From the NCBI GenBank assembly GCA_902601895.1, contig CACKOU010000004.1, positions 19,140 through 83,139 of the forward strand: a stretch of 64,000 nt of DNA, read 5' to 3'. How positions within the stretch are numbered: the first letter of the stretch is position 1; each line of letters opens with the position of its first letter. The translations under genes were made by a program, and so were the position numbers. Of this stretch, positions 1-64,000 are shown piece by piece. Source of the DNA: an uncultured Pelagibacteraceae bacterium (lineage in GTDB: Bacteria; Pseudomonadota; Alphaproteobacteria; Pelagibacterales; Pelagibacteraceae). Under the pieces are notes generated by a model, which made no database searches, was not told where the DNA came from, and saw nothing but the letters and a program-made list of their open reading frames with translations.

Positions 1-945
1 AATAATTTTTACACCCATTAATCCAGATGATCCTGAGTAATACTTTTTCCACATTTTATATTGTTTAATATTTTTTTTAATTGGGTAAAAAACCTCTTTA
101 ACTTTTTTTTGTTTACTCAAAAAATTAGCTACCTTGATTGTATTTTCTTGATGTTTGTCTAACCTAATATCCAATGTTCTTAGTCCTCTCATAATTAAAT
201 AGGCATCGTCAGGACTTAGTCTTAGACCAACTGCTTTTTGACTTAATTCCACTTGCTTAAAAAGTCTTTTTTTTATAGCTAAACTACCACCCATAACATC
301 TGAATGACCAGAATAATATTTTGTCGCTGAAACTATAGACATATCAAAACCTAAGTCTAAAGGCTTGATTAAATAAGGTGTTCCCCAAGTGTTATCAATA
401 GCTGTATAAATATTCTTATTCTTAGCAAAAGATAATATTTTTTTTAAATCTTGAAATTCAAATGTGTTACTTCCTGGGTTTTCAACAAAAATAAGTTTAG
501 TCTTATTTGTAATTTTCTTTTTTAAGTCATCTAAGTTTTTTGGATCATAAAATACAGCTTTAATATTGAATTTTTTTAAATAGTCTTCGGTTAAAAATCT
601 TGTGGGAGAGTAGACTGAATCAGTAATAATGATTTCATCACCAGGTCTTACAACACTAATCACTCCAAGAAAAACTGCACCAAATCCTGTTGGAGTTAAA
701 TACACTTGATAAGCATTTTCAATTTTTCTTAATAGTTCTTGTAGTGAAAAAGTTGTCGATGTTCCTTTTCGACCATAATCAAAATTTTTGCTTAAAGGAT
801 TTTTTTTATAATTACTTTGTGTTTTCTTTATATCTTGAAGAGTTTTAAATATTATCGTTGAAGCTCTTACTACTGGCGGATTAACTGACTGATTTTGATA
901 ATCTTTTCCTACTTGTTTTAAAAAAGTTTTAACTGAATTAACCAT
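1..945 (-). CDS. metC: Cystathionine beta-lyase / Cys-Met metabolism PLP-dependent enzyme (C-terminus runs off window)
   Basis: Reverse-complement reading from ATG at 945: MVNSVKTFLKQVGKDYQNQSVNPPVVRAST...YGRKGTSTTFSLQELLRKIE...SATKYYSGHSDVMGGS; typical Cys/Met PLP family with SATKYxxGHxD lysine motif. Not in ORF track because it is truncated at the window edge. Confidence 0.88.
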   Translation of the reverse strand, partial: MVNSVKTFLKQVGKDYQNQSVNPPVVRASTIIFKTLQDIKKTQSNYKKNPLSKNFDYGRKGTSTTFSLQELLRKIENAYQVYLTPTGFGAVFLGVISVVRPGDEIIITDSVYSPTRFLTEDYLKKFNIKAVFYDPKNLDDLKKKITNKTKLIFVENPGSNTFEFQDLKKILSFAKNKNIYTAIDNTWGTPYLIKPLDLGFDMSIVSATKYYSGHSDVMGGSLAIKKRLFKQVELSQKAVGLRLSPDDAYLIMRGLRTLDIRLDKHQENTIKVANFLSKQKKVKEVFYPIKKNIKQYKMWKKYYSGSSGLMGVKII

Positions 946-1020
946 AAAAAAATTGATTAGTTATATTGACAATGCTATATCCCTCAAATAAGTCAATAAA
1001 ATTGTAAAACTAAGGAGATT

Positions 1021-1104
1021 ATGGGATACCCTAAAAAGCATAGAGGCCGAAGAAAAATGGGCTCTAAAAAAAGAAGAGCAAGAAAGAAAAATAAGAAAAA
1101 ATAG
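1021..1104 (+). CDS. 27-aa Lys/Arg-rich micro-protein MGYPKKHRGRRKMGSKKRRARKKNKKK
   Basis: Short ORF preceded by AAGGAG at 1012-1017; extremely basic; below the ORF-track length cutoff. Confidence 0.6.
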   Translation: MGYPKKHRGRRKMGSKKRRARKKNKKK

Positions 1105-1118
1105 ATAAAATAAATTAA

Positions 1119-1757
1119 ATGCTTAATTACATCAAAGCATTTGCCATAGGCTGTTTTATAATACCCATATTAACAGTTACAGTTTCTTACTTAATATCCA
1201 TACATTTTGATTTAGTTCCAAAATGTATTCCTTTCTTTGAGGGCTGTACATCTATTTCGAGAACAGGAAGGTATGAACCTGTAAAATATTATTTTAAGTT
1301 TTTTATGTTTGTATACGTTTTATTTTTGTTTTTTTATTGGAATTGTTTAATTAGTTACATACAAAACGAGAATAAAATACTTTTATATACTTTATCATTT
1401 TTTAGCTTAATTTTTTTAATTTTATATTTAACTTTTCTTGGAGAAGGAAAGGCATATGAGTTTTTTAGAAGAATTGGTATATATATTTATATTTTATTTA
1501 TAATTTTTACTCAATATTTTGTATCGAGGAGAATTATTAAGAATAAAGATTTTTTAAAAGATAAGTTTAATTTTAAATTTGTTAAATTAAAAAATTTACT
1601 TAGTCTATTTTTAATAATAGTTGGTATTTTGCTGCTGCCAGTTTTGATTATAAAAATCGAAGAATATCCGAATATTAAAAATATAATATCTTGGAACTAT
1701 TTTGTTTTAGTTCAGTTATATTTTCTAATATCATATTTTTCTTTAAAAGTTAGGTAA
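1119..1757 (+). CDS. Hypothetical multi-pass membrane protein (Frag1/DRAM-like possible)
   Basis: 212-aa ORF, many hydrophobic helices. Confidence 0.6.
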
Positions 1758-2865
1758 TCCAACCTCCACCAAGAACTTTGTGGCCATATTGATCTTCTTT
1801 ATAAAAAACACATGCTTGTCCAGGTGAAATACCATTTTCTGATTTATCTAATTTTACCTCTGCTTTATCATCATTTAAAATATTTACATTAGCACTTAAT
1901 AGTTTGCCTGTAGATCTTACTTTGACAAGAATATTTTGACCTAATTCATTCTTTTCAGATAGTAGATTTATATTTTTTAAATTAATTTTCTTTTTCCCAA
2001 GATGCTCTCTTCCGCCAACAATTATCTCATTATTTTCAGCATCAATTTTAATTACATATAATGCCTCTTTATTAGCTACTTTTATTCCTTTTCTTTGTCC
2101 AATAGTAAAATTGATAATTCCATCATGCACACCAATTACATCACCATTTAAATTTTTAATGTTACCTTTTTTTAATGAGTCTGGTTTAAATTTTTTTATT
2201 ACTGAGGAATAGTCGCCGTTAGGAACAAAACATATATCTTGACTATCTGGTTTATCAGCAACATTTAAATTTAGTTTTTTGGCGATATCTCTAGTTTCTT
2301 TTTTTAACATTCCACCTAATGGAAATCTTAAATAATTTAATTGTTCTCTTGTAGTGTTGAATAGAAAATAACTTTGGTCTCTATTCTCATCAACAGCTCT
2401 ATACATATTATTTTTTTCATTAATTGTTATATTTTTTACATAATGACCTGTGATCAAAGCATCAGCGTTTAAATCTTTAGCAACTTCATACAAATCTTTA
2501 AATTTGACAGTTTGATTACACTGTACGCATGGTATTGGAGTTTCTCCTTTTAAGTAACTTTCTACAAAATTATCAATAACTCCTTGCTTAAATTTATCTT
2601 GGTAATAAAGAATTTTATGATCAATATCTAATTTATGAGCAACTCTTTTTGCATCTATAACGTCTTGTCCTGAGCAGCATACTTTTGATTTAACAACTTC
2701 TTTACTATCGTTGTATAGTTTTAATGTTATACCGGTAACATTATATCCTTGCATTTTCATCAAACCAGCAACTGTAGATGAGTCTACGCCACCAGACATA
2801 GCTACAATTACTTTTGTATCAGACGGTTTCTTATCTAATCCAATTGAGTTTAACTGTAAATTCAT
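1750..2865 (-). CDS. mnmA: tRNA-specific 2-thiouridylase
   Basis: SGGVDSS PP-loop, PCVQCN, QDICF motifs. Confidence 0.96.
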
Positions 2866-2906
2866 GTGGTGGTATTTATACTCATTTCTATTATAAGTAA
2901 AATCAA

Positions 2907-3074
2907 ATGATTTTAGATTTTGAACCAGGTGATAAAGTTATAAATCCTAATAATAAAGATTGGGGAATAGGACAAGTACAGTCAATTATTAAAGAAAAAG
3001 TTACTGTGAATTTCGAAAATGTGGGAAAAAAAGTTATCAATGCTAAAAATATCGAATTAGAAAAATTAGAATAA
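2907..3074 (+). CDS. DUF3553-like small protein (55 aa)
   Basis: ATG at 2907; [55 protein letters not shown]; PGDxVxxPxxxDWGxGQVQS pattern; abuts cysQ start. Confidence 0.8.
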
Positions 3075-3845
3075 ATGAAACAAATCGAAATAAAGGTAGC
3101 TATTGAAAATCTGATTGACACTTTTTTATACGCAGGAAAAGTTTCAATAGAATTAAGAAAAAAAGGCTTAATAAAAGAAATTAAGGAAGATAACACACCT
3201 GTTAGCAATGGTGATCTTGAAGTTAATAGAATTTTAACTGAAAAAATAAATAACTTAACTCCTCAAATACCGATTGTATCAGAAGAAACTAGTCATAATA
3301 AATCCAAGAAAGATTTAAAAAATTTTTGGCTAATAGATCCAATTGATGGCACCTATGATTACATTAATGATCTTGACGAATTTACTCTAAATGCTGGTTT
3401 AATAATTAATAATCGAGCAGTAGCAGGTATAATATATGCACCCGCTAAAAATAGATTATTTTATTCTTATGAGAAAGGTTGTTCATTTGAAATAATTAAT
3501 AGTAAACATGTAAAATTAGACTGTTCAAAAATTTCAAATAATAAACTTAAATTTGTATCATATTCAAATAAACTAAAACCTGAAATTAACAAAATATATC
3601 AAACAATGAATGTTAGCGAATTTAAAAGGATGAAAAGTTCTTTAAAATTTTGTGTAATAGCTTCAAATGAATACGACGGCTATGTTGCAGAGCCTAGAGC
3701 ATGTGAATGGGATATAGCAGCTGGGCATGCTATTCTTGAAAATGCAGGGGGTATAGTTACAGATTTTGAGGGAAATGAAATACTTTACGGAAAAGAAAAT
3801 TTTAAAAATCCTAGTATAATTTTGAAAAGAAATAAAAATATATAA
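3075..3845 (+). CDS. cysQ: 3'(2'),5'-bisphosphate nucleotidase / inositol monophosphatase family
   Basis: DPIDGTYDYI and WDIAAGHAIL motifs. Confidence 0.85.
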   Translation: MKQIEIKVAIENLIDTFLYAGKVSIELRKKGLIKEIKEDNTPVSNGDLEVNRILTEKINNLTPQIPIVSEETSHNKSKKDLKNFWLIDPIDGTYDYINDLDEFTLNAGLIINNRAVAGIIYAPAKNRLFYSYEKGCSFEIINSKHVKLDCSKISNNKLKFVSYSNKLKPEINKIYQTMNVSEFKRMKSSLKFCVIASNEYDGYVAEPRACEWDIAAGHAILENAGGIVTDFEGNEILYGKENFKNPSIILKRNKNI

Positions 3846-3994
3846 TGAGTGAACAATTAAGAATAATATTAATTATAATAGTTTCTGTATCAATTTTTGG
3901 ATTAATAGTATTTGTGATTGTAAAAAACTTTATCAAAAGCAAAATTCAGTATTATTTAGAAGAAAAGAATAAAAAGTCTAAAGAAGATTTATAA
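3845..3994 (+). CDS. 49-aa single-TM membrane micro-protein
   Basis: MSEQLRIILIIIVSVSIFGLIVFVIVKNFIKSKIQYYLEEKNKKSKEDL; start overlaps cysQ stop by 1 nt; overlaps recX 3' end convergently. Confidence 0.5.
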   Translation: MSEQLRIILIIIVSVSIFGLIVFVIVKNFIKSKIQYYLEEKNKKSKEDL

Positions 3995-4580
3995 TTTTCA
4001 AATATTCCTCTTTATCTAGTTCCATTACTCTTCTGGAAACTTCAAAATCAAATCCAGATCTTGCTAATATACCAATATCTTTTTTATAGAATAAAGGTCT
4101 ATTATCTTCAGTTCTTGAAGGACCAATTCTTTTTTTTTTACAAACTTTTATGGCTGAAAAAAAATCTTGATCTTCATTATTTTCATTAATTTGCTCAATT
4201 GTATTTTTTATGTATTTTTCTCCAACTCCTTTGCTTATTAAGTAGTTTCTAATCTTATTTATTGATGAACCTCTTTGGATTAAACTTTTTGCTTTTGTTT
4301 CTGAATAAAATTTATCATTTATAAATTTAGATTTTTCTAAATCTTCAGCTACAATCTCGATTAGATCTGAAATATTGCTTCTTTTAACATTATCAACTTT
4401 AGATCTTAGATATTTCTTTAAAAGATATGTTTTTAGCTGTTGTTTTGATGGAGCAAATTTTTCTACATAATTAAGTGCAAAGTTGCGCATTTCATCAATT
4501 GTCGCTTCTAAGTTTTTTTTTTTATTTTTTATAGGAATCATTATTGCATTTAATATAATATAACCCTGATGATTGAACAA
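3978..4580 (-). CDS. recX: RecX family regulatory protein
   Basis: Helical repeat pattern LxxYLxxKG...KKKRIGPSR...DxRxLxRRGFDFEVSRRV. Confidence 0.75.
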   Translation of the reverse strand: MFNHQGYIILNAIMIPIKNKKKNLEATIDEMRNFALNYVEKFAPSKQQLKTYLLKKYLRSKVDNVKRSNISDLIEIVAEDLEKSKFINDKFYSETKAKSLIQRGSSINKIRNYLISKGVGEKYIKNTIEQINENNEDQDFFSAIKVCKKKRIGPSRTEDNRPLFYKKDIGILARSGFDFEVSRRVMELDKEEYLKIINLL

Positions 4581-5042
4581 ATATCTGCATTTTTTACAGT
4601 AGAAATGATCTATATGTGGTTGAATATAGGTGTAATACCTTTTTGGTTAATGCTTATTTTTTTTCCACAAACTAAAGTTTGTGGTTTATTAGTTACATCA
4701 ATAATTCCAACATTTATTTTGGCAAGTGTTTATGTTTATCTATTATATATATTCTTTTTTGCCGGATATGATTTTGTTAAAAACTTTATTTTATATTTAA
4801 GTTTTTATGATCTAGCTGAGCTTTTTGAGAATAATGAGTTTTTAATTTTATTTTGGACGCACTTCTTGGCTATAAATTTATTTTGTGGATCTTGGATTGT
4901 AAGAGATAGCCAGAGATTTTATATGTCAAAAATTCTAGTCTTTTTTCCATTAGTAATCACATATTTTATTGGTCCTTTAGGATTATTTATATACTGGGTG
5001 ATAAGAATTTTTTTCGCAAAGAGAATAAGTTTGTTTGATTAA
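4569..5042 (+). CDS. ABA4-like (DUF4281) membrane protein
   Basis: WTHFLAINLFCGSWIVRDSQR...FFPLVITYFIGPLGLFIYWVIR resembles the ABA4-like signature (W-x-H-x-x-x-x-L-F-x-G-x-W-x-x-R-D; GPxGxLxY). Confidence 0.75.
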   Translation: MIEQISAFFTVEMIYMWLNIGVIPFWLMLIFFPQTKVCGLLVTSIIPTFILASVYVYLLYIFFFAGYDFVKNFILYLSFYDLAELFENNEFLILFWTHFLAINLFCGSWIVRDSQRFYMSKILVFFPLVITYFIGPLGLFIYWVIRIFFAKRISLFD

Positions 5043-5045
5043 TTT

Positions 5046-5432
5046 TTATTTTTCTACTTTAAAGCCACTGCTCTTCATTTGAGAAAAGCCACCGTCTATA
5101 TGTGAAATTTTTTCAAACCCCATATCTTTCAATGATTTTGTAGCTAGTGCAGATCTTAGTCCACCTGCACAAAATAAAACCATTTCTTTGTTCATATCTA
5201 TCTTGCCTTCTTTAAAGTAAGGACTATCTGGATCCATCCAAAACTCTAACATTCCTCTAGGAATGTGATGAGAATTTTCTATTCTTCCCATTTTCTCAAG
5301 TTCTCGAATATCTCTTATATCAATTAAATTGCATTTATCACTGTTTACCATCTCTAATGCTTCTGCTGGGGAAAGTGTCTTGATTTCTGTCAAAGCTTCT
5401 GCGACCAATGTTTGTGCTGATTTAATGCTCAT
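5046..5432 (-). CDS. Rhodanese-like domain protein
   Basis: NLIDIRDIRELEKMGRI...VLFCAGGLRSALATKSLKDMGF; active-site Cys loop. Confidence 0.9.
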   Translation of the reverse strand: MSIKSAQTLVAEALTEIKTLSPAEALEMVNSDKCNLIDIRDIRELEKMGRIENSHHIPRGMLEFWMDPDSPYFKEGKIDMNKEMVLFCAGGLRSALATKSLKDMGFEKISHIDGGFSQMKSSGFKVEK

Positions 5433-5475
5433 AAAGGTTTAATACATCATTATAAATTTTAATCTACGAAAAAAT

Positions 5476-5925
5476 ATGCCAAATAAAGCTCCTAATTTCA
5501 AAATCCCATCAACCAATTCAAAACTTTTAGAGCTAAAGAAAATCAAAAGTAAATATAAAGTTTTATATTTCTATCCAAAAGATAATACACCAGGCTGTAC
5601 AGTTGAAACAAAAGACTTCAATTCTCTACTTTCACAATTTAAAAAATTAGACTGTGAAGTTATTGGTATTTCTAAAGATAGTATGGAAAGTCATCAAAAA
5701 TTTAGGGATAAATTTAAAATTAAGTTTGATTTGGTAGCAGACGTAAAAAAAGAAGCGATTAAAGCATACAAAGTTTGGGGTAAAAAAAAATTCATGGGTA
5801 GAGAATTTATGGGATTAATAAGAAGTACATTTTTATTAAAAGATGACAAAATTATTAAAGAGTGGCGTTCAGTAAAAGTTAAAGACCACGCAAAAGAAGT
5901 GTTAGAATTTTTAAAAACAGTTTAA
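5476..5925 (+). CDS. bcp: Thioredoxin-dependent peroxiredoxin (Bcp type)
   Basis: YFYPKDNTPGCTVETKDFN. Confidence 0.93.
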   Translation: MPNKAPNFKIPSTNSKLLELKKIKSKYKVLYFYPKDNTPGCTVETKDFNSLLSQFKKLDCEVIGISKDSMESHQKFRDKFKIKFDLVADVKKEAIKAYKVWGKKKFMGREFMGLIRSTFLLKDDKIIKEWRSVKVKDHAKEVLEFLKTV

Positions 5926-5928
5926 TAA

Positions 5929-5956
5929 AAAAAGGCCCCATTTACGGGGCCTTTTT
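5929..5956. terminator. Bidirectional intrinsic terminator between bcp and amt
   Basis: AAAAAGGCCCC-atttac-GGGGCCTTTTT perfect 11-bp inverted repeat. Confidence 0.95.
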
Positions 5957-5983
5957 AGTTTAACTTAAGGGAGGGAGTTAAAT

Positions 5984-7285
5984 TTAGTCTCTTATAGCGT
6001 AAGCTATTACACCAGTTTCAGTTACGTCTGTACCTTTCAGTTCAGCCTCTTTACTTAATCTGATACCCATAGTGTTTTTCATAATTGCCCATACAATGTA
6101 TGATACTACAAAAACAAATGCGTTGATCGAGATTACACCGATTAACTGTGCACTAAAGTTTGCATCAGAGTTTGTTAGTGGAACAGCTAACGTTCCCCAA
6201 ACTCCAGCAAATAAGTGAGCTGGTATTGCACCAACAACATCGTCAATCTTAAATGAGAATAATAGTTTTGTTCCAAACACTACTATTAATCCACCGATTG
6301 CACCGATGAATATTGCTGCTATAGGTGCTGGCGCTAATGGTTCAGCTGTTATTGCAACTAATCCACCAATCGCACCGTTAAGCATTTGAACTACATCAGT
6401 TTTACCATACATTAATCTAGTAATTACTGCTGCTGCTAAAACACCACCACACGCTGCTAAGTTTGTATTAATAAATATGTTTGATACAGCCACTGCATCA
6501 TCGAAAGTTCCCATAGCAAGCTGTGAACCACCGTTGAAACCGAACCAACCTAACCATAAAATAAATACTCCAACTGTTACCAAAGGTATAGAAGAAGCTG
6601 CGAATGGTCTCATTGGCTTAGCTGCACCTGATTTATCAAATCTTCCTGTTCTTGCACCTAACAACATAGCACCTGCTAAAGCTGCAGCTCCACCAGTTGA
6701 GTGTACAAGAGTTGAACCAGCAAAATCAGAGAAACCTAAAGCGGCTAACCAGCCACCACCCCACTGCCATCCCATGACAATTGGATAAATTATTCCTGAT
6801 AAAATTGCTGCAAATAAGAAGAAAGGCCATAATTTAATTCTTTCTGCTAACGTACCAGATACAATTGATACAGTTGTTGCACAGAATACCATTTGGAAAT
6901 ACCAATCCGAACCATCTGCATATCCTGTATCAACTTTACTTGCATCAGACCACGGAGTGAATGTTCCTATATAGCCACCTTCTGGAATTCCATATGCTAG
7001 ATTATATCCAACCATCCAGAACATAATTCCAGCGATAGAAAATAATCCAATATTTTTTGCACAAATTACAGATACACTTTTAGAAGTTACCATTCCAGAT
7101 TCTAACATTGCGAATCCGCAAGCCATAAACATGACAAGAAAACCACAAACTAAAAATAGAAATGTATTAAAAATAAATCCAACTTCTGCAGAGACTGTAG
7201 ATTCGGCATAACCTACACTTGTCATATTTAGTAAGAAAAACAAACTTACTAAAGGACCGACAAGTTTTTTTAAATGTTTAGTCAT
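5984..7285 (-). CDS. amt: Ammonium transporter
   Basis: Amt family sequence; DxxGSTLVHSTGG, WFGFNGGS motifs. Confidence 0.96.
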   Translation of the reverse strand: MTKHLKKLVGPLVSLFFLLNMTSVGYAESTVSAEVGFIFNTFLFLVCGFLVMFMACGFAMLESGMVTSKSVSVICAKNIGLFSIAGIMFWMVGYNLAYGIPEGGYIGTFTPWSDASKVDTGYADGSDWYFQMVFCATTVSIVSGTLAERIKLWPFFLFAAILSGIIYPIVMGWQWGGGWLAALGFSDFAGSTLVHSTGGAAALAGAMLLGARTGRFDKSGAAKPMRPFAASSIPLVTVGVFILWLGWFGFNGGSQLAMGTFDDAVAVSNIFINTNLAACGGVLAAAVITRLMYGKTDVVQMLNGAIGGLVAITAEPLAPAPIAAIFIGAIGGLIVVFGTKLLFSFKIDDVVGAIPAHLFAGVWGTLAVPLTNSDANFSAQLIGVISINAFVFVVSYIVWAIMKNTMGIRLSKEAELKGTDVTETGVIAYAIRD

Positions 7286-7381
7286 TTAACCTCCATTGTT
7301 AAAAAAAGGTTCTTATAATTTTAAAATAAATAAAAACTAATGATTGTTGTTAAAAATAGATATGCAGTTTTTGCATGTAGA

Positions 7382-7425
7382 AACAGCCTTTATTAAGAAT
7401 TTTACCATTCCTAATAAAGGCTGTT
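7382..7425 (-). terminator. Long hairpin downstream of HU gene
   Basis: AACAGCCTTTATTA / TAATAAAGGCTGTT perfect 14-bp arms; inner extension after one mismatch; weak T-tract. Confidence 0.7.
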
Positions 7426-7434
7426 AAATCAGAT

Positions 7435-7710
7435 TTACTTGTTAAATACTTCTTTAAGTGCTTTAGCAGGTAAAAACTTTACCTTTTGAGAAGCAGCGAT
7501 TTGGATTTGCTCTCCAGTTCTTGGATTACGTCCAATTCGGGCTTTTCTTTTAGCGACTTTATATGTACCAAAACCTGCAATCTTTACAGAATCGTCGTTT
7601 TTTAACGCATCTAGTATAGTATTCGTAATAGTATCAAAAGTACGCTCTGCATCAGCTTTACTTTGATTTAACGAACCAGCTAGTTTTGCTACTAATTGTT
7701 TTTTGTTCAT
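7435..7710 (-). CDS. hup: HU family DNA-binding protein
   Basis: MNKKQLVAKLAG..., GFGTYKVAKRKARIGRNPRTGEQIQIAAS. Confidence 0.96.
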   Translation of the reverse strand: MNKKQLVAKLAGSLNQSKADAERTFDTITNTILDALKNDDSVKIAGFGTYKVAKRKARIGRNPRTGEQIQIAASQKVKFLPAKALKEVFNK

Positions 7711-7862
7711 TTTAGCTCCGGTTTTAAAGGTTTATGAAACTATACTTAACAAAATCATTGATAATTCAAGCTTTTTTTTAGTATATATTTTTTTTTGAAC
7801 AACAATATGTAGTGGTAAAAAAAGTCAATAAATACAATGTTTTTTTAGCTATTAAAAAAGCC

Positions 7863-8972
7863 TTAAAATAAGCCTAAATCTTTAAGGTCGTTAAATGTTG
7901 CGAAAAACATCAAAGATAACAACAAAAACATTCCGATTCGAAAAAAACCTTCCTGTGTTTTTTGACTTAAAGGACGACCTAAAACCTTCTCAAATGCGTA
8001 AAACATGAGATGTCCTCCGTCTAATAAAGGTATTGGAAATAAGTTAATTAGTCCTAAACTTATGGAAATATAAGCCATCATACTGACAAAAGGTATAATT
8101 CCAAATTCTGCCACTTGGCCAGAAATTTTAGCAATTCTAATTGGACCACCCAATTGAGAACTGTCGCCTACTCCTGTAAACATTGATCCAAGATATTTAA
8201 GTGATGAACTTGTTACAAAATAAACTTCATTAAATGATTGAATTAAAGCTTGTGCAGGTCCAAGTTTTTTGTGTGTTATTTGATTATTATAGGGACTAAG
8301 TTTAATACCTACCATCCTTTTCTTTAATTTGTTTCCTAATTCATCAACGCTATCAACAAAATTTGGCTTAACTTTTAAAATTATTTCCTGGTCATATCTT
8401 GAAACTTTAAAATCTATAAATTCTGATGTTGACATTGCTATTAATTTAGAAACATCAAGAATACTCTCTACTTTTGTATTATCTATTTCAATAATAACGT
8501 CATTTTTTTGCATACCAGCAACTTCTGCTGGACTATCTTTTAATACTTCATCAATTACAGCTGGTGTAAAATCTTTACCTGCAAACATATATATGAAAGT
8601 AAAAATGACTAAAGCTAATATAAAATTAGCTAATGGTCCTCCAGCAACAATTAATGCTCTTTGGTAAAGAGGTTTTGTTACAAACAATTTATGTTGGTCT
8701 TCTTTGCTATATTTTTTTAGTAGTTCCTCTTGATCTGCTTGTGAAAATACATTCCTATCTCCGAAAAATTTTACATAACCGCCTAGTGGTATCCAACAAA
8801 CTTTCCATCTTGTCCCTGATTTATCATTCCATCCAAATAATTCTCGACCAAAACCTATAGAAAAATCTGTTACTCCAACACCATATCTTTTTGCAAAATA
8901 ATAGTGTCCATATTCATGAATAAAAACGACAACAGCAATTAATATAATAAATGGTAATACAAAATTAAGCAT
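7863..8972 (-). CDS. rseP: RIP zinc metalloprotease RseP (site-2 protease, M50)
   Basis: FIHEYGHYYFAKR HExxH motif; PDZ region; NLFPIPLLDGGH. Confidence 0.92.
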   Translation of the reverse strand: MLNFVLPFIILIAVVVFIHEYGHYYFAKRYGVGVTDFSIGFGRELFGWNDKSGTRWKVCWIPLGGYVKFFGDRNVFSQADQEELLKKYSKEDQHKLFVTKPLYQRALIVAGGPLANFILALVIFTFIYMFAGKDFTPAVIDEVLKDSPAEVAGMQKNDVIIEIDNTKVESILDVSKLIAMSTSEFIDFKVSRYDQEIILKVKPNFVDSVDELGNKLKKRMVGIKLSPYNNQITHKKLGPAQALIQSFNEVYFVTSSSLKYLGSMFTGVGDSSQLGGPIRIAKISGQVAEFGIIPFVSMMAYISISLGLINLFPIPLLDGGHLMFYAFEKVLGRPLSQKTQEGFFRIGMFLLLSLMFFATFNDLKDLGLF

Positions 8973-9013
8973 TTATAAGATTATATAACAATTAAGTTTT
9001 TAATAAACATCAA

Positions 9014-10444
9014 TTATTTCAATTTCCATGCAATTATTGGTGATAAAGTTGCCGCAATAAATGAACAAAATAAAAGAGATTGAGAAATATACGATGGTGC
9101 TAAACCCATAGGCAAAATTACGCCAAATAGTATTGATTTAGAAAAATCTGGACTTGGGAAAAATAATAGTCCTGCAATTAATCCTATTAATATAGAAACA
9201 TAAGCATTTTTTTCATTATAAGATTTAGAATAAAAAGTATAAAAAACACTTAGAACAGCCGCACAACAAAATAAATCTGCTATTAAGAACAAATAAAGGA
9301 TACTAAATCCTTTTGATGCAACAAAAAAAGCTATGACCGAAAGAAAAATAACAAATTGTTTTGATATATTTAAATGATTATTTTTTAAATTTAATACTTT
9401 ATCTACATCTACTATTACCAAACTTGAAATAGCATTTATTAAAGTATCAATACTGCTAATTGTTAAAGAGATAGCTAAAATTATTACAATGACCGAAAAC
9501 GTTGTTAAATTTTCTTTTAGTAAAATTGAGAAAAATGCAAGATCAGGTATGACATTGTCATCTTGGGAGACAGCTACCAAACCACTAAATCCCATAAAAA
9601 AGACTATTGGTATTATTATTAAAAATGAGAATATTAAACTTTTTTTCAAAACCTCATAATTTTTTGCAGCATAAACTCTCTGCCAATTACCTTGATGAAA
9701 AAGATTAGTTGCTGCAACAGCTATAAAGAAAGTTAAACCGGCAGTATAATTTGGAAGATAGCTAAAACTTAACAAATGTGGATTATTATTTTTAATAATT
9801 TTAAAGCTAAATTCGTTTGTTTCGATTGAGATAATAAAAAGTAAACTAATTATTAATAGTGCTGTAAATACAAAAAATTGAATATTATCTGTGATTAAAG
9901 ATGCTCTTAACCCTCCATATAATGTGTAAAATAACGAACATGATATTACTATCAAAGAGGTAATCCACAATTCAGTACCAGATATGTAATTAATTAAAAA
10001 AGCTACAGCAGTAACTTCGGCAATTAAAAAGATTGTCATATAAAAAATGGAAAAAACTAAAATAAGTTTATAAAGATTTGGTCCAAATCTTAATCTTATT
10101 ATTTCAATAATACTTTTGCCTTGAGGATAACTAGTTCTAAATTTTTTACCAAGATAAATTAAAATAAAAAGCGGGAATGCGGTTCCCAATGAATAGCCAA
10201 TCACTGCACCAATTCCTCCCCAGGTTGCTGCTGATGCAGGTCCAAATAAAATCCAAGCACCAAGTGCTGAAGCAACAAGACTTGTTGTTAAGGATAAAGT
10301 TCCAATCGAACGGTTTGCAACTAAATAATTATTAAGTCCTTTAAATTTTTTTGAAAAATAAATTCCAACAAAAACAAATATTAAAGAAATTGAAATAATT
10401 AATATTATTGCTGATGATTGATTGATTATATTTAAGTTATTCAT
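9014..10444 (-). CDS. thiV: Sodium:solute symporter family transporter; likely thiamin-precursor (HMP) transporter ThiV-like
   Basis: SSF fold (SLVASALGAWILFGPASAATWGG...); immediately downstream of a TPP riboswitch. Confidence 0.8.
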   Translation of the reverse strand: MNNLNIINQSSAIILIISISLIFVFVGIYFSKKFKGLNNYLVANRSIGTLSLTTSLVASALGAWILFGPASAATWGGIGAVIGYSLGTAFPLFILIYLGKKFRTSYPQGKSIIEIIRLRFGPNLYKLILVFSIFYMTIFLIAEVTAVAFLINYISGTELWITSLIVISCSLFYTLYGGLRASLITDNIQFFVFTALLIISLLFIISIETNEFSFKIIKNNNPHLLSFSYLPNYTAGLTFFIAVAATNLFHQGNWQRVYAAKNYEVLKKSLIFSFLIIIPIVFFMGFSGLVAVSQDDNVIPDLAFFSILLKENLTTFSVIVIILAISLTISSIDTLINAISSLVIVDVDKVLNLKNNHLNISKQFVIFLSVIAFFVASKGFSILYLFLIADLFCCAAVLSVFYTFYSKSYNEKNAYVSILIGLIAGLLFFPSPDFSKSILFGVILPMGLAPSYISQSLLFCSFIAATLSPIIAWKLK

Positions 10445-10446
10445 TT

Positions 10447-10513
10447 TCCCTTTCTGAATTACCAGACAGGTTCTAAGGGTATTTCTCAGCCTTCTGGCAC
10501 CCCATTTACAACT
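10447..10513 (-). promoter_or_regulatory. TPP (THI-element) riboswitch
   Basis: Minus strand: TGGGGTGCCAGAAGGCTGAGAAATACCCTTAGAACCTGTCTGGTAATTCAGAAAGGGAAA-ATG; canonical GGGGTGCC, CTGAGA, ACCC, GAACCTG, GGTAAT and AGGGA blocks. Confidence 0.95.
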
Positions 10514-10524
10514 TAATTCAAAGA

Positions 10525-11268
10525 TTAAATGAAATCAATTATTAACTTAGCACTACTAATAAGAATTAAAGCGTAAATGATATTATAAAATAAATTTTCC
10601 TCAATTATTTTAAGTAATTTATAACCTATAAATATTCCAATAAGCGCTAGGGGAAAGAGAGTAAGTGATTGATATAACGTATCAAAATTCATCATGGATA
10701 AATAAATATACAGGGGAAACTTAATTAGATTAACACAACTAAAAAAAATAATTCTTGTGCCAACATAAATTTCTTTTTTCATTCTTAGTGGGAGTAAATA
10801 AAGACTTGTTGGAGTTCCTCCCGCATGAACACAAAAACTTGAAAAACCAGCAATGGTTGAACAAATAGCACCTTTAAAAAAATTTTTTTTTGCCGGTATA
10901 GTTTTTTCTTTTTTAAATAAAAAATAATGACCAGAAAATAAAAAACCCATTATTCCAACAATTAATTTAAGCAAATCCTCAGTAAAATAAGTAAAAGTAA
11001 ATGATCCAATTATTATTCCAATAGCTGCAAATGGAACTATTAATTTAAGTGTTCCAAAATCAAACTCTCTTCTAAATCTATAAACCGCAATAATATCTGA
11101 AAAAATTAATATTGGTAATATTATTGCAAGCGCTTGATTTAATGGCATTACTACTGTCATTAATGGAACTGAAATTAGTGATATTGATCCACCTAAACCT
11201 GACTTAGCAATTCCATATAATACGATAGCTGGAACAACACTAAGAAAGAATAATAAATTTATCTCCAT
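10525..11268 (-). CDS. TSUP family (TauE/SafE-type) membrane transporter
   Basis: SGLGGSISLISVPLMTVVMPLNQALAIILPILIFSDI. Confidence 0.85.
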   Translation of the reverse strand: MEINLLFFLSVVPAIVLYGIAKSGLGGSISLISVPLMTVVMPLNQALAIILPILIFSDIIAVYRFRREFDFGTLKLIVPFAAIGIIIGSFTFTYFTEDLLKLIVGIMGFLFSGHYFLFKKEKTIPAKKNFFKGAICSTIAGFSSFCVHAGGTPTSLYLLPLRMKKEIYVGTRIIFFSCVNLIKFPLYIYLSMMNFDTLYQSLTLFPLALIGIFIGYKLLKIIEENLFYNIIYALILISSAKLIIDFI

Positions 11269-11274
11269 TATAAA

Positions 11275-11439
11275 TTAGAAATATAGCAATAAAGATAAAA
11301 CCACTAATATTAAAACTAATATGATTACGGCTATGTAATTGAGTCTAATTTTAAAATTGCTTAATAAAAATTTATTAATTTTTTCCCAGAAAATAATAAT
11401 CAAAATTAATAGTACTGCTGGAAGAATAAATTTAATCAT
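11275..11439 (-). CDS. Mini membrane protein (54 aa), copy 2 of a tandem pair
   Basis: ORF track starts at 11499, but ATG at 11439 (MIKFILPAVLLILIIIFWEKINKFLL...) avoids overlap with the upstream mini-ORF. Confidence 0.55.
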   Translation of the reverse strand: MIKFILPAVLLILIIIFWEKINKFLLSNFKIRLNYIAVIILVLILVVLSLLLYF

Positions 11440-11447
11440 AAATCTAT

Positions 11448-11615
11448 TTACATCAAAAAATACATCAATCCAAATATAACAAGTATAATTATTATCCAAA
11501 TTGAAAAATTAGATATCAACTGTTTAATATTTGAGTTTGATCTGAGAAAATTAGGTAGAACTAATATTAAGACTAATATTAAAAATATTGCAGGAATTAT
11601 CTGATCAACAGTCAA
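11448..11615 (-). CDS. Mini membrane protein (55 aa, TTG start), copy 1 of a tandem pair
   Basis: LTVDQIIPAIFLILVLILVLPNFLRSNSNIKQLISNFSIWIIIILVIFGLMYFLM; starts 1 nt after the ABC-2 permease stop. Confidence 0.5.
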   Translation of the reverse strand: MTVDQIIPAIFLILVLILVLPNFLRSNSNIKQLISNFSIWIIIILVIFGLMYFLM

Positions 11616-11616
11616 A

Positions 11617-12384
11617 TTAATTTTTTATATTATAACCTTTTTTAAGTATAATTGAGACAAGAGTTACACATACAATTAAAAATATAAACATTGTTGAAAT
11701 ACTTATCCAAATATCAAAATCAGAAACTCCGTAAAATGCAAACCTCAGACCATTAACTAAATAAACAACAGGATTAAAATAAGTGACTGTTTGCCAGAAA
11801 CTTGGGAGCATATCTAGCGAATACAAACTTCCACCTAAGAATACCATCGGTGTAATGACAATTGTTGGTATTATTGACATTTGCTCGAAATTTTTACTAA
11901 GAAGTCCAATTAAAAACCCAAACAAAGCAAAAGTAAAAGCAACAAGAATTAATAAAAAAATCATTAGTAAAGGAAACTTCACGTTAACTTCTGCAAAGAA
12001 AAGTGATGTAAAGAAAATTACTGCAGCAACAATTAAGGTTTTAGTTGCGCCCGCACCAACATAAGCAATTACAATTTCTACAGTAGAAATTGGAGCTGCT
12101 AAGATTTCATAAATTGTTCCATTAAATTTAGGAAAAAAAATTCCAAAAGAAGTGTTGCTGATAGATTGAGTTAATAATGTTAACATCAATAATCCAGGTA
12201 CAATGTATGAGCCATAACTAATACCATCAATTTTTTCTACGTAATCTCCAATTACTGAGCCAAATACTATGAAGTATAATGATGTAGATAATACTGGAGA
12301 AAGAAGAGATTGTATTAATGTTCTTCTAAATCTATCCATTTCATGAAAATAAATTGCTCTTAATGCGTAAAAATTAATCCTCAT
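11617..12384 (-). CDS. ABC-2 type transport permease (YadH-like)
   Basis: FHEMDRFRRTLIQSLLSPVLSTSLYFIVFG; ABC-2 membrane domain. Confidence 0.9.
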   Translation of the reverse strand: MRINFYALRAIYFHEMDRFRRTLIQSLLSPVLSTSLYFIVFGSVIGDYVEKIDGISYGSYIVPGLLMLTLLTQSISNTSFGIFFPKFNGTIYEILAAPISTVEIVIAYVGAGATKTLIVAAVIFFTSLFFAEVNVKFPLLMIFLLILVAFTFALFGFLIGLLSKNFEQMSIIPTIVITPMVFLGGSLYSLDMLPSFWQTVTYFNPVVYLVNGLRFAFYGVSDFDIWISISTMFIFLIVCVTLVSIILKKGYNIKN

Positions 12385-13309
12385 TGTTTTCCTTTACCAA
12401 TGTCACAAAAATCTTTTCAAGATTATTTTGCTCTGTTTTTAGATCTCTCATCTTTAATCCCACATTTTTCAAATCTTGAAGCATCTTTGTGATACCTGTT
12501 CTTTCAGCATGTAAGTTATAGTTGTAAATTAATGAATAATTATCATTAGATATTGATAGATTGTATTCATCAAGTTCTGTTGGAATTTTTTCGACTTTAT
12601 CTTGTAATTCAATTGTTAATTTTTTATGACCCATCTTTTTTAATAAATCTATTTTATTATCAACAACAATGATTTCTCCTTGGTTAATTACAGCAACTCG
12701 GTCTGCAATTGCCTCGGCTTCTTCAATATAGTGTGTTGTTAAAATTATAGTTACTCCAGTTTTTCTTAATCCTTCTACAACTTTCCACATATCTTTTCTT
12801 AACTCGACATCTACACCCGCTGTTGGTTCATCAAGAAATAATATCGAAGGTTCATGAGATAATGCTTTTGCTATCATTACACGTCTTTTCATTCCTCCTG
12901 ATAGCTGATTTAGCCTTAAATCTTTTTTATCCCATAAACTAAAATCTTTTAGAACTTTTTCTATATGTTGTGGGTTTGGCTTTTTTCCATATAAGCCTCT
13001 TGAATATGAAACATTGTTAAACACTGTTTCAAATTGTTCTAATGAAATTTCTTGGGGAACCAGTCCTATTCTTGATCTTGTTTCTCTATAATCTTTTATA
13101 ATATCAAAACCATCTACTGTAATTACTCCAGAAGTTGGTTTAACTATACCACAAACAATACTTATCAGTGTCGTTTTGCCAGCTCCATTTGGTCCAAGCA
13201 TAGCAATAATTTCACCCTGCTTTATATTTAAGTTAACAGTTTTTAAAGCGTTAAATCCATTGTCGTATACCTTTGAAAGGCTATCAATTGTTATTAAATT
13301 TTTAGTCAT
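12374..13309 (-). CDS. ABC transporter ATP-binding protein (YadG-like)
   Basis: GPNGAGKTT Walker A, LSGGMKRR signature, LFLDEPT Walker B. Confidence 0.95.
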   Translation of the reverse strand: MTKNLITIDSLSKVYDNGFNALKTVNLNIKQGEIIAMLGPNGAGKTTLISIVCGIVKPTSGVITVDGFDIIKDYRETRSRIGLVPQEISLEQFETVFNNVSYSRGLYGKKPNPQHIEKVLKDFSLWDKKDLRLNQLSGGMKRRVMIAKALSHEPSILFLDEPTAGVDVELRKDMWKVVEGLRKTGVTIILTTHYIEEAEAIADRVAVINQGEIIVVDNKIDLLKKMGHKKLTIELQDKVEKIPTELDEYNLSISNDNYSLIYNYNLHAERTGITKMLQDLKNVGLKMRDLKTEQNNLEKIFVTLVKENNED

Positions 13310-13342
13310 TATCTGAAGTGTTAATTTGATATAGAGATGTTT

Positions 13343-13786
13343 TTAGTGACAAGCAATATTATATTTTTTTAATCTCCAGTAGTTATAAGGCCAGGGAGTT
13401 AAAAATCCAACTAATAGCATTATTGGTACTACCCACCAATTTAAAATAGCTCCACCTGTTAAAATTACATCTGTGAGGTTCATGGCTATTTCCATACTGA
13501 CCATTGATATAAAGCTCATACCAAGTGCAGTCTTTAATGCTTTGGAAAAATCAAGTTTTTGTCTTAGTAAAATTATAGTTTCTAAAATAATACTTGTAAT
13601 CAAACCATTGATAATTGCTAAAGTCATAATGGCTAAAACAGGCCAGGATATTCCTGTTATCTGAAAATACAATATAGTTCCAAAGTCACCAATTGCGCAG
13701 CCTAGTAAACACCAAGCAGTATTTTTTGCGCTTCTTTTCCAAGTATGCTTGCATGACCAATTAATATTAATTGCTTCTGAACTCAT
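13343..13786 (-). CDS. DUF4396 membrane protein
   Basis: WCLLGCAIGDFGTI...GMSFISMVSMEIAMN...PWPYNYWRLKKY. Confidence 0.75.
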   Translation of the reverse strand: MSSEAININWSCKHTWKRSAKNTAWCLLGCAIGDFGTILYFQITGISWPVLAIMTLAIINGLITSIILETIILLRQKLDFSKALKTALGMSFISMVSMEIAMNLTDVILTGGAILNWWVVPIMLLVGFLTPWPYNYWRLKKYNIACH

Positions 13787-14211
13787 TGTTTACTCATTTC
13801 CAAATGGTATTCATAGATATCATCTTTCCAATAAGATTTAATATATGAAAGAATGTTATCAATACCTTCATCACTTATTTTGTCACCAAATCCCATCATC
13901 TTGCCTTCATAATTTTTTATCAACTTAGCAAATCCATATTTTATCATTCTATGTAGTAATTCATCTGTATGATGCCAAGTATGACCAGTTCCATTTAAAG
14001 GCGGAGCTTTTCTATGCCCATCTTCATCCAAACCTTGCCAATTTGTAGCTCCAGCTAAATTTGCTTGGTGACAAGAAACACAATATTGATTGTATAATAT
14101 CTTGCCATTTTTAATTGCTTCTAATGAATCTCTAGTTATGGGATAGTGCGAATGAGAGAAAGCAGTATCTGCATAAAATAAAACAATAAAAATGAAAAAA
14201 TACTTTTTCAT
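13783..14211 (-). CDS. Class I cytochrome c
   Basis: Signal peptide; CVSCH haem motif; distal Met region GKMMGFGDKISD. Confidence 0.88.
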   Translation of the reverse strand: MKKYFFIFIVLFYADTAFSHSHYPITRDSLEAIKNGKILYNQYCVSCHQANLAGATNWQGLDEDGHRKAPPLNGTGHTWHHTDELLHRMIKYGFAKLIKNYEGKMMGFGDKISDEGIDNILSYIKSYWKDDIYEYHLEMSKQ

Positions 14212-14675
14212 TAGTGTGGAGCCCTATATCTGCTATGACAAGCTTTACAGCTCGACCACATATATTGTTTTAAAGCTGCTCTAAAATCATCTTGGTCTTC
14301 GATAATTGAGGCTAGCTTTATCATTTGATCAGATGATTTTTTCATTAGAGCATTAAATTCATCTTTTTCTTCCCAAATAATTGGTAAAGCCTCTGTTCCA
14401 TGTCCCTCTTTTGTATTTTCTGGAAATAAATTTAGTAATTCTAAATAATTATCACTCATGCTTAACATTAGTTTTTTTGAGTCCTCAATTTCAACTTCGT
14501 TAAGCAAAATACTAATTCTTTTTGCTAGTTTATAATTTTGACTAAATAAAGATTTTCTTTTCTTTATAATATCTTTTGCTTTTTCTTCTGATAAAACATT
14601 AGAATTAAATGAAAAAGAAAGTGCTACAATAAACATCATTTTGAAAATATTATTTATTTTTATAAAATAGGTCAT
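14211..14675 (-). CDS. Cytochrome c'-like periplasmic haem protein
   Basis: C-terminal CKACH motif; likely start is the internal Met (MTYFIKI.../MMFIVALSFSFNSNVLS signal peptide) rather than the 14732 start, which overlaps the divergent b561. Confidence 0.75.
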   Translation of the reverse strand: MTYFIKINNIFKMMFIVALSFSFNSNVLSEEKAKDIIKKRKSLFSQNYKLAKRISILLNEVEIEDSKKLMLSMSDNYLELLNLFPENTKEGHGTEALPIIWEEKDEFNALMKKSSDQMIKLASIIEDQDDFRAALKQYMWSSCKACHSRYRAPH

Positions 14676-15201
14676 GTCGAATAGTACAACATTACAATAT
14701 AGTTGGTTAGCTAAATTTTTCCATTGGTTCACTTTGCTCCTTCTTATTGCTCAGATACCAATGGGGTTTATTTTAGTCAGATTAGATTTTTCGGATTTAA
14801 GAATAACTATAGAAAATGTGCATGTAATTGTTGGAATATCCATATTTTACATAACCTTATTTAGGTTAATTTATAAATTTTTTAGCAAGTCCCCAAAACT
14901 AATTCCTGGGGCATTCTTTGGACAAAATTTGATTGCGAAATTGAATCATTTTGCTCTTTATGCCGCACTATTAACAATAACAACATCAGGAATTTTAAAA
15001 AAGCTATTTAATGGTGAAAAACTAAATTTTTTTATTTTTAAATTGAGGATTAAAGATAACTTTGATTTAGCAGATCAATTTTACAATGTTCATGTTATTT
15101 CAAACTATACATTAATAATTTTAATCTCATTACATATTTTTGCAGTTTTGTTTCATCAAATATTTTTGAAAGAAAACATCTTGAAAAGAATGACCAAATA
15201 A
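14674..15201 (+). CDS. Cytochrome b561 family membrane protein
   Basis: WLAKFFHWFTLLLLIAQIPMGF; four-helix His pattern. Confidence 0.88.
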   Translation: MSNSTTLQYSWLAKFFHWFTLLLLIAQIPMGFILVRLDFSDLRITIENVHVIVGISIFYITLFRLIYKFFSKSPKLIPGAFFGQNLIAKLNHFALYAALLTITTSGILKKLFNGEKLNFFIFKLRIKDNFDLADQFYNVHVISNYTLIILISLHIFAVLFHQIFLKENILKRMTK

Positions 15202-15214
15202 TTAAATAGAATTT

Positions 15215-15589
15215 ATGAAAAAATTTATCTTTTTTATTATTTTAATCCTTATACCAAATACCTTGTTTGGTTTTGAAAAAACAACAAATTTTGATCTAAA
15301 GAAATTATTTGAAATTCAAAAATCTGGTAAAACAATAGTTATTAACTCTTGGAATGAATATTGTTCAACTTGTGCAGCACAAACAAAAGTTTTCAACCAA
15401 GCAATGAAAGACTTTAAAGATGTTGAATTTTTATTCTATGAGCAAACAGAACATGAAGATATTGCTAAAGCTTTAGGAATAAACTATTGGACTACAATCG
15501 TTGTATTCAAAGGTGAAAATGAGATAGTTAGAGAGATTGGTTTGGTAGATAAAAAAAAAATATACGACTTAATTAATCAAGGAATTTAA
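15215..15589 (+). CDS. Periplasmic thioredoxin-like protein
   Basis: Signal peptide; [17 protein letters not shown] CxxC. Confidence 0.8.
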
Positions 15590-16098
15590 AATACTGTCTT
15601 TAAATATCTTTTCCAGTTTTCTTGGTAATGTTTCGCGTTTTCTGTTATTTTCACTACCTCTTCACTAGTTAATTTTCTAATAACCTTTCCAGGAGCTCCT
15701 ACCACTAATGAATTGTCGGGAATTTCTTTATTCTCAGTTATTAATGCTTTTGCGCCAATAATACAGTTTTTACCTATTTTTGCATTATTTAAAATTACTG
15801 CACCGATACCGACTAAACTATTATCTCCAATTGTACATCCATGGAGCATAACTATATGACCGATAGTTACGTCTTTACCTATTCTTAATGGGCAACCTGG
15901 GTCAGTATGTAAAACACTTCCATCTTGAACATTTGAACCTTCTCCAACATGAATGTTTTCATTATCCCCTCTAATTACAGCATTAAACCAAACACTAGAG
16001 TTTTTTTCTAATGTGACATCTCCAATAATGGTTGCATTGGGAGCTACCCAATTTTCGCCAGAGTTTTTTGGTTTTTTGTCTTCCAAATCGTAAAACAT
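15586..16098 (-). CDS. Gamma-class carbonic anhydrase-like protein
   Basis: Left-handed beta-helix hexapeptide repeats; [26 protein letters not shown]. Confidence 0.92.
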
Positions 16099-16118
16099 AA
16101 TTTATATATTATTACATT

Positions 16119-16673
16119 ATGCCTATTAAAACACCAGTATGTGATTTTGGAAAAAAAGCAGAAAACTTTGAATTAAAATCTACAGAGAACAAATTAATAT
16201 CATTAAATGATATAAAAGGTGAAAATGGAACTTTGATAATGTTTATTTGCAATCATTGTCCTTATGTGAAAGCAATTATAAAAGATGTGGTGGAGGATTG
16301 TAGTAAACTTAATGATTTAGGAATAAATTCAGTTGCAATATGCTCTAATGATCCAATCAATTATCCAGAAGACTCATTTGAAAAAATGATTGAATTTGCA
16401 ATTAAACATAAATTTAATTTTCCTTATCTGGTAGATGAAACCCAAGATATTGCAAGAAAATATGATGCTGTATGTACTCCAGATTTTTTTGGTTATGATA
16501 AAGATTTTGGTCTTCAATATAGAGGAAGGATAAGAGAATTAAGAGAACTAAAGCCTGTGAGATCTGGAGATAGTGATTTATTTATTGCTATGAAACAGGT
16601 TTCAGAAACAGGTAAAGGTCCAGAAGAACAATTTCCAAGTATGGGTTGTGGTATTAAGTGGTCATCTAATTAA
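16119..16673 (+). CDS. Thioredoxin/AhpC-TSA family protein
   Basis: FICNHCPYVKAI...DFFGYDKDFGLQYRGRI. Confidence 0.88.
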   Translation: MPIKTPVCDFGKKAENFELKSTENKLISLNDIKGENGTLIMFICNHCPYVKAIIKDVVEDCSKLNDLGINSVAICSNDPINYPEDSFEKMIEFAIKHKFNFPYLVDETQDIARKYDAVCTPDFFGYDKDFGLQYRGRIRELRELKPVRSGDSDLFIAMKQVSETGKGPEEQFPSMGCGIKWSSN

Positions 16674-17755
16674 TGTACTTATTAATTACAAGAAGTTTTC
16701 CTCCTGAAATAGGTGGTATGCAAAATCTAATGTGGGGATTGGCAAGATCTTTATCAAAATTAGATATGGTTAAAGTTTTTGCTGATTATCACAAAGATCA
16801 TAAAAAATTTGATGATAAAGTTTCATTCACAATTGAGAGAGTTAGTGGTGTTAAATTATTAAGAAAATATAGAAAATCTTTTTTGATAAACGAATATTTA
16901 AATGAAAATAAGAATGTAAATTGTATTATAGCAGATCACTGGAAAAGTTTAGAACTTATAAAATCTTCGAAAAAGAAAATATGTTTAATTCATTCTAAAG
17001 AAATTAATCACCCTAAAGGATCTAGATTAAACAAAAAAGTTCTGGAGGTTTTAAATAATATTGATCATGTGGTAGCAAATTCAAATTTTACAAAAAATTT
17101 AGCAATTAGTCTTGGTGTAGAAGAAAAAAAAGTAATTGTCATATATCCAGGTGTAGATCCCGTTGAAGAAATTCCAAAAGATGACCTTAAACAAGCAGAA
17201 GAAATATTAAAAGGAAAAAAACAAAGGCTAATCACTGTTTCTAGATTTGATAAAAGAAAAAATCACGAAAAAGTTTTAATGGCTATTCGGAATTTAAAAG
17301 AGAAATATCCTGATATTACTTACACTTGTATAGGATATGGAGATGAAGAAGAAAATTTAAAAAAATTAGTAATAGAACTAAAACTGGATAAATATATCGT
17401 ATTTTTAAGTGATATCTCTAATGAATTGAAAAATGCATTAATTGCAAAATCTAATGTTTTTATTATGCCATCTATAATTCACAAAACCTCGGTCGAAGGC
17501 TTTGGAATTTCTTTTATTGAGGCTGCACAATACGGAATTCCATCTATAGGTGGTAAAGATGGTGGTGCTTCTGATGCAATTATTCATAATAAAACTGGAT
17601 TAATTTGTGATGGCAATAGTCTAGATGAAATTTATTCAAGCATAGACACTTTATTTGAAGGTAATAAATATGTTGAATTTGGAAATGAATGCAAAATACA
17701 CGCCAAAAATTTTCTTTGGGACAGGATAATTGAAAACTACAAAAAAATCTTATAA
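16673..17755 (+). CDS. Glycosyltransferase family 4 (GT-B)
   Basis: PPEIGGMQNLMWGLA; YPGVDP; EGFGISFIEAAQYGIPSIG. Confidence 0.9.
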   Translation: MYLLITRSFPPEIGGMQNLMWGLARSLSKLDMVKVFADYHKDHKKFDDKVSFTIERVSGVKLLRKYRKSFLINEYLNENKNVNCIIADHWKSLELIKSSKKKICLIHSKEINHPKGSRLNKKVLEVLNNIDHVVANSNFTKNLAISLGVEEKKVIVIYPGVDPVEEIPKDDLKQAEEILKGKKQRLITVSRFDKRKNHEKVLMAIRNLKEKYPDITYTCIGYGDEEENLKKLVIELKLDKYIVFLSDISNELKNALIAKSNVFIMPSIIHKTSVEGFGISFIEAAQYGIPSIGGKDGGASDAIIHNKTGLICDGNSLDEIYSSIDTLFEGNKYVEFGNECKIHAKNFLWDRIIENYKKIL

Positions 17756-17764
17756 AATTAAAAT

Positions 17765-18181
17765 ATGTTAGATAAATTTAATGGAATAATATATTTAAGT
17801 ATTTTTATTGTACATTTTCTTGTTTACGCCGTTTACGCTTTCAGAACAGTAGTTGCTACAAAGTCGTTTTTAAATCAATACAATATAGATCACTCAGCAG
17901 CCGTAATGGTTAGATTTTTTGGGGCACCATTTATTGCATCTATTTTAGTGGCATTTTACATAATGTTAATTAAAGCAGATGGTTTAGCAGGAACATGGGG
18001 TTTCTTTACACTAATTTTTGCACAAAACGTTTTATATTTCTTAATCGGGATATATACAATATATGTCAATAAGCTTGGACATAACGAAAAAACAAATAGC
18101 GAAGGTGTCATTGCATCTGGAATTTTAACAGTGCTAAGTGGAATTCTTTGCTACGGTCTAGCTGATAAAATTTATATTTAA
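17765..18181 (+). CDS. Hypothetical membrane protein
   Basis: 138-aa ORF with four predicted TMs. Confidence 0.6.
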   Translation: MLDKFNGIIYLSIFIVHFLVYAVYAFRTVVATKSFLNQYNIDHSAAVMVRFFGAPFIASILVAFYIMLIKADGLAGTWGFFTLIFAQNVLYFLIGIYTIYVNKLGHNEKTNSEGVIASGILTVLSGILCYGLADKIYI

Positions 18182-19677
18182 CTTTTTTTTCTAAAAGTTG
18201 AAAAAATTTGCCAGCAAACAATTGTTATTGTTATCAATAATATTATTAGTGTTATAGGCCTATCCCATAAGAAATTAGGTGAACCATCACTTATTAAAAG
18301 TGATCTTCTCAGTGTTTCCTCCATAAGTCCTCCGAGTACAAAAGCTAATATTAAAGGTGGCATGGGAAAATCATATAGCCTTAAAAAAGTTGCAACTACA
18401 GCAATACCAATCATTAAAAAAATATCAAAATTATTAAAAGACATTAGATATATTCCTGTAACTGAAAAAAATAAAATCAAAGGAATTAAGTAGTTTCTAG
18501 GTACTGCTAAAATTCTAGCTATATAAGGAATTAAAGGTAAATTTAAAATCAAAAGCACAACCATACCAATGTACATTGACATAATAACAGACCAAAAAAT
18601 TTCAGGGTTTGTTTGATAAAGTCTTGGTCCTGGCTGAATACCAAATCCTAAAAGAGCTCCTAACATAACAGCTGTTGTTCCACTTCCAGGAATTCCTAAT
18701 GTTAGTAATGGTACAAAAGATCCAGAGCAAGCAGCATTATTTGCTGTCTCAGGTGCTGATAAACCATGAACGCTACCTTTTCCAAATTTTTGTTTTTCTT
18801 CCTCGTTTACATAGTTTCTTTCCATTCCATATGCTAAGAAAGATGCAATTGTAGCGCCTGCTCCAGGCAAAACACCAATTAAGAAACCAAGTATTGAGGA
18901 TCTAGGTATTGTTTTGGCCATTTTAATTGTTTCCTCTTTATTTACTTTAATTGATCCTAATTCTGTTAATGAGATTTGTTTTGCCGCTCTATTTGGATCT
19001 TTCCCTCTAAAAATAATTGTAAGCGCTTCACTCATTGCAAATGTAGCCATGACAATTAAAACAAAGCTTATTCCATCAGTTAAATTCATATTATTAAATG
19101 TGAACCTTGTAATATCTGACAATGAATCTTGACCAACTGTTGCTAACATTAATCCTAAAACTACCATCATCATTGCTTTTAAAAACTGTCCTTTAGATGA
19201 GAATGCAGAAATTGCAGTTAAACCTAAAATCATTAGTGCAAAATAGTCAGGTGACCTAAAGGCTAGACTTACTTTTGACAAACTGGGTGCTGCAACTAGT
19301 AAAAATATTGCAGAAATAGTTCCACCTGCAAATGAACTATAGGCTGCAATAGCCAAAGCTTTACCAGCTTTACCTTGTTGTGCCATTGGATAGCCATCAA
19401 ATGCTGTAGCAACAGTTCCTGGTATTCCAGGTGCATTTAACAAGATTGAAGAAGTAGATCCTCCAAATACCGCTCCATAGTAAACACCTGCCATTAAAAT
19501 TAGACCTGTTGATGGATCAAAGCCATAAGTAATTGGTATCATCAATGCAATTGCAGTCATTGGTCCAAGTCCTGGTAACATTCCAATTATTGTTCCAGCA
19601 AAACAACCAACCATCACCATTAATATATTCGTTAATGATAGCGCAGTTGATAATCCAATTAGTATTCCTTCGATCAT
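18178..19677 (-). CDS. tctA: Tripartite tricarboxylate transporter large permease
   Basis: GMLPGLGPMTAIALMIPITYG; SGSFVPLLTLGIPGSGTTAVMLGAL. Confidence 0.95.
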   Translation of the reverse strand: MIEGILIGLSTALSLTNILMVMVGCFAGTIIGMLPGLGPMTAIALMIPITYGFDPSTGLILMAGVYYGAVFGGSTSSILLNAPGIPGTVATAFDGYPMAQQGKAGKALAIAAYSSFAGGTISAIFLLVAAPSLSKVSLAFRSPDYFALMILGLTAISAFSSKGQFLKAMMMVVLGLMLATVGQDSLSDITRFTFNNMNLTDGISFVLIVMATFAMSEALTIIFRGKDPNRAAKQISLTELGSIKVNKEETIKMAKTIPRSSILGFLIGVLPGAGATIASFLAYGMERNYVNEEEKQKFGKGSVHGLSAPETANNAACSGSFVPLLTLGIPGSGTTAVMLGALLGFGIQPGPRLYQTNPEIFWSVIMSMYIGMVVLLILNLPLIPYIARILAVPRNYLIPLILFFSVTGIYLMSFNNFDIFLMIGIAVVATFLRLYDFPMPPLILAFVLGGLMEETLRRSLLISDGSPNFLWDRPITLIILLITITIVCWQIFSTFRKKS

Positions 19678-20144
19678 CCCATAACTCCAATATATTTTAA
19701 AAAAGGATCACGAAGATAAATGTTTAATAAACCGTGTAATAAATACATAAATGCAGCAACAAATGGAAAAGATAAAATAAACATCAGTCCCCATCTTCTT
19801 TCGCCTAAGAAATAGTAAGATGCAAAAAGAAATAAAGAAGTTGATATAAAATATCCAATTTTTAAAATTACAGCTGCATATATTAGAGAGATAACTATTA
19901 GATAGATAATGCTTTTATAATCTAAGTGTTTATGATTTACCTCTGTAGTAACTTTCTCAGGTAAAATTATTTTTAAACTCGATAAAATTATTCCTGCCCA
20001 ACCTAAGTATATTGGAAAAGTCCTAGCATTAAATGGTGCATTCTCATCAAATGCAAATACTTGAATGTTGTAAGCTGTGTATAGATAAAATACCGATAAA
20101 ACAAAAAAAAGCAGTGAGATAAATTTTGTAGGACTTATTCTCAC
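19674..20144 (-). CDS. tctB: Tripartite tricarboxylate transporter small permease (GTG start)
   Basis: TctB-like 4-TM protein between tctA and tctC; the only plausible start is GTG at 20144 (in-frame TAG upstream). Confidence 0.88.
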   Translation of the reverse strand: MRISPTKFISLLFFVLSVFYLYTAYNIQVFAFDENAPFNARTFPIYLGWAGIILSSLKIILPEKVTTEVNHKHLDYKSIIYLIVISLIYAAVILKIGYFISTSLFLFASYYFLGERRWGLMFILSFPFVAAFMYLLHGLLNIYLRDPFLKYIGVMG

Positions 20145-20150
20145 TGCTTT
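20103..20150 (-). terminator. Terminator-like hairpin after tctC that contains the tctB start codon
   Basis: Minus strand AAAGCAGTGAGA-(A)TAA...TTA-TCTCACTGCTTT followed by a T8 tract (20110-20103); perfect 12-bp outer stem. Confidence 0.8.
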
Positions 20151-20174
20151 ACATTCTTTAATAATCTATAAAGA

Positions 20175-21191
20175 TTATATTACTCCAAGTTTTTTCATAA
20201 GAGCTGTCATTTCAACTGTTTGTTTTTCTAAGAATGCATCAAATTTAGAGCCTGGATTATAAATATTTACCCATGCATTTCTTTTTCTAACAGCTTCCCA
20301 CTCTGGTGTCTTTTGAACATCACCAAGCATTTTAGAGATTTTGTTGTAGTCACTCATACTCATGCTTTTTGGTGCAAAGAAACCTCTCCAGTTAACAAAC
20401 TGAACATCATATCCTTGCTCTTTTAATGTTGGTGCTTCTGGTGCATCACCCACTCTCTCGGGAGCTGTGATACCGATTATTCTTACTTGATCTCTAGCAC
20501 CCATTACCTCACCTAAACCCGTTGAAAGTATTTGAGTTTCTCCAGATAAAAGTCCAGCAAGCGCTTTTCCGCCAGCATCATATGGAACATAAATCACATC
20601 GTTTGGATTTGCTCCAGCTGCTTGGAAAGCTAACGCACCAATTAAGTGGTCCATGCTTCCTCTTACAGATCCACCAGCCATTTTAATTGATTTTGGATCT
20701 TTTTGATATTGATCAACTGCATCTTTGAAATTTTTGATAGGTGAATTTTTTGCTACAACTATTGCACCATAATCTCCAATTACACCTGCAATTGGTTTAA
20801 CATCTTTATAAGATAATGTGCCAGTACCTTTTATATAACCTTTGTGTCTTGTAATAGATCTTAATACCAATGGTGTTGACTGAACTAAAACTGTATCTTT
20901 TGGAGCGTTATTGATTAGGTAAGCCAAAGCCTTACCACCTCCACCACCTGACATATTTTCAAATGATGCACTTTTCAAAAAACCAGCTTTTGTTAATGCT
21001 TCTCCAGTACCTCTAGCAGTTCCATCCCAACCACCACCAGCACCACCGCCAATTAAAAAATGTAATTTTTCAACTGCAAATGAACTTGTTGATGAAAATA
21101 GAAGGAAAGCAGAGAATAAAACTGAAATAAAAGTTTTAATTAGTTTCATTATTACCTCTCTTATTATATTTATGAAGTCATCATTAAACAT
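20175..21191 (-). CDS. tctC: Tripartite tricarboxylate transporter substrate-binding protein
   Basis: Signal peptide; GGGAGGGWDGTARG; VPYDAGGKALAGLLSGE. Confidence 0.93.
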   Translation of the reverse strand: MFNDDFINIIREVIMKLIKTFISVLFSAFLLFSSTSSFAVEKLHFLIGGGAGGGWDGTARGTGEALTKAGFLKSASFENMSGGGGGKALAYLINNAPKDTVLVQSTPLVLRSITRHKGYIKGTGTLSYKDVKPIAGVIGDYGAIVVAKNSPIKNFKDAVDQYQKDPKSIKMAGGSVRGSMDHLIGALAFQAAGANPNDVIYVPYDAGGKALAGLLSGETQILSTGLGEVMGARDQVRIIGITAPERVGDAPEAPTLKEQGYDVQFVNWRGFFAPKSMSMSDYNKISKMLGDVQKTPEWEAVRKRNAWVNIYNPGSKFDAFLEKQTVEMTALMKKLGVI

Positions 21192-21210
21192 AAGTTATAA
21201 ATTTTAGTCA

Positions 21211-22290
21211 ATGCTCAAAAATAATCTTTCAAAAAATATTAAAGAATATTTTTTAGCGTTAATAGGCAGTTATAAAGCAATTTTTATAGGACTTATCGGT
21301 GGATACCTAGGTACATTAATAAATTTACCATTACCATGGTTATTGGGCTCTTTAGGTTTGAATTTATGTTTTGCTTTCACTAATTGTAAAATAATATTTC
21401 CAACTAAATTATTAAATCCTATATTTTTGATCGTTGGTATAATTCTTGGAGGAACTTTAAACGTAACACTGTTGTATAAAATTCATTTATGGATTTTTTC
21501 ATCTTTAGCAATGTTAATCTGCACAATAGTCAGTACTATTCTTGCTGGTTATTATTTTTTTAAAGTTTGTAAATTTAGTAAATTTATTTCAGTTTTGGCA
21601 GCTCTACCGGGCGCATTTGTTCCAATATCTGCAGCATTATTAGAATTTGGTAAATCAAAAAACGATAAGGGTGTTTTGATCCCTCAGGCTACAAGGGTGA
21701 TATTTATTGTAAGTTTTGTGCCTATTTTTTTTATTAATAATTTAGGGTTCTCAGAAATGACAGGTTACAATTATGAAAATATCTATAACGAAAAATATTT
21801 TTTAGAAATATTATTTTTATTAATAATTTGTTTCATTTTTGCAAACATTTTAAAAAATTATAAAATTCCATCACCTACTTTAGTTGGTGCAATGGCTTTA
21901 TCTGGTGCTTTTTATACTTTTGAAATAATTAATGCCAGATTCCCAGATGCATTTATAAATGTTGCATTTATATTTCTGGGTACTGCTTTAGGTACCAGAT
22001 TAAACGGATTAAAAATTAGAGAATTATTATTTTTTATATTTCATGGAATAATTGTTAGTTCAATTTTGGTAATTGTTGCAATGATAACTGCTTATTTGCT
22101 CACTTATATAGGTTTTGAATTTATCCCAACTTTTTTAAGTTTTGCTCCTGGAGGAATTCATGAAATGGTTGTTATTAGTGTTGCTTACAACATTGATCCA
22201 ATATTTGTGAGCTACCATCATTTTTTAAGGATTTTTATAATAGTTTTATTTTTACCTTTTTTATTATCAAAATTTAGAAAAACTAATTAA
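21211..22290 (+). CDS. AbrB-family (ammonia monooxygenase-like) membrane protein
   Basis: LPLPWLLGSLGLNL; FAPGGIHEMVVISVAYNIDPIFVSYHHFLRI. Confidence 0.88.
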   Translation: MLKNNLSKNIKEYFLALIGSYKAIFIGLIGGYLGTLINLPLPWLLGSLGLNLCFAFTNCKIIFPTKLLNPIFLIVGIILGGTLNVTLLYKIHLWIFSSLAMLICTIVSTILAGYYFFKVCKFSKFISVLAALPGAFVPISAALLEFGKSKNDKGVLIPQATRVIFIVSFVPIFFINNLGFSEMTGYNYENIYNEKYFLEILFLLIICFIFANILKNYKIPSPTLVGAMALSGAFYTFEIINARFPDAFINVAFIFLGTALGTRLNGLKIRELLFFIFHGIIVSSILVIVAMITAYLLTYIGFEFIPTFLSFAPGGIHEMVVISVAYNIDPIFVSYHHFLRIFIIVLFLPFLLSKFRKTN

Positions 22291-23224
22291 TTGCTTCTTG
22301 CATTCTTTGGAATACTTTATCTGCTGAAAGTTTAGTTAAATCCGAAACTTGAATTGCTTTAAAATGTTCTCGTTCAATACTTACCTTTTGGGCAGTAGTG
22401 TGGGATCCAAATAAAACTAAACCTTTTACATTTAAATGTGCAGCCATATGTGCGGGGCCAGTATCATTAGATATAACAAAAAAACTATCTTTTATTAATG
22501 AGGAAAGTTGAGAAATATTAATTGCTTTATCATTATCTAAAATAATATTAGCATTAATATCTTTTGCTAATGTTATTTCATTTGGCCCAGGAGCTATTAA
22601 AATTTGGATCTCATCTTTAAAAGTAGACTTAATTTTTTTAATCAATTCATTGTAATATGGCCACCTTTTTATAGTTAAGTGAGATGATGAAAACGGAAAT
22701 AAGATTATATATTTATTTAGGTTATATTTATTTTTGATCTCTGTAATATCTTCGCAGCTCCATGAAAAATCTGGTTTGATTACTTTATCAGTTTTAATAC
22801 CAGAAACTTTTAATTGATGTTCAAAACGATTGAGCACAGAATATTTATCAAATTCTGCCTTGTTAGTTCCCACTGGAAGAGTTGTTTCTGTTGACGACCA
22901 AATATCTGAAGTAGCTTGTGGGAAAAGAATTTTTTTATAAAAACCGGATCTTTTAGAATTTTGAAGGTCATATACTTTAATAAAATTATATTTTTTTATT
23001 TTTCTCATTAATAAATATAAATAAATTAAGTTAAATCTAGAGAGTCGTTTATCTAAAATAACATCAGTTATATTTGGATTTTTTTTTAATAAATCATAAT
23101 AAGGTTTAGACGTAAGTATATAAAGATTATCATCTGGATGGTTGTCAGAAATGTCTTGAATTGCACCACTTGCTTGGGCTATATCACCTAAAGATCCATG
23201 TTTAATAATAAGTATATTAGACAT
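22283..23224 (-). CDS. Glycosyltransferase family 9 (heptosyltransferase-like)
   Basis: IIKHGSLGDIAQASGAI; SNDTGPAHMAAHL. Confidence 0.92.
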   Translation of the reverse strand: MSNILIIKHGSLGDIAQASGAIQDISDNHPDDNLYILTSKPYYDLLKKNPNITDVILDKRLSRFNLIYLYLLMRKIKKYNFIKVYDLQNSKRSGFYKKILFPQATSDIWSSTETTLPVGTNKAEFDKYSVLNRFEHQLKVSGIKTDKVIKPDFSWSCEDITEIKNKYNLNKYIILFPFSSSHLTIKRWPYYNELIKKIKSTFKDEIQILIAPGPNEITLAKDINANIILDNDKAINISQLSSLIKDSFFVISNDTGPAHMAAHLNVKGLVLFGSHTTAQKVSIEREHFKAIQVSDLTKLSADKVFQRMQEAIN

Positions 23225-23256
23225 ATTTCTAACAACTTAACATAATATAAATTTAT

Positions 23257-23646
23257 ATGAATAAAATTTTAGTAGAAGTATCAGTTGGAGAATTATTGGA
23301 TAAAATTTCGATTTTAGAAATTAAAACCGTAAAAATTAAAGATCCTGAGAAACTAAATTTTATAAATGATGAGTATAAAATTTTAAAAGATCAATTAAAT
23401 ACAAATATCAAAAACTACAGCGATATTGAGAATTTATATAACTCACTAAAAGAAATTAATTCAAAGCTTTGGGTAATAGAGGATGATAAAAGACTTTGCG
23501 AAAAAAATTCTGATTTTGGAGAAAAATTTATTAAATTATCAAGAGATGTTCACTTCTTAAATGATGAAAGAGCAAAAATAAAGTTAGAAATAAATAATAA
23601 AACTGGTTCTAAAATAAAAGAAATCAAAGAATACACAAAATATTAA
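23257..23646 (+). CDS. DUF6165 family protein
   Basis: VEVSVGELLDKISILEIKTVKIKDPEKLNFINDEYKIL. Confidence 0.75.
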   Translation: MNKILVEVSVGELLDKISILEIKTVKIKDPEKLNFINDEYKILKDQLNTNIKNYSDIENLYNSLKEINSKLWVIEDDKRLCEKNSDFGEKFIKLSRDVHFLNDERAKIKLEINNKTGSKIKEIKEYTKY

Positions 23647-23648
23647 TT

Positions 23649-24371
23649 TTATTCCCAGTCGAACCTTTGAAAAGAATCAAATATCTTAAAAATACCTTGT
23701 GACCACTGATTACAAACTTTAGAAAATTCAGGGTCATTAATATTTAAGCATTTAAGTGATGCTATTTTGATTTCATCTTTTTTTATGACAGCAAAATCTA
23801 TAGGTGGACCAACTGTTAAATCACTTTTTAATGTAGAGTCCATTGAGATTAGTGCGCACCTCGATGCATCTCCAATTGAAACTTTTGGAGTGATTACCCT
23901 ATCTAAAATAGGTTTTCCATATTTGACCTCTCCTATAACTAAATATGGTTTGCTATCTGCTGGACGAATATAATTGCCTTGAGGGTAGACTAAATATAAT
24001 TCAGGAGATTGGTCTTTTATTTGACCACCAACAATAAATGTTGAACCTAATAAAACGCTATCAGTGTTAATTCCTTGTGGAGATGAATGTTCAATATTTA
24101 AAGATCCAATATAGGAAGCAATTTGCTCAAAATCACTACAAGTATTCAAATTCATAATACCTGTTTCGCTTTTTAAATCTTTTTTTATTGAATTATAAAC
24201 TGCTTGAGATGTTCCAAGATTTCCTGATGTAACAATGACAATTGTTCTATCACCGACATCGTGTGTTAACATTTTAGAATATATATTTACATTATCTAAT
24301 CCAGCATTTGTTCTGGAGTCTGATGCAAAAACTAATCCTGTCTGTGTTTTAATGCCAATGCAATAAGTCAT
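23649..24371 (-). CDS. Anbu (ancestral beta-subunit) proteasome-type peptidase
   Basis: MTYCIGIKTQTGLVFASDSRTNAGLDN; Thr directly after initiator Met; IVIVTSGNLGTSQAV. Confidence 0.88.
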   Translation of the reverse strand: MTYCIGIKTQTGLVFASDSRTNAGLDNVNIYSKMLTHDVGDRTIVIVTSGNLGTSQAVYNSIKKDLKSETGIMNLNTCSDFEQIASYIGSLNIEHSSPQGINTDSVLLGSTFIVGGQIKDQSPELYLVYPQGNYIRPADSKPYLVIGEVKYGKPILDRVITPKVSIGDASRCALISMDSTLKSDLTVGPPIDFAVIKKDEIKIASLKCLNINDPEFSKVCNQWSQGIFKIFDSFQRFDWE

Positions 24372-24484
24372 AATAAGTTAAATGTTTAAATTATATGTGA
24401 TTACAATAAAACCCATTTATTTCATATCAGATATCGAATTTAATCATTTGCTTATTTAAACTTTATGTAAAAATTTAAGTTAAT

Positions 24485-25933
24485 ATGTCTGATTTTTGGA
24501 AAAATTATGATTCAAAGTCAACTTTTGATGGATATATCAGCAAAGAGAAGAAGTTGAGAAGTCATGCTAAAATAATTGCAGGCATACTAGAGAAATATGG
24601 GAAAAAAAAATTACAAGAAATAGAAAAAAATTGTCAAAGTACAATAAGTGCTAGAGGAATAAATTTTAGAGTTTATGCTGCAAACAATAGAGCTGAGGAG
24701 AAAAAATGGCCTTTAGACATCATTCCTAGAATTATACCAAAAAGTCAATGGTTAAAAGTTGCAAAAGGACTTGCGCAAAGAGTTAAGGCACTAAATTTAT
24801 TTATCGATGACGTCTATAATGCAAAAAAAATATTTAAAGATAAAGTAATACCTAAAGAATTAATTTTTAATTCTTCTTTGTATTTAAAAGAATGTGAAGG
24901 TTTCTCACCAAAACACAAGGCATGGTCTAATATATCTGGAATCGATCTCATAAAAAATATTGACGGAGATTTTTTGGTTCTTGAAGATAACTTAAGAGTT
25001 CCGTCTGGAGTATCATATATGCTGGAAAATAGAATGGTTATGAGAGATATTTTTCCAGAATTATTTACAAGATATAAAGTTTCCTCAGTTCATCAATATG
25101 CAAATAAATTATATAATTGTATGACAGAGTGTATTCCAAAGAAGACTAATAACCCTCACATGGTTTTATTAACACCTGGTATTTATAATTCTGCTTATTT
25201 TGAACACTCTTTTCTAGCTGAACAAATGGGAATAGCATTGGTAGAGGGTAAAGATTTATTTGTTGAAAACGATCATGTTTACATGAAAACTGTTAAAGGC
25301 CCTTTGAAGGTAGATTGTATATACAGAAGAATAGATGATAATTTTATGGATCCAAAAGTTTTTTTTAAAGGATCCTTATTAGGTGTACCTGGAGTTTTCA
25401 AATGTTGGAGAAAAGGAAATGTTGGAATAATAAATGCATTAGGAACAGGAGTTGCTGATGATAAGGCAGTTTATTCTTATGTTAATAAAATGATTATTTA
25501 CTATTTAGGAGAACAACCAATTATTGATCAAGTTGAAACTCTTCTTTGTGGAGATAAAAAAAATAGAGAACATGTTATAGAAAATATCTCTAAGTATGTG
25601 GTTAAGCCTTCAAATGCATCAGGTGGCTATGGAATTATGATTGGTCCTAAAGCTTCTAAAGCAGAAAAGGAAGAAATGATAAAGAATATCAAAAAAAATC
25701 CCAGGAATTACATTGCACAACCATTAGAAATTCTTTCTACTGTTCCTACTATTACACCTGATAACATTGAACCAAGACATTTAGATTTAAGACCTTTTGT
25801 TTTAACAGGTAAATCAACTTATGTAACAACTGGTGGATTGACTAGAGTTGCTCTAAAAAAAGGTAGTACAATAGTTAACAGTTCTCAAGGTGGTGGATCT
25901 AAAGATACTTTGATTGTGGATAGTAGAAATTAA
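24485..25933 (+). CDS. Circularly permuted ATP-grasp type 2 protein (COG2308)
   Basis: DVYNAKKIFKDKVIPKELI; EDNLRVPSGVSYMLENR; VKPSNASGGYGIMIG; HLDLRPFVLTG. Confidence 0.92.
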   Translation: MSDFWKNYDSKSTFDGYISKEKKLRSHAKIIAGILEKYGKKKLQEIEKNCQSTISARGINFRVYAANNRAEEKKWPLDIIPRIIPKSQWLKVAKGLAQRVKALNLFIDDVYNAKKIFKDKVIPKELIFNSSLYLKECEGFSPKHKAWSNISGIDLIKNIDGDFLVLEDNLRVPSGVSYMLENRMVMRDIFPELFTRYKVSSVHQYANKLYNCMTECIPKKTNNPHMVLLTPGIYNSAYFEHSFLAEQMGIALVEGKDLFVENDHVYMKTVKGPLKVDCIYRRIDDNFMDPKVFFKGSLLGVPGVFKCWRKGNVGIINALGTGVADDKAVYSYVNKMIIYYLGEQPIIDQVETLLCGDKKNREHVIENISKYVVKPSNASGGYGIMIGPKASKAEKEEMIKNIKKNPRNYIAQPLEILSTVPTITPDNIEPRHLDLRPFVLTGKSTYVTTGGLTRVALKKGSTIVNSSQGGGSKDTLIVDSRN

Positions 25934-26715
25934 ATTAAACTTGGTATTATTTTTCTTAAATCCATAGAAAGCTTAGGATTAATTTTTGAATATATCACTC
26001 CCTTCCCTAATTTTTTTAATGCCAAAATTTTCCCATCTGGTGAAATAATTACTGTATGACCAAATGTTTCTCTTTTAGGGGTATTTCTACCAGTTTGAGC
26101 TGGTGCAAATATATAACAAAAATTTTCAATCGCTCTTGCTCTTAAAAGAGTTAACCAATGTTTTTGACCAGTAAACTTAGTGAAAGCTGAAGGAACAGCA
26201 ATGAAACTCAAATTTTTTTTTGATAAATTTCTATAAAGTTCAGGAAATCTTAGATCAAAACAGATTGTAAAACCAATTTTACCCCAAGGTAATTTGGCAG
26301 TTACTAATTTATTTCCTGCTTTAAAAGTTTTGCTTTCTTTATGCTGCTCTTTATTCGGAATTTTAACATCAAACATATTAATTTTATCATAATATTTGAT
26401 AATTTTTCCATTTGGTCCAACTAATATGGATCTATTTCTGAGTTTATTTTTAACCTTAACGCAAATTGATCCAAGTAAAATCCATTTCTTATATTTTTTT
26501 GACACTTCTCTAATTTTCTTCAAAATCGGATCTTTATTCATTTCAAATGAATTTTTAAAAAGTATTTCCTTACTACTTGACATTAAAGAAGAGGTTTCGG
26601 GTGTAATGATTAAATCAGAATTATTTCTTATAGCTTGATTTACATATTTAAGAATATCTTTAAAATTACTTTCGTAATTTTCTCCACTAGATAATTGTAT
26701 GCATGCTATTTTCAT
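25930..26715 (-). CDS. Carbon-nitrogen hydrolase (nitrilase / Nit2-like)
   Basis: TPETS, KINMFDVKIPN, FTICFDLRFPELYR (catalytic Cys), RARAIENFCY. Confidence 0.92.
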   Translation of the reverse strand: MKIACIQLSSGENYESNFKDILKYVNQAIRNNSDLIITPETSSLMSSSKEILFKNSFEMNKDPILKKIREVSKKYKKWILLGSICVKVKNKLRNRSILVGPNGKIIKYYDKINMFDVKIPNKEQHKESKTFKAGNKLVTAKLPWGKIGFTICFDLRFPELYRNLSKKNLSFIAVPSAFTKFTGQKHWLTLLRARAIENFCYIFAPAQTGRNTPKRETFGHTVIISPDGKILALKKLGKGVIYSKINPKLSMDLRKIIPSLI

Positions 26716-27389
26716 GTTTGAAAACCATATTTTTTTTCTAAATATTTAATTACATTATGAATTATAAAAGTTATAAACAAGTAAATACCTCCAGCAACAA
26801 TAAATACTTCAACAGGTTTAAATGTTGTTGAAATTATATATTTTGCAACACCTGTTAAATCCATTAGTGTGACTGTGCTTGCTAGAGAGGTTCCTTTAAG
26901 CATCAAAATAATTTCATTACCATAAGCTGGCAAAGATTGTTTAATTGCAATAGGAATTTGTATTTTTGTAAAAATTATTTTAGAAGGTATACCCAAACTT
27001 CTTCCAGCTTCTAAATATCCTGGTTTTATAGTTTGAAAAGCTGATCTCAATATTTCTGATGTATAAGCTCCAGTATTTAATGAAAATGCTATTATCGCGC
27101 ACCAATAAGGTTCTTTTAAAACTACCCACAAAAATGTTGTTCTTAAATATTCAATTTGACCTAATCCAAAATATATTATGAAGATTTGAACCAATAAAGG
27201 TGTTCCTCTAAAAATATAAGAATACCCGTAAGCAAATTTATTAATCAACTTATTATTATTCATTCTCAAGACTGCAAAACCTAATCCAATAAAAAGACCA
27301 AGAATAAGAGATACAGATAATAGTTTAAGAGTAATCAAAGTTGCGTTTATCAACTTAGGAAAGCTACTAATCATTAATTCAATATCCAT
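26712..27389 (-). CDS. Polar amino acid ABC transporter permease (HisM/ArtM-like)
   Basis: FRGTPLLVQIFIIYFGL; EAGRSLGIPSKIIF. Confidence 0.92.
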   Translation of the reverse strand: MDIELMISSFPKLINATLITLKLLSVSLILGLFIGLGFAVLRMNNNKLINKFAYGYSYIFRGTPLLVQIFIIYFGLGQIEYLRTTFLWVVLKEPYWCAIIAFSLNTGAYTSEILRSAFQTIKPGYLEAGRSLGIPSKIIFTKIQIPIAIKQSLPAYGNEIILMLKGTSLASTVTLMDLTGVAKYIISTTFKPVEVFIVAGGIYLFITFIIHNVIKYLEKKYGFQT

Positions 27390-28081
27390 TAATAACCTTT
27401 GCTATATTTTGTTTCTAATCTGTTTAACAATTGCATACTTAAAAATGTAAGCATTAAGTATAAAACTGCCGCAAACGAGTAAAAAAATAATGGATCTCTG
27501 GTTGAGCCGGCTGCAATATAAGATTGTCTCATTATTTCAACTAAACCAGTTACAGATATAAGAGAAGTATCTTTTAATGTAATTTGCCAAACATTGCTTA
27601 AATTTGGAATTGCTAATCTAAGCATTTGAGGCAGAATAATTTTAAAGAAGTAAATATATCTATTAAATCCTAAAACTTTTGCAGCTTCAAACTGACCTTT
27701 GTCAATTGATTGTAAAGCACCTCTGAAAACTTCAGTTGAATATGCACCTGAAATGATTCCTATAGAGAATGAACCTGTTAAGAAAGCATTAATTTCTATG
27801 TAGTCATTATAGCCAAATATAGAAGCAACAAACATTATTGCTCCACTTCCACCAAAGAAAAATAAATAAATTACAAGAAGCTCTGGCACACCTCTAATAA
27901 CTGTGGTGTATGCATTTCCAATTGAGTTTAGAAATTTGTTATTAGATAATTTTAATGGTGTGAATAAAGCTGCAAATATAAAGCCAATTATCATTGCAGT
28001 TATTGAAACCGCAATTGTCATTAAGGTTGCAAAGAATAATTCGTCTCCCCAACCTTTATCACCAAAATAGAGAAGTTCCAT
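27389..28081 (-). CDS. Polar amino acid ABC transporter permease (HisQ/ArtQ-like)
   Basis: IRGVPELLVIYLFFFG; EAAKVLGFNRYIYF. Confidence 0.92.
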   Translation of the reverse strand: MELLYFGDKGWGDELFFATLMTIAVSITAMIIGFIFAALFTPLKLSNNKFLNSIGNAYTTVIRGVPELLVIYLFFFGGSGAIMFVASIFGYNDYIEINAFLTGSFSIGIISGAYSTEVFRGALQSIDKGQFEAAKVLGFNRYIYFFKIILPQMLRLAIPNLSNVWQITLKDTSLISVTGLVEIMRQSYIAAGSTRDPLFFYSFAAVLYLMLTFLSMQLLNRLETKYSKGY

Positions 28082-28087
28082 AATATA

Positions 28088-28107
28088 GGTGGCTAATTAT
28101 AGCCACC
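28088..28107 (-). terminator. Hairpin between SBP and permease genes (attenuator-like)
   Basis: GGTGGCT-ataatt-AGCCACC, 7-bp perfect stem; no T-tract, directly before permease ATG at 28081. Confidence 0.55.
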
Positions 28108-28120
28108 CATAAATATTTTA

Positions 28121-28960
28121 TTACATAGAAGCGTCAAAACCAAAATGTTTAATAGCAAGCTTACTAATAATGCCATCATCTCTAGCTTTATCAATTGCTG
28201 CATTAAAATCATTTAGAAGTTTAGAGTCACCTTTTCTAATACCTACGCCAACTCCATTACCAAAATCTCCACCAGCAAATGTTGGTCCAGTTAATACAAC
28301 TGCTTTGCCAGATTTTTCTGCATAATCTGTAAAAGCAACTGCTGCAGCTAATGCTGCATCTATTCTACCAGCAGATAAATCTAAGTTTACTTCATCTTGA
28401 GTTTTGTAAGTTCTAATTTTTACATTACCCATTAAACCAGATTCTAAGAAGTTCTGGTGAATTGTTGCCGTTTGAACACCAATAGTTTTTCCTTTAAATG
28501 CTTTGGTCAATACATCTAGTGTTGCTTGTTCATCTGCACTCACATCAGATAAATTTATAGCTGACATTGTTTTAAGACCTTCGTTTTTCGATCCTTTCAT
28601 AACTGCTAAAGATGCAACTTCATCAGCATAACCTTGAGAAAAGTTTATTGTTTTCATTCTCTCACCAGTTATTGACATTCCAGCCATGATAGCATCAAAT
28701 TTTCTTGAGACTAAAGCAGGAATCATTCCATCCCAGTCTTGCTCAACAATAGTACAATCATGATTCATTATTTTACATAATTCATTTGCTAATTCGACTT
28801 CAAAGCCAATCAAATTTCCTGCTGAGTCTTTAGAGTTCCAAGGTGGATATGCACCTTCGGTTCCTATTTTAATCTGATCTGCAATAGAAGAAATTATTAG
28901 AAATGATGATATTAAAATACCAAGTCCTAATACTTTTAATTTTTTCATATTTTCCTCCAA
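28121..28960 (-). CDS. Polar amino acid ABC transporter substrate-binding protein
   Basis: IKIGTEGAYPPWNSKDSAGNLIGFEVELANELC. Confidence 0.93.
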   Translation of the reverse strand: MEENMKKLKVLGLGILISSFLIISSIADQIKIGTEGAYPPWNSKDSAGNLIGFEVELANELCKIMNHDCTIVEQDWDGMIPALVSRKFDAIMAGMSITGERMKTINFSQGYADEVASLAVMKGSKNEGLKTMSAINLSDVSADEQATLDVLTKAFKGKTIGVQTATIHQNFLESGLMGNVKIRTYKTQDEVNLDLSAGRIDAALAAAVAFTDYAEKSGKAVVLTGPTFAGGDFGNGVGVGIRKGDSKLLNDFNAAIDKARDDGIISKLAIKHFGFDASM

Positions 28961-29006
28961 AAATTTTTTAGATTATTTCATAAAATTATTGTTTTAAAAA
29001 GTAAAA

Positions 29007-30047
29007 TTAATGATTTATTGACGAGGAAAAATTCCAAGAGCAATCAAAGCTTGGTATATACACTCTTGAAAGTTTTGTATTTCCAAAATTTTTGTTGAAA
29101 ACATTTAACCAATTTTCAACTTGTTTTGGTTTTTTGTCTTGGCTTCCGACTTGAGCGGTGATTACACCTTTAGGTTTTAATATTCTTTCTAGGGATGACA
29201 TATTTTTTGCAGCCAAATCAATGCAAAATTGATCATCATTGAGATCAACAAAGATTTGATCATATGTATTATCTTTAACTGATTTAATACTTTCGAATGC
29301 ATCACCCCAAACACATTTAACTGAATTTTTTTCTGTAGCCTTTTCTCCTATCTTGCTTAAATGTTTATCACACACATCGACAACCTCAGGATCTAATTCA
29401 TACCAATCTATAAATCCAAAATTTTGTGAAATACATTCTCTGGCTACACCACCGTCGCCTCCACCAATAATTGCAGCTTTCTCTTTATTTGAATTCAAAT
29501 TAAGACCAGAATTTACAAAGGTTGAGCTATATAAATGTTCATCTCTTTCAGCGACTTGAATTTCATTATCAATAAATAATGCTTTACCAAATTGTTCTAA
29601 ATCTAATATTTCAATATATTGTCCTGCTTTGGATTTAAAATTTTCTAATACTTTATTTACAACATAAGATTTTTTTAATCCTGGTGAACTATAATTATCA
29701 TGATATAGATCAATCGTATCTCTGTTAAATTCCTTAATAATGATTTGTTTGTGTTCTATTTCTTCTTTAATTACTTTAAGAGCAACTGATGGTGAAACTT
29801 TACCACAAGTAAAAAAATCAAAGCTTATAATTTCATTTTCTGGGAAAGTGTGAAAGCTTATATGACTTTCTGCTAACAGAGCTACCAATGAAAAACCTTG
29901 AGGCTCAAATTTATATTTTGATATTTTTAAAACTGTTACTTTTGCTAATTTTGCAATTTTATAAACCAACTTTTCGTAAAAAGATGGATCGTATTCTTTT
30001 TTGGTCCCAATGATGTCTAGAGTTATGTGTTCACCAACTTTTGTCAC
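29007..30047 (-). CDS. speDE: Fused S-adenosylmethionine decarboxylase proenzyme - spermidine synthase
   Basis: N-term GEHITLDIIG and ESHISFHTFPE (SpeD processing site); C-term AAIIGGGDGGVARE, WYELDPEVVDVCDKHL, VDLNDD (SpeE). Confidence 0.93.
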   Translation of the reverse strand: MTKVGEHITLDIIGTKKEYDPSFYEKLVYKIAKLAKVTVLKISKYKFEPQGFSLVALLAESHISFHTFPENEIISFDFFTCGKVSPSVALKVIKEEIEHKQIIIKEFNRDTIDLYHDNYSSPGLKKSYVVNKVLENFKSKAGQYIEILDLEQFGKALFIDNEIQVAERDEHLYSSTFVNSGLNLNSNKEKAAIIGGGDGGVARECISQNFGFIDWYELDPEVVDVCDKHLSKIGEKATEKNSVKCVWGDAFESIKSVKDNTYDQIFVDLNDDQFCIDLAAKNMSSLERILKPKGVITAQVGSQDKKPKQVENWLNVFNKNFGNTKLSRVYIPSFDCSWNFSSSINH

Positions 30048-30050
30048 TTA

Positions 30051-30695
30051 TTAACCTCTTTTATAATTTTTAGCTTTTTTTAAAACTTTATTCATTTCCT
30101 TTATAGAAAGAATTTTTGGCTTTCCAAGCTTAAGTGCGGTTATATACTGTAAACTCAAATTTTCAACTTCTTGCGCTAATTCAAAAGCATCAGGTAAATT
30201 ATTATCAAATGCAATCTGACCGTGATTTGCAATCAAACAGGCTTTTCTATTATTCAAAGCTTTTAATATATATTTTGAAAGCTCTCTTGTTCCATAAGTT
30301 GCGTATTTTGCACATTTAATATCGTTACCTCCTGCGAGTGCAACCATATAATGAAAAGCTGGAATAGGTTTTTTGTGAACAGATAGAGCTGTTGCATTAG
30401 TTGAATGTGAGTGAACTATTGCTTGAGCATCTTTCTTTTTAACATAAATATCTTGATGGAATCTCCATTCTGATGAAGGTTTATATTTTTTTTCATATTT
30501 TCCATTCAAACTAACAAACACTATATCTTTTACTTTTAATGATGAATATTTTTTTCCTGATGGGGTAATTAAAAAACCATTTTTATGTCTAACTGATATA
30601 TTTCCAGATCTTAAAGCTGATAATTTTTTATCATTAAGCATTTTGGAAAACTTAACAACATCATTTTTTTTTTTGTTAGTTTTTGAATAGACCAT
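30051..30695 (-). CDS. Class II aldolase family (Ald2/fuculose-P-aldolase-like or MtnB)
   Basis: GNISVRHKNGFLITPSG; IVHSHSTNATALS; ACLIANHGQIAF. Confidence 0.85.
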   Translation of the reverse strand: MVYSKTNKKKNDVVKFSKMLNDKKLSALRSGNISVRHKNGFLITPSGKKYSSLKVKDIVFVSLNGKYEKKYKPSSEWRFHQDIYVKKKDAQAIVHSHSTNATALSVHKKPIPAFHYMVALAGGNDIKCAKYATYGTRELSKYILKALNNRKACLIANHGQIAFDNNLPDAFELAQEVENLSLQYITALKLGKPKILSIKEMNKVLKKAKNYKRG

Positions 30696-31755
30696 TTAAA
30701 CCTTCTGTGGAGGCTTCGCATATACCTTTTTCTGTTACAAATGCCGTAACATACTTAGCTGGTGTTACATCAAAAGCCAAATTTAATGACTTACTTTTTT
30801 TTGGATAAATTAAAACTTTATCAACTTTATTATCTTTGTTAATTCCATCTACATGAGAAAGTTCTTTTGGATCTCTTTCTTCTATAGGAATATCTTTGGA
30901 GTTTTTTAAATTCCAATCTATCGTTGAACTTGGTAAAGCAACATAAAAAGGAACCTTATTATCATGAGCTGCAAGGGCTTTTAAATATGTGCCGATTTTA
31001 TTACAGACATCTCCGTTAGCTAATGTCCTATCTGTTCCAACAATACACATATCAACCTGTCCTCTTTGCATTAATATTCCACCTGTATTATCTGCTATAA
31101 TTGTATTTGGAATTTCTTCTTCATTAAGTTCATATGATGTAAGGTTTGCCCCTTGATTTCTTGGTCTGGTCTCGTCTACCCAAACATGTACTGGTATTCC
31201 TTTTTTATGTGCATGATAAATAGGAGAAGTAGCAGTTCCCCAATCTATTGTAGCTAACCAACCTGCATTACAATGTGTGAGAATATTTACGGTATCTTTT
31301 TTTTTATTATATATATCTTCAATTATATTTAATCCATTTTTACCAATACTTTCACAAAATCCCTCATCTTCTTTACAAATTTTTTTAGCTTCATTTAGTG
31401 CAATATTAAATAAATCTCCAGGTTCAACAAATGACAATTTATTATTCATTCTATGAACTGCCCACTGAAGATTTATAGCAGTCGGCCTAGAAGCAACTAA
31501 TTCTTCCGAACTTTTTTTTATGAAATCTAAACTGTTATTTTCTTTTATAGCTAAAACTATTCCAAATGCAGCTGTGCCTCCGATTAATGGAGCGCCTCTA
31601 ACTTCCATTGTTTTTATAGCATTTATAGCATCTTTAACTGAACTTAATTCTTTTATTATGAATTTATGTGGAAGCTTTGTTTGATCTATTATTTTTACAA
31701 CTTGTTTTTCTTCATCGAACCAAATAGTTTTATATTCAACGCCATTAATTTTCAT
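30676..31755 (-). CDS. mtnA: Methylthioribose-1-phosphate isomerase
   Basis: VRGAPLIGGTAAFG; NILTHCNAGWLAT; VGTDRTLANGDVCNKIGTY. Confidence 0.95.
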   Translation of the reverse strand: MKINGVEYKTIWFDEEKQVVKIIDQTKLPHKFIIKELSSVKDAINAIKTMEVRGAPLIGGTAAFGIVLAIKENNSLDFIKKSSEELVASRPTAINLQWAVHRMNNKLSFVEPGDLFNIALNEAKKICKEDEGFCESIGKNGLNIIEDIYNKKKDTVNILTHCNAGWLATIDWGTATSPIYHAHKKGIPVHVWVDETRPRNQGANLTSYELNEEEIPNTIIADNTGGILMQRGQVDMCIVGTDRTLANGDVCNKIGTYLKALAAHDNKVPFYVALPSSTIDWNLKNSKDIPIEERDPKELSHVDGINKDNKVDKVLIYPKKSKSLNLAFDVTPAKYVTAFVTEKGICEASTEGLNGLFKN

Positions 31756-33194
31756 TATTTTAAATTATCAATAAAATATTTACTAGCAATGGCAGCAGTT
31801 TCTGCACCATTATCACCACCAGTTGTTGTACCTCTTTTTCCACATTTTTTGTAAATCTTCACATACATTTTTCTGTATAATTTGTTTGCTTCTCCTGATT
31901 TAGCAGATGCTTTTTCAAAATCTTTTTGCCACTTTTTAATATCCATTTTAAATTCTTTTTTCATAACATCAGATAAACTTTCAGATATAAAACCCTGGTC
32001 ATTTAATTTCCAACCATCTGGGACGTACATTTCACATTTATTGAAGTGAACACATCCTTTGCATTTATTTGCTGGATTATCAGTATAAAAATCATGGTGC
32101 CATCCATCTTTTACAATTACCTCGACATCTGCACCTGCTTTTTTTAATCTTTCAGCATAATCTTCACAAAATCTTGCTGGTGTATAATCATCTGCACCTC
32201 CAAGTAAAAATAATAATTTAGTTTTTGTAGGAGTTGGATTTTCAAATCTCATATTAAAACAATCTGGAGCCATGGGTAATGATGCAAGAAAATATTTATC
32301 TTTTCCAATTACTGCCTCTGAAAATTTTTTTTCAGCTGCCATGTATGAAGCTGTTCCACCTCTTGATAAACCAGTTATACCTAATTTTCTAGCATCAACG
32401 CGAGGATGCTTATCTAATATATCGTAAGCAACTAATGCATCCAATTCTCCAGCGTTAATTGAGACTTTACCTTGATTTTCATGAACATTCTCTGTTCCCC
32501 TACTTGTAAAATTATCTATCTCAAAAATACCTATATTATTTTTTAATAATTGATTTTTAAAATCATTACGCCATGACTGAAGGGGATTTGTAAACTCACT
32601 GGGCCCTCCACTACTATGCACAGTCACAACAACTGGTAAATTTTTTCCCTCTTTTGGTAAAATTAACTTTCCAGATACTTCAACTGGAGAATTAATATAA
32701 GATCCATTTATGATTACCAGAGGAATACCTGGATTGTAACTTGTAAATTTAATTATTTCTTCACTTGCCTCACTTAAATACTTTAAAGGGGTGAAATGTG
32801 CTGGACGATCAACTTTAAAAAACCTACCTTTGCACCTCCACGGTTTTTCAAATGGCATTCTAGCTTTTAAAGTTGCTTCATTTCCATTAATAAATTCACC
32901 TTTAATTTTTAATTTTTCTGAGCCCCACTTCCATTTCCAACTTTCTGTAATAGAAACCTTATTATCTTTAATTGTACCAACAAATTTTATATTTTCTCTT
33001 CCCCAGTGCTTCTGATCAAAAGGTCCTAGTTGAAATTTATTATTTTCAACATTTACAATATAAGAGGACTCATACCATTCATTTTTTCCTTGTTTACATA
33101 AAATATCCATTTTCCAAGAATTAGGATATTCCTCGGCAATAAGATTAATATTCCAAAAGATCGATAAAATAATTAGAATTATAATTTTTTTCAT
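31755..33194 (-). CDS. Secreted alpha/beta hydrolase (dienelactone hydrolase-like)
   Basis: Signal peptide; TVHSSGG; GITGLSRGGTASYMAAE nucleophile elbow; WHHDFYTDN His. Confidence 0.8.
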   Translation of the reverse strand: MKKIIILIILSIFWNINLIAEEYPNSWKMDILCKQGKNEWYESSYIVNVENNKFQLGPFDQKHWGRENIKFVGTIKDNKVSITESWKWKWGSEKLKIKGEFINGNEATLKARMPFEKPWRCKGRFFKVDRPAHFTPLKYLSEASEEIIKFTSYNPGIPLVIINGSYINSPVEVSGKLILPKEGKNLPVVVTVHSSGGPSEFTNPLQSWRNDFKNQLLKNNIGIFEIDNFTSRGTENVHENQGKVSINAGELDALVAYDILDKHPRVDARKLGITGLSRGGTASYMAAEKKFSEAVIGKDKYFLASLPMAPDCFNMRFENPTPTKTKLLFLLGGADDYTPARFCEDYAERLKKAGADVEVIVKDGWHHDFYTDNPANKCKGCVHFNKCEMYVPDGWKLNDQGFISESLSDVMKKEFKMDIKKWQKDFEKASAKSGEANKLYRKMYVKIYKKCGKRGTTTGGDNGAETAAIASKYFIDNLK

Positions 33195-34063
33195 TTATTA
33201 AGTACCCTTCCTGCAATTGTTTTTAATTTATCTTTAGTTTTTTGAGTTCTTTTTTCTGGAGCAGTAATTATTGCTACATCTAAGCAATTATTAGTTGGAT
33301 CATTAGGATCAATGTGATTTTCAAAGTTATCTATCAAATTTTTAATCATGTTTTTTGCTTTCGCTGCATTATCTAAAAGTAATTTAATAACTTTTTGAAC
33401 ATCAACATTTTCATGATCTGGATGCCAGCAATCATAATCTGTTACCATCGATACTGAAGCATATCTAATTTCAGCTTCTCTTGCCAGCTTAGCTTCTGGC
33501 ATATTTGTCATTCCAATAACATCAGCTTTCCAAGATCTATACAGATTTGACTCTGCCAATGTTGAAAATTGTGGACCTTCCATTACAACATAAGTTCCAC
33601 CTCTTTGATAAGGTATATTTTCTTTTTTTATAGCATCCTCACAAGCGTTCATCAGACCAATTGAAGTTGGATGAGCCATTGAAACATGGGCTACAATTTC
33701 ATCATCAAAAAAGGTTTTATTCCGAGCAAAAGTCCTATCGATGAACTGATCAACAATTATAAATTTTCCTGGTGGTAAATCTTTCTTTAATGACCCTACA
33801 GCTGAAACAGAGACTATGTCTGTGATTCCGAGTTGTTTAAGAGCATCAATATTTGCTCTAAAATTTATTTTTGATGGAGAAATAAAATGACCTTTTCCAT
33901 GCCTTGGTAAAAAATAAATCTCATTGTCATTGTATTTGGCTTTTAATATTAAATCTGAAGGTTTTCCCCAAGGAGTATCTAAATCCAGAGTTTCTCTATT
34001 TTTAAAATCTTCAACATCATATAAGCCACTTCCACCAATAATTGCCAATTTATTATTTGCCAT
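33191..34063 (-). CDS. mtnP: S-methyl-5'-thioadenosine phosphorylase
   Basis: IIGGSGLYDV; LPRHGKGHFISPS; VVMEGPQFST; VIGMTNMPEAKLAREAE. Confidence 0.95.
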   Translation of the reverse strand: MANNKLAIIGGSGLYDVEDFKNRETLDLDTPWGKPSDLILKAKYNDNEIYFLPRHGKGHFISPSKINFRANIDALKQLGITDIVSVSAVGSLKKDLPPGKFIIVDQFIDRTFARNKTFFDDEIVAHVSMAHPTSIGLMNACEDAIKKENIPYQRGGTYVVMEGPQFSTLAESNLYRSWKADVIGMTNMPEAKLAREAEIRYASVSMVTDYDCWHPDHENVDVQKVIKLLLDNAAKAKNMIKNLIDNFENHIDPNDPTNNCLDVAIITAPEKRTQKTKDKLKTIAGRVLNK

Positions 34064-34091
34064 ATATTTATTTAGATTATAATTAAGTTTT

Positions 34092-34619
34092 ATGGATTTA
34101 AAAGAACATATTAGATCAATTCAAGATTATCCAAAAAAAGGAATTCTGTTTAGAGATATAACAACACTAATTAAAAATGAAAAAGCTTTTAAAGAATGTA
34201 TTGATCAAATAATAAAAAAGGCAGAAAAATTTAAATTCGATAAAATTGCAGCGATAGAGTCTAGAGGTTTTGTTTTTGCTTCAGCTATTTCATACATTTT
34301 AGATAAACCATTTATAATGCTTAGAAAAAAGAATAAGTTACCTGCTGAAGTTCATTCTGTTGATTTTCAACTAGAATATGGGAAAGCCACAATTGAAGTA
34401 CACAAAGATTCTTTTGGAAAAAATGATAATGTTCTTATTATTGACGATTTAATTGCAACTGGTGGAACAGCCGAAGCAGCTGCTAAACTTATAGAAATGT
34501 CAGAGTCAAAAATTTCAGCTTTTATCTTTGTTATTAATTTATTTGATCTTGGTGGCAGTGATAACCTACAAAAAAAAGGGTATAATGTTGAATGTTTGAT
34601 TGATTTTCCAGGTCATTAA
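34092..34619 (+). CDS. apt: Adenine phosphoribosyltransferase
   Basis: IRSIQDYPKKGILFRDITTL; ESRGFVFASAI; VLIIDDLIATGGTAEAA. Confidence 0.96.
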   Translation: MDLKEHIRSIQDYPKKGILFRDITTLIKNEKAFKECIDQIIKKAEKFKFDKIAAIESRGFVFASAISYILDKPFIMLRKKNKLPAEVHSVDFQLEYGKATIEVHKDSFGKNDNVLIIDDLIATGGTAEAAAKLIEMSESKISAFIFVINLFDLGGSDNLQKKGYNVECLIDFPGH

Positions 34620-34625
34620 AAATTA

Positions 34626-35924
34626 TTGATGCAAGAAAAAAAAATATTAAATTTAATAAAAAAAACAATAATAAATAAAGAATTTGATAAAGCTATAAGT
34701 TTAGTAAATAATTCTAACACAACAAATATTGAAAGAAATTTAAAGCTGCGTTTGCTTGCATCAATTTATTTTAAAAAGAAAAATTGGGAGAATGCAGTCA
34801 AATATTATGAAAAAGTATTACCTAACTCAAAAGATAAATTTGGTATATATAATAATATAGGAATATCTTATTTCAATTTAGGGGAACTTAAAAAATCTAT
34901 CGATTTTTATCTTAAATCTATTGAAAATAATCAAAACTTCGATGTAGCACATGAAAATTTAGCAATTACCTATAAAAATCTTGATGATTACGAAAGTGCT
35001 ATTAAAAGTTTTGTTAAGGCATTTGAAATCAATAAGAATAATAAGAATGCAAGGAACCAAATACTATATTTGCTTAACTACGTTAAAATTAAAAATAAAA
35101 CTATTAATCCAATCATAGAGTGTGACTTTAAAATAAATGAATTATTAAAAAATTTAAATTTCGAATCAATTAATTCTGAAAAATTTTTAAAAAATTTATT
35201 TTTTAAAATTGATGAGATTATAGATACTTATAAATCTGATTTTTTTTTGGACGAAACTCAGATATATAGAAGAAATAAGGAAAATCTTAATTGTTCGAGA
35301 CATTTTAAAGTATTTAATAGATTTAAGATAATACCGAAATACTGTTTTAACTGTTACAAGATACAAATTGATCTTAAAAATATAGTTGACTTGGTTAAAC
35401 TAAATTTTCTATTTAATATTTTAAAACTTGAAAAAAATAATATCAGAAAATGTATCGTAGAAATAAGACCAAATGTTCCGGTGAATTATAAAGGTTATAT
35501 ATATTGTGAGAGTTTAGACGAGTCTCAAGAGATACTAAAAAATATAAGTAATGATTTAAAAAAAATAAATTTCGATAAAATTAAAATAATTACTAAGCAT
35601 GGTTGTTCTGAATTTTATGAGGTGTATCCTAAATTTAAAGATATTAACTACAATGGTAAACAGCAAATGTCATACGATGTTAGTTGGCAAAAAAAAGAAG
35701 AGATAATTGATAAAGAGATAAATAATGTAAATTCCAATGAATTTTTTAAAAAAAATACTCTTAAATCAATTAATTTATATGATGTATTAATAATGAAAAA
35801 TTGGTTTGCATATGCAAAAATCATTGAAGATAAAAGTTTGGACAAAATTTATAATGGAAAATTAAATTTAGAAAATTTAAATCCATATTTAAAAGATCAA
35901 TTAAATTTTAGGAAAAGTAATTAA
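34626..35924 (+). CDS. TPR-repeat protein with Cys-containing C-terminal domain of unknown function
   Basis: TPR helices in N-terminal third; C-terminal CSRHFKVFNRFKIIPKYCFNCYKIQIDL...RKCIVEIRPNVP...GCSEFYEVYP. Confidence 0.7.
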   Translation: MMQEKKILNLIKKTIINKEFDKAISLVNNSNTTNIERNLKLRLLASIYFKKKNWENAVKYYEKVLPNSKDKFGIYNNIGISYFNLGELKKSIDFYLKSIENNQNFDVAHENLAITYKNLDDYESAIKSFVKAFEINKNNKNARNQILYLLNYVKIKNKTINPIIECDFKINELLKNLNFESINSEKFLKNLFFKIDEIIDTYKSDFFLDETQIYRRNKENLNCSRHFKVFNRFKIIPKYCFNCYKIQIDLKNIVDLVKLNFLFNILKLEKNNIRKCIVEIRPNVPVNYKGYIYCESLDESQEILKNISNDLKKINFDKIKIITKHGCSEFYEVYPKFKDINYNGKQQMSYDVSWQKKEEIIDKEINNVNSNEFFKKNTLKSINLYDVLIMKNWFAYAKIIEDKSLDKIYNGKLNLENLNPYLKDQLNFRKSN

Positions 35925-36001
35925 TGGTAGCGGGAAGTGGGATCGAACCACTGACCTCGGGCTTATGAGTCCCGCGCTCTAACCAACTGAGCTACCCCGC
36001 C
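35925..36001 (-). tRNA. tRNA-Met (CAT), 77 nt including encoded CCA
   Basis: Minus strand GGCGGGGTAGCTCAGTTGGTTAGAGCGCGGGACTCATAAGCCCGAGGTCAGTGGTTCGATCCCACTTCCCGCTACCA; GTTCGAT T-loop, CTCATAA anticodon loop. Confidence 0.96.
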
Positions 36002-36052
36002 GTAAATAGCTTTTGTTTTATACTACTTTTATTTTTTGTTGCAAACAAGATT

Positions 36053-36166
36053 TCACTTTTTCTTTTTCTTGTCTTTTTTAATTTTTCTTTTTTCTTTAAG
36101 AGAAAGTTTGGCTTTTTTCATTACACTAGAGTCCTTGAATGATTTTCCACTATACCTTTTTGACAT
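36053..36166 (-). CDS. 37-aa Lys-rich micro-protein
   Basis: MSKRYSGKSFKDSSVMKKAKLSLKEKRKIKKDKKKKK; short intact ORF between tRNA and AEC transporter. Confidence 0.45.
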   Translation of the reverse strand: MSKRYSGKSFKDSSVMKKAKLSLKEKRKIKKDKKKKK

Positions 36167-36170
36167 TGCT

Positions 36171-37094
36171 TTAACTTAATAAATTTATAGTGAATAAAAA
36201 AGTAAATATTGAAGCAAATGTTGAAATAAATATTGCTTTAATGATATTTTCCGGACTCACATTATAAGCAGAACACATAACAATTGATGTTGCACCACAG
36301 GGGCCAACACTAACCAACAAGGCTCCAGAAAAATTTATTGGATTTGATAAACTAAAAAATGTGTATCCTAAAATTAGCAGTATCATTGGTGATATCACCA
36401 GCTTTAATATTGAAATTGTAATAGTTAACTTATTAATAACATTTTTTGAATAAAAAGATAGAATAATACCAATTGCAAATAACCCAACTGGCATCACACA
36501 TGCTGCTAGTCTTTGAAGAATATACTCAAATGGAGTGTCGTCTATATTGATCTTTGAAATTCTTATTATTAATCCAATTAATATTGCTAATATCATCGGA
36601 TTTAATATTAAATTTCTTAAAAACTGAAATAATTTAATTCTCTTTTTTACAGTAAGTTCTAAAAAGAAACTAACTATGGATATTAAAACTACACTATCCA
36701 TTAAAATAATACCTGATATTTGAGTTATTGTACTCCCTGAAAAGAAAATTTCTGCAATAGGTAAAACTAATATGACGTGATTAGATAAAGCAACTGTTAA
36801 AGCCCAAATAATTGACTCTTGAATTGATCTTTTGAAAGTATTTTTAGTTAATAAAAAAGCAAATATTCCACTCGTTAATTGCATTAAAAAATATGATGAA
36901 ATTTGAGACACATCTATTTCCCCAACATCACTTTGTGCAACTAGTTTTATGATTAAAGCTGGTACTGCTATATAAAATGAAAATAAATTAAATATTCTAG
37001 CCTTTTGTAAATCAAATATTTTAATATATCCTAAAAGATAACCTATAAGCGTAATGCCTATAAATGGTGTTAATCCTAGAAATACCTGAAACAT
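36171..37094 (-). CDS. Auxin efflux carrier (AEC) family transporter
   Basis: 10-TM AEC pattern; LLVSVGPCGATSIVMCSAYNVSPENI. Confidence 0.88.
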   Translation of the reverse strand: MFQVFLGLTPFIGITLIGYLLGYIKIFDLQKARIFNLFSFYIAVPALIIKLVAQSDVGEIDVSQISSYFLMQLTSGIFAFLLTKNTFKRSIQESIIWALTVALSNHVILVLPIAEIFFSGSTITQISGIILMDSVVLISIVSFFLELTVKKRIKLFQFLRNLILNPMILAILIGLIIRISKINIDDTPFEYILQRLAACVMPVGLFAIGIILSFYSKNVINKLTITISILKLVISPMILLILGYTFFSLSNPINFSGALLVSVGPCGATSIVMCSAYNVSPENIIKAIFISTFASIFTFLFTINLLS

Positions 37095-37882
37095 TATTGG
37101 ACAGTAATTCTATGCATAATTCTATTACCTTTAAAAGCTGTAGCTTGATGTAGCATAGATCTGTTATCCCAAATGGCTAATTGGTTCTTTTCCCATTCTA
37201 AAGAATATTGAAAACTTTTTTTTAATTGGTGTTTAAATAAATAAGTTTTAAATTTTTTGTCAATTTTACTATTATTAAAACGTATAAAGTGTCCTGGACT
37301 ACAATATAAAGTATATTTACTATTTATTTTCCTTATTAATTTATGCTTTGAGATAAGTTCTTTCGTTTTTTTCCCCTTTTCTTTCTCTCTTTCCAATCTA
37401 GTTACAGAAATAGGTCCCTCTGATGAAAATATACATTTTTCATTTTTAAACTTTCTTTTGAAACTAGCAGGTAATTTTTCATAAGCTAAATATTGGGAAC
37501 AGAAATCTGTGTTTGCCTGCCCTTTTTTTGGAACTAACTTAGATAGTAACATAGTAAATCTAGGTGGCTTTTTGGTATAAATTGAATCTGTATGAAATTG
37601 TTCACCAAAACTAGGTCCTTTATCAGTAGATTTTCTTTGAACAACGGTTATTTGAGGATATTTTTTATTCAATCCTTTAAGTCTTGGATAGTTTGCAAGT
37701 TTTCCAAATTTTTTTGCAAATTTTACATAATGATCAGAGCTTAATTTTTGGTTTCTAAAATAAATCATCCCATATTTTGAAAGAGCAGATTTTATTTTTT
37801 TTAACGACGAATTGTTAATTTTATTTAAATCGCAGACTAATTCTGCACCTATATTTTTTTTATTAGGAATAATTTTAAACAT
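37094..37882 (-). CDS. TauD/TfdA family Fe(II)/2-oxoglutarate dioxygenase
   Basis: FHTDSIYTKKPPRFTML (HxD), WDNRSMLHQAT distal His, R motif HRITVQ. Confidence 0.9.
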   Translation of the reverse strand: MFKIIPNKKNIGAELVCDLNKINNSSLKKIKSALSKYGMIYFRNQKLSSDHYVKFAKKFGKLANYPRLKGLNKKYPQITVVQRKSTDKGPSFGEQFHTDSIYTKKPPRFTMLLSKLVPKKGQANTDFCSQYLAYEKLPASFKRKFKNEKCIFSSEGPISVTRLEREKEKGKKTKELISKHKLIRKINSKYTLYCSPGHFIRFNNSKIDKKFKTYLFKHQLKKSFQYSLEWEKNQLAIWDNRSMLHQATAFKGNRIMHRITVQ

Positions 37883-38750
37883 TTTTTAAAAAGAAACTTT
37901 TTAATTGTTTAATTGTTTCTTTGGGATTTTGCTCTGGTATAAAATGTCCAGATTTAACAGCAACTCCGACAACTTTTTTATTTGAATATTTTTGCCAAAT
38001 TTTAATAGGTTTAAATTGTTTGTTTATAACTCCATTTTTTCCCCATAAAACTTGAACAGGAATATTTAATTTTTTCTTACGATCGTTCCTGTCATGATCA
38101 AGATCAATTGTAGCAGATGCTCTATAATCCTCACATGATCCGTGTATTCTTTTTGGTTGCTTAAAGCACTTTAGATAACCCTCTTCAACTTTTCCAAATT
38201 TATGATTGCCAGACCATTTATCTAAGCAATACTTCATCCATTTCCTTGGATCACTCATTATCATTCTTTCTGGTAACCATTTTGGTTGAATTAAGAAAAA
38301 CCAATGAAAGTAAGCTTTTGCAAAATCTCTAGTAGTTAGTTCGTACATATCTAAAGTTGGACAAATATCTAAAACGCTGAGAGCAAGTACGTTTTTTCTG
38401 TGGTCTCTTGCCAATCTATGAGCAACTCTTCCACCTCTATCATGGCCTGCAACAAAAAATTTAGGGTATCCCAATTTTACCATTGTTTGTTTCATGTCGC
38501 TCGCCATTTCTCGTTTTGAATAATTGAAATGTTTACTATCAGATTGTGGAGCTAAACTATTTCCATAACCTCTAAGATCTGCGGCAACAACTGTGAAGGT
38601 TTTTGACAACTCCGGCGCTGTTTTGTGCCACATTAAATGAGTTTGGGGATAACCATGAAGTAATAATAAAGGTGGACCGTTTCCTTTAACTTTACAAAAC
38701 ACTTTCCCTTTTTTTACTTTTACGTATCTACTCTTAAAACCATCAAACAT
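37875..38750 (-). CDS. Alpha/beta hydrolase (haloacetate dehalogenase-like)
   Basis: LLHGYPQTHLMWH; DLRGYGNS; VAGHDRGGRVAHRLARDH; VKSGHFIPEQNP. Confidence 0.88.
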   Translation of the reverse strand: MFDGFKSRYVKVKKGKVFCKVKGNGPPLLLLHGYPQTHLMWHKTAPELSKTFTVVAADLRGYGNSLAPQSDSKHFNYSKREMASDMKQTMVKLGYPKFFVAGHDRGGRVAHRLARDHRKNVLALSVLDICPTLDMYELTTRDFAKAYFHWFFLIQPKWLPERMIMSDPRKWMKYCLDKWSGNHKFGKVEEGYLKCFKQPKRIHGSCEDYRASATIDLDHDRNDRKKKLNIPVQVLWGKNGVINKQFKPIKIWQKYSNKKVVGVAVKSGHFIPEQNPKETIKQLKSFFLKNV

Positions 38751-38854
38751 TTATTTATTTTAATTTATATTTTTATAATTCAATCAGTAATTTCAAAATT
38801 GTTCAAATACAACGTTAATAAGTTCAATTATTAAATTGAATTATCATTCATTGG

Positions 38855-39907
38855 ATGTATACCTTCATTTTTGTGAGAATTGAAGAAGAGCTAAAACTAG
38901 ATTATTCCGACGTACTTTTTAGACCTAAAAGAAGCACTCTTAAAAGTAGAAAAGATGTTAATTTAAAGAGAACCTATCGTTTTAAATACAGTAAAAACGA
39001 ATGGTCTGGGATTCCTATAATGGCTGCTAACATGGATGGAGTTGGGGAATTAGATGTTGCGCAAAAGTTATCAGAATATGGGATGATTACATGCTTAACA
39101 AAACAGCATGACGTAAAAAAAATCAAACAATTTAAAAAAATTAAATCAATATATCCAAATGTAGCTTTAAGTATTGGAACTAAAAAAGAAGATTTTCAAA
39201 ATTTAGATAAAGTTTTAAAAGAATTTAGTTTCATTAAGTTCATTTGTATTGATGTAGCAAACGGTTACTCAGAGCATTTTAGTAAATTTTTAAAATCTGT
39301 TAGAGATAAATATCCAACAAAAACAATTATTGCAGGAAACGTTGTTACTGCTGATATGACTCAAGAATTAATTTTATCAGGTGCTGATATTGTTAAAGTT
39401 GGAATTGGACCAGGAAGTGTATGTACTACACGTATACAAACTGGAGTTGGCTATCCTCAGTTAAGTGCAGTAATAGAATGTGCTGATGCAGCTCATGGAT
39501 TAGGTGCACATATAATTGCAGATGGTGGATGCACATGTCCAGGTGACGTTGCTAAAGCATTTGGTGGAGGAGCTGATTTTGTTATGCTTGGAGGAATGTT
39601 TGCAGGTCATGATGAAGGTAAAGGAAAATTAGTAAAATCTAATGGCTCAAAGTATATTGAATTTTATGGATCGAGCTCAGAAACAGCTAACAATAAACAT
39701 TATGGTGGACTTTCAGACTACAGAAGTAGCGAAGGAAGAACAGTAAGAGTGAAGTACCGTGGTAAAATTAATGATACCATTTTAAATATTTTAGGTGGTG
39801 TGAGAAGTAGTTGTACATATGTTGGAGCACCTTCTTTAAAACAATTAAGTAAGTGCACAACTTTTGTTAGAGTTACCAAGCAATTTAACGATACATTTGC
39901 TAAATAA
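38855..39907 (+). CDS. guaC: GMP reductase
   Basis: [42 protein letters not shown]; true start may be the internal GTG/TTG region near [11 protein letters not shown]. Confidence 0.9.
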
Positions 39908-40981
39908 ATGAAAGAATATTCAATAGCTTCTATTGCTGGTGACGGCATTGGTAAAGAAGTTGTGCCTGAAGCACAAAAAATATTAAAAGAAATTTCTCAA
40001 CAACATCAATTCAAATTAAATATAGAGGATTATGATTTTGCATCATGTGATTATTACGAAAAGCACGGAAAAATGATGCCAGATGACTGGAAAGATAAAT
40101 TAATTAAACATGATGCAATTTTCTTTGGCGCAGTTGGTATGCCAGATAAATATCCTGACCACATAACACTTTGGGGTTCATTATTAAAATTTAGAAGAGA
40201 GTTTGATCAGTTTATTAATTTAAGACCTGTAAAACTTTTTGAGGGTGTGAATGCACCATTAGCTAATAAAAAGCCAGGAGATATTGACATGATAGTTATA
40301 AGAGAAAATACTGAAGGTGAATACTCATCAGTCGGTGGAAGAATGTATCAGGGAACTGATAGAGAGGTGGTTATTCAAGAAACAATAATGTCAAAATATG
40401 GAATAGATAGAGTTCAACAGTTTGCTTTTGAATTAGCTAAAAAAAGAAAAAGAAAAAAACTAACAAGTGCAACAAAATCAAATGGAATATCAATTACAAT
40501 GCCTTATTGGGATGAAAGATTTAATGAGAATAAAAAAAATTATCCTGATGTGGAAACTGATCAATATCATATCGATATATTGGCTGCTAGATTTGTTCTA
40601 AGTCCTGAACGTTTTGATGTGATAGTCGCATCAAACCTTTTTGGAGATATTCTATCTGATCTAGGACCAGCTTGTACTGGAACTATTGGAATTGCACCAT
40701 CTGGAAATATTAATCCAACAAATAAATACCCATCATTATTTGAACCCGTTCATGGGTCAGCACCAGATATTGCGGGCCAAGGGATAGCTAATCCAGTAGG
40801 ACAAATTTGGTCAGCTGCAATGATGTTAGATTATCTAGGCGAAAAAGAAGCCTCTGATAGAATAGTAAAATCAATTGAATTAACTCTTAAAGATAAAGAC
40901 AGTCGAACAAAAGATCTTCAAGGCTCTAGTAATACAGAAGAGTGTTCAAAAAAAATTTTAGATAATATTAGTTCAGTCTAA
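39908..40981 (+). CDS. Tartrate dehydrogenase/decarboxylase-like (isocitrate/isopropylmalate dehydrogenase superfamily)
   Basis: IAGDGIGKEVVPEA; IRENTEGEYSSVGG; NLFGDILSDLGPA; HGSAPDIAGQGIANP. Confidence 0.9.
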   Translation: MKEYSIASIAGDGIGKEVVPEAQKILKEISQQHQFKLNIEDYDFASCDYYEKHGKMMPDDWKDKLIKHDAIFFGAVGMPDKYPDHITLWGSLLKFRREFDQFINLRPVKLFEGVNAPLANKKPGDIDMIVIRENTEGEYSSVGGRMYQGTDREVVIQETIMSKYGIDRVQQFAFELAKKRKRKKLTSATKSNGISITMPYWDERFNENKKNYPDVETDQYHIDILAARFVLSPERFDVIVASNLFGDILSDLGPACTGTIGIAPSGNINPTNKYPSLFEPVHGSAPDIAGQGIANPVGQIWSAAMMLDYLGEKEASDRIVKSIELTLKDKDSRTKDLQGSSNTEECSKKILDNISSV

Positions 40982-40995
40982 AATTAATTAAAATT

Positions 40996-41871
40996 ATGAA
41001 TTTACTTAAAAATAAATCTATTACTAAAGTTATAATTTTATCTATATCAGGATTTTTTATTTTAGTTTGCCAAGATTCTACTGCAAAATATCTTGGAACA
41101 TTAATGCCTTTAAATCAAGTAATTTGGGGCAGATTTTTTTTTCACTTTATTATTATTTTAATTTTATTTGCAATGTTAAAACCTAAGTTAAACTTAAAAA
41201 GAAATTTCAATATCAATATTATTAGGTCTATATTAATGGTTTTTGCTACTTTTTTTTTCATTCATTCCTTACAAAAATTTGACCTTGTGGATATTTATGT
41301 AGTTTTCTTCTCAGCTCCATTAATAGTATCGATTTTAACAGCATTGTTTTTAAAAGATATTCTTTCACCTAAAGGTATAATTTTAATGTTGTTAAGCTTT
41401 GGGTGCATAATTTATTCAATGAGTCCAAGTATGAAAGTTTTAAGTTTAGACTTAATTTTTCCTTTAGTACCACCAGTCTGTTGGGCTTTATATCAATTTT
41501 TTACAAAATTTATTTCTGGTAATAATGATCCTTTAGTAGCGTTATTTTATGCTGCAGTTGTAGGAGCTATTGTATTCTCTATTTATGTAATGTTAGACTG
41601 GACTCCAATTGAGAATAAAAGATTATGGGTTTGGTTGATATTTTTAGGTGTATTAGGTTTTACTAGTCACCTTTTAATTATATTTGCAATTCAGCTATCA
41701 AATTTATCTTTTGTTACCAATTTTCAATATTCTCAATTAATTTGGTCAACATTAATCAATTTTTATATATTTGGAGTACCTTTCGATTTTAATAAAACTT
41801 TTGGAGTTATTGGAATAATTGTTTTTGGAGTTTTATTTGTTCAGGCTGAAAGCAGAAAAAAGAAAAATTAG
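40996..41871 (+). CDS. EamA/DMT superfamily transporter
   Basis: 10-TM DMT pattern, duplicated EamA halves. Confidence 0.85.
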   Translation: MNLLKNKSITKVIILSISGFFILVCQDSTAKYLGTLMPLNQVIWGRFFFHFIIILILFAMLKPKLNLKRNFNINIIRSILMVFATFFFIHSLQKFDLVDIYVVFFSAPLIVSILTALFLKDILSPKGIILMLLSFGCIIYSMSPSMKVLSLDLIFPLVPPVCWALYQFFTKFISGNNDPLVALFYAAVVGAIVFSIYVMLDWTPIENKRLWVWLIFLGVLGFTSHLLIIFAIQLSNLSFVTNFQYSQLIWSTLINFYIFGVPFDFNKTFGVIGIIVFGVLFVQAESRKKKN

Positions 41872-44339
41872 TTCTTAAAATCTTTATTATTTAAAGGTTT
41901 TTCTAATACCTCAACTGGATATTTTTGTTTTTCAATTTCAATATATATATTTTTGTCTTTTAATGTTTCAACTGTATTTCCAGAATTGACATATCCAAAA
42001 GAAAGATTCTTATCATAACAAAAAGAATAATTTCCTGATGTTGTTCTTCCAATAATTTTATTATCCATATAAATAGGTTCTTCATGTAGTAAAAGTGGCT
42101 CTCCAGGTTTGCTGTCTTTAAGAGTAAACATCATCATCCTTTTATCTAATTTTTGGTCTTTAATTTTTAATAGAGCATCTTTTCCAATAAAATTTACATT
42201 TTTCTTATAACTAATTGCAAATTGTAAACCTGCTTGATACTGATTTTCTTCTGGTGAAATATCATGTCCCCAGTGAACAAATCCACTTTCCATTCTCATA
42301 ATATCCATTGCATGCATTCCACAATGAGATAATCCAAAATTTTTTCCCTCTTCAATCAGAATTTCATACAAATCTTTTGCGGAGCTGCTGTCAACATAAA
42401 GTTCAAAGCCAATTTCACCAACATAAGATAATCGTTGAGACCATACTTTTATCTCTTTTGGTTTTCCCCAAGGAGTATTTGAGTCAAATATATTTATAAA
42501 TTTTCCTGTTCCGAATTTAAAATTTTCATTGCTGAAATCATCTTTGCAAATTTTTGAGATCATTTCTCTACTCTTTGGACCAAATAATCCTAAACAACAA
42601 AATTCTTCAGTAACATCAGAGAATTCTACATCTTTATCTAAATATTTTAATATATGATATTTATCATGTTCTCTTGTTGCTGCTGAACTTACAATCCTAA
42701 AATAGTTTTTATCTATACATACGACTGTTAAATCTGTCTCTATTCCACCATCTTCATTTAACATATGAGTATAAGTTGTTTTTCCAATTTCGTTTTTAAT
42801 ATTTGCAGTACATAACTTTTGTAATTCTTGGTGTGTTTTTTCACCTTTCAAGTCAAATTTTGAAAATGTTGAAAAATCAAATAATCCAACATTCTTCCTA
42901 GCATTTAAAGTCTCATGTTTTGCCGATGGATACCAATTTTGATAATTAAAACTATATTCGTATTTAGGGTACTTGCTATTCAAAGAATACCACATTGGTC
43001 TTTCAAATCCTCCTGCAACTCCAAAACAAGCTCCTGCATTTTTTAATTCATTATGATAAGGCAAAAGTTTTTGATTTCTTGATGTGTTATGTTGTTTATA
43101 TGGCCAGTGCATTCCATACAAATCACCTAATGTTTCTGTCACCCTTTCTATTATAAAGTTTTTTGAAGAGTGGAACTTTTGAAACCTTTTAATATCTAGT
43201 GAAAATAAATCTTCATTAATATGTCCATTCATCATCCATTCAGCTGTTACTCTGCCCGCTCCTCCTGAACTAGCAATTCCAATGCTATTAAAACCACAAC
43301 ATGTATATAAATTTTTAACTTCTGGAGTTTCACCTAATAAATATTGAGTATCAGGGGTAAAGGACTCTGGACCTGAGAAAAATTTTCTTATTCCTGCGCT
43401 TTCCAACATTGGTAATCTATGAAATGATTTTTCTAAATATGGTTCAAAGTGATCAAAGTCATCTGGTAGTTCACCAAATGAAAAATCATCAGGCACTCTT
43501 CCAGTTTCTTTAAATGCTGGTTTTGCGTTTGGCTCAAAAATACCAACAAGCATTTTACCAGCATCCTCTTTTAAATATAAACATGCATTATAATCTCTTA
43601 AAACAGGAAGATTTTTAGGTAAATCTTTCATTGGCTCAGTAATTATATAAAAATGTTCATTAGGGTATAAAGGAACACTTACATCAATTTCTTCACCTAA
43701 TTGTCTAGACCACATTCCTGTTGCCATCACTACATACTCACAATTTATGATACCTTTATCAGTTTCAACACCATTAATTCTTGAATTTTTAATTAGAATT
43801 TTTTTTACAGGGGTTTTTTCAAAAATCTTTGCACCCTCTATTCTTGCTGCTTTTGCAAGCACATTAGTTACTCCGACTGGGTCAGCCTGGCCGTCTTTTG
43901 GCATATATACTCCACCTACAATATCTTCACTATGTAATACTGGATATAATTCCTTCAAACGTTTTTTATCCAAAACTTCAACTTCGACATCTGAAAGTTG
44001 TGCTGTTGTCGCTTGTCTTAGTAATTCTTGCATTCTCTCTTTGGTTGATGCAACCGTGATTGCCCCGTTCTGTTTAAGTCCTGTCGACAAACCTGTGGTT
44101 TTTTCTAATTCTTTATAAAGATCTAGAGAGTATTTTCTTATTTTTGTAATTGTTGATGATGCACCTAATTGACCAACTAACCCTGCTGCATGCCATGTAG
44201 TACCTGAAGTTAGCTGATCTCTTTCAAGCAATACAACATCTTTCCAACCAAATTTTGCAAGATGGTAAGCGCAAGAAGTTCCAGCAACACCTCCACCAAT
44301 TACAACAACTTTACAGCTATCTGGTAAGGACTTATTCAT
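41868..44339 (-). CDS. Dimethylglycine/sarcosine dehydrogenase-like FAD oxidoreductase with C-terminal GcvT domain
   Basis: VVVIGGGVAGTSCAYHLAKFGWKDVVLLER; SGTTWHAAGL; GcvT-like LGLFGPKSRE..RMESGFVHWGHD. Confidence 0.92.
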   Translation of the reverse strand: MNKSLPDSCKVVVIGGGVAGTSCAYHLAKFGWKDVVLLERDQLTSGTTWHAAGLVGQLGASSTITKIRKYSLDLYKELEKTTGLSTGLKQNGAITVASTKERMQELLRQATTAQLSDVEVEVLDKKRLKELYPVLHSEDIVGGVYMPKDGQADPVGVTNVLAKAARIEGAKIFEKTPVKKILIKNSRINGVETDKGIINCEYVVMATGMWSRQLGEEIDVSVPLYPNEHFYIITEPMKDLPKNLPVLRDYNACLYLKEDAGKMLVGIFEPNAKPAFKETGRVPDDFSFGELPDDFDHFEPYLEKSFHRLPMLESAGIRKFFSGPESFTPDTQYLLGETPEVKNLYTCCGFNSIGIASSGGAGRVTAEWMMNGHINEDLFSLDIKRFQKFHSSKNFIIERVTETLGDLYGMHWPYKQHNTSRNQKLLPYHNELKNAGACFGVAGGFERPMWYSLNSKYPKYEYSFNYQNWYPSAKHETLNARKNVGLFDFSTFSKFDLKGEKTHQELQKLCTANIKNEIGKTTYTHMLNEDGGIETDLTVVCIDKNYFRIVSSAATREHDKYHILKYLDKDVEFSDVTEEFCCLGLFGPKSREMISKICKDDFSNENFKFGTGKFINIFDSNTPWGKPKEIKVWSQRLSYVGEIGFELYVDSSSAKDLYEILIEEGKNFGLSHCGMHAMDIMRMESGFVHWGHDISPEENQYQAGLQFAISYKKNVNFIGKDALLKIKDQKLDKRMMMFTLKDSKPGEPLLLHEEPIYMDNKIIGRTTSGNYSFCYDKNLSFGYVNSGNTVETLKDKNIYIEIEKQKYPVEVLEKPLNNKDFKN

Positions 44340-44342
44340 AAA

Positions 44343-45461
44343 TTAATTTGATATTAATTGATTTGCTGAAACATAATTATATCCAAATGAGTCTGCAACA
44401 GCTTTATGTGTCACGTTTCCTTTAAATATGTTTAAACCTTGTAGAAAATTAGAGTCATTATTTAAGGCTTTAACATAACCATCATTTGCTAAAGTTATCA
44501 GAAAAGGTAATGTAGCTTTATTAAGAGCTATAGTAGAGGTTCTTGGTACTCCACCAGGCATATTTGCTACACAATAATGAACAATATCATCAATAATAAA
44601 AGTTGGTTCTGCAAAAGTAGTTGGTTTACTAGTCTCAACACATCCACCTTGATCTATAGCAACATCAACAATAACAGACCCTCTTTTCATCTTTTTTAAC
44701 ATATTTTTTTTAATTAGTTTAGGAGTTTCAGTGCCAGGTATCAAAACTCCACCAACTAATAAATCACACTCAGAGATTAACTTTTCTAAATCAGTTTTAT
44801 CACTTAAATTTGGTATTATTTTATCTCCAAATATTTTGCTCAGTTCATTTAATCTTTTTTCAGATTTATCTATTATATTTACCTTGGCTTTCATGCCCGT
44901 TGCTATTATCGCAGCATTTTCACCTACAACTCCACCACCGAGTATAACTACATTACCTGGATCGACTCCTGGAGCACCACCTAGCAAAAGACCACGTCCT
45001 TTTTGATTTTTTTCTAAACAATGCGCACCTGCCTGAACTGACATTCTTCCAGCAACCGCACTCATTGGAGCAAGTAAAGGAAGTCTTCCATTATTATCTG
45101 TAACAGTTTCATAAGCGATACATATTGATTTGCTATCTATTAAGCCTTTAGTCAATTCTTTTGCTGCAGCTAGATGAAGATAAGTGAAAACAATTTGATT
45201 TTCTCTTATCATTTTTACTTCACTAGATTGAGGTTCTTTTACTTTTACAATGATATCTGAATCGTTAAATATATCTTCAGCTGAATTAACTATTTTTGCG
45301 CCACTTGAAACATAATGATTATTTTCAAACCCTGCTTCAAAACCTCCATTATTTTCAATTAAAACTTCATGGCCAATAGAAGTTAGAGTTTTTACACTTT
45401 CGGGAGTAAGTCCAATTCTATTTTCCTGAGGCTTTATTTCTTTTGGAACCCCTATTTTCAT
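44343..45461 (-). CDS. ald: Alanine dehydrogenase
   Basis: MKIGVPKEIKPQENRIGLTPESV; VDVAIDQGGCVET; YCVANMPGGVPRTST. Confidence 0.96.
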   Translation of the reverse strand: MKIGVPKEIKPQENRIGLTPESVKTLTSIGHEVLIENNGGFEAGFENNHYVSSGAKIVNSAEDIFNDSDIIVKVKEPQSSEVKMIRENQIVFTYLHLAAAKELTKGLIDSKSICIAYETVTDNNGRLPLLAPMSAVAGRMSVQAGAHCLEKNQKGRGLLLGGAPGVDPGNVVILGGGVVGENAAIIATGMKAKVNIIDKSEKRLNELSKIFGDKIIPNLSDKTDLEKLISECDLLVGGVLIPGTETPKLIKKNMLKKMKRGSVIVDVAIDQGGCVETSKPTTFAEPTFIIDDIVHYCVANMPGGVPRTSTIALNKATLPFLITLANDGYVKALNNDSNFLQGLNIFKGNVTHKAVADSFGYNYVSANQLISN

Positions 45462-45470
45462 AGAATTAAA

Positions 45471-46832
45471 TTAGTTTTTTTTACTTTTTGAATAGTTTGT
45501 TATACCTGTTCTTAGTTTCTCAATAATTTCGTCAATATGTTTTTTTTCACATATAAACATTGGAGCTATAATTAAACAATCTCCTGTAGCTTTAAAGTTA
45601 ACTCCTGCATCATAACAGTGCTTGAAACATGTAAATCCTGCTGCCCCAGGTTTTTTATGCATTTTAATATCTATACCACCCATCATTCCATAGCCTCTAA
45701 TATTATCGACTACATCAATATCTTTTAAAGACATTAAACCTTCTTGGAAATATGGTGATAAATTTTTTGCCCTATTAAATATATCATCTTTTTCAAAAAT
45801 ATCCTGCACTGCCAAACCTGCTGCCACTGAAACTGGAATACCTGAATAAGTATAACCATGAAAAAGTTCTATTGTTCCTTTTGGAGATCCGTCCATTACC
45901 GTATCGTAAATTTCTTCTTTACATGCAACAGCACCTAATGGACTTATTCCGTTTGTTGTTGCTTTAGCCATTGTTATAATATCTGGAGTAACGCCATACT
46001 CTTGTGATGCAAATGGTGACCCTGTTCTTCCCCATCCAGTGATAACTTCATCAAAAACTAGTAATATACCATGTTTATCACATATCTCTCTTAGTCTTTG
46101 TAAATAACCTTTTGGTGGAACTAAAGTTCCTGTTGATCCAGCAATTGGCTCAACTATACAAGCTGCTATATTTTCTGAACCAAAATTTGTACATATTCTT
46201 TCAAGATCTTCTGCCATTTCTGCTCCGGTTTCTGGTTGACCTGAAACAAATTTATGTTCTGGTAAATGTGTATGTCTCATATGAAGAACACCTGGCATCA
46301 AAACATTCGCAAAAGTTTTCACGTTATTAATCATTCCACCAACTGATGTAGCTCCAATATTCATTCCGTGATATCCTCTTTCTCTTCCAACAAACCTAAA
46401 TCTATGTCCTTCACCTCTTGCTTTATGATATGCAACTGCGATTTTAATTGCAGTCTCTACAGCTGTAGATCCACAGATTGTATAAAAAATTCTATTTAAA
46501 TTTCCTGGCGTATGTTTAGAAATTTTAGTTGCAAGTTCAAATGAACCACCAAAACCTTGTTGAAATGGTTGAGCATAATCTAATTTTTTTAATTGATTTG
46601 TAATTGCATTAATTATTTCTTCTCTTCCGTGTCCTAAAGGATTACAAAATAATCCCGAGCTTGCATCTATCTGAGTTTGACCTTGGTGATTTTTTAAATA
46701 AACACCTTTTGCTTCTACAATTAATCTTGGAGATTCTTTAAAATCTCTATTAGATGTAAATGGCATCCAATGTTCATTTAAAGAGTTTGGTATTTGAGGT
46801 TTTTCTGAACTCATGAATATATATAGATTCAT
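45471..46832 (-). CDS. Class III aminotransferase (taurine/beta-alanine-pyruvate type)
   Basis: LVFDEVITGWGRTGSPFASQEYGVTPDIITMAKATTNG PLP-Lys motif; true start probably MSSEKPQ near 46814. Confidence 0.92.
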   Translation of the reverse strand: MNLYIFMSSEKPQIPNSLNEHWMPFTSNRDFKESPRLIVEAKGVYLKNHQGQTQIDASSGLFCNPLGHGREEIINAITNQLKKLDYAQPFQQGFGGSFELATKISKHTPGNLNRIFYTICGSTAVETAIKIAVAYHKARGEGHRFRFVGRERGYHGMNIGATSVGGMINNVKTFANVLMPGVLHMRHTHLPEHKFVSGQPETGAEMAEDLERICTNFGSENIAACIVEPIAGSTGTLVPPKGYLQRLREICDKHGILLVFDEVITGWGRTGSPFASQEYGVTPDIITMAKATTNGISPLGAVACKEEIYDTVMDGSPKGTIELFHGYTYSGIPVSVAAGLAVQDIFEKDDIFNRAKNLSPYFQEGLMSLKDIDVVDNIRGYGMMGGIDIKMHKKPGAAGFTCFKHCYDAGVNFKATGDCLIIAPMFICEKKHIDEIIEKLRTGITNYSKSKKN

Positions 46833-46864
46833 AGACTAATTATACAAATTAACCAGTATATTTT

Positions 46865-46916
46865 AGTCATACTTGCTATGTTAAATGACCGCAACTATAG
46901 GTTGTAACTTATGACT
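46865..46916. promoter_or_regulatory. Nested inverted repeat in divergent aminotransferase/tauA intergenic region
   Basis: AGTCATA(46865-46871)...TATGACT(46910-46916) enclosing CAAC-tatag-GTTG (46892-46904). Confidence 0.4.
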
Positions 46917-47005
46917 TTTGATGCCTGTGCAATTTATTCATCATTTACTTAAAAGAAAATTTAAACTTAAATATCAATAATTAAATTTAATTAACAGGAG
47001 ATGAA

Positions 47006-47947
47006 ATGAAAAAAATAATTAGTTTCATTTTAGGAAGTTTATTTGCTCTAAATTTAACAATCACAGCAGCAAACACTGCTGCGAACGAAGTTAGAGTTGC
47101 ATACTTTCTAGAGTGGCCAAGTCCAAATTTAGAGGACATGCAAAAAAAAAATTTTGCTAAAGCTTTAGGAGTTCCAGTAAAATGGACAAACTTCACAAAT
47201 GGTGGAGCAATGACAGATGCAATGTTAGCAGGAGATATTGATATTTCTTACTCACAAGGTTTAGTACCATTTATTAATGCTGTAAAATCAAATGCACCTA
47301 TCAAATTAGTTGATATTGCAATGGAATACGGAATGGGTGGAACAACTTGTGTAACATCTAATGCATCAGGAATAACAAAAGCGAACGCAACAGAATTAGA
47401 GGGTAAAAAAGTTGCTGTTCCGTTAGGAACTATGGCTGAGTACGTTTTCGACGAAAGTATGAAAGTTGTCGGAGCTGATAGAAGCAAAATGGATATTATT
47501 CAAATGGACCCTGAAGAAGGTGCGGCTGCATTAGTAAGTGGAGATGTAGTAATGGCATGTCTATTTGGTGGTAATTCTATCAAAGCTGCAGTTGCTGTAG
47601 GATCAAGACTTTTAACTGTTCAAGAAGCAAGAGATGCAGGTATTTTAGGAATAGATATTACATCTGTAACAGACAAGTTTATGAAGGAAAATCCTGGAAT
47701 GTTGAGAACTTTTATTGAAGTAACTCATGAAGCAAATGAAAGATATAGAAATGGAAAAAGTGATATGAATTCTATGTCAAAAGCTTCAGAGATGAAAATT
47801 GCTGATATGAAAGACACTTTAAGTGGTTTCAAATTCTTAACTCCAGAAGAAACTAAAAAATCTATGGAAAGCGGAAACTTAGATGCATTCTTAAAAGGAA
47901 TGGGAACTCCAGGTGGAGCAGTAGACACTAGTTTCTTACCTTTATAA
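47006..47947 (+). CDS. tauA: Taurine-type ABC transporter substrate-binding protein
   Basis: Signal peptide; RVAYFLEWPSPNLE; GGAMTDAMLAGDIDISYSQGLVPF; AGGAGAT-type SD before ATG. Confidence 0.9.
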   Translation: MKKIISFILGSLFALNLTITAANTAANEVRVAYFLEWPSPNLEDMQKKNFAKALGVPVKWTNFTNGGAMTDAMLAGDIDISYSQGLVPFINAVKSNAPIKLVDIAMEYGMGGTTCVTSNASGITKANATELEGKKVAVPLGTMAEYVFDESMKVVGADRSKMDIIQMDPEEGAAALVSGDVVMACLFGGNSIKAAVAVGSRLLTVQEARDAGILGIDITSVTDKFMKENPGMLRTFIEVTHEANERYRNGKSDMNSMSKASEMKIADMKDTLSGFKFLTPEETKKSMESGNLDAFLKGMGTPGGAVDTSFLPL

Positions 47948-47969
47948 TTTAAAGATTAGAATAATTAAA

Positions 47970-48002
47970 TAGGCGCCAATTTTATTGGTGCCTATTTTTT
48001 TA
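47970..48002 (+). terminator. Intrinsic terminator between tauA and tauB
   Basis: TAGGcGCCAAT-ttt-ATTGGtGCCTA followed by T-run. Confidence 0.92.
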
Positions 48003-48029
48003 AGTAAATATTTTATATAAAGTCAGCTA

Positions 48030-48827
48030 ATGAGTGATTTGATATCTCAAAATCTAAACATGATTTTCAAAACTCCAAAAGGAGAGACAGTTCATGCTTT
48101 AAAAGATTTAAATTTCAAATTAAAAAAAGGAGAACTTCTAACAGTACTTGGGCCTTCTGGTTGTGGAAAAACAACTTTGTTAAATATTGCAGCTGGTTTC
48201 TTAAGACCAACATCTGGAAATATAACTTTGAATGGTAAAGAAATTGATGGACCTGGAGTTGAAAGAGGCATGGTTTTTCAACAAGGTGCATTATTTGAAT
48301 GGTTGACTGTTGCGGAGAACGTAAACTTTGGTCTTAGAATGAAAAAAAAAGATCCTATAGAAACTTCAAAAAAAGTTGATGAGTGGTTGGAAATTGTTGG
48401 CTTAAAAGGATTTGGAAATACCCCAACATATCAATTATCTGGAGGAATGCAGCAAAGAGTAGCTCTTGCAAGGTGTTTAATCAATGATCCTGATTTGATT
48501 TTAATGGATGAGCCTTTAGGTGCTCTTGATGCTTTAACAAGAGAAAAAATGCAATCTTTAGTTTTGAAAATATGGAAGGAAACTGGAAAAACAATTATTT
48601 TAATTACGCACTCAGTTGAGGAAGCACTGCTGCTTGGTGAAAGGTTGTACGTAATGGCACCAAGACCAGGCAGGATACATAAAGAATATAATCTTCCATT
48701 TGCAGAGATGGGATTAAAAGAAGATTTAAGAGAAATAAAAAAAAATAAAGATTTTTCATCAAAAAGAGAAGAAATTTTATCCATGATTTGGAACATGGAG
48801 GAAGAAATTATGGGAAAAGAAAATTAA
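48030..48827 (+). CDS. tauB: Taurine-type ABC transporter ATP-binding protein
   Basis: LGPSGCGKTTLLNI; LSGGMQQRVALARCL; LMDEPLGALDALTRE. Confidence 0.94.
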   Translation: MSDLISQNLNMIFKTPKGETVHALKDLNFKLKKGELLTVLGPSGCGKTTLLNIAAGFLRPTSGNITLNGKEIDGPGVERGMVFQQGALFEWLTVAENVNFGLRMKKKDPIETSKKVDEWLEIVGLKGFGNTPTYQLSGGMQQRVALARCLINDPDLILMDEPLGALDALTREKMQSLVLKIWKETGKTIILITHSVEEALLLGERLYVMAPRPGRIHKEYNLPFAEMGLKEDLREIKKNKDFSSKREEILSMIWNMEEEIMGKEN

Positions 48828-50753
48828 ATGTTTACTCAAATAATAACAATATTAATTCTCGTATCAATCATCGGGTGCATACTTTATGGAAGGCGTTTGA
48901 TAAAAACTGAAAAAGTAGATGCAGTTTTTGGAAATCCAGAGAGAGCAAAAGGTGGAACTCATTGGATAATTGTCGGAAGCAGTGCAATATTATTAGTTTG
49001 GCTTTATTATTCTTGGGATATTGCAAAAGGATTTTATCCAAAATCAGCAAATGAATTATGTCAGGTCGCAAAAATAAATGAGTCTTTACTAGGATTAAAA
49101 TATCAATTTCCAATTGAAGAAAGAGAATTCAAAAGTACTTCTATAATAAAAATAGAAAATAAAAATCTTAAAAAAATAAGTTTAGAAATTCAAAATTCGC
49201 CAGATTTGAGCAACATACAGAAAACTGCGTTAGTTGGTTTTATTAATAAAACAAACAAATTAATTCCATTACTCACTAACGATAATCTAATGGAGATTAA
49301 CACAAAAATTAAAATAGATGAGATGACTGATGAAATTAGATTGTTAAGCACTAATTTTCAAAAGAAAGATTATCCATTTGAAACACCAGAGCAAAAAAAT
49401 GAAAGACAAAAAGCAATTGCTGAGCAAGGAAGCTGGGGTATAGTAACTGTAAGTGCCGGAACTGGATCAATAGAAAACACTATTGAAGTACCTTTAGTGC
49501 CTGAAACAGATAGAGGGTTAAAATTTCACGCTGCGGCTGAACAATTAAAAAAAATTAATGATAAATTTTTTAAATTAAGAAACCATAATCCTCAATTCAA
49601 AAATGCAATAAAAGAACTTAAAACAGAGATAAAATTATATAGAAAAAATTTAGATGACACTGAGGAAGTGGCATCTACTTACGCAAAAAACATTGTAAAA
49701 ATTGCAAGAAGAATTGAATTTGCAAGTATTTATCCTCCAAATGCTCTTAATGAAATGCAAAATGCAATTATTGAATTTGATAATCTTCAAAAAACTGAGC
49801 AAGGGGGTTTAAGACTAATTGATATTCTTTTATTCCCTGCAGGAACTATCGTTGCAAGTGGTCCTAGTTGTTCTGAGCAAGGTTCGGGTAGATGGTTACC
49901 AAAACCCTCGGATACACTTAATAAATTTATTTTAATGTCTAAGCCAAGTGTAGGTTACAAAAATATCCCACTTCTTTGGATTGATATGATGGATGTAAGC
50001 CAGATAATTGGCTTTATATTGCCGGATTGGATAGCAGATGTTTTGCCTGGAGAATATCCGGTTCACACTAAAGATGGTGTAGTTAAGCAAAATTTTAAAG
50101 GTAAAGTTTTAAAAATTGTTACAGGTGATTTTAAATTATTTAAAATTCCTGTTCCATATGGTCATATTTGGGATTCATTTTTAAGAGTTTTTCTTGGATT
50201 AGTTTTTGGGATATTGATTGGTGTACCATTAGGACTTTTCATGGGCTTAAATAGATTTGCTAAAGGTTTCTTTGATCCATTAATTGAACTTTATAGACCA
50301 GTACCTCCTCTTGCATGGGCTCCTTTAATAATCTCGGTTTTAGGGATTGATAATACTGGAAAAGTATTTTTATTATTTATGGTTTCATTATCTATAATGA
50401 TTATTTCGGCCAGAGCCGGAGCATCGGGCACGCAGTTATCTAAAATTCATGCTGCACATTCTCTTGGTGCTTCTAAAAGACAAATACTTAGATATGTTAT
50501 TTTTCCAAATTCTTTACCTGAAATTTTAACAGGTATTAGAGTAGCTGTTGGTATGTGCTGGGGTACTTTAGTTGCAGCAGAATTTTTAGCAGGTACAACT
50601 GGAATTGGATTTGTTGAAAATGTTGCCAAAAAGTATTTTCAATATGAAGTAATTTGGATCACAATTTTTATAATGGGTATGTTGGGTCTTCTTTTTGACG
50701 TAACTTTGAGAAAAATTATAGATAAGACGATACCTTGGAGAGGCAAAGGTTAA
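48828..50753 (+). CDS. tauC: Taurine-type ABC permease with ~350-aa extra N-terminal region
   Basis: C-terminal BPD permease (RVFLGLVFGILIGVPLGLFMGLNR...HSLGASKRQILRYVIFPNSLPEI); N-terminal Lys/Glu-rich region between TM helices. Confidence 0.9.
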   Translation: MFTQIITILILVSIIGCILYGRRLIKTEKVDAVFGNPERAKGGTHWIIVGSSAILLVWLYYSWDIAKGFYPKSANELCQVAKINESLLGLKYQFPIEEREFKSTSIIKIENKNLKKISLEIQNSPDLSNIQKTALVGFINKTNKLIPLLTNDNLMEINTKIKIDEMTDEIRLLSTNFQKKDYPFETPEQKNERQKAIAEQGSWGIVTVSAGTGSIENTIEVPLVPETDRGLKFHAAAEQLKKINDKFFKLRNHNPQFKNAIKELKTEIKLYRKNLDDTEEVASTYAKNIVKIARRIEFASIYPPNALNEMQNAIIEFDNLQKTEQGGLRLIDILLFPAGTIVASGPSCSEQGSGRWLPKPSDTLNKFILMSKPSVGYKNIPLLWIDMMDVSQIIGFILPDWIADVLPGEYPVHTKDGVVKQNFKGKVLKIVTGDFKLFKIPVPYGHIWDSFLRVFLGLVFGILIGVPLGLFMGLNRFAKGFFDPLIELYRPVPPLAWAPLIISVLGIDNTGKVFLLFMVSLSIMIISARAGASGTQLSKIHAAHSLGASKRQILRYVIFPNSLPEILTGIRVAVGMCWGTLVAAEFLAGTTGIGFVENVAKKYFQYEVIWITIFIMGMLGLLFDVTLRKIIDKTIPWRGKG

Positions 50754-50756
50754 TCC

Positions 50757-51812
50757 TTAATCGTTAAGTGCCCGTAATTCTTTTTCGTCGAATTTTAAAT
50801 AAACGTTTTCTCCAACATTAAATATTTCATTTGTATCGGAAGAAACTACGTAAATCTTACCGACTTTTGAATTAACTATATACTGATAACTATTTCCGAC
50901 GAATGACGCATTATTAACAGATGCATGTATAGAGTTTTCCTCAGGACTTTTTGAAATTGTTATTTTTTCTGGTCTTAAAGAGACGGAAACCGAACTGTCT
51001 AATTTTTGATCACTTTCTATTTTAATTTTCATTTCTGCTAATTGTATCTCGTAAATATTATTGTTTTGATTAATGATTTCAGCTTTAACAACATTTGCGT
51101 CCCCTATGAAGTTGGCTACAAATTTAGTTTTAGGAAAGTTATACAATTCTTTTGGGCTACCTTGTTGAGCGATAATAGCATTGTTCATTACAATTACTTT
51201 GTCAGAAATTGCTAACGCTTCCTCTTGATCATGAGTTACATAAATTGTTGTTACTCCAAGTTTTTGTTGAATTTCTCTAATATCCTCTCTAACTTGTCTT
51301 CTTAATTTAGCATCCAAATTAGACAAAGGCTCATCAAAGAGTAGAACCTTTGGTTTCAATACAATTGCTCTTGCAACAGCTACTCTTTGTTGTTGACCTC
51401 CAGATAACTCTGAGGGCATCCTATTTTCATAACCTTCTAAATTAACTAACTTAAGAGTTTCTAACGACTTTTCTGTAAATTCTTCTTTTGGAACATTTAT
51501 CATCTTCAAACCATAAGATACATTTTCAAGTACACTCATATGTGGGAACAAAGCATAAGATTGGAATACCATAGATACATCTCTATCTGTTGCTGGTAAT
51601 AATGTTACATCTTCATTTTCTACTAAAATTCTGCCACTAGTAGCTCTTTCTAAACCAGCAATAATTCTTAAAGAAGTAGTTTTTCCACATCCAGAGGGAC
51701 CTAATAATGTAGTCAGTGTTCCTGCTTCAAAAGTACAACTTACATTATCAACAGCAACAGTCTCATTAAATTTTTTTGTAATATTTTCAAATTTTACTTC
51801 TGCTTTTTTCAT
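50757..51812 (-). CDS. fbpC: Iron(III)/polyamine-type ABC transporter ATP-binding protein
   Basis: LGPSGCGKTTSLRI; LSGGQQQRVAVARAI; TOBE-like C-terminus. Confidence 0.92.
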   Translation of the reverse strand: MKKAEVKFENITKKFNETVAVDNVSCTFEAGTLTTLLGPSGCGKTTSLRIIAGLERATSGRILVENEDVTLLPATDRDVSMVFQSYALFPHMSVLENVSYGLKMINVPKEEFTEKSLETLKLVNLEGYENRMPSELSGGQQQRVAVARAIVLKPKVLLFDEPLSNLDAKLRRQVREDIREIQQKLGVTTIYVTHDQEEALAISDKVIVMNNAIIAQQGSPKELYNFPKTKFVANFIGDANVVKAEIINQNNNIYEIQLAEMKIKIESDQKLDSSVSVSLRPEKITISKSPEENSIHASVNNASFVGNSYQYIVNSKVGKIYVVSSDTNEIFNVGENVYLKFDEKELRALND

Positions 51813-54010
51813 TATCCAAAATTTCCCTGTAATATCCCTTCTGTTTGTTCTCTTCTCCCTAATTTACGTTTACCTATTATTAATTGCATTAATGTTATTG
51901 TAAATAACATAACAACAATTAATGCAGATGAGTAAACAATTGCTAGACCATAATCATTGTTTTCTAATCTTCCTAAAATATATGAAACTGCTAAATCATA
52001 ATTAGCACTAACAAGGAATATAACCGCACTAATTGCTGTCATTGCTCTAACAAAACTAAAAACTAAAGAAGCAGTAATTGCAGGCTTAAGCAACGGAAGA
52101 ATTACATTCCTAAATGTTTGAGAACTAGATGCATTTAATGTTGATGATGCTTCATCTAAATGAGGATCTAATTGATTCATTGAAGCTATGCCTGCCCTAA
52201 CCCCAACTGGCATATTTCTAAATACAAAAGCGATTACTAAAATAATTCCTGTTCCTGTAAGTTCAAGTGGCGGAACATTAAACGCAAAAACGTAACTAAC
52301 ACCAATAACACTTCCAGGTATTGCAAAACTTAACATTGTACCGAATTCGAAAGCATTTTTTCCTTTAAACTTATGTCTTGTAAGAAGATATGCTGTTAAA
52401 ATACCTATTGCAGCAGTAGGAAATGATGAAATTAATGCTATTGCAAAAGTAGTGTTAAAAGAATTCCACGCGGTACCAGTCCACAAAATTCCTCTTTCCT
52501 TAACCCATTCAACACTAAATGCTTCAACATAATGTCTTAACGTAAAACTATGATCGACACCCCACATCTCTACAAATCCACCAAACATAATCATTATATA
52601 AATTATCAATGTAAGGAGTGCCCAAGGTAGAACAGTTGAATAAATTATCCACTTAGTATTATTTGGTAATTCAGGATGAACTCCACTATCACCTTTCCCA
52701 GAAATTGAAATATATGATTTTTTTCCCAACCATTGGTTCTGAAGATAAAATACTACCAGAACAACGGTTAATAAAATCATTGCTAATATTGCAGCTTTAG
52801 TTTCATCATACTGTGCACCCACAATTGCAAAGAATATTTCTGTAGATAAAACATCATATTCGGCACCTAGTACAAGTGGATTTCCGAAATCAGCTAAGCT
52901 TTCAATAAAGCCAAGCAAAAATGCATTCGCAATTCCAGGTCTCATTAAAGGCAATGTAACAGTTTTAAAAACTTGCCATTTTGAAGCTCTCAATGTTTGT
53001 GAAGCCTCTTCCATTGCAGGACTTACACTTTCAACAACTCCTATTAAAACTAAAAAAGCAATTGGAGTAAAAGCAAGAGTTTGTGCAAACCATATTCCTG
53101 GTAAACCATAAATCCATCTCGAGGGCTCTATCTCGAAAGCCCATTCAAGAAAAGAACTTACGACTCCCGTTCTACCAAATAAAATTATTATTGCTAAACC
53201 AATTACAAATGGAGGAGTTATGATTGGTAAAACAGATAAAATTCTAATTGTTTTTTTTAATTTAAAACTTGTTCTTGCAATTAATAAAGCAAAACCTAAA
53301 CCCAAAATTGTTGATGAGAAAGCTGTAAGTGTTCCCATAGTAACAGTGTTCCAAAAAACACCACATGCATAATCACTATATAGACAATCAAGACCCCAAA
53401 TTCCTTTATTAAATATTTTGGTTGAAAAATTACTAATTTCATATCCACCCTCTGTGCCTTTAAAGGCAACAGCAAACATTCTAAAAATAGGAAAAAAAAC
53501 GAAAGTTGAAACTAGAATAATTATGCTTCCTATACTTCCTACAATAAAATTGTCTCCATTCAACCACCCACGCGAGGAAAGCCCATGTGTAATATAAAAA
53601 ATAAATGTAGAGCATAAAAGAACTGCACCAGACCCTACTCCAAATTGATTTTCTACATCACCAAAAATCGATTGAAAGATTTCAAAATTCCACCCTCTTA
53701 TGCCAATTGAAAACCCCTGAAGAATAAAATAAAAAATACCAAACAATCCTGAGTACAAAAAAATTTTGGAATAAATAGGATTATTCTGATTTAATTTTAA
53801 AGTTGATAATGGAAAAAATAAAGGAACAATTAAAGGAAGAAGCCAATATTTTTTATTTATAAATACCTGCGGTAATACAGAACCGTAATCTTCTAAAGAA
53901 TATTCTAAAATCCAGTTTATTGAGAAAAACCCGTCACCTGTTACATACCATGGAAATATTAGGAAACCCAATACTCCGATGAGCATCCAACAGATAACGA
54001 GTCCTCTCAT
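51812..54010 (-). CDS. fbpB: Iron(III) ABC transporter permease (fused, two BPD modules)
   Basis: Two EAA-like loops: EEASQTLRASKWQVFKTVTLPLMRPGI and DEASSTLNASSSQTFRNVILPLLKPAI. Confidence 0.93.
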   Translation of the reverse strand: MRGLVICWMLIGVLGFLIFPWYVTGDGFFSINWILEYSLEDYGSVLPQVFINKKYWLLPLIVPLFFPLSTLKLNQNNPIYSKIFLYSGLFGIFYFILQGFSIGIRGWNFEIFQSIFGDVENQFGVGSGAVLLCSTFIFYITHGLSSRGWLNGDNFIVGSIGSIIILVSTFVFFPIFRMFAVAFKGTEGGYEISNFSTKIFNKGIWGLDCLYSDYACGVFWNTVTMGTLTAFSSTILGLGFALLIARTSFKLKKTIRILSVLPIITPPFVIGLAIIILFGRTGVVSSFLEWAFEIEPSRWIYGLPGIWFAQTLAFTPIAFLVLIGVVESVSPAMEEASQTLRASKWQVFKTVTLPLMRPGIANAFLLGFIESLADFGNPLVLGAEYDVLSTEIFFAIVGAQYDETKAAILAMILLTVVLVVFYLQNQWLGKKSYISISGKGDSGVHPELPNNTKWIIYSTVLPWALLTLIIYIMIMFGGFVEMWGVDHSFTLRHYVEAFSVEWVKERGILWTGTAWNSFNTTFAIALISSFPTAAIGILTAYLLTRHKFKGKNAFEFGTMLSFAIPGSVIGVSYVFAFNVPPLELTGTGIILVIAFVFRNMPVGVRAGIASMNQLDPHLDEASSTLNASSSQTFRNVILPLLKPAITASLVFSFVRAMTAISAVIFLVSANYDLAVSYILGRLENNDYGLAIVYSSALIVVMLFTITLMQLIIGKRKLGRREQTEGILQGNFG

Positions 54011-54018
54011 TTAATTCC

Positions 54019-55056
54019 TTATCTAGGAATTACAGAAACATCGTTATCCCATTTGGATAACAAACTCGCTCTAGTACTTTTATCTCCATAAACTTTAAAA
54101 TTATAATCAATTAAGTTTATTGTTGATAAGTCTGGAGCATCAGGATCAGCTTTTGCTTTAGTATTAGATGGCACTTGCAAAGATTTTCCTGAAGTGAAGA
54201 CCATAGTTTGAATAGCGGGACTTAAAGCCCAGTCATAAAACTTTTTAGCTTCCTTCATATTTCTTGCACCTGCAATAATACTCATAGATCCAACTTCATA
54301 ACCAGTTCCTTCAGCTGGAGAGACCGTAACAACCGGCAAACCTTTTTTTGTTTGTTTCACACCATCATGTTGGAAACAAATACCGATTAAGTTTTCACCT
54401 CTACCAGTTGCCTTAATTGGTGCAGAACCAGATTTAGTATATGTATTTATGTTTGCATGAAGTTTTTTCATGTAATCCCAACCTTTATCTTCTCCAAATA
54501 TTTGAAGAATGGTAGCTAAGGTGGTGTAAGCAGTTCCAGATGAGTTTGGATTTGCTACTTGTATTTCACCTTTATATATTGGTTTTGTTAAATCCATCCA
54601 TGATTTTGGAGCTGGAAGACCTTTTTTTGCTAAAAGATCTTTGTTGTATCCAAAACCTAATGCACCAACATAAATTCCTACTGATTTAAAATCAGCATTT
54701 TTTGCTTGGTTCTGAGCTGCAGGTAATAAATCATTAAAATGAACAGATTTATATTTCTCAGTTAAATTTTCTTGTGCTGCAGTTAAATGTGGATCACCTG
54801 TTCCACCAAACCAAACATCTCCTTTTGGATTTGATGCTTCTGCTTTTATTTTTGCAAAAGTTTCACCACTACTTGCTCTTGTCATAGCAACTTTTGTTCC
54901 AGTTTCTTTTTCATAAGCTTGTTCAAGCATTTCACAAACGTCTATTTCAACACTGCAATATAAAGTTAGTTTTGCAGCTGAAGCTTTATTTGTGATACCG
55001 AAAAGTGTTAATGAAAGAACTAGAGCCATAGAAGCTACTTTAAGTATATTTTTCAT
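54019..55056 (-). CDS. fbpA: Iron(III) ABC transporter substrate-binding protein
   Basis: Signal peptide; LTLYCSVEIDVCEMLEQAYEKETGTKV; GDVWFGGTGDPH. Confidence 0.92.
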   Translation of the reverse strand: MKNILKVASMALVLSLTLFGITNKASAAKLTLYCSVEIDVCEMLEQAYEKETGTKVAMTRASSGETFAKIKAEASNPKGDVWFGGTGDPHLTAAQENLTEKYKSVHFNDLLPAAQNQAKNADFKSVGIYVGALGFGYNKDLLAKKGLPAPKSWMDLTKPIYKGEIQVANPNSSGTAYTTLATILQIFGEDKGWDYMKKLHANINTYTKSGSAPIKATGRGENLIGICFQHDGVKQTKKGLPVVTVSPAEGTGYEVGSMSIIAGARNMKEAKKFYDWALSPAIQTMVFTSGKSLQVPSNTKAKADPDAPDLSTINLIDYNFKVYGDKSTRASLLSKWDNDVSVIPR

Positions 55057-55078
55057 ATATTCCTCACTTTTTTTATTA

Positions 55079-55097
55079 GTTAATGATAATAAATTTA
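55079..55097. promoter_or_regulatory. Fur-box-like site upstream of fbpA
   Basis: GTTAATGATAATAAATTTA matches GATAATGATAATCATTATC at 14/19 positions (hand count); 22 bp upstream of fbpA start. Confidence 0.5.
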
Positions 55098-55207
55098 AAC
55101 ATCTAATGTTAATCTTTTGTTACTTAAAATTTAAAGATAAATTTAATAAAAAAAAAAAATATTCAATTTATAGTTTAATTTTGAAATTAATTATGTTTAC
55201 ATAAACT

Positions 55208-56212
55208 ATGAATGAAAAAGAACTTAAAAATTTAATTATTAAAATTTTTACTAATTTTAAATTAAGCAGAAAACACTCTATAGTTTGCGCAAATGCAATA
55301 ATCAATGCAGAACTTGTAGGTGCACCTTCACATGGATTATCTCGTTTAAAAATGTATTGTGAAAGAATCTCAAAAAAAGTCATTAATCCAAGACCTAAAA
55401 TTAATGTAAAAAATATATCAAAATCTATATCAATAATTGATGCTGATAATTCTATAGGTTTTGTTGCAGCAGATGAAGCAATTAAAAAAACAATACAAAA
55501 TGCAAAAAAAACAGGAATTGGATTAGTTGCTGTAAAAAATAGCGGACATTACGGACTATCAGGGTATTACGTAGAACAAGCAGTTAAAAAAAATTTAATA
55601 ACATTCGCATTTACAAATGCGCCTCCAGCAATTGCACCTTTTGGTGGAAAAAAATCAGTCTTTGGAACTAATCCAATATGTTTTGGAACTCAAACAAATA
55701 GCAAGGTTCCATTTATACTGGATACATCAATGTCCATGATAAATAGAGGTAAAATTAGGATTGCAGAAAAATTAGGAGAAAAAATACCATATGGAGTAGC
55801 TTTAAACAAATTTGGCAAACCAACTACAAATGCAAAAGAGGCTCTTGCTGGAGTACAACTACCAATAGCTGGATTTAGAGGATCTGGATTAGCTTGGATG
55901 ATAGATATTTTAACTGGAGTATTTGTTGGAAGCAATCATGGTGGTAAAGTAAAAGACCCATTTGATGATTTCTCTGGGCCGCAAAATATTGGCCACTTAT
56001 TTTTAGCATTTAAAGACAATCTATTTGTTAAAAATTATAAAAAAGAGATAAAAAAAAATATTAAAAGAATAAAAAAAATACCTAATTTAAAAGGACAAAA
56101 AATCTTTTATCCTGGTGAGCAAAAGTTTTTAAGAACAAAAATAAACTCTAAAAAATCTTTAAAAATTCCAAAAAATATAAAAAAGGATTTAGATATTCTG
56201 TTGGCTAATTAA
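55208..56212 (+). CDS. Malate/L-lactate/ureidoglycolate dehydrogenase family (Ldh_2)
   Basis: GAPSHGLSRLKMYCERI; VKNSGHYGLSGYYVEQA; FGTNPICFGTQT. Confidence 0.92.
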   Translation: MNEKELKNLIIKIFTNFKLSRKHSIVCANAIINAELVGAPSHGLSRLKMYCERISKKVINPRPKINVKNISKSISIIDADNSIGFVAADEAIKKTIQNAKKTGIGLVAVKNSGHYGLSGYYVEQAVKKNLITFAFTNAPPAIAPFGGKKSVFGTNPICFGTQTNSKVPFILDTSMSMINRGKIRIAEKLGEKIPYGVALNKFGKPTTNAKEALAGVQLPIAGFRGSGLAWMIDILTGVFVGSNHGGKVKDPFDDFSGPQNIGHLFLAFKDNLFVKNYKKEIKKNIKRIKKIPNLKGQKIFYPGEQKFLRTKINSKKSLKIPKNIKKDLDILLAN

Positions 56213-56415
56213 CCTGCAAAGTAACCTAGTATTCCGATAGATAGACAGACTGAAAGTATTATTATTTTAGACTGAAAAGCCTCTTTTTTCTTTTTGCTAA
56301 TTACACGTTTCTTAAGAACATCTATATTTACTTTACGAGGGGACATTCTAATAACTCTCGACTTTTTTTCATGTATTTCAATATTAGATGTTCTATTTAA
56401 GCTTTCAGTACTCAT
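56209..56415 (-). CDS. Hypothetical 68-aa basic protein with C-terminal TM
   Basis: ORF with C-terminal hydrophobic helix IIILSVCLSIGILGYFAG. Confidence 0.5.
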   Translation of the reverse strand: MSTESLNRTSNIEIHEKKSRVIRMSPRKVNIDVLKKRVISKKKKEAFQSKIIILSVCLSIGILGYFAG

Positions 56416-56460
56416 TAGAAATATTAAATCATATTGTGTAAAAAATTTATAGAATGGAAC

Positions 56461-56507
56461 TGTTCAAAATGGGTTGACTCACGTTTTGAAATTGTTCAAA
56501 TTGGGTT
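56461..56507. repeat. Pair of direct repeats upstream of the double-HTH regulator
   Basis: TGTTCAAAATGGGTT (56461-56475) and TGTTCAAATTGGGTT (56493-56507), 14/15 identical, 32 bp start-to-start. Confidence 0.85.
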
Positions 56508-56517
56508 TTGATACATT

Positions 56518-57480
56518 ATGAAGCAGCTACCAAGTGTAAATTCCGAAATAGATGATGAGCTTATCGATAAAATTTTCAAAAATCATTTTGATATTTTAAG
56601 TCCTTTTTTTTTAAAACTTATGTCTGAATGGACAATCGGTGCTTATAAAGTGTTTAAAGATATAGATACTTACATAATTTTAATTTATTTGATTAGTAAG
56701 CAGTTTGATTTTTACAGACGAAATAATTTAAATATTACTTTCAATAATTTTTATAAGAATAAAGTATTAGAGATTGAGAAAATTAACCTTATAAGAATAT
56801 CAAAGGATCTTCAAATACCAAAAGAAAGTGTAAGAAGAAAAGTTATATCCCTAGAAAAAAAGGGAATAATTAAAAAAAAGGGCAAGAAGATTACAATAGA
56901 TAGAAGTGCATACAATTCAACACAGCCAAATGATACGTTAAAAAATATATGCACACTTTTATCTGTTTTTAGTCAAATTTTAAAAGAAGAAAAAGTTATA
57001 AAAAATGAAATGTCCAGTAATGAAATTAATAACTTAATAAAACATAATTTTTCATTTTGCTGGTATCAATTTTATAAATTTTTATTCCCTTACTGCTTAA
57101 GGTGGAAAAATTATTTTGGTGATATGGAAATATTTACTATTTTGGCAACTATAGTTTTGAATAATAATTCAAAAATTGGAAGGCAACTTAAAGGAGTTGA
57201 TAGTTATTTAGATAAATGGAGAGATAAAATTATTAATAAAAAAATAAAAGGAATTAATGCAATGTCTATTTCTGAAATAACAGGGATACCAAGACCAACA
57301 GTAGTAAGAAAAGTTAAAAAATTAATAAAAAATAAATTTATTTCTTTAGACAAAAATAAATTGATAAATTTTGATGTCAGCAAACAAAATTTTAAAGATA
57401 TGTCGATAATCCAAGATGAAAATTTAAAATCAATAAATATTTTTATAAAAAGAACCTATAATCAAATAAATCTTAATTAG
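56518..57480 (+). CDS. Putative transcriptional regulator with two winged-HTH-like segments
   Basis: KINLIRISKDLQIPKESVRRKVISLEKKGIIKKKGKKITID and KGINAMSISEITGIPRPTVVRKVKKLIKNKFISLDKNKLINFD. Confidence 0.75.
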   Translation: MKQLPSVNSEIDDELIDKIFKNHFDILSPFFLKLMSEWTIGAYKVFKDIDTYIILIYLISKQFDFYRRNNLNITFNNFYKNKVLEIEKINLIRISKDLQIPKESVRRKVISLEKKGIIKKKGKKITIDRSAYNSTQPNDTLKNICTLLSVFSQILKEEKVIKNEMSSNEINNLIKHNFSFCWYQFYKFLFPYCLRWKNYFGDMEIFTILATIVLNNNSKIGRQLKGVDSYLDKWRDKIINKKIKGINAMSISEITGIPRPTVVRKVKKLIKNKFISLDKNKLINFDVSKQNFKDMSIIQDENLKSINIFIKRTYNQINLN

Positions 57481-58321
57481 AATTTTTAAGAATATATATA
57501 AATATAAATCCAGTTAAATACATTATTAATGCATAAGCAGCTGTGGGAACCATGTAAGCGACATCATTGAAAATTTGTGTTGCTACAAATACAGCTAAAG
57601 TTCCATTTTGTAATCCACATTCTAAAGAAATACATTTTCTCTGTGGTATTCCAGTTGCAAAACCTTTTGCAATGTAAAATGCCAAAGTCATCATGACTAC
57701 GTTTAATATTAAAACAGCTAAACCTGCTTGTCCTAAGTATGATATTATATTTTCTCTCTCCTCAATCCATATTGCTGCAAATACAACAATAAATAAAATA
57801 CCTGTAATTCTATTTACAATATTAATATTAGACGAAATAAAGTTTTCGGCGAATCTTCTAATTATCATTCCTAGAATTACTGGCACAGTTACAACTAGTG
57901 CCATTTTGAGAGCAATACCAGTCATCGTAATATCTGAGGATAAATCAGTTACACCTAATAATTTTGCTGAAGAAAAAACAATAAATGGAACAGAAAAAAT
58001 ACTAATTAAACTACCTACAGCTGTTAAAGAAATAGATAATGCAACATCTCCATTTGCAAATTTTGTTAAGACATTTGATGTTACTCCTCCAGGAGCAGCA
58101 GCAATAATCATTAATCCTAAAGCTAATTCAACTGGTAATCTTAATATTAAAAGTAAAATATAAGCGACGATAGGGAGGAGGATTAATTGACAAATTATTC
58201 CGACTGTAAAATCTTTTGGATTATTTATAACTCTTAAAAAATCTCTAGTTGATAAGCCCAATCCCAGACCTAACATTATAAGTGCTAACGCTATAGGTGC
58301 AATTTTTGTAACTATCTCCAT
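57473..58321 (-). CDS. Bile acid:sodium symporter (BASS) family transporter
   Basis: MIIAAAPGGVTSNVLTKFANGDVALSISLTAVGS; LECGLQNGTLAVFVATQIF. Confidence 0.92.
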   Translation of the reverse strand: MEIVTKIAPIALALIMLGLGLGLSTRDFLRVINNPKDFTVGIICQLILLPIVAYILLLILRLPVELALGLMIIAAAPGGVTSNVLTKFANGDVALSISLTAVGSLISIFSVPFIVFSSAKLLGVTDLSSDITMTGIALKMALVVTVPVILGMIIRRFAENFISSNINIVNRITGILFIVVFAAIWIEERENIISYLGQAGLAVLILNVVMMTLAFYIAKGFATGIPQRKCISLECGLQNGTLAVFVATQIFNDVAYMVPTAAYALIMYLTGFIFIYILKNSN

Positions 58322-58405
58322 CGTTTGTTCAATTTTAAACTATTTTTATATCGAACGTAATAAAAAATATTGATATTTAGAACCATAACAAATATTTAAA
58401 CTCAT

Positions 58406-59317
58406 ATGCTATCTGATAAATCTACAGTTTGCCCAGTTAATCTACTTAATATAGCCCATCAAAAAAGGGGTGTAAAAGCAGCCATTGTAAATGCAGGTAA
58501 AAAATTACCAATGATGTCGGTAATGGATTCTGTCTCTGAAAAATTGATCACCCCAATACTTATAGGTGATAAACAAAAAATACAAGAATGCGCAGATGAG
58601 CTTAAATTTGATATATCAAATTTTGAAATAATTAATGAGCCAGTTGAAAATAATACAGCAGGTATTGCGACAAAACTTGCATCGGAAGATAAAGTAAAAA
58701 TTATTGTAAAAGGACATATTCATACTGATATATTGATGAAAGAAGTTCTTAAAAGAGAGTATAAATTAATTGGAAAAACAAGACTAAGTCATATTTGGCA
58801 TATGACATTACAAAAAGATGATAAACCATTAATCATAACCGATGGAGCATTAAATGTTTCTCCTAACCTAAAAACTAAAATGCATATTTTAAGAAATGTT
58901 ATAGATTTTAGTCATAGAATTAATATTCCAAGACCAAAGATTTCTGTCCTTTCAGCAACAGAAGAAGTTATTGATAGTGTACAGAGTTCGGTTGAAGCTA
59001 AAGAATTAACTGAATTGGCAAGTAAAGAAAATTTTAATGCTGATATTTTTGGACCCTTAGCATTTGACAATAGTATTTCAAAAAAATCTGCTTCTATTAA
59101 AGGAATTGAGAATATAGTTGCTGGAGAAGCTGATGTATTATTAGTTCCAAATGTAGAAACTGGAAATGCGCTTGTAAAAATGATGATTTATTTTATGGGA
59201 GCATGTGCAGCAGGTGTAGTTGTTGGAGGTAAAGTGCCTGTTGTTATAACAAGTAGATCAGATGATGCGACAGCAAGACTTGCTTCAATAGCTGCAGCTG
59301 TCGTTGCTTTAGATTAA
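58406..59317 (+). CDS. pta: Phosphate acetyl/butyryltransferase family
   Basis: VKGHIHTDILMKEVL; VLLVPNVETGNALVKMMIYFMGACAAGVVVGGKVPVVITSRSDDATAR. Confidence 0.9.
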   Translation: MLSDKSTVCPVNLLNIAHQKRGVKAAIVNAGKKLPMMSVMDSVSEKLITPILIGDKQKIQECADELKFDISNFEIINEPVENNTAGIATKLASEDKVKIIVKGHIHTDILMKEVLKREYKLIGKTRLSHIWHMTLQKDDKPLIITDGALNVSPNLKTKMHILRNVIDFSHRINIPRPKISVLSATEEVIDSVQSSVEAKELTELASKENFNADIFGPLAFDNSISKKSASIKGIENIVAGEADVLLVPNVETGNALVKMMIYFMGACAAGVVVGGKVPVVITSRSDDATARLASIAAAVVALD

Positions 59318-59376
59318 ACTTCTGTTGAATAAACATCTTTTATAATTTAAACATTTATAAAATTAGAAGAAAGATA

Positions 59377-60663
59377 ATGGCAATTACTTATATAAAAAAA
59401 GCTGAAAAAACTGCTTTTACAGGTGAAGATGAAACAAGAACTAAAGTAAGTTCAATTTTAAAAGATTTAGAAAAAACAAAGGATCAAGGGGTTAAAGATA
59501 TTTTAAAAAAATTTGATAATTATGAAGGTGATATAATTGTTAGCAAAGAAAAAATTGAAGAAATAAACAAAACTTTAGATCAAAAGATTAAAGATGATAT
59601 TCAGTTTTCTCATGAAAGAGTAAGAAAGTTTGCAGAACATCAACTAGAAAATCTTGGAAAAGACTCAGAAGTAGAATTATCACCTGGTTTAATAGCAGGA
59701 CAAAAATTAATACCTGTAAATACAGTTGGTTGTTACGTCCCCGGTGGAAGATATAACAATATCGCCTCTGCTATAATGAGTGTAACGACTGCAAAAGTTG
59801 CCGGAGTAAAGAATGTAATTGCAACAAGTCCACCAAAAGATTCAAATGGTGCAAACCCAATTATAATTTACACAGCTAACCTTTGTGGTGCAGATGTAAT
59901 TATGAACATTGGTGGTATAGGGGCAATTGGTGCGCTTGCATATGGTTGCTTTGGTAATCCAGAAGTAGATATGATTGTTGGACCTGGAAATAAATTTGTA
60001 GCAGAGTCTAAAAGAATTTTATTTGGAAAAGTTGGAATTGATTTATTTGCTGGACCGACAGAAATAGGCATAATTGCTGATCATACAGCTGATAAAGAAA
60101 TAATTGCTTATGATTTAGTTGGACAGGCTGAACATGGTCCTGACTCTCCTGCTTGGCTTTACACTACTGATAAATCTTTATGTGATTATGTGATGAAAAG
60201 AGTTCCAGAAATTATTCAAGAACTACCTGAACACAACAGAAATAATGCTGATGCTGCATGGAGAGATTATGGAGAAGTAATCATGTGTGATACTAAAGAG
60301 GAAATGTTAAAGGTTAGTGATGAATATGCTCCTGAACATTTAGAGGTTCAGGCTGAAAACCTAGATTGGTATTTAAAAAGTTTAAAAAATTATGGTTCAT
60401 TATTTTTAGGTGAGGAAACAACAGTTGCATATGGTGACAAATGTTCTGGACCAAATCACATTTTACCAACAAAGGGAGCGGGAAAATATACTGGTGGCTT
60501 ATACGTTGGAAAATTTATAAAAACAGTTACTTACCAAAAAATGAATAAAGAATCTAATAAAGAAGTGGGTGCTGCTGCAGCTCGAATTTCTAGGTACGAG
60601 GGTATGGAAGCGCATGCTAGAACTGGTGATGTTAGACTTCGAAAATATGGTTTTTCAAACTAA
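59377..60663 (+). CDS. HisD superfamily dehydrogenase, probably sulfopropanediol 3-dehydrogenase-like (HpsN)
   Basis: YVPGGRY; VAGPGNKFVAESKR-type; GPTEIGIIADHTADKEIIAYDLVGQAEHGPDSPAWL; YGSLFLGEETTVAYGDKCSGPNHILPT. Confidence 0.8.
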   Translation: MAITYIKKAEKTAFTGEDETRTKVSSILKDLEKTKDQGVKDILKKFDNYEGDIIVSKEKIEEINKTLDQKIKDDIQFSHERVRKFAEHQLENLGKDSEVELSPGLIAGQKLIPVNTVGCYVPGGRYNNIASAIMSVTTAKVAGVKNVIATSPPKDSNGANPIIIYTANLCGADVIMNIGGIGAIGALAYGCFGNPEVDMIVGPGNKFVAESKRILFGKVGIDLFAGPTEIGIIADHTADKEIIAYDLVGQAEHGPDSPAWLYTTDKSLCDYVMKRVPEIIQELPEHNRNNADAAWRDYGEVIMCDTKEEMLKVSDEYAPEHLEVQAENLDWYLKSLKNYGSLFLGEETTVAYGDKCSGPNHILPTKGAGKYTGGLYVGKFIKTVTYQKMNKESNKEVGAAAARISRYEGMEAHARTGDVRLRKYGFSN

Positions 60664-60688
60664 AAGAATGATGTAGTCTTTCCTCTAT

Positions 60689-62230
60689 ATGAGTAAAGAA
60701 AAAACTGTAAAGAACTCATTCAAAGATTTTGCCCAACAAAATGGAGAATATTACAGTAATGTTTTCAGTTTAATTCAAAGAAACCAATTAAAATTATATC
60801 ATATAAACTACTCGGCTCTTTTAGGAGGTTTCTTTTGGTGTGCTCTAAGAGGGAACTGGTTTCTTTTTTTTCTAAGTTCATTTTTAGATTTAATAGCTGC
60901 AGTAAATATAACTTTATATTTTAGATATGGCGCTGGTATTGAGCAAGCAATATTAGATAAAAAAGATTTTTTGGTTGATAGATACTCAACCTGGCAAGAT
61001 AGTTCATTAATTTATGCAATTTTAACTATTATCTTAGGCCGAATATTAATTGGTTGGTTAGCAGATAGAGTTTACATCAAACAATTTGATAAGTGGCAAA
61101 TAAGTAAAAAAACATCTTCAGGAGTAAACTTCTCAAGACTTATAAACGTTTTTTTAGTTTTAGCATTAATTTGGCCTTTAACATTATATAGATCATCACA
61201 ATTCGCTCCTGATGAAAGAACTTGTATCAAACAACATAGAGCAATGGAAAAAGGTGCCGAGGTATCTTTTAAAAAAAGATTTGATTGTTTTTTTATATCT
61301 GAATTTCCTATTTTAATTTGGATAGATAGACCTGTTAAAGTTAGCTATCCAAGAAATGAGGATGGCACTAGATATGTAAAGAAAAAACCTCCTAGAGAAG
61401 GAATGCCTACAATTACTCTTAATAAATATGTTTCACAAAAAATTGAAGAAAAAGTTGGTTACTTAACTGCATTTCACGGATATGTTTTTGATGCTGCAAC
61501 TGATGGAATAAGGTCATTATTAAAAGGGATATCAGCTTTATTTGTTGGAACACCATGGATAATCACGGGTGGAATATTTTTACTTGTAGCTCATAAAATT
61601 GCAGGATTTAGAGTTACCATGTTTGTAGCATTTGCACTGATATATCTCGCCTTATTTGGTTTTTGGAATACAGCAATGGATACTATGGCATTAGTATTAA
61701 CCGCTACTTTAATATGTTGTGCTATTGGACTGCCTTTAGGGGTTTTGGTTGGAAAATCAAATCGAGCTGAAACAATTACAAGGCCTATTCTAGATGTTAT
61801 GCAAACGATACCTTCATTTGTATATTTGATACCGGCAGTTGCTTTTTTCTCTGTTGGGAAACCACCAGGAATTATTGCAACTGTAATATTTGCAATGCCT
61901 CCTATAGTAAGATTAACAGCTTTAGGAATAAGACAAGTTCCATCAGAAATTAAAGAAGCAGCTCTTGCTTTTGGTTCTACAGAAAGACAACTATTATATA
62001 GTGTTGAATTACCACTTGCTCTTCCCTCTATAATGGCTGGTATAAATCAAGTAGTCATGATGTGTTTATCAATGGTTGTTATTGCTGCTTTAATTGGTGC
62101 CGGAGGAATGGGTCTAATAGTTGTTGAGGCTTTAGCGAACACAAAAATTGGAAGAGGAATTTTAGCAGGTCTTGCAATTGCTTTTATAGCTATGATCATT
62201 GATAGAGTGGTTCAGAAAGCAACAAAATAA
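60689..62230 (+). CDS. proW: Glycine betaine/proline-type ABC permease with large N-terminal extension
   Basis: C-terminal BPD module: LDVMQTIPSFVYLIPAVAFFSVGKPPGIIATVIFAMPPIVRLTALGIRQVPSEIKEAALAFG. Confidence 0.9.
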   Translation: MSKEKTVKNSFKDFAQQNGEYYSNVFSLIQRNQLKLYHINYSALLGGFFWCALRGNWFLFFLSSFLDLIAAVNITLYFRYGAGIEQAILDKKDFLVDRYSTWQDSSLIYAILTIILGRILIGWLADRVYIKQFDKWQISKKTSSGVNFSRLINVFLVLALIWPLTLYRSSQFAPDERTCIKQHRAMEKGAEVSFKKRFDCFFISEFPILIWIDRPVKVSYPRNEDGTRYVKKKPPREGMPTITLNKYVSQKIEEKVGYLTAFHGYVFDAATDGIRSLLKGISALFVGTPWIITGGIFLLVAHKIAGFRVTMFVAFALIYLALFGFWNTAMDTMALVLTATLICCAIGLPLGVLVGKSNRAETITRPILDVMQTIPSFVYLIPAVAFFSVGKPPGIIATVIFAMPPIVRLTALGIRQVPSEIKEAALAFGSTERQLLYSVELPLALPSIMAGINQVVMMCLSMVVIAALIGAGGMGLIVVEALANTKIGRGILAGLAIAFIAMIIDRVVQKATK

Positions 62231-62301
62231 TAGAAAAATAGTCTTGATTATCATTTTTAAAAATTAGATAATTCTTTCATTAAATTACAAAAGAGGGAAA
62301 A

Positions 62302-63258
62302 ATGAAAAAACTAATATTAGGTTTAATATTTTCTTCAATAATGCTTGTTACGACTTCAGCTAAAGCTGCAGGTGAGAAAGTAATGATCTCAGACTTAAGT
62401 TGGACTGGTGCAAAAGTTATTGGACATATTATTAAAGCTGTCATTAATGGACCTCTGAATTCTGAGGCAGAAATTGTTCAGGGATTATCAGACGGTAACT
62501 TGATAATGGCTGGAATGGACAAAGGTGACGGAAAAATTGATGTCTACACAGATTTGTGGATGCCGAATAGACAAGGTATTTGGGATCAATATATTGATGG
62601 AAACAAAACTGTAGCTGTCAACACACCTTATAAAGGAACTCAAGATATGTATGTTCCTGCATTTTTAAAAAGCAAAGTTCCAGATGTTGCAGCAATGAAA
62701 GATCCAAACGTTGCAGCGATGTTTGATACAGACGGCAATGGTAAAGGTGAATACTGGGCTGGTGATGCTGGATGGAAATCTACAAAAATGTGGCAAGTTA
62801 AATTTAAAAGTTATGGTTTAACTGACCTTTGGGAACCAAATATTATTCCACAAGATACTTTTAAAGCACAATTAAAAGATGCAATTGATAATCAAAAGCC
62901 AATATTATTTTATTATTGGACACCAGAATGGTTACATGCAGCTTATGACTTACATGAAATTGGTGAGCCTGCTTACACTGAAGGATGTGATTCAAATATG
63001 AACTTAGATGCTGAAGATTGGTTAGAAGTATCAGAGTTTCCGTGCAAAAGTAGACAAGCGACTATTTATGTAGCTTATTCAAAATCTTTGGAAAAAAGAA
63101 ATCCAAAAGCTGCTAAATTCTTAAGTCAAATGGCTATGGATCCAAAAGTAATCAACCAATGGATATTAAAAGTTGGAAGAGATGAAATGGATGCTGACGA
63201 TATGGCAGAAGAATGGGTTAAAAATAATATGGCTACAGTTAATAAGTGGATTAACTAA
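62302..63258 (+). CDS. proX: Glycine betaine/proline-type ABC substrate-binding protein
   Basis: Signal peptide; OpuAC fold LSWTGAKVIGHIIKAVI; DVYTDLWMPNRQ; YWTPEWLHAAYDL. Confidence 0.9.
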   Translation: MKKLILGLIFSSIMLVTTSAKAAGEKVMISDLSWTGAKVIGHIIKAVINGPLNSEAEIVQGLSDGNLIMAGMDKGDGKIDVYTDLWMPNRQGIWDQYIDGNKTVAVNTPYKGTQDMYVPAFLKSKVPDVAAMKDPNVAAMFDTDGNGKGEYWAGDAGWKSTKMWQVKFKSYGLTDLWEPNIIPQDTFKAQLKDAIDNQKPILFYYWTPEWLHAAYDLHEIGEPAYTEGCDSNMNLDAEDWLEVSEFPCKSRQATIYVAYSKSLEKRNPKAAKFLSQMAMDPKVINQWILKVGRDEMDADDMAEEWVKNNMATVNKWIN

Positions 63259-63268
63259 AACATTTAAT

Positions 63269-63292
63269 ATGAGGTCGTGAAAACGGCCTCAT
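63269..63292 (+). terminator. Hairpin downstream of proX
   Basis: ATGAGGtCGT-gaaa-ACGgCCTCAT; weak T-tract. Confidence 0.65.
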
Positions 63293-63297
63293 AACTT

Positions 63298-63990
63298 TCA
63301 ATCATTTTTTATTTTTTCAAATACATCTATACCTATTTGCTTTAAAATATGGACTATATCAATAGGCACCCAGTTCTCTCTAATTAATCCTTCATCGTGA
63401 TGATAAAAATCCATTACTCTCATTACAACATCTTGATTATCTGCTGTATATCCAAGCCAATCATTTGATCCATACTTTGCCTTTAAACTGTGCCATCCAC
63501 CACATAGAGAAAATTTTCCATCTCCTATTTCGCAGTAATGTCCTAATTCCCAGTAGTTTCTCTCAGAAAATGATTTTCTAAAAGGTAACTGATGCATATC
63601 TACAAATCCTTCTAATGACCTAGATGTTCCAATTCCACAAGGGCCGTACCAAATCATATCTTTGTGCCAAAACTCTTTTTGAGGATGATTTATTAACCTT
63701 TGTCTTAATTCATCTTTAGAAATATTTTCTTTCTCAGGTTTAATATCTAAACTTCTATTCATGCTCAAAGCCTGTTGTAATGAATTTTTAGATTTACTCA
63801 TATCTTCTTCAAAAAAATTTACTCCATCTGTATTAAACGGAGGTAACCATGCTCCTTCGGATCCTCTTGATGGATTAATAACCCATTTGTCAGCTTGTCT
63901 TAAAAAATCCATCACATCAATTAAGATATGACTTTCAATAATTCTTTCATTTTTAATTTCATGAATTTCACAACATTTAAGATTAATCAT
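63298..63990 (-). CDS. SnoaL-like / NTF2-fold ester-cyclase family protein
   Basis: HKDMIWYGPCGIGTSRSLEGFVDMHQLPFRKSFSERNY...VVMRVMDFYHHDEGLIRENWVPIDIVHILKQIG. Confidence 0.8.
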   Translation of the reverse strand: MINLKCCEIHEIKNERIIESHILIDVMDFLRQADKWVINPSRGSEGAWLPPFNTDGVNFFEEDMSKSKNSLQQALSMNRSLDIKPEKENISKDELRQRLINHPQKEFWHKDMIWYGPCGIGTSRSLEGFVDMHQLPFRKSFSERNYWELGHYCEIGDGKFSLCGGWHSLKAKYGSNDWLGYTADNQDVVMRVMDFYHHDEGLIRENWVPIDIVHILKQIGIDVFEKIKND

Positions 63991-64000
63991 TTTAAAATTT

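What the first reader, a model, noticed from the sequence alone, without database searches (positions are those of the whole stretch)
20103..20175. Terminator-like hairpin that contains the tctB GTG start codon
Minus strand after tctC reads AAAGCAGTGAGAATAAgtcctacaaaatTTATCTCACTGCTTTTTTTT: a 12-bp perfect outer stem, inner extension with a 1-nt bulge, then T8. That is an intrinsic-terminator layout, yet the only plausible tctB start (GTG at 20144) lies in its 5' stem, so the hairpin and T-tract are coding. It could set high SBP versus low permease expression, with ribosome entry at tctB opening the stem. This would be a coding-embedded attenuator.
Basis: partly seen in the sequence, partly recalled or inferred. 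Interest (0 to 1): 0.72.

Follow-up and report, generated by a model that had tools for sequence, protein, structure and literature searches.

The report
RNA hairpin hiding tctB's start codon
In SAR11 ocean bacteria an RNA hairpin built partly from protein-coding letters hides the start of a membrane-transporter gene just after the gene for its nutrient-catching protein; it is very probably how these cells make much more catcher than channel, and the same layout recurs at other nutrient transporters in their genomes.

Summary
The hairpin is real, at the stated coordinates, and under selection as RNA. The window is SAR11. In 55 non-redundant tctC-tctB junctions the 10-bp core stem holds (nine pairs in 55/55, the tenth in 54/55). 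GTG is the start in 100/100. Codon 11 is CTG in 99/100, although CTG is about 1% of Leu codons elsewhere in these genes. Synonymous bases covary with their partners, and only 3 of 16,500 synonymous recodings fold as well. In other genera the stem also swallows the Shine-Dalgarno. tctB has the most occluded start of 63 ORFs in the window and of 1,141 in a nearly complete relative.

It is not a one-off. SBP-to-next-gene junctions carry the strongest intercistronic hairpins in SAR11. In the window the three most occluded starts are all first permease genes after an SBP. A paralogous TTT operon has a canonical terminator inside the tctB coding region.

Best reading: a stoichiometry element keeping TctB/TctA low relative to TctC, mainly by hiding the tctB start; partial termination may add. 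Hairpins after SBP genes are known for ABC importers; the start-embedded form looks like a new variant. No expression data were available.

The parts
20175..21191 (-). tctC, periplasmic substrate-binding protein of a tripartite tricarboxylate transporter (TTT); stop TAA 20177-20175
   Evidence: Pfam TctC 2.3e-14; ORF list
20161..20178 (-). P1: small hairpin ATAATCT-TTAT-AGATTAT that encloses the tctC stop codon
   Evidence: Fold; 32/55 homologues have a stem of at least 5 bp from the stop codon, and the last tctC wobble base pairs with its partner in 29 of 32 (A-T 21, C-G 4, T-A 3, T-G 1)
20139..20150 (-). P2 5' arm AAAGCAGTGAGA, containing the tctB GTG
   Evidence: core pairs kept in 54-55/55
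20108..20119 (-). P2 3' arm TCTCACTGCTTT, tctB codons 9-13
   Evidence: CTG at codon 11 in 99/100
20120..20138 (-). P2 inner stem (20137-20133 with 20124-20120), bulge 20138, loop 20132-20125
   Evidence: codon 2 / codon 9 covariation
20103..20110 (-). T8 tract, coding (Leu-Phe-Phe); 20110-20108 pair in P2
   Evidence: tract interrupted in most relatives
19674..20144 (-). tctB, small membrane subunit; GTG start in P2
   Evidence: Pfam TctB 3e-15; start conserved 100/100
18178..19677 (-). tctA, large membrane subunit; ATG overlaps the tctB end, so it may depend on tctB translation (inferred from position)
   Evidence: Pfam TctA 2.1e-151; 4-nt overlap
28084..28111 (-). Same kind: hairpin between an SBP_bac_3 gene (28121-28960) and its permease gene (start 28081); second most occluded start in the window
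54012..54032 (-). Same kind: hairpin TAATTCCT-AGATA-AGGAATTA; stop codon of the SBP_bac_6 gene (54019-55056) at loop/arm, Shine-Dalgarno of the permease gene (start 54010) in the 3' arm; third most occluded start
47967..47997 (+). Related: intergenic 14-bp hairpin plus T-tract between an NMT1-type SBP gene (47006-47947) and ABC ATPase (48030)

Best explanation
P2 (helped by P1) is an RNA stoichiometry element of the tctCBA operon. Once tctC is transcribed, P2 folds over the ribosome-binding region, start codon and first codons of tctB. Free 30S subunits then cannot start there: opening -12..+6 costs about 15-26 kcal/mol against a genome median near 4. tctB, and tctA which overlaps its end, are therefore made only at a low rate, by ribosomes that arrive before P2 closes or by the few that come over from tctC, whose stop codon lies 22-35 nt upstream inside P1. 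TctC, which has no such block, accumulates in excess. Where the T-tract is long, as here, some RNA polymerases may also stop at P2, and the hairpin may protect the 3' end of tctC mRNA. Shown: the structure is selected, it covers the start, and the placement recurs at SBP junctions. Inferred: the effect on expression, its direction, and the route by which tctB is translated.
For: Core stem kept across all homologues. -5/+36 swaps G-C for A-U at least 4 times on a tree, with 3/3 independent pairs going the same way. Codon 9 Ile wobble follows codon 2: AGA-ATC 11/11, AAT-ATA 16/16, AAG-ATC 7/7. 3 of 16,500 synonymous recodings fold as well. CTG at codon 11 in 99/100 against 14/1172 and 11/1133 elsewhere. 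AGGAGG or GGAAG pairs with codons 12-14 in sister genera. A divergent family with a TTG start hides its Shine-Dalgarno under CTC CTC CTT codons with unrelated sequence. tctB start is the most occluded of 1,141 ORFs in G026 and of 63 in the window, third of 785 in G063. SBP junctions in G026 carry the strongest junction hairpins, p = 8e-10. Distant Alphaproteobacteria have a hairpin just after tctC in 11 of 14. SAR11 is reported to pack its periplasm with SBPs (PMC8437039).
Against: No transcript, ribosome-profiling or protein data for these operons were available. In distant Alphaproteobacteria the hairpin does not cover tctB's start, and a SAR11 paralog has a terminator inside tctB with a fairly open start. 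The ancestral role could therefore be termination or mRNA protection, with occlusion a by-product of genome compaction. The SBP list in G026 was partly seeded from top-ranked junctions, and start calls there are longest-ORF.
Confidence: 0.7

Rival explanations
1. P2 works mainly as a partial intrinsic terminator (coding-embedded attenuator): a fraction of RNA polymerases stop at the T-tract, giving short tctC mRNA and less tctBA mRNA.
For: 12-bp stem followed by T8 in the window. Experimental precedent after ABC SBP genes in Clostridia, where weak T-tracts still terminate 20-96% (PMC9045158). A paralogous SAR11 TTT operon has a 14-bp stem plus T8-9 inside tctB codons 7-19, kept in ten loci. 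Half of the other SBP hairpins in G026 have long T-tracts.
Against: T-tract interrupted in g2/g4 genera (TTCTTTGTTTT); codon 13 TTC in 38/100 against 18% background. In those genera the T's pair with Shine-Dalgarno purines. Termination alone needs no hairpin over the start codon.
Confidence: 0.3
2. P2 (and P1) protect the 3' end of tctC mRNA after cleavage in tctBA (selective mRNA stability), raising TctC rather than lowering TctB.
For: Strong hairpins right after SBP genes, many without a T-tract. Stem stability affects upstream mRNA in the Clostridia study (PMC9045158).
Against: Does not explain why the stem is centred on the start codon and takes in the Shine-Dalgarno, in two families with unrelated sequences.
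Confidence: 0.15
3. A regulated switch: a protein, small RNA, metabolite or temperature opens or closes P2.
For: Near-invariant core stem; P1 next to P2 could be part of a switch.
Against: Loop not conserved; no Rfam match; no alternative pairing seen; one copy per genome, no second operon shares the motif.
Confidence: 0.08
4. Chance or protein-coding constraint only.
For: Leu-Leu-Phe-Phe is a natural start of a membrane helix and T-rich in an A+T-rich genome (window G+C 0.298).
Against: Synonymous sites carry the signal.
Confidence: 0.01

Closest known systems
[quoted passage not shown] 2022, PMC9045158)
   Same: Hairpin directly after the SBP gene and before the translocator genes; SBP expected in excess; T-tracts often weak.
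   Different: There intergenic, ABC family, tested as terminators, no mention of start codons or ribosome-binding sites. Here a TTT transporter, with the hairpin over the next gene's start and made of coding sequence.
Translationally coupled gene pairs with inhibitory structure over the downstream ribosome-binding site (review PMC12548453; the MS2 replicase start hairpin is a further example, from memory)
   Same: Start region of the downstream gene buried in RNA structure; translation of the upstream gene is the likely opener.
   Different: Spacing is 22-35 nt, longer than the spacing at which coupling is efficient, and a second hairpin sits on the stop codon; the review reports that structure just after the stop codon lowers coupling.
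Rhodobacter puf operon pufA-pufL intercistronic hairpin (from memory)
   Same: Hairpin between highly and weakly expressed genes of one operon, near the downstream ribosome-binding site.
   Different: Pigment-protein operon; the main known role is mRNA stability; not tested here.
Candidate structured RNAs of Pelagibacter ubique (Meyer et al. 2009, PMC2704228)
   Same: Same bacterial group; single-hairpin motifs, one (rhtB element) with a poly-U tract in half of its examples.
   Different: The passages and table rows read concern intergenic regions; 'tct' does not occur in the paper.

Membership tests
Intrinsic (Rho-independent) terminator | Stable hairpin followed by a U-rich tract | tested here: met
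   12 bp plus T8 in the window
Intrinsic (Rho-independent) terminator | U-tract maintained by selection in homologues | tested here: not met
   Codon 13 TTC 38/100 against 18% background; tract interrupted in g2/g4 genera
Intrinsic (Rho-independent) terminator | Transcripts end at the U-tract | not testable with these tools
   No RNA data
SBP-downstream stoichiometry stem-loop (Wu et al. type) | Hairpin directly after the SBP gene, before the membrane genes | tested here: met
   13 SBP junctions in G026 all in the top 65 of 831
SBP-downstream stoichiometry stem-loop (Wu et al. type) | SBP transcript in excess over translocator | not testable with these tools
   No expression data; SAR11 SBP abundance only from the literature (PMC8437039)
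Start-sequestering translational control element | Start codon and Shine-Dalgarno base-paired in the stable fold | tested here: met
   Opening energy 19.6 kcal/mol in the window, 15-26 in homologues; Shine-Dalgarno paired in g2/g4. In the window's own clade no clear Shine-Dalgarno exists
Start-sequestering translational control element | Pairing kept by compensatory change | tested here: met
Translationally coupled pair | Downstream translation depends on upstream translation | not testable with these tools
   Needs reporter fusions
Known Rfam RNA family | Match above the gathering score | tested here: not met
   Best hit 26.8 bits against a threshold of 55

The most novel reading that the evidence does not exclude
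Streamlined marine bacteria have moved the usual hairpin after an SBP gene into the next gene's start codon and first codons, again and again and with unrelated sequences. One coding-embedded hairpin then sets SBP-to-membrane-subunit stoichiometry at two levels at once: partial transcription termination and start-codon occlusion.
Probability: 0.4. Interest if true: 0.75.

Novelty: new variant of a known kind. Interest (0 to 1): 0.62.

Why it matters
SAR11 cells are among the most abundant on Earth and live by filling their periplasm with binding proteins. How a genome with few regulators sets SBP-to-permease ratios is not settled. This gives a concrete, sequence-readable answer that can be tested with short reporter constructs, and it shows synonymous codons in a membrane protein constrained, most likely, by the expression ratio of its operon.

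Tried and rejected
Rfam: no match. Motif copies elsewhere in the genome: a covariance model of P2 finds one strong site per genome, at tctB; the next best hit at another site has E = 0.004. Terminator scan: did not list the hairpin because of its loop and stem limits. Shine-Dalgarno G at -8 with TTC at codon 13 looked like covariation, but on the tree it is lineage-bound (independent pairs mostly uninformative), so it is not used as compensatory evidence. RNAalifold's covariation term is small (-0.72), because the core barely varies and the bulge shifts between clades; hence the codon-based tests. A second start-embedded hairpin (SBP_bac_3 gene o1000 in G026) is kept in part of g1 but not in g4, so it is only a lead. 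Three literature searches on SAR11 terminators, TTT terminators and start-overlapping internal terminators gave nothing on point.

Full report
WHAT IS THERE. The window comes from a SAR11 (Pelagibacteraceae) genome; near-identical loci are labelled so. On the minus strand lie tctC (20175-21191), tctB (19674-20144, GTG start) and tctA (18178-19677), the three parts of a tripartite tricarboxylate transporter. It folds at -24.3 kcal/mol including a small upstream hairpin, z = -6. The upstream hairpin (P1, 20178-20161) encloses the tctC stop codon.

IT IS SELECTED AS RNA. 150 homologous junctions reduce to 100 distinct and 55 non-redundant ones. The core pairs from -6..+4 with +28..+37 hold in 54-55 of 55, although the TctB proteins are mostly only 63-76% identical between clades. 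All 100 start with GTG. Codon 11 is CTG in 99/100 and codon 12 is CTC or CTT in 100/100, while in the rest of tctB Leu is TTA in 680 of 1172 and CTG in 14, and in tctC CTG is 11 of 1133. The synonymous third base of Ile codon 9 follows codon 2: AGA with ATC 11/11, AAT with ATA 16/16, AAG with ATC 7/7, AAA with ATT 13/19. The -5/+36 pair switches G-C and A-U at least four times on a tree of tctC and the rest of tctB, and in 3 of 3 independent comparisons both sides move together. Recoding codons 2-16 at random with the same amino acids and natural codon usage gave an equal or better fold in 3 of 16,500 trials. Protein constraint and chance are therefore excluded. P1 is weaker but also pairs across change: the last tctC wobble base pairs with its partner in 29 of 32 junctions that have the stem, as A-T, T-A, C-G or T-G.

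WHAT THE STEM COVERS. In genera g2 and g4 the junction has a clear Shine-Dalgarno (AGGAGG or GGAAG), and the stem often extends to 14-16 bp by pairing it with codons 12-14 (CTC TTC TTT). In a different family of the class (TctC about 70%, TctB 38% identical; TTG start) an unrelated sequence does the same: the Shine-Dalgarno is covered by codons CTC CTC CTT. Opening the region -12..+6 costs 19.6 kcal/mol in the window and 15-26 in homologues. That is the highest of 63 ORFs in the window (median 4.9), the highest of 1,141 ORFs in 1.2 Mb of relative G026 (median 3.7, 99th percentile 11.0), and third of 785 in 0.8 Mb of G063. Starts in these surveys are longest-ORF calls, so single ranks are approximate.

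IT BELONGS TO A WIDER PATTERN. In G026, same-strand gene junctions were ranked by their best local hairpin. Thirteen SBP-type junctions all fall in the top 65 of 831, eleven of them in the top 20 (p = 8e-10; 4e-9 against junctions with gaps of at least 25 nt). Twelve of the thirteen have Pfam or homology support as SBPs; one (o259) is an SBP by context only. Part of the list was seeded from the top of the ranking; a blind screen for secreted proteins followed by a same-strand gene added no obvious SBP with a weak hairpin, judged by eye. In the window, four of the top five of 35 junctions follow SBPs, and the three most occluded starts (tctB, 28081, 54010) are all first permease genes after an SBP. 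In G063 four of the five most occluded starts follow an SBP gene; one of those four encodes a short-chain dehydrogenase and not a permease, and one was not checked by Pfam. Distant Alphaproteobacteria have a G+C-rich hairpin right after tctC in 11 of 14 cases (ten at p of 0.015 or less), there clear of the tctB start. A paralogous SAR11 TTT operon, also in this genome, carries a 14-bp stem plus T8-9 inside the tctB coding region, with changes such as CAAAC/GTTTG to CGAAC/GTTCG.

HOW IT PROBABLY WORKS. Because the stem hides the start, the simplest effect is a low rate of tctB initiation, and of tctA, whose ATG overlaps the tctB end. Spacing of 22-35 nt between stop and start, with structure on the stop codon, should also make hand-over from tctC ribosomes inefficient; the review of coupling reports both trends (PMC12548453). 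The result would be TctC in excess, which suits cells said to pack the periplasm with SBPs (PMC8437039). A terminator role is possible in the window's own clade, with T7-T8, and has direct precedent downstream of ABC SBP genes (PMC9045158). The T-tract, however, is not favoured: codon 13 is TTC in 38 of 100 against 18% TTC elsewhere. I put occlusion as the main conserved effect (0.7), with termination as the main effect at 0.3; the two are not exclusive. Nothing here measures expression.

STATUS AGAINST KNOWN THINGS. It works like the SBP-downstream stem-loops of Wu et al. and like start-sequestering structures of coupled genes. It meets the structural features of both; the functional features (3' ends, ratios, dependence on tctC translation) could not be tested. 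It has no Rfam match and occurs once per genome. I found no report of such hairpins in TTT operons or in SAR11 in the library searched. I rate it a new variant of a known kind.

Noticed in passing
window 28084-28111 (-) and 54012-54032 (-): Two more SBP-to-permease junctions with hairpins over or against the permease start; at 54010 the SBP stop codon lies at the loop/arm and the permease Shine-Dalgarno in the 3' arm, a layout a terminating ribosome would open.
   Followed up: partly
L359-L371, just after tctC (own genome G000:C31): A paralogous TTT operon has a small hairpin around the tctB ATG, then a canonical terminator (14 bp plus T8-9) inside codons 7-19 of tctB, conserved with pairing changes.
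   Followed up: partly
G026 (L228-L287), junctions o254, o259, o622, o729, o756, o766, o817, o896, o1000, o1104, o1134, o1159: Every recognised SBP gene followed by a same-strand gene has a strong hairpin after it; about half have T-tracts.
   Followed up: partly
L288-L317, downstream of an SBP_bac_3 gene: A GTG start in an A+T-rich hairpin with the Shine-Dalgarno paired to CTC CTG codons in one genome (L294); kept in part of g1, lost in g4.
   Followed up: partly
L187 (G168:C18): tctC lacks its usual C-terminus and tctB has an internal stop, yet the P2 hairpin is intact; a decaying operon or an assembly error.
   Followed up: no
window 7434-7710 (-): Strong hairpin (-29.1 kcal/mol) in the 149-nt gap after an HU-type DNA-binding gene; also top-ranked in G063.
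   Followed up: no
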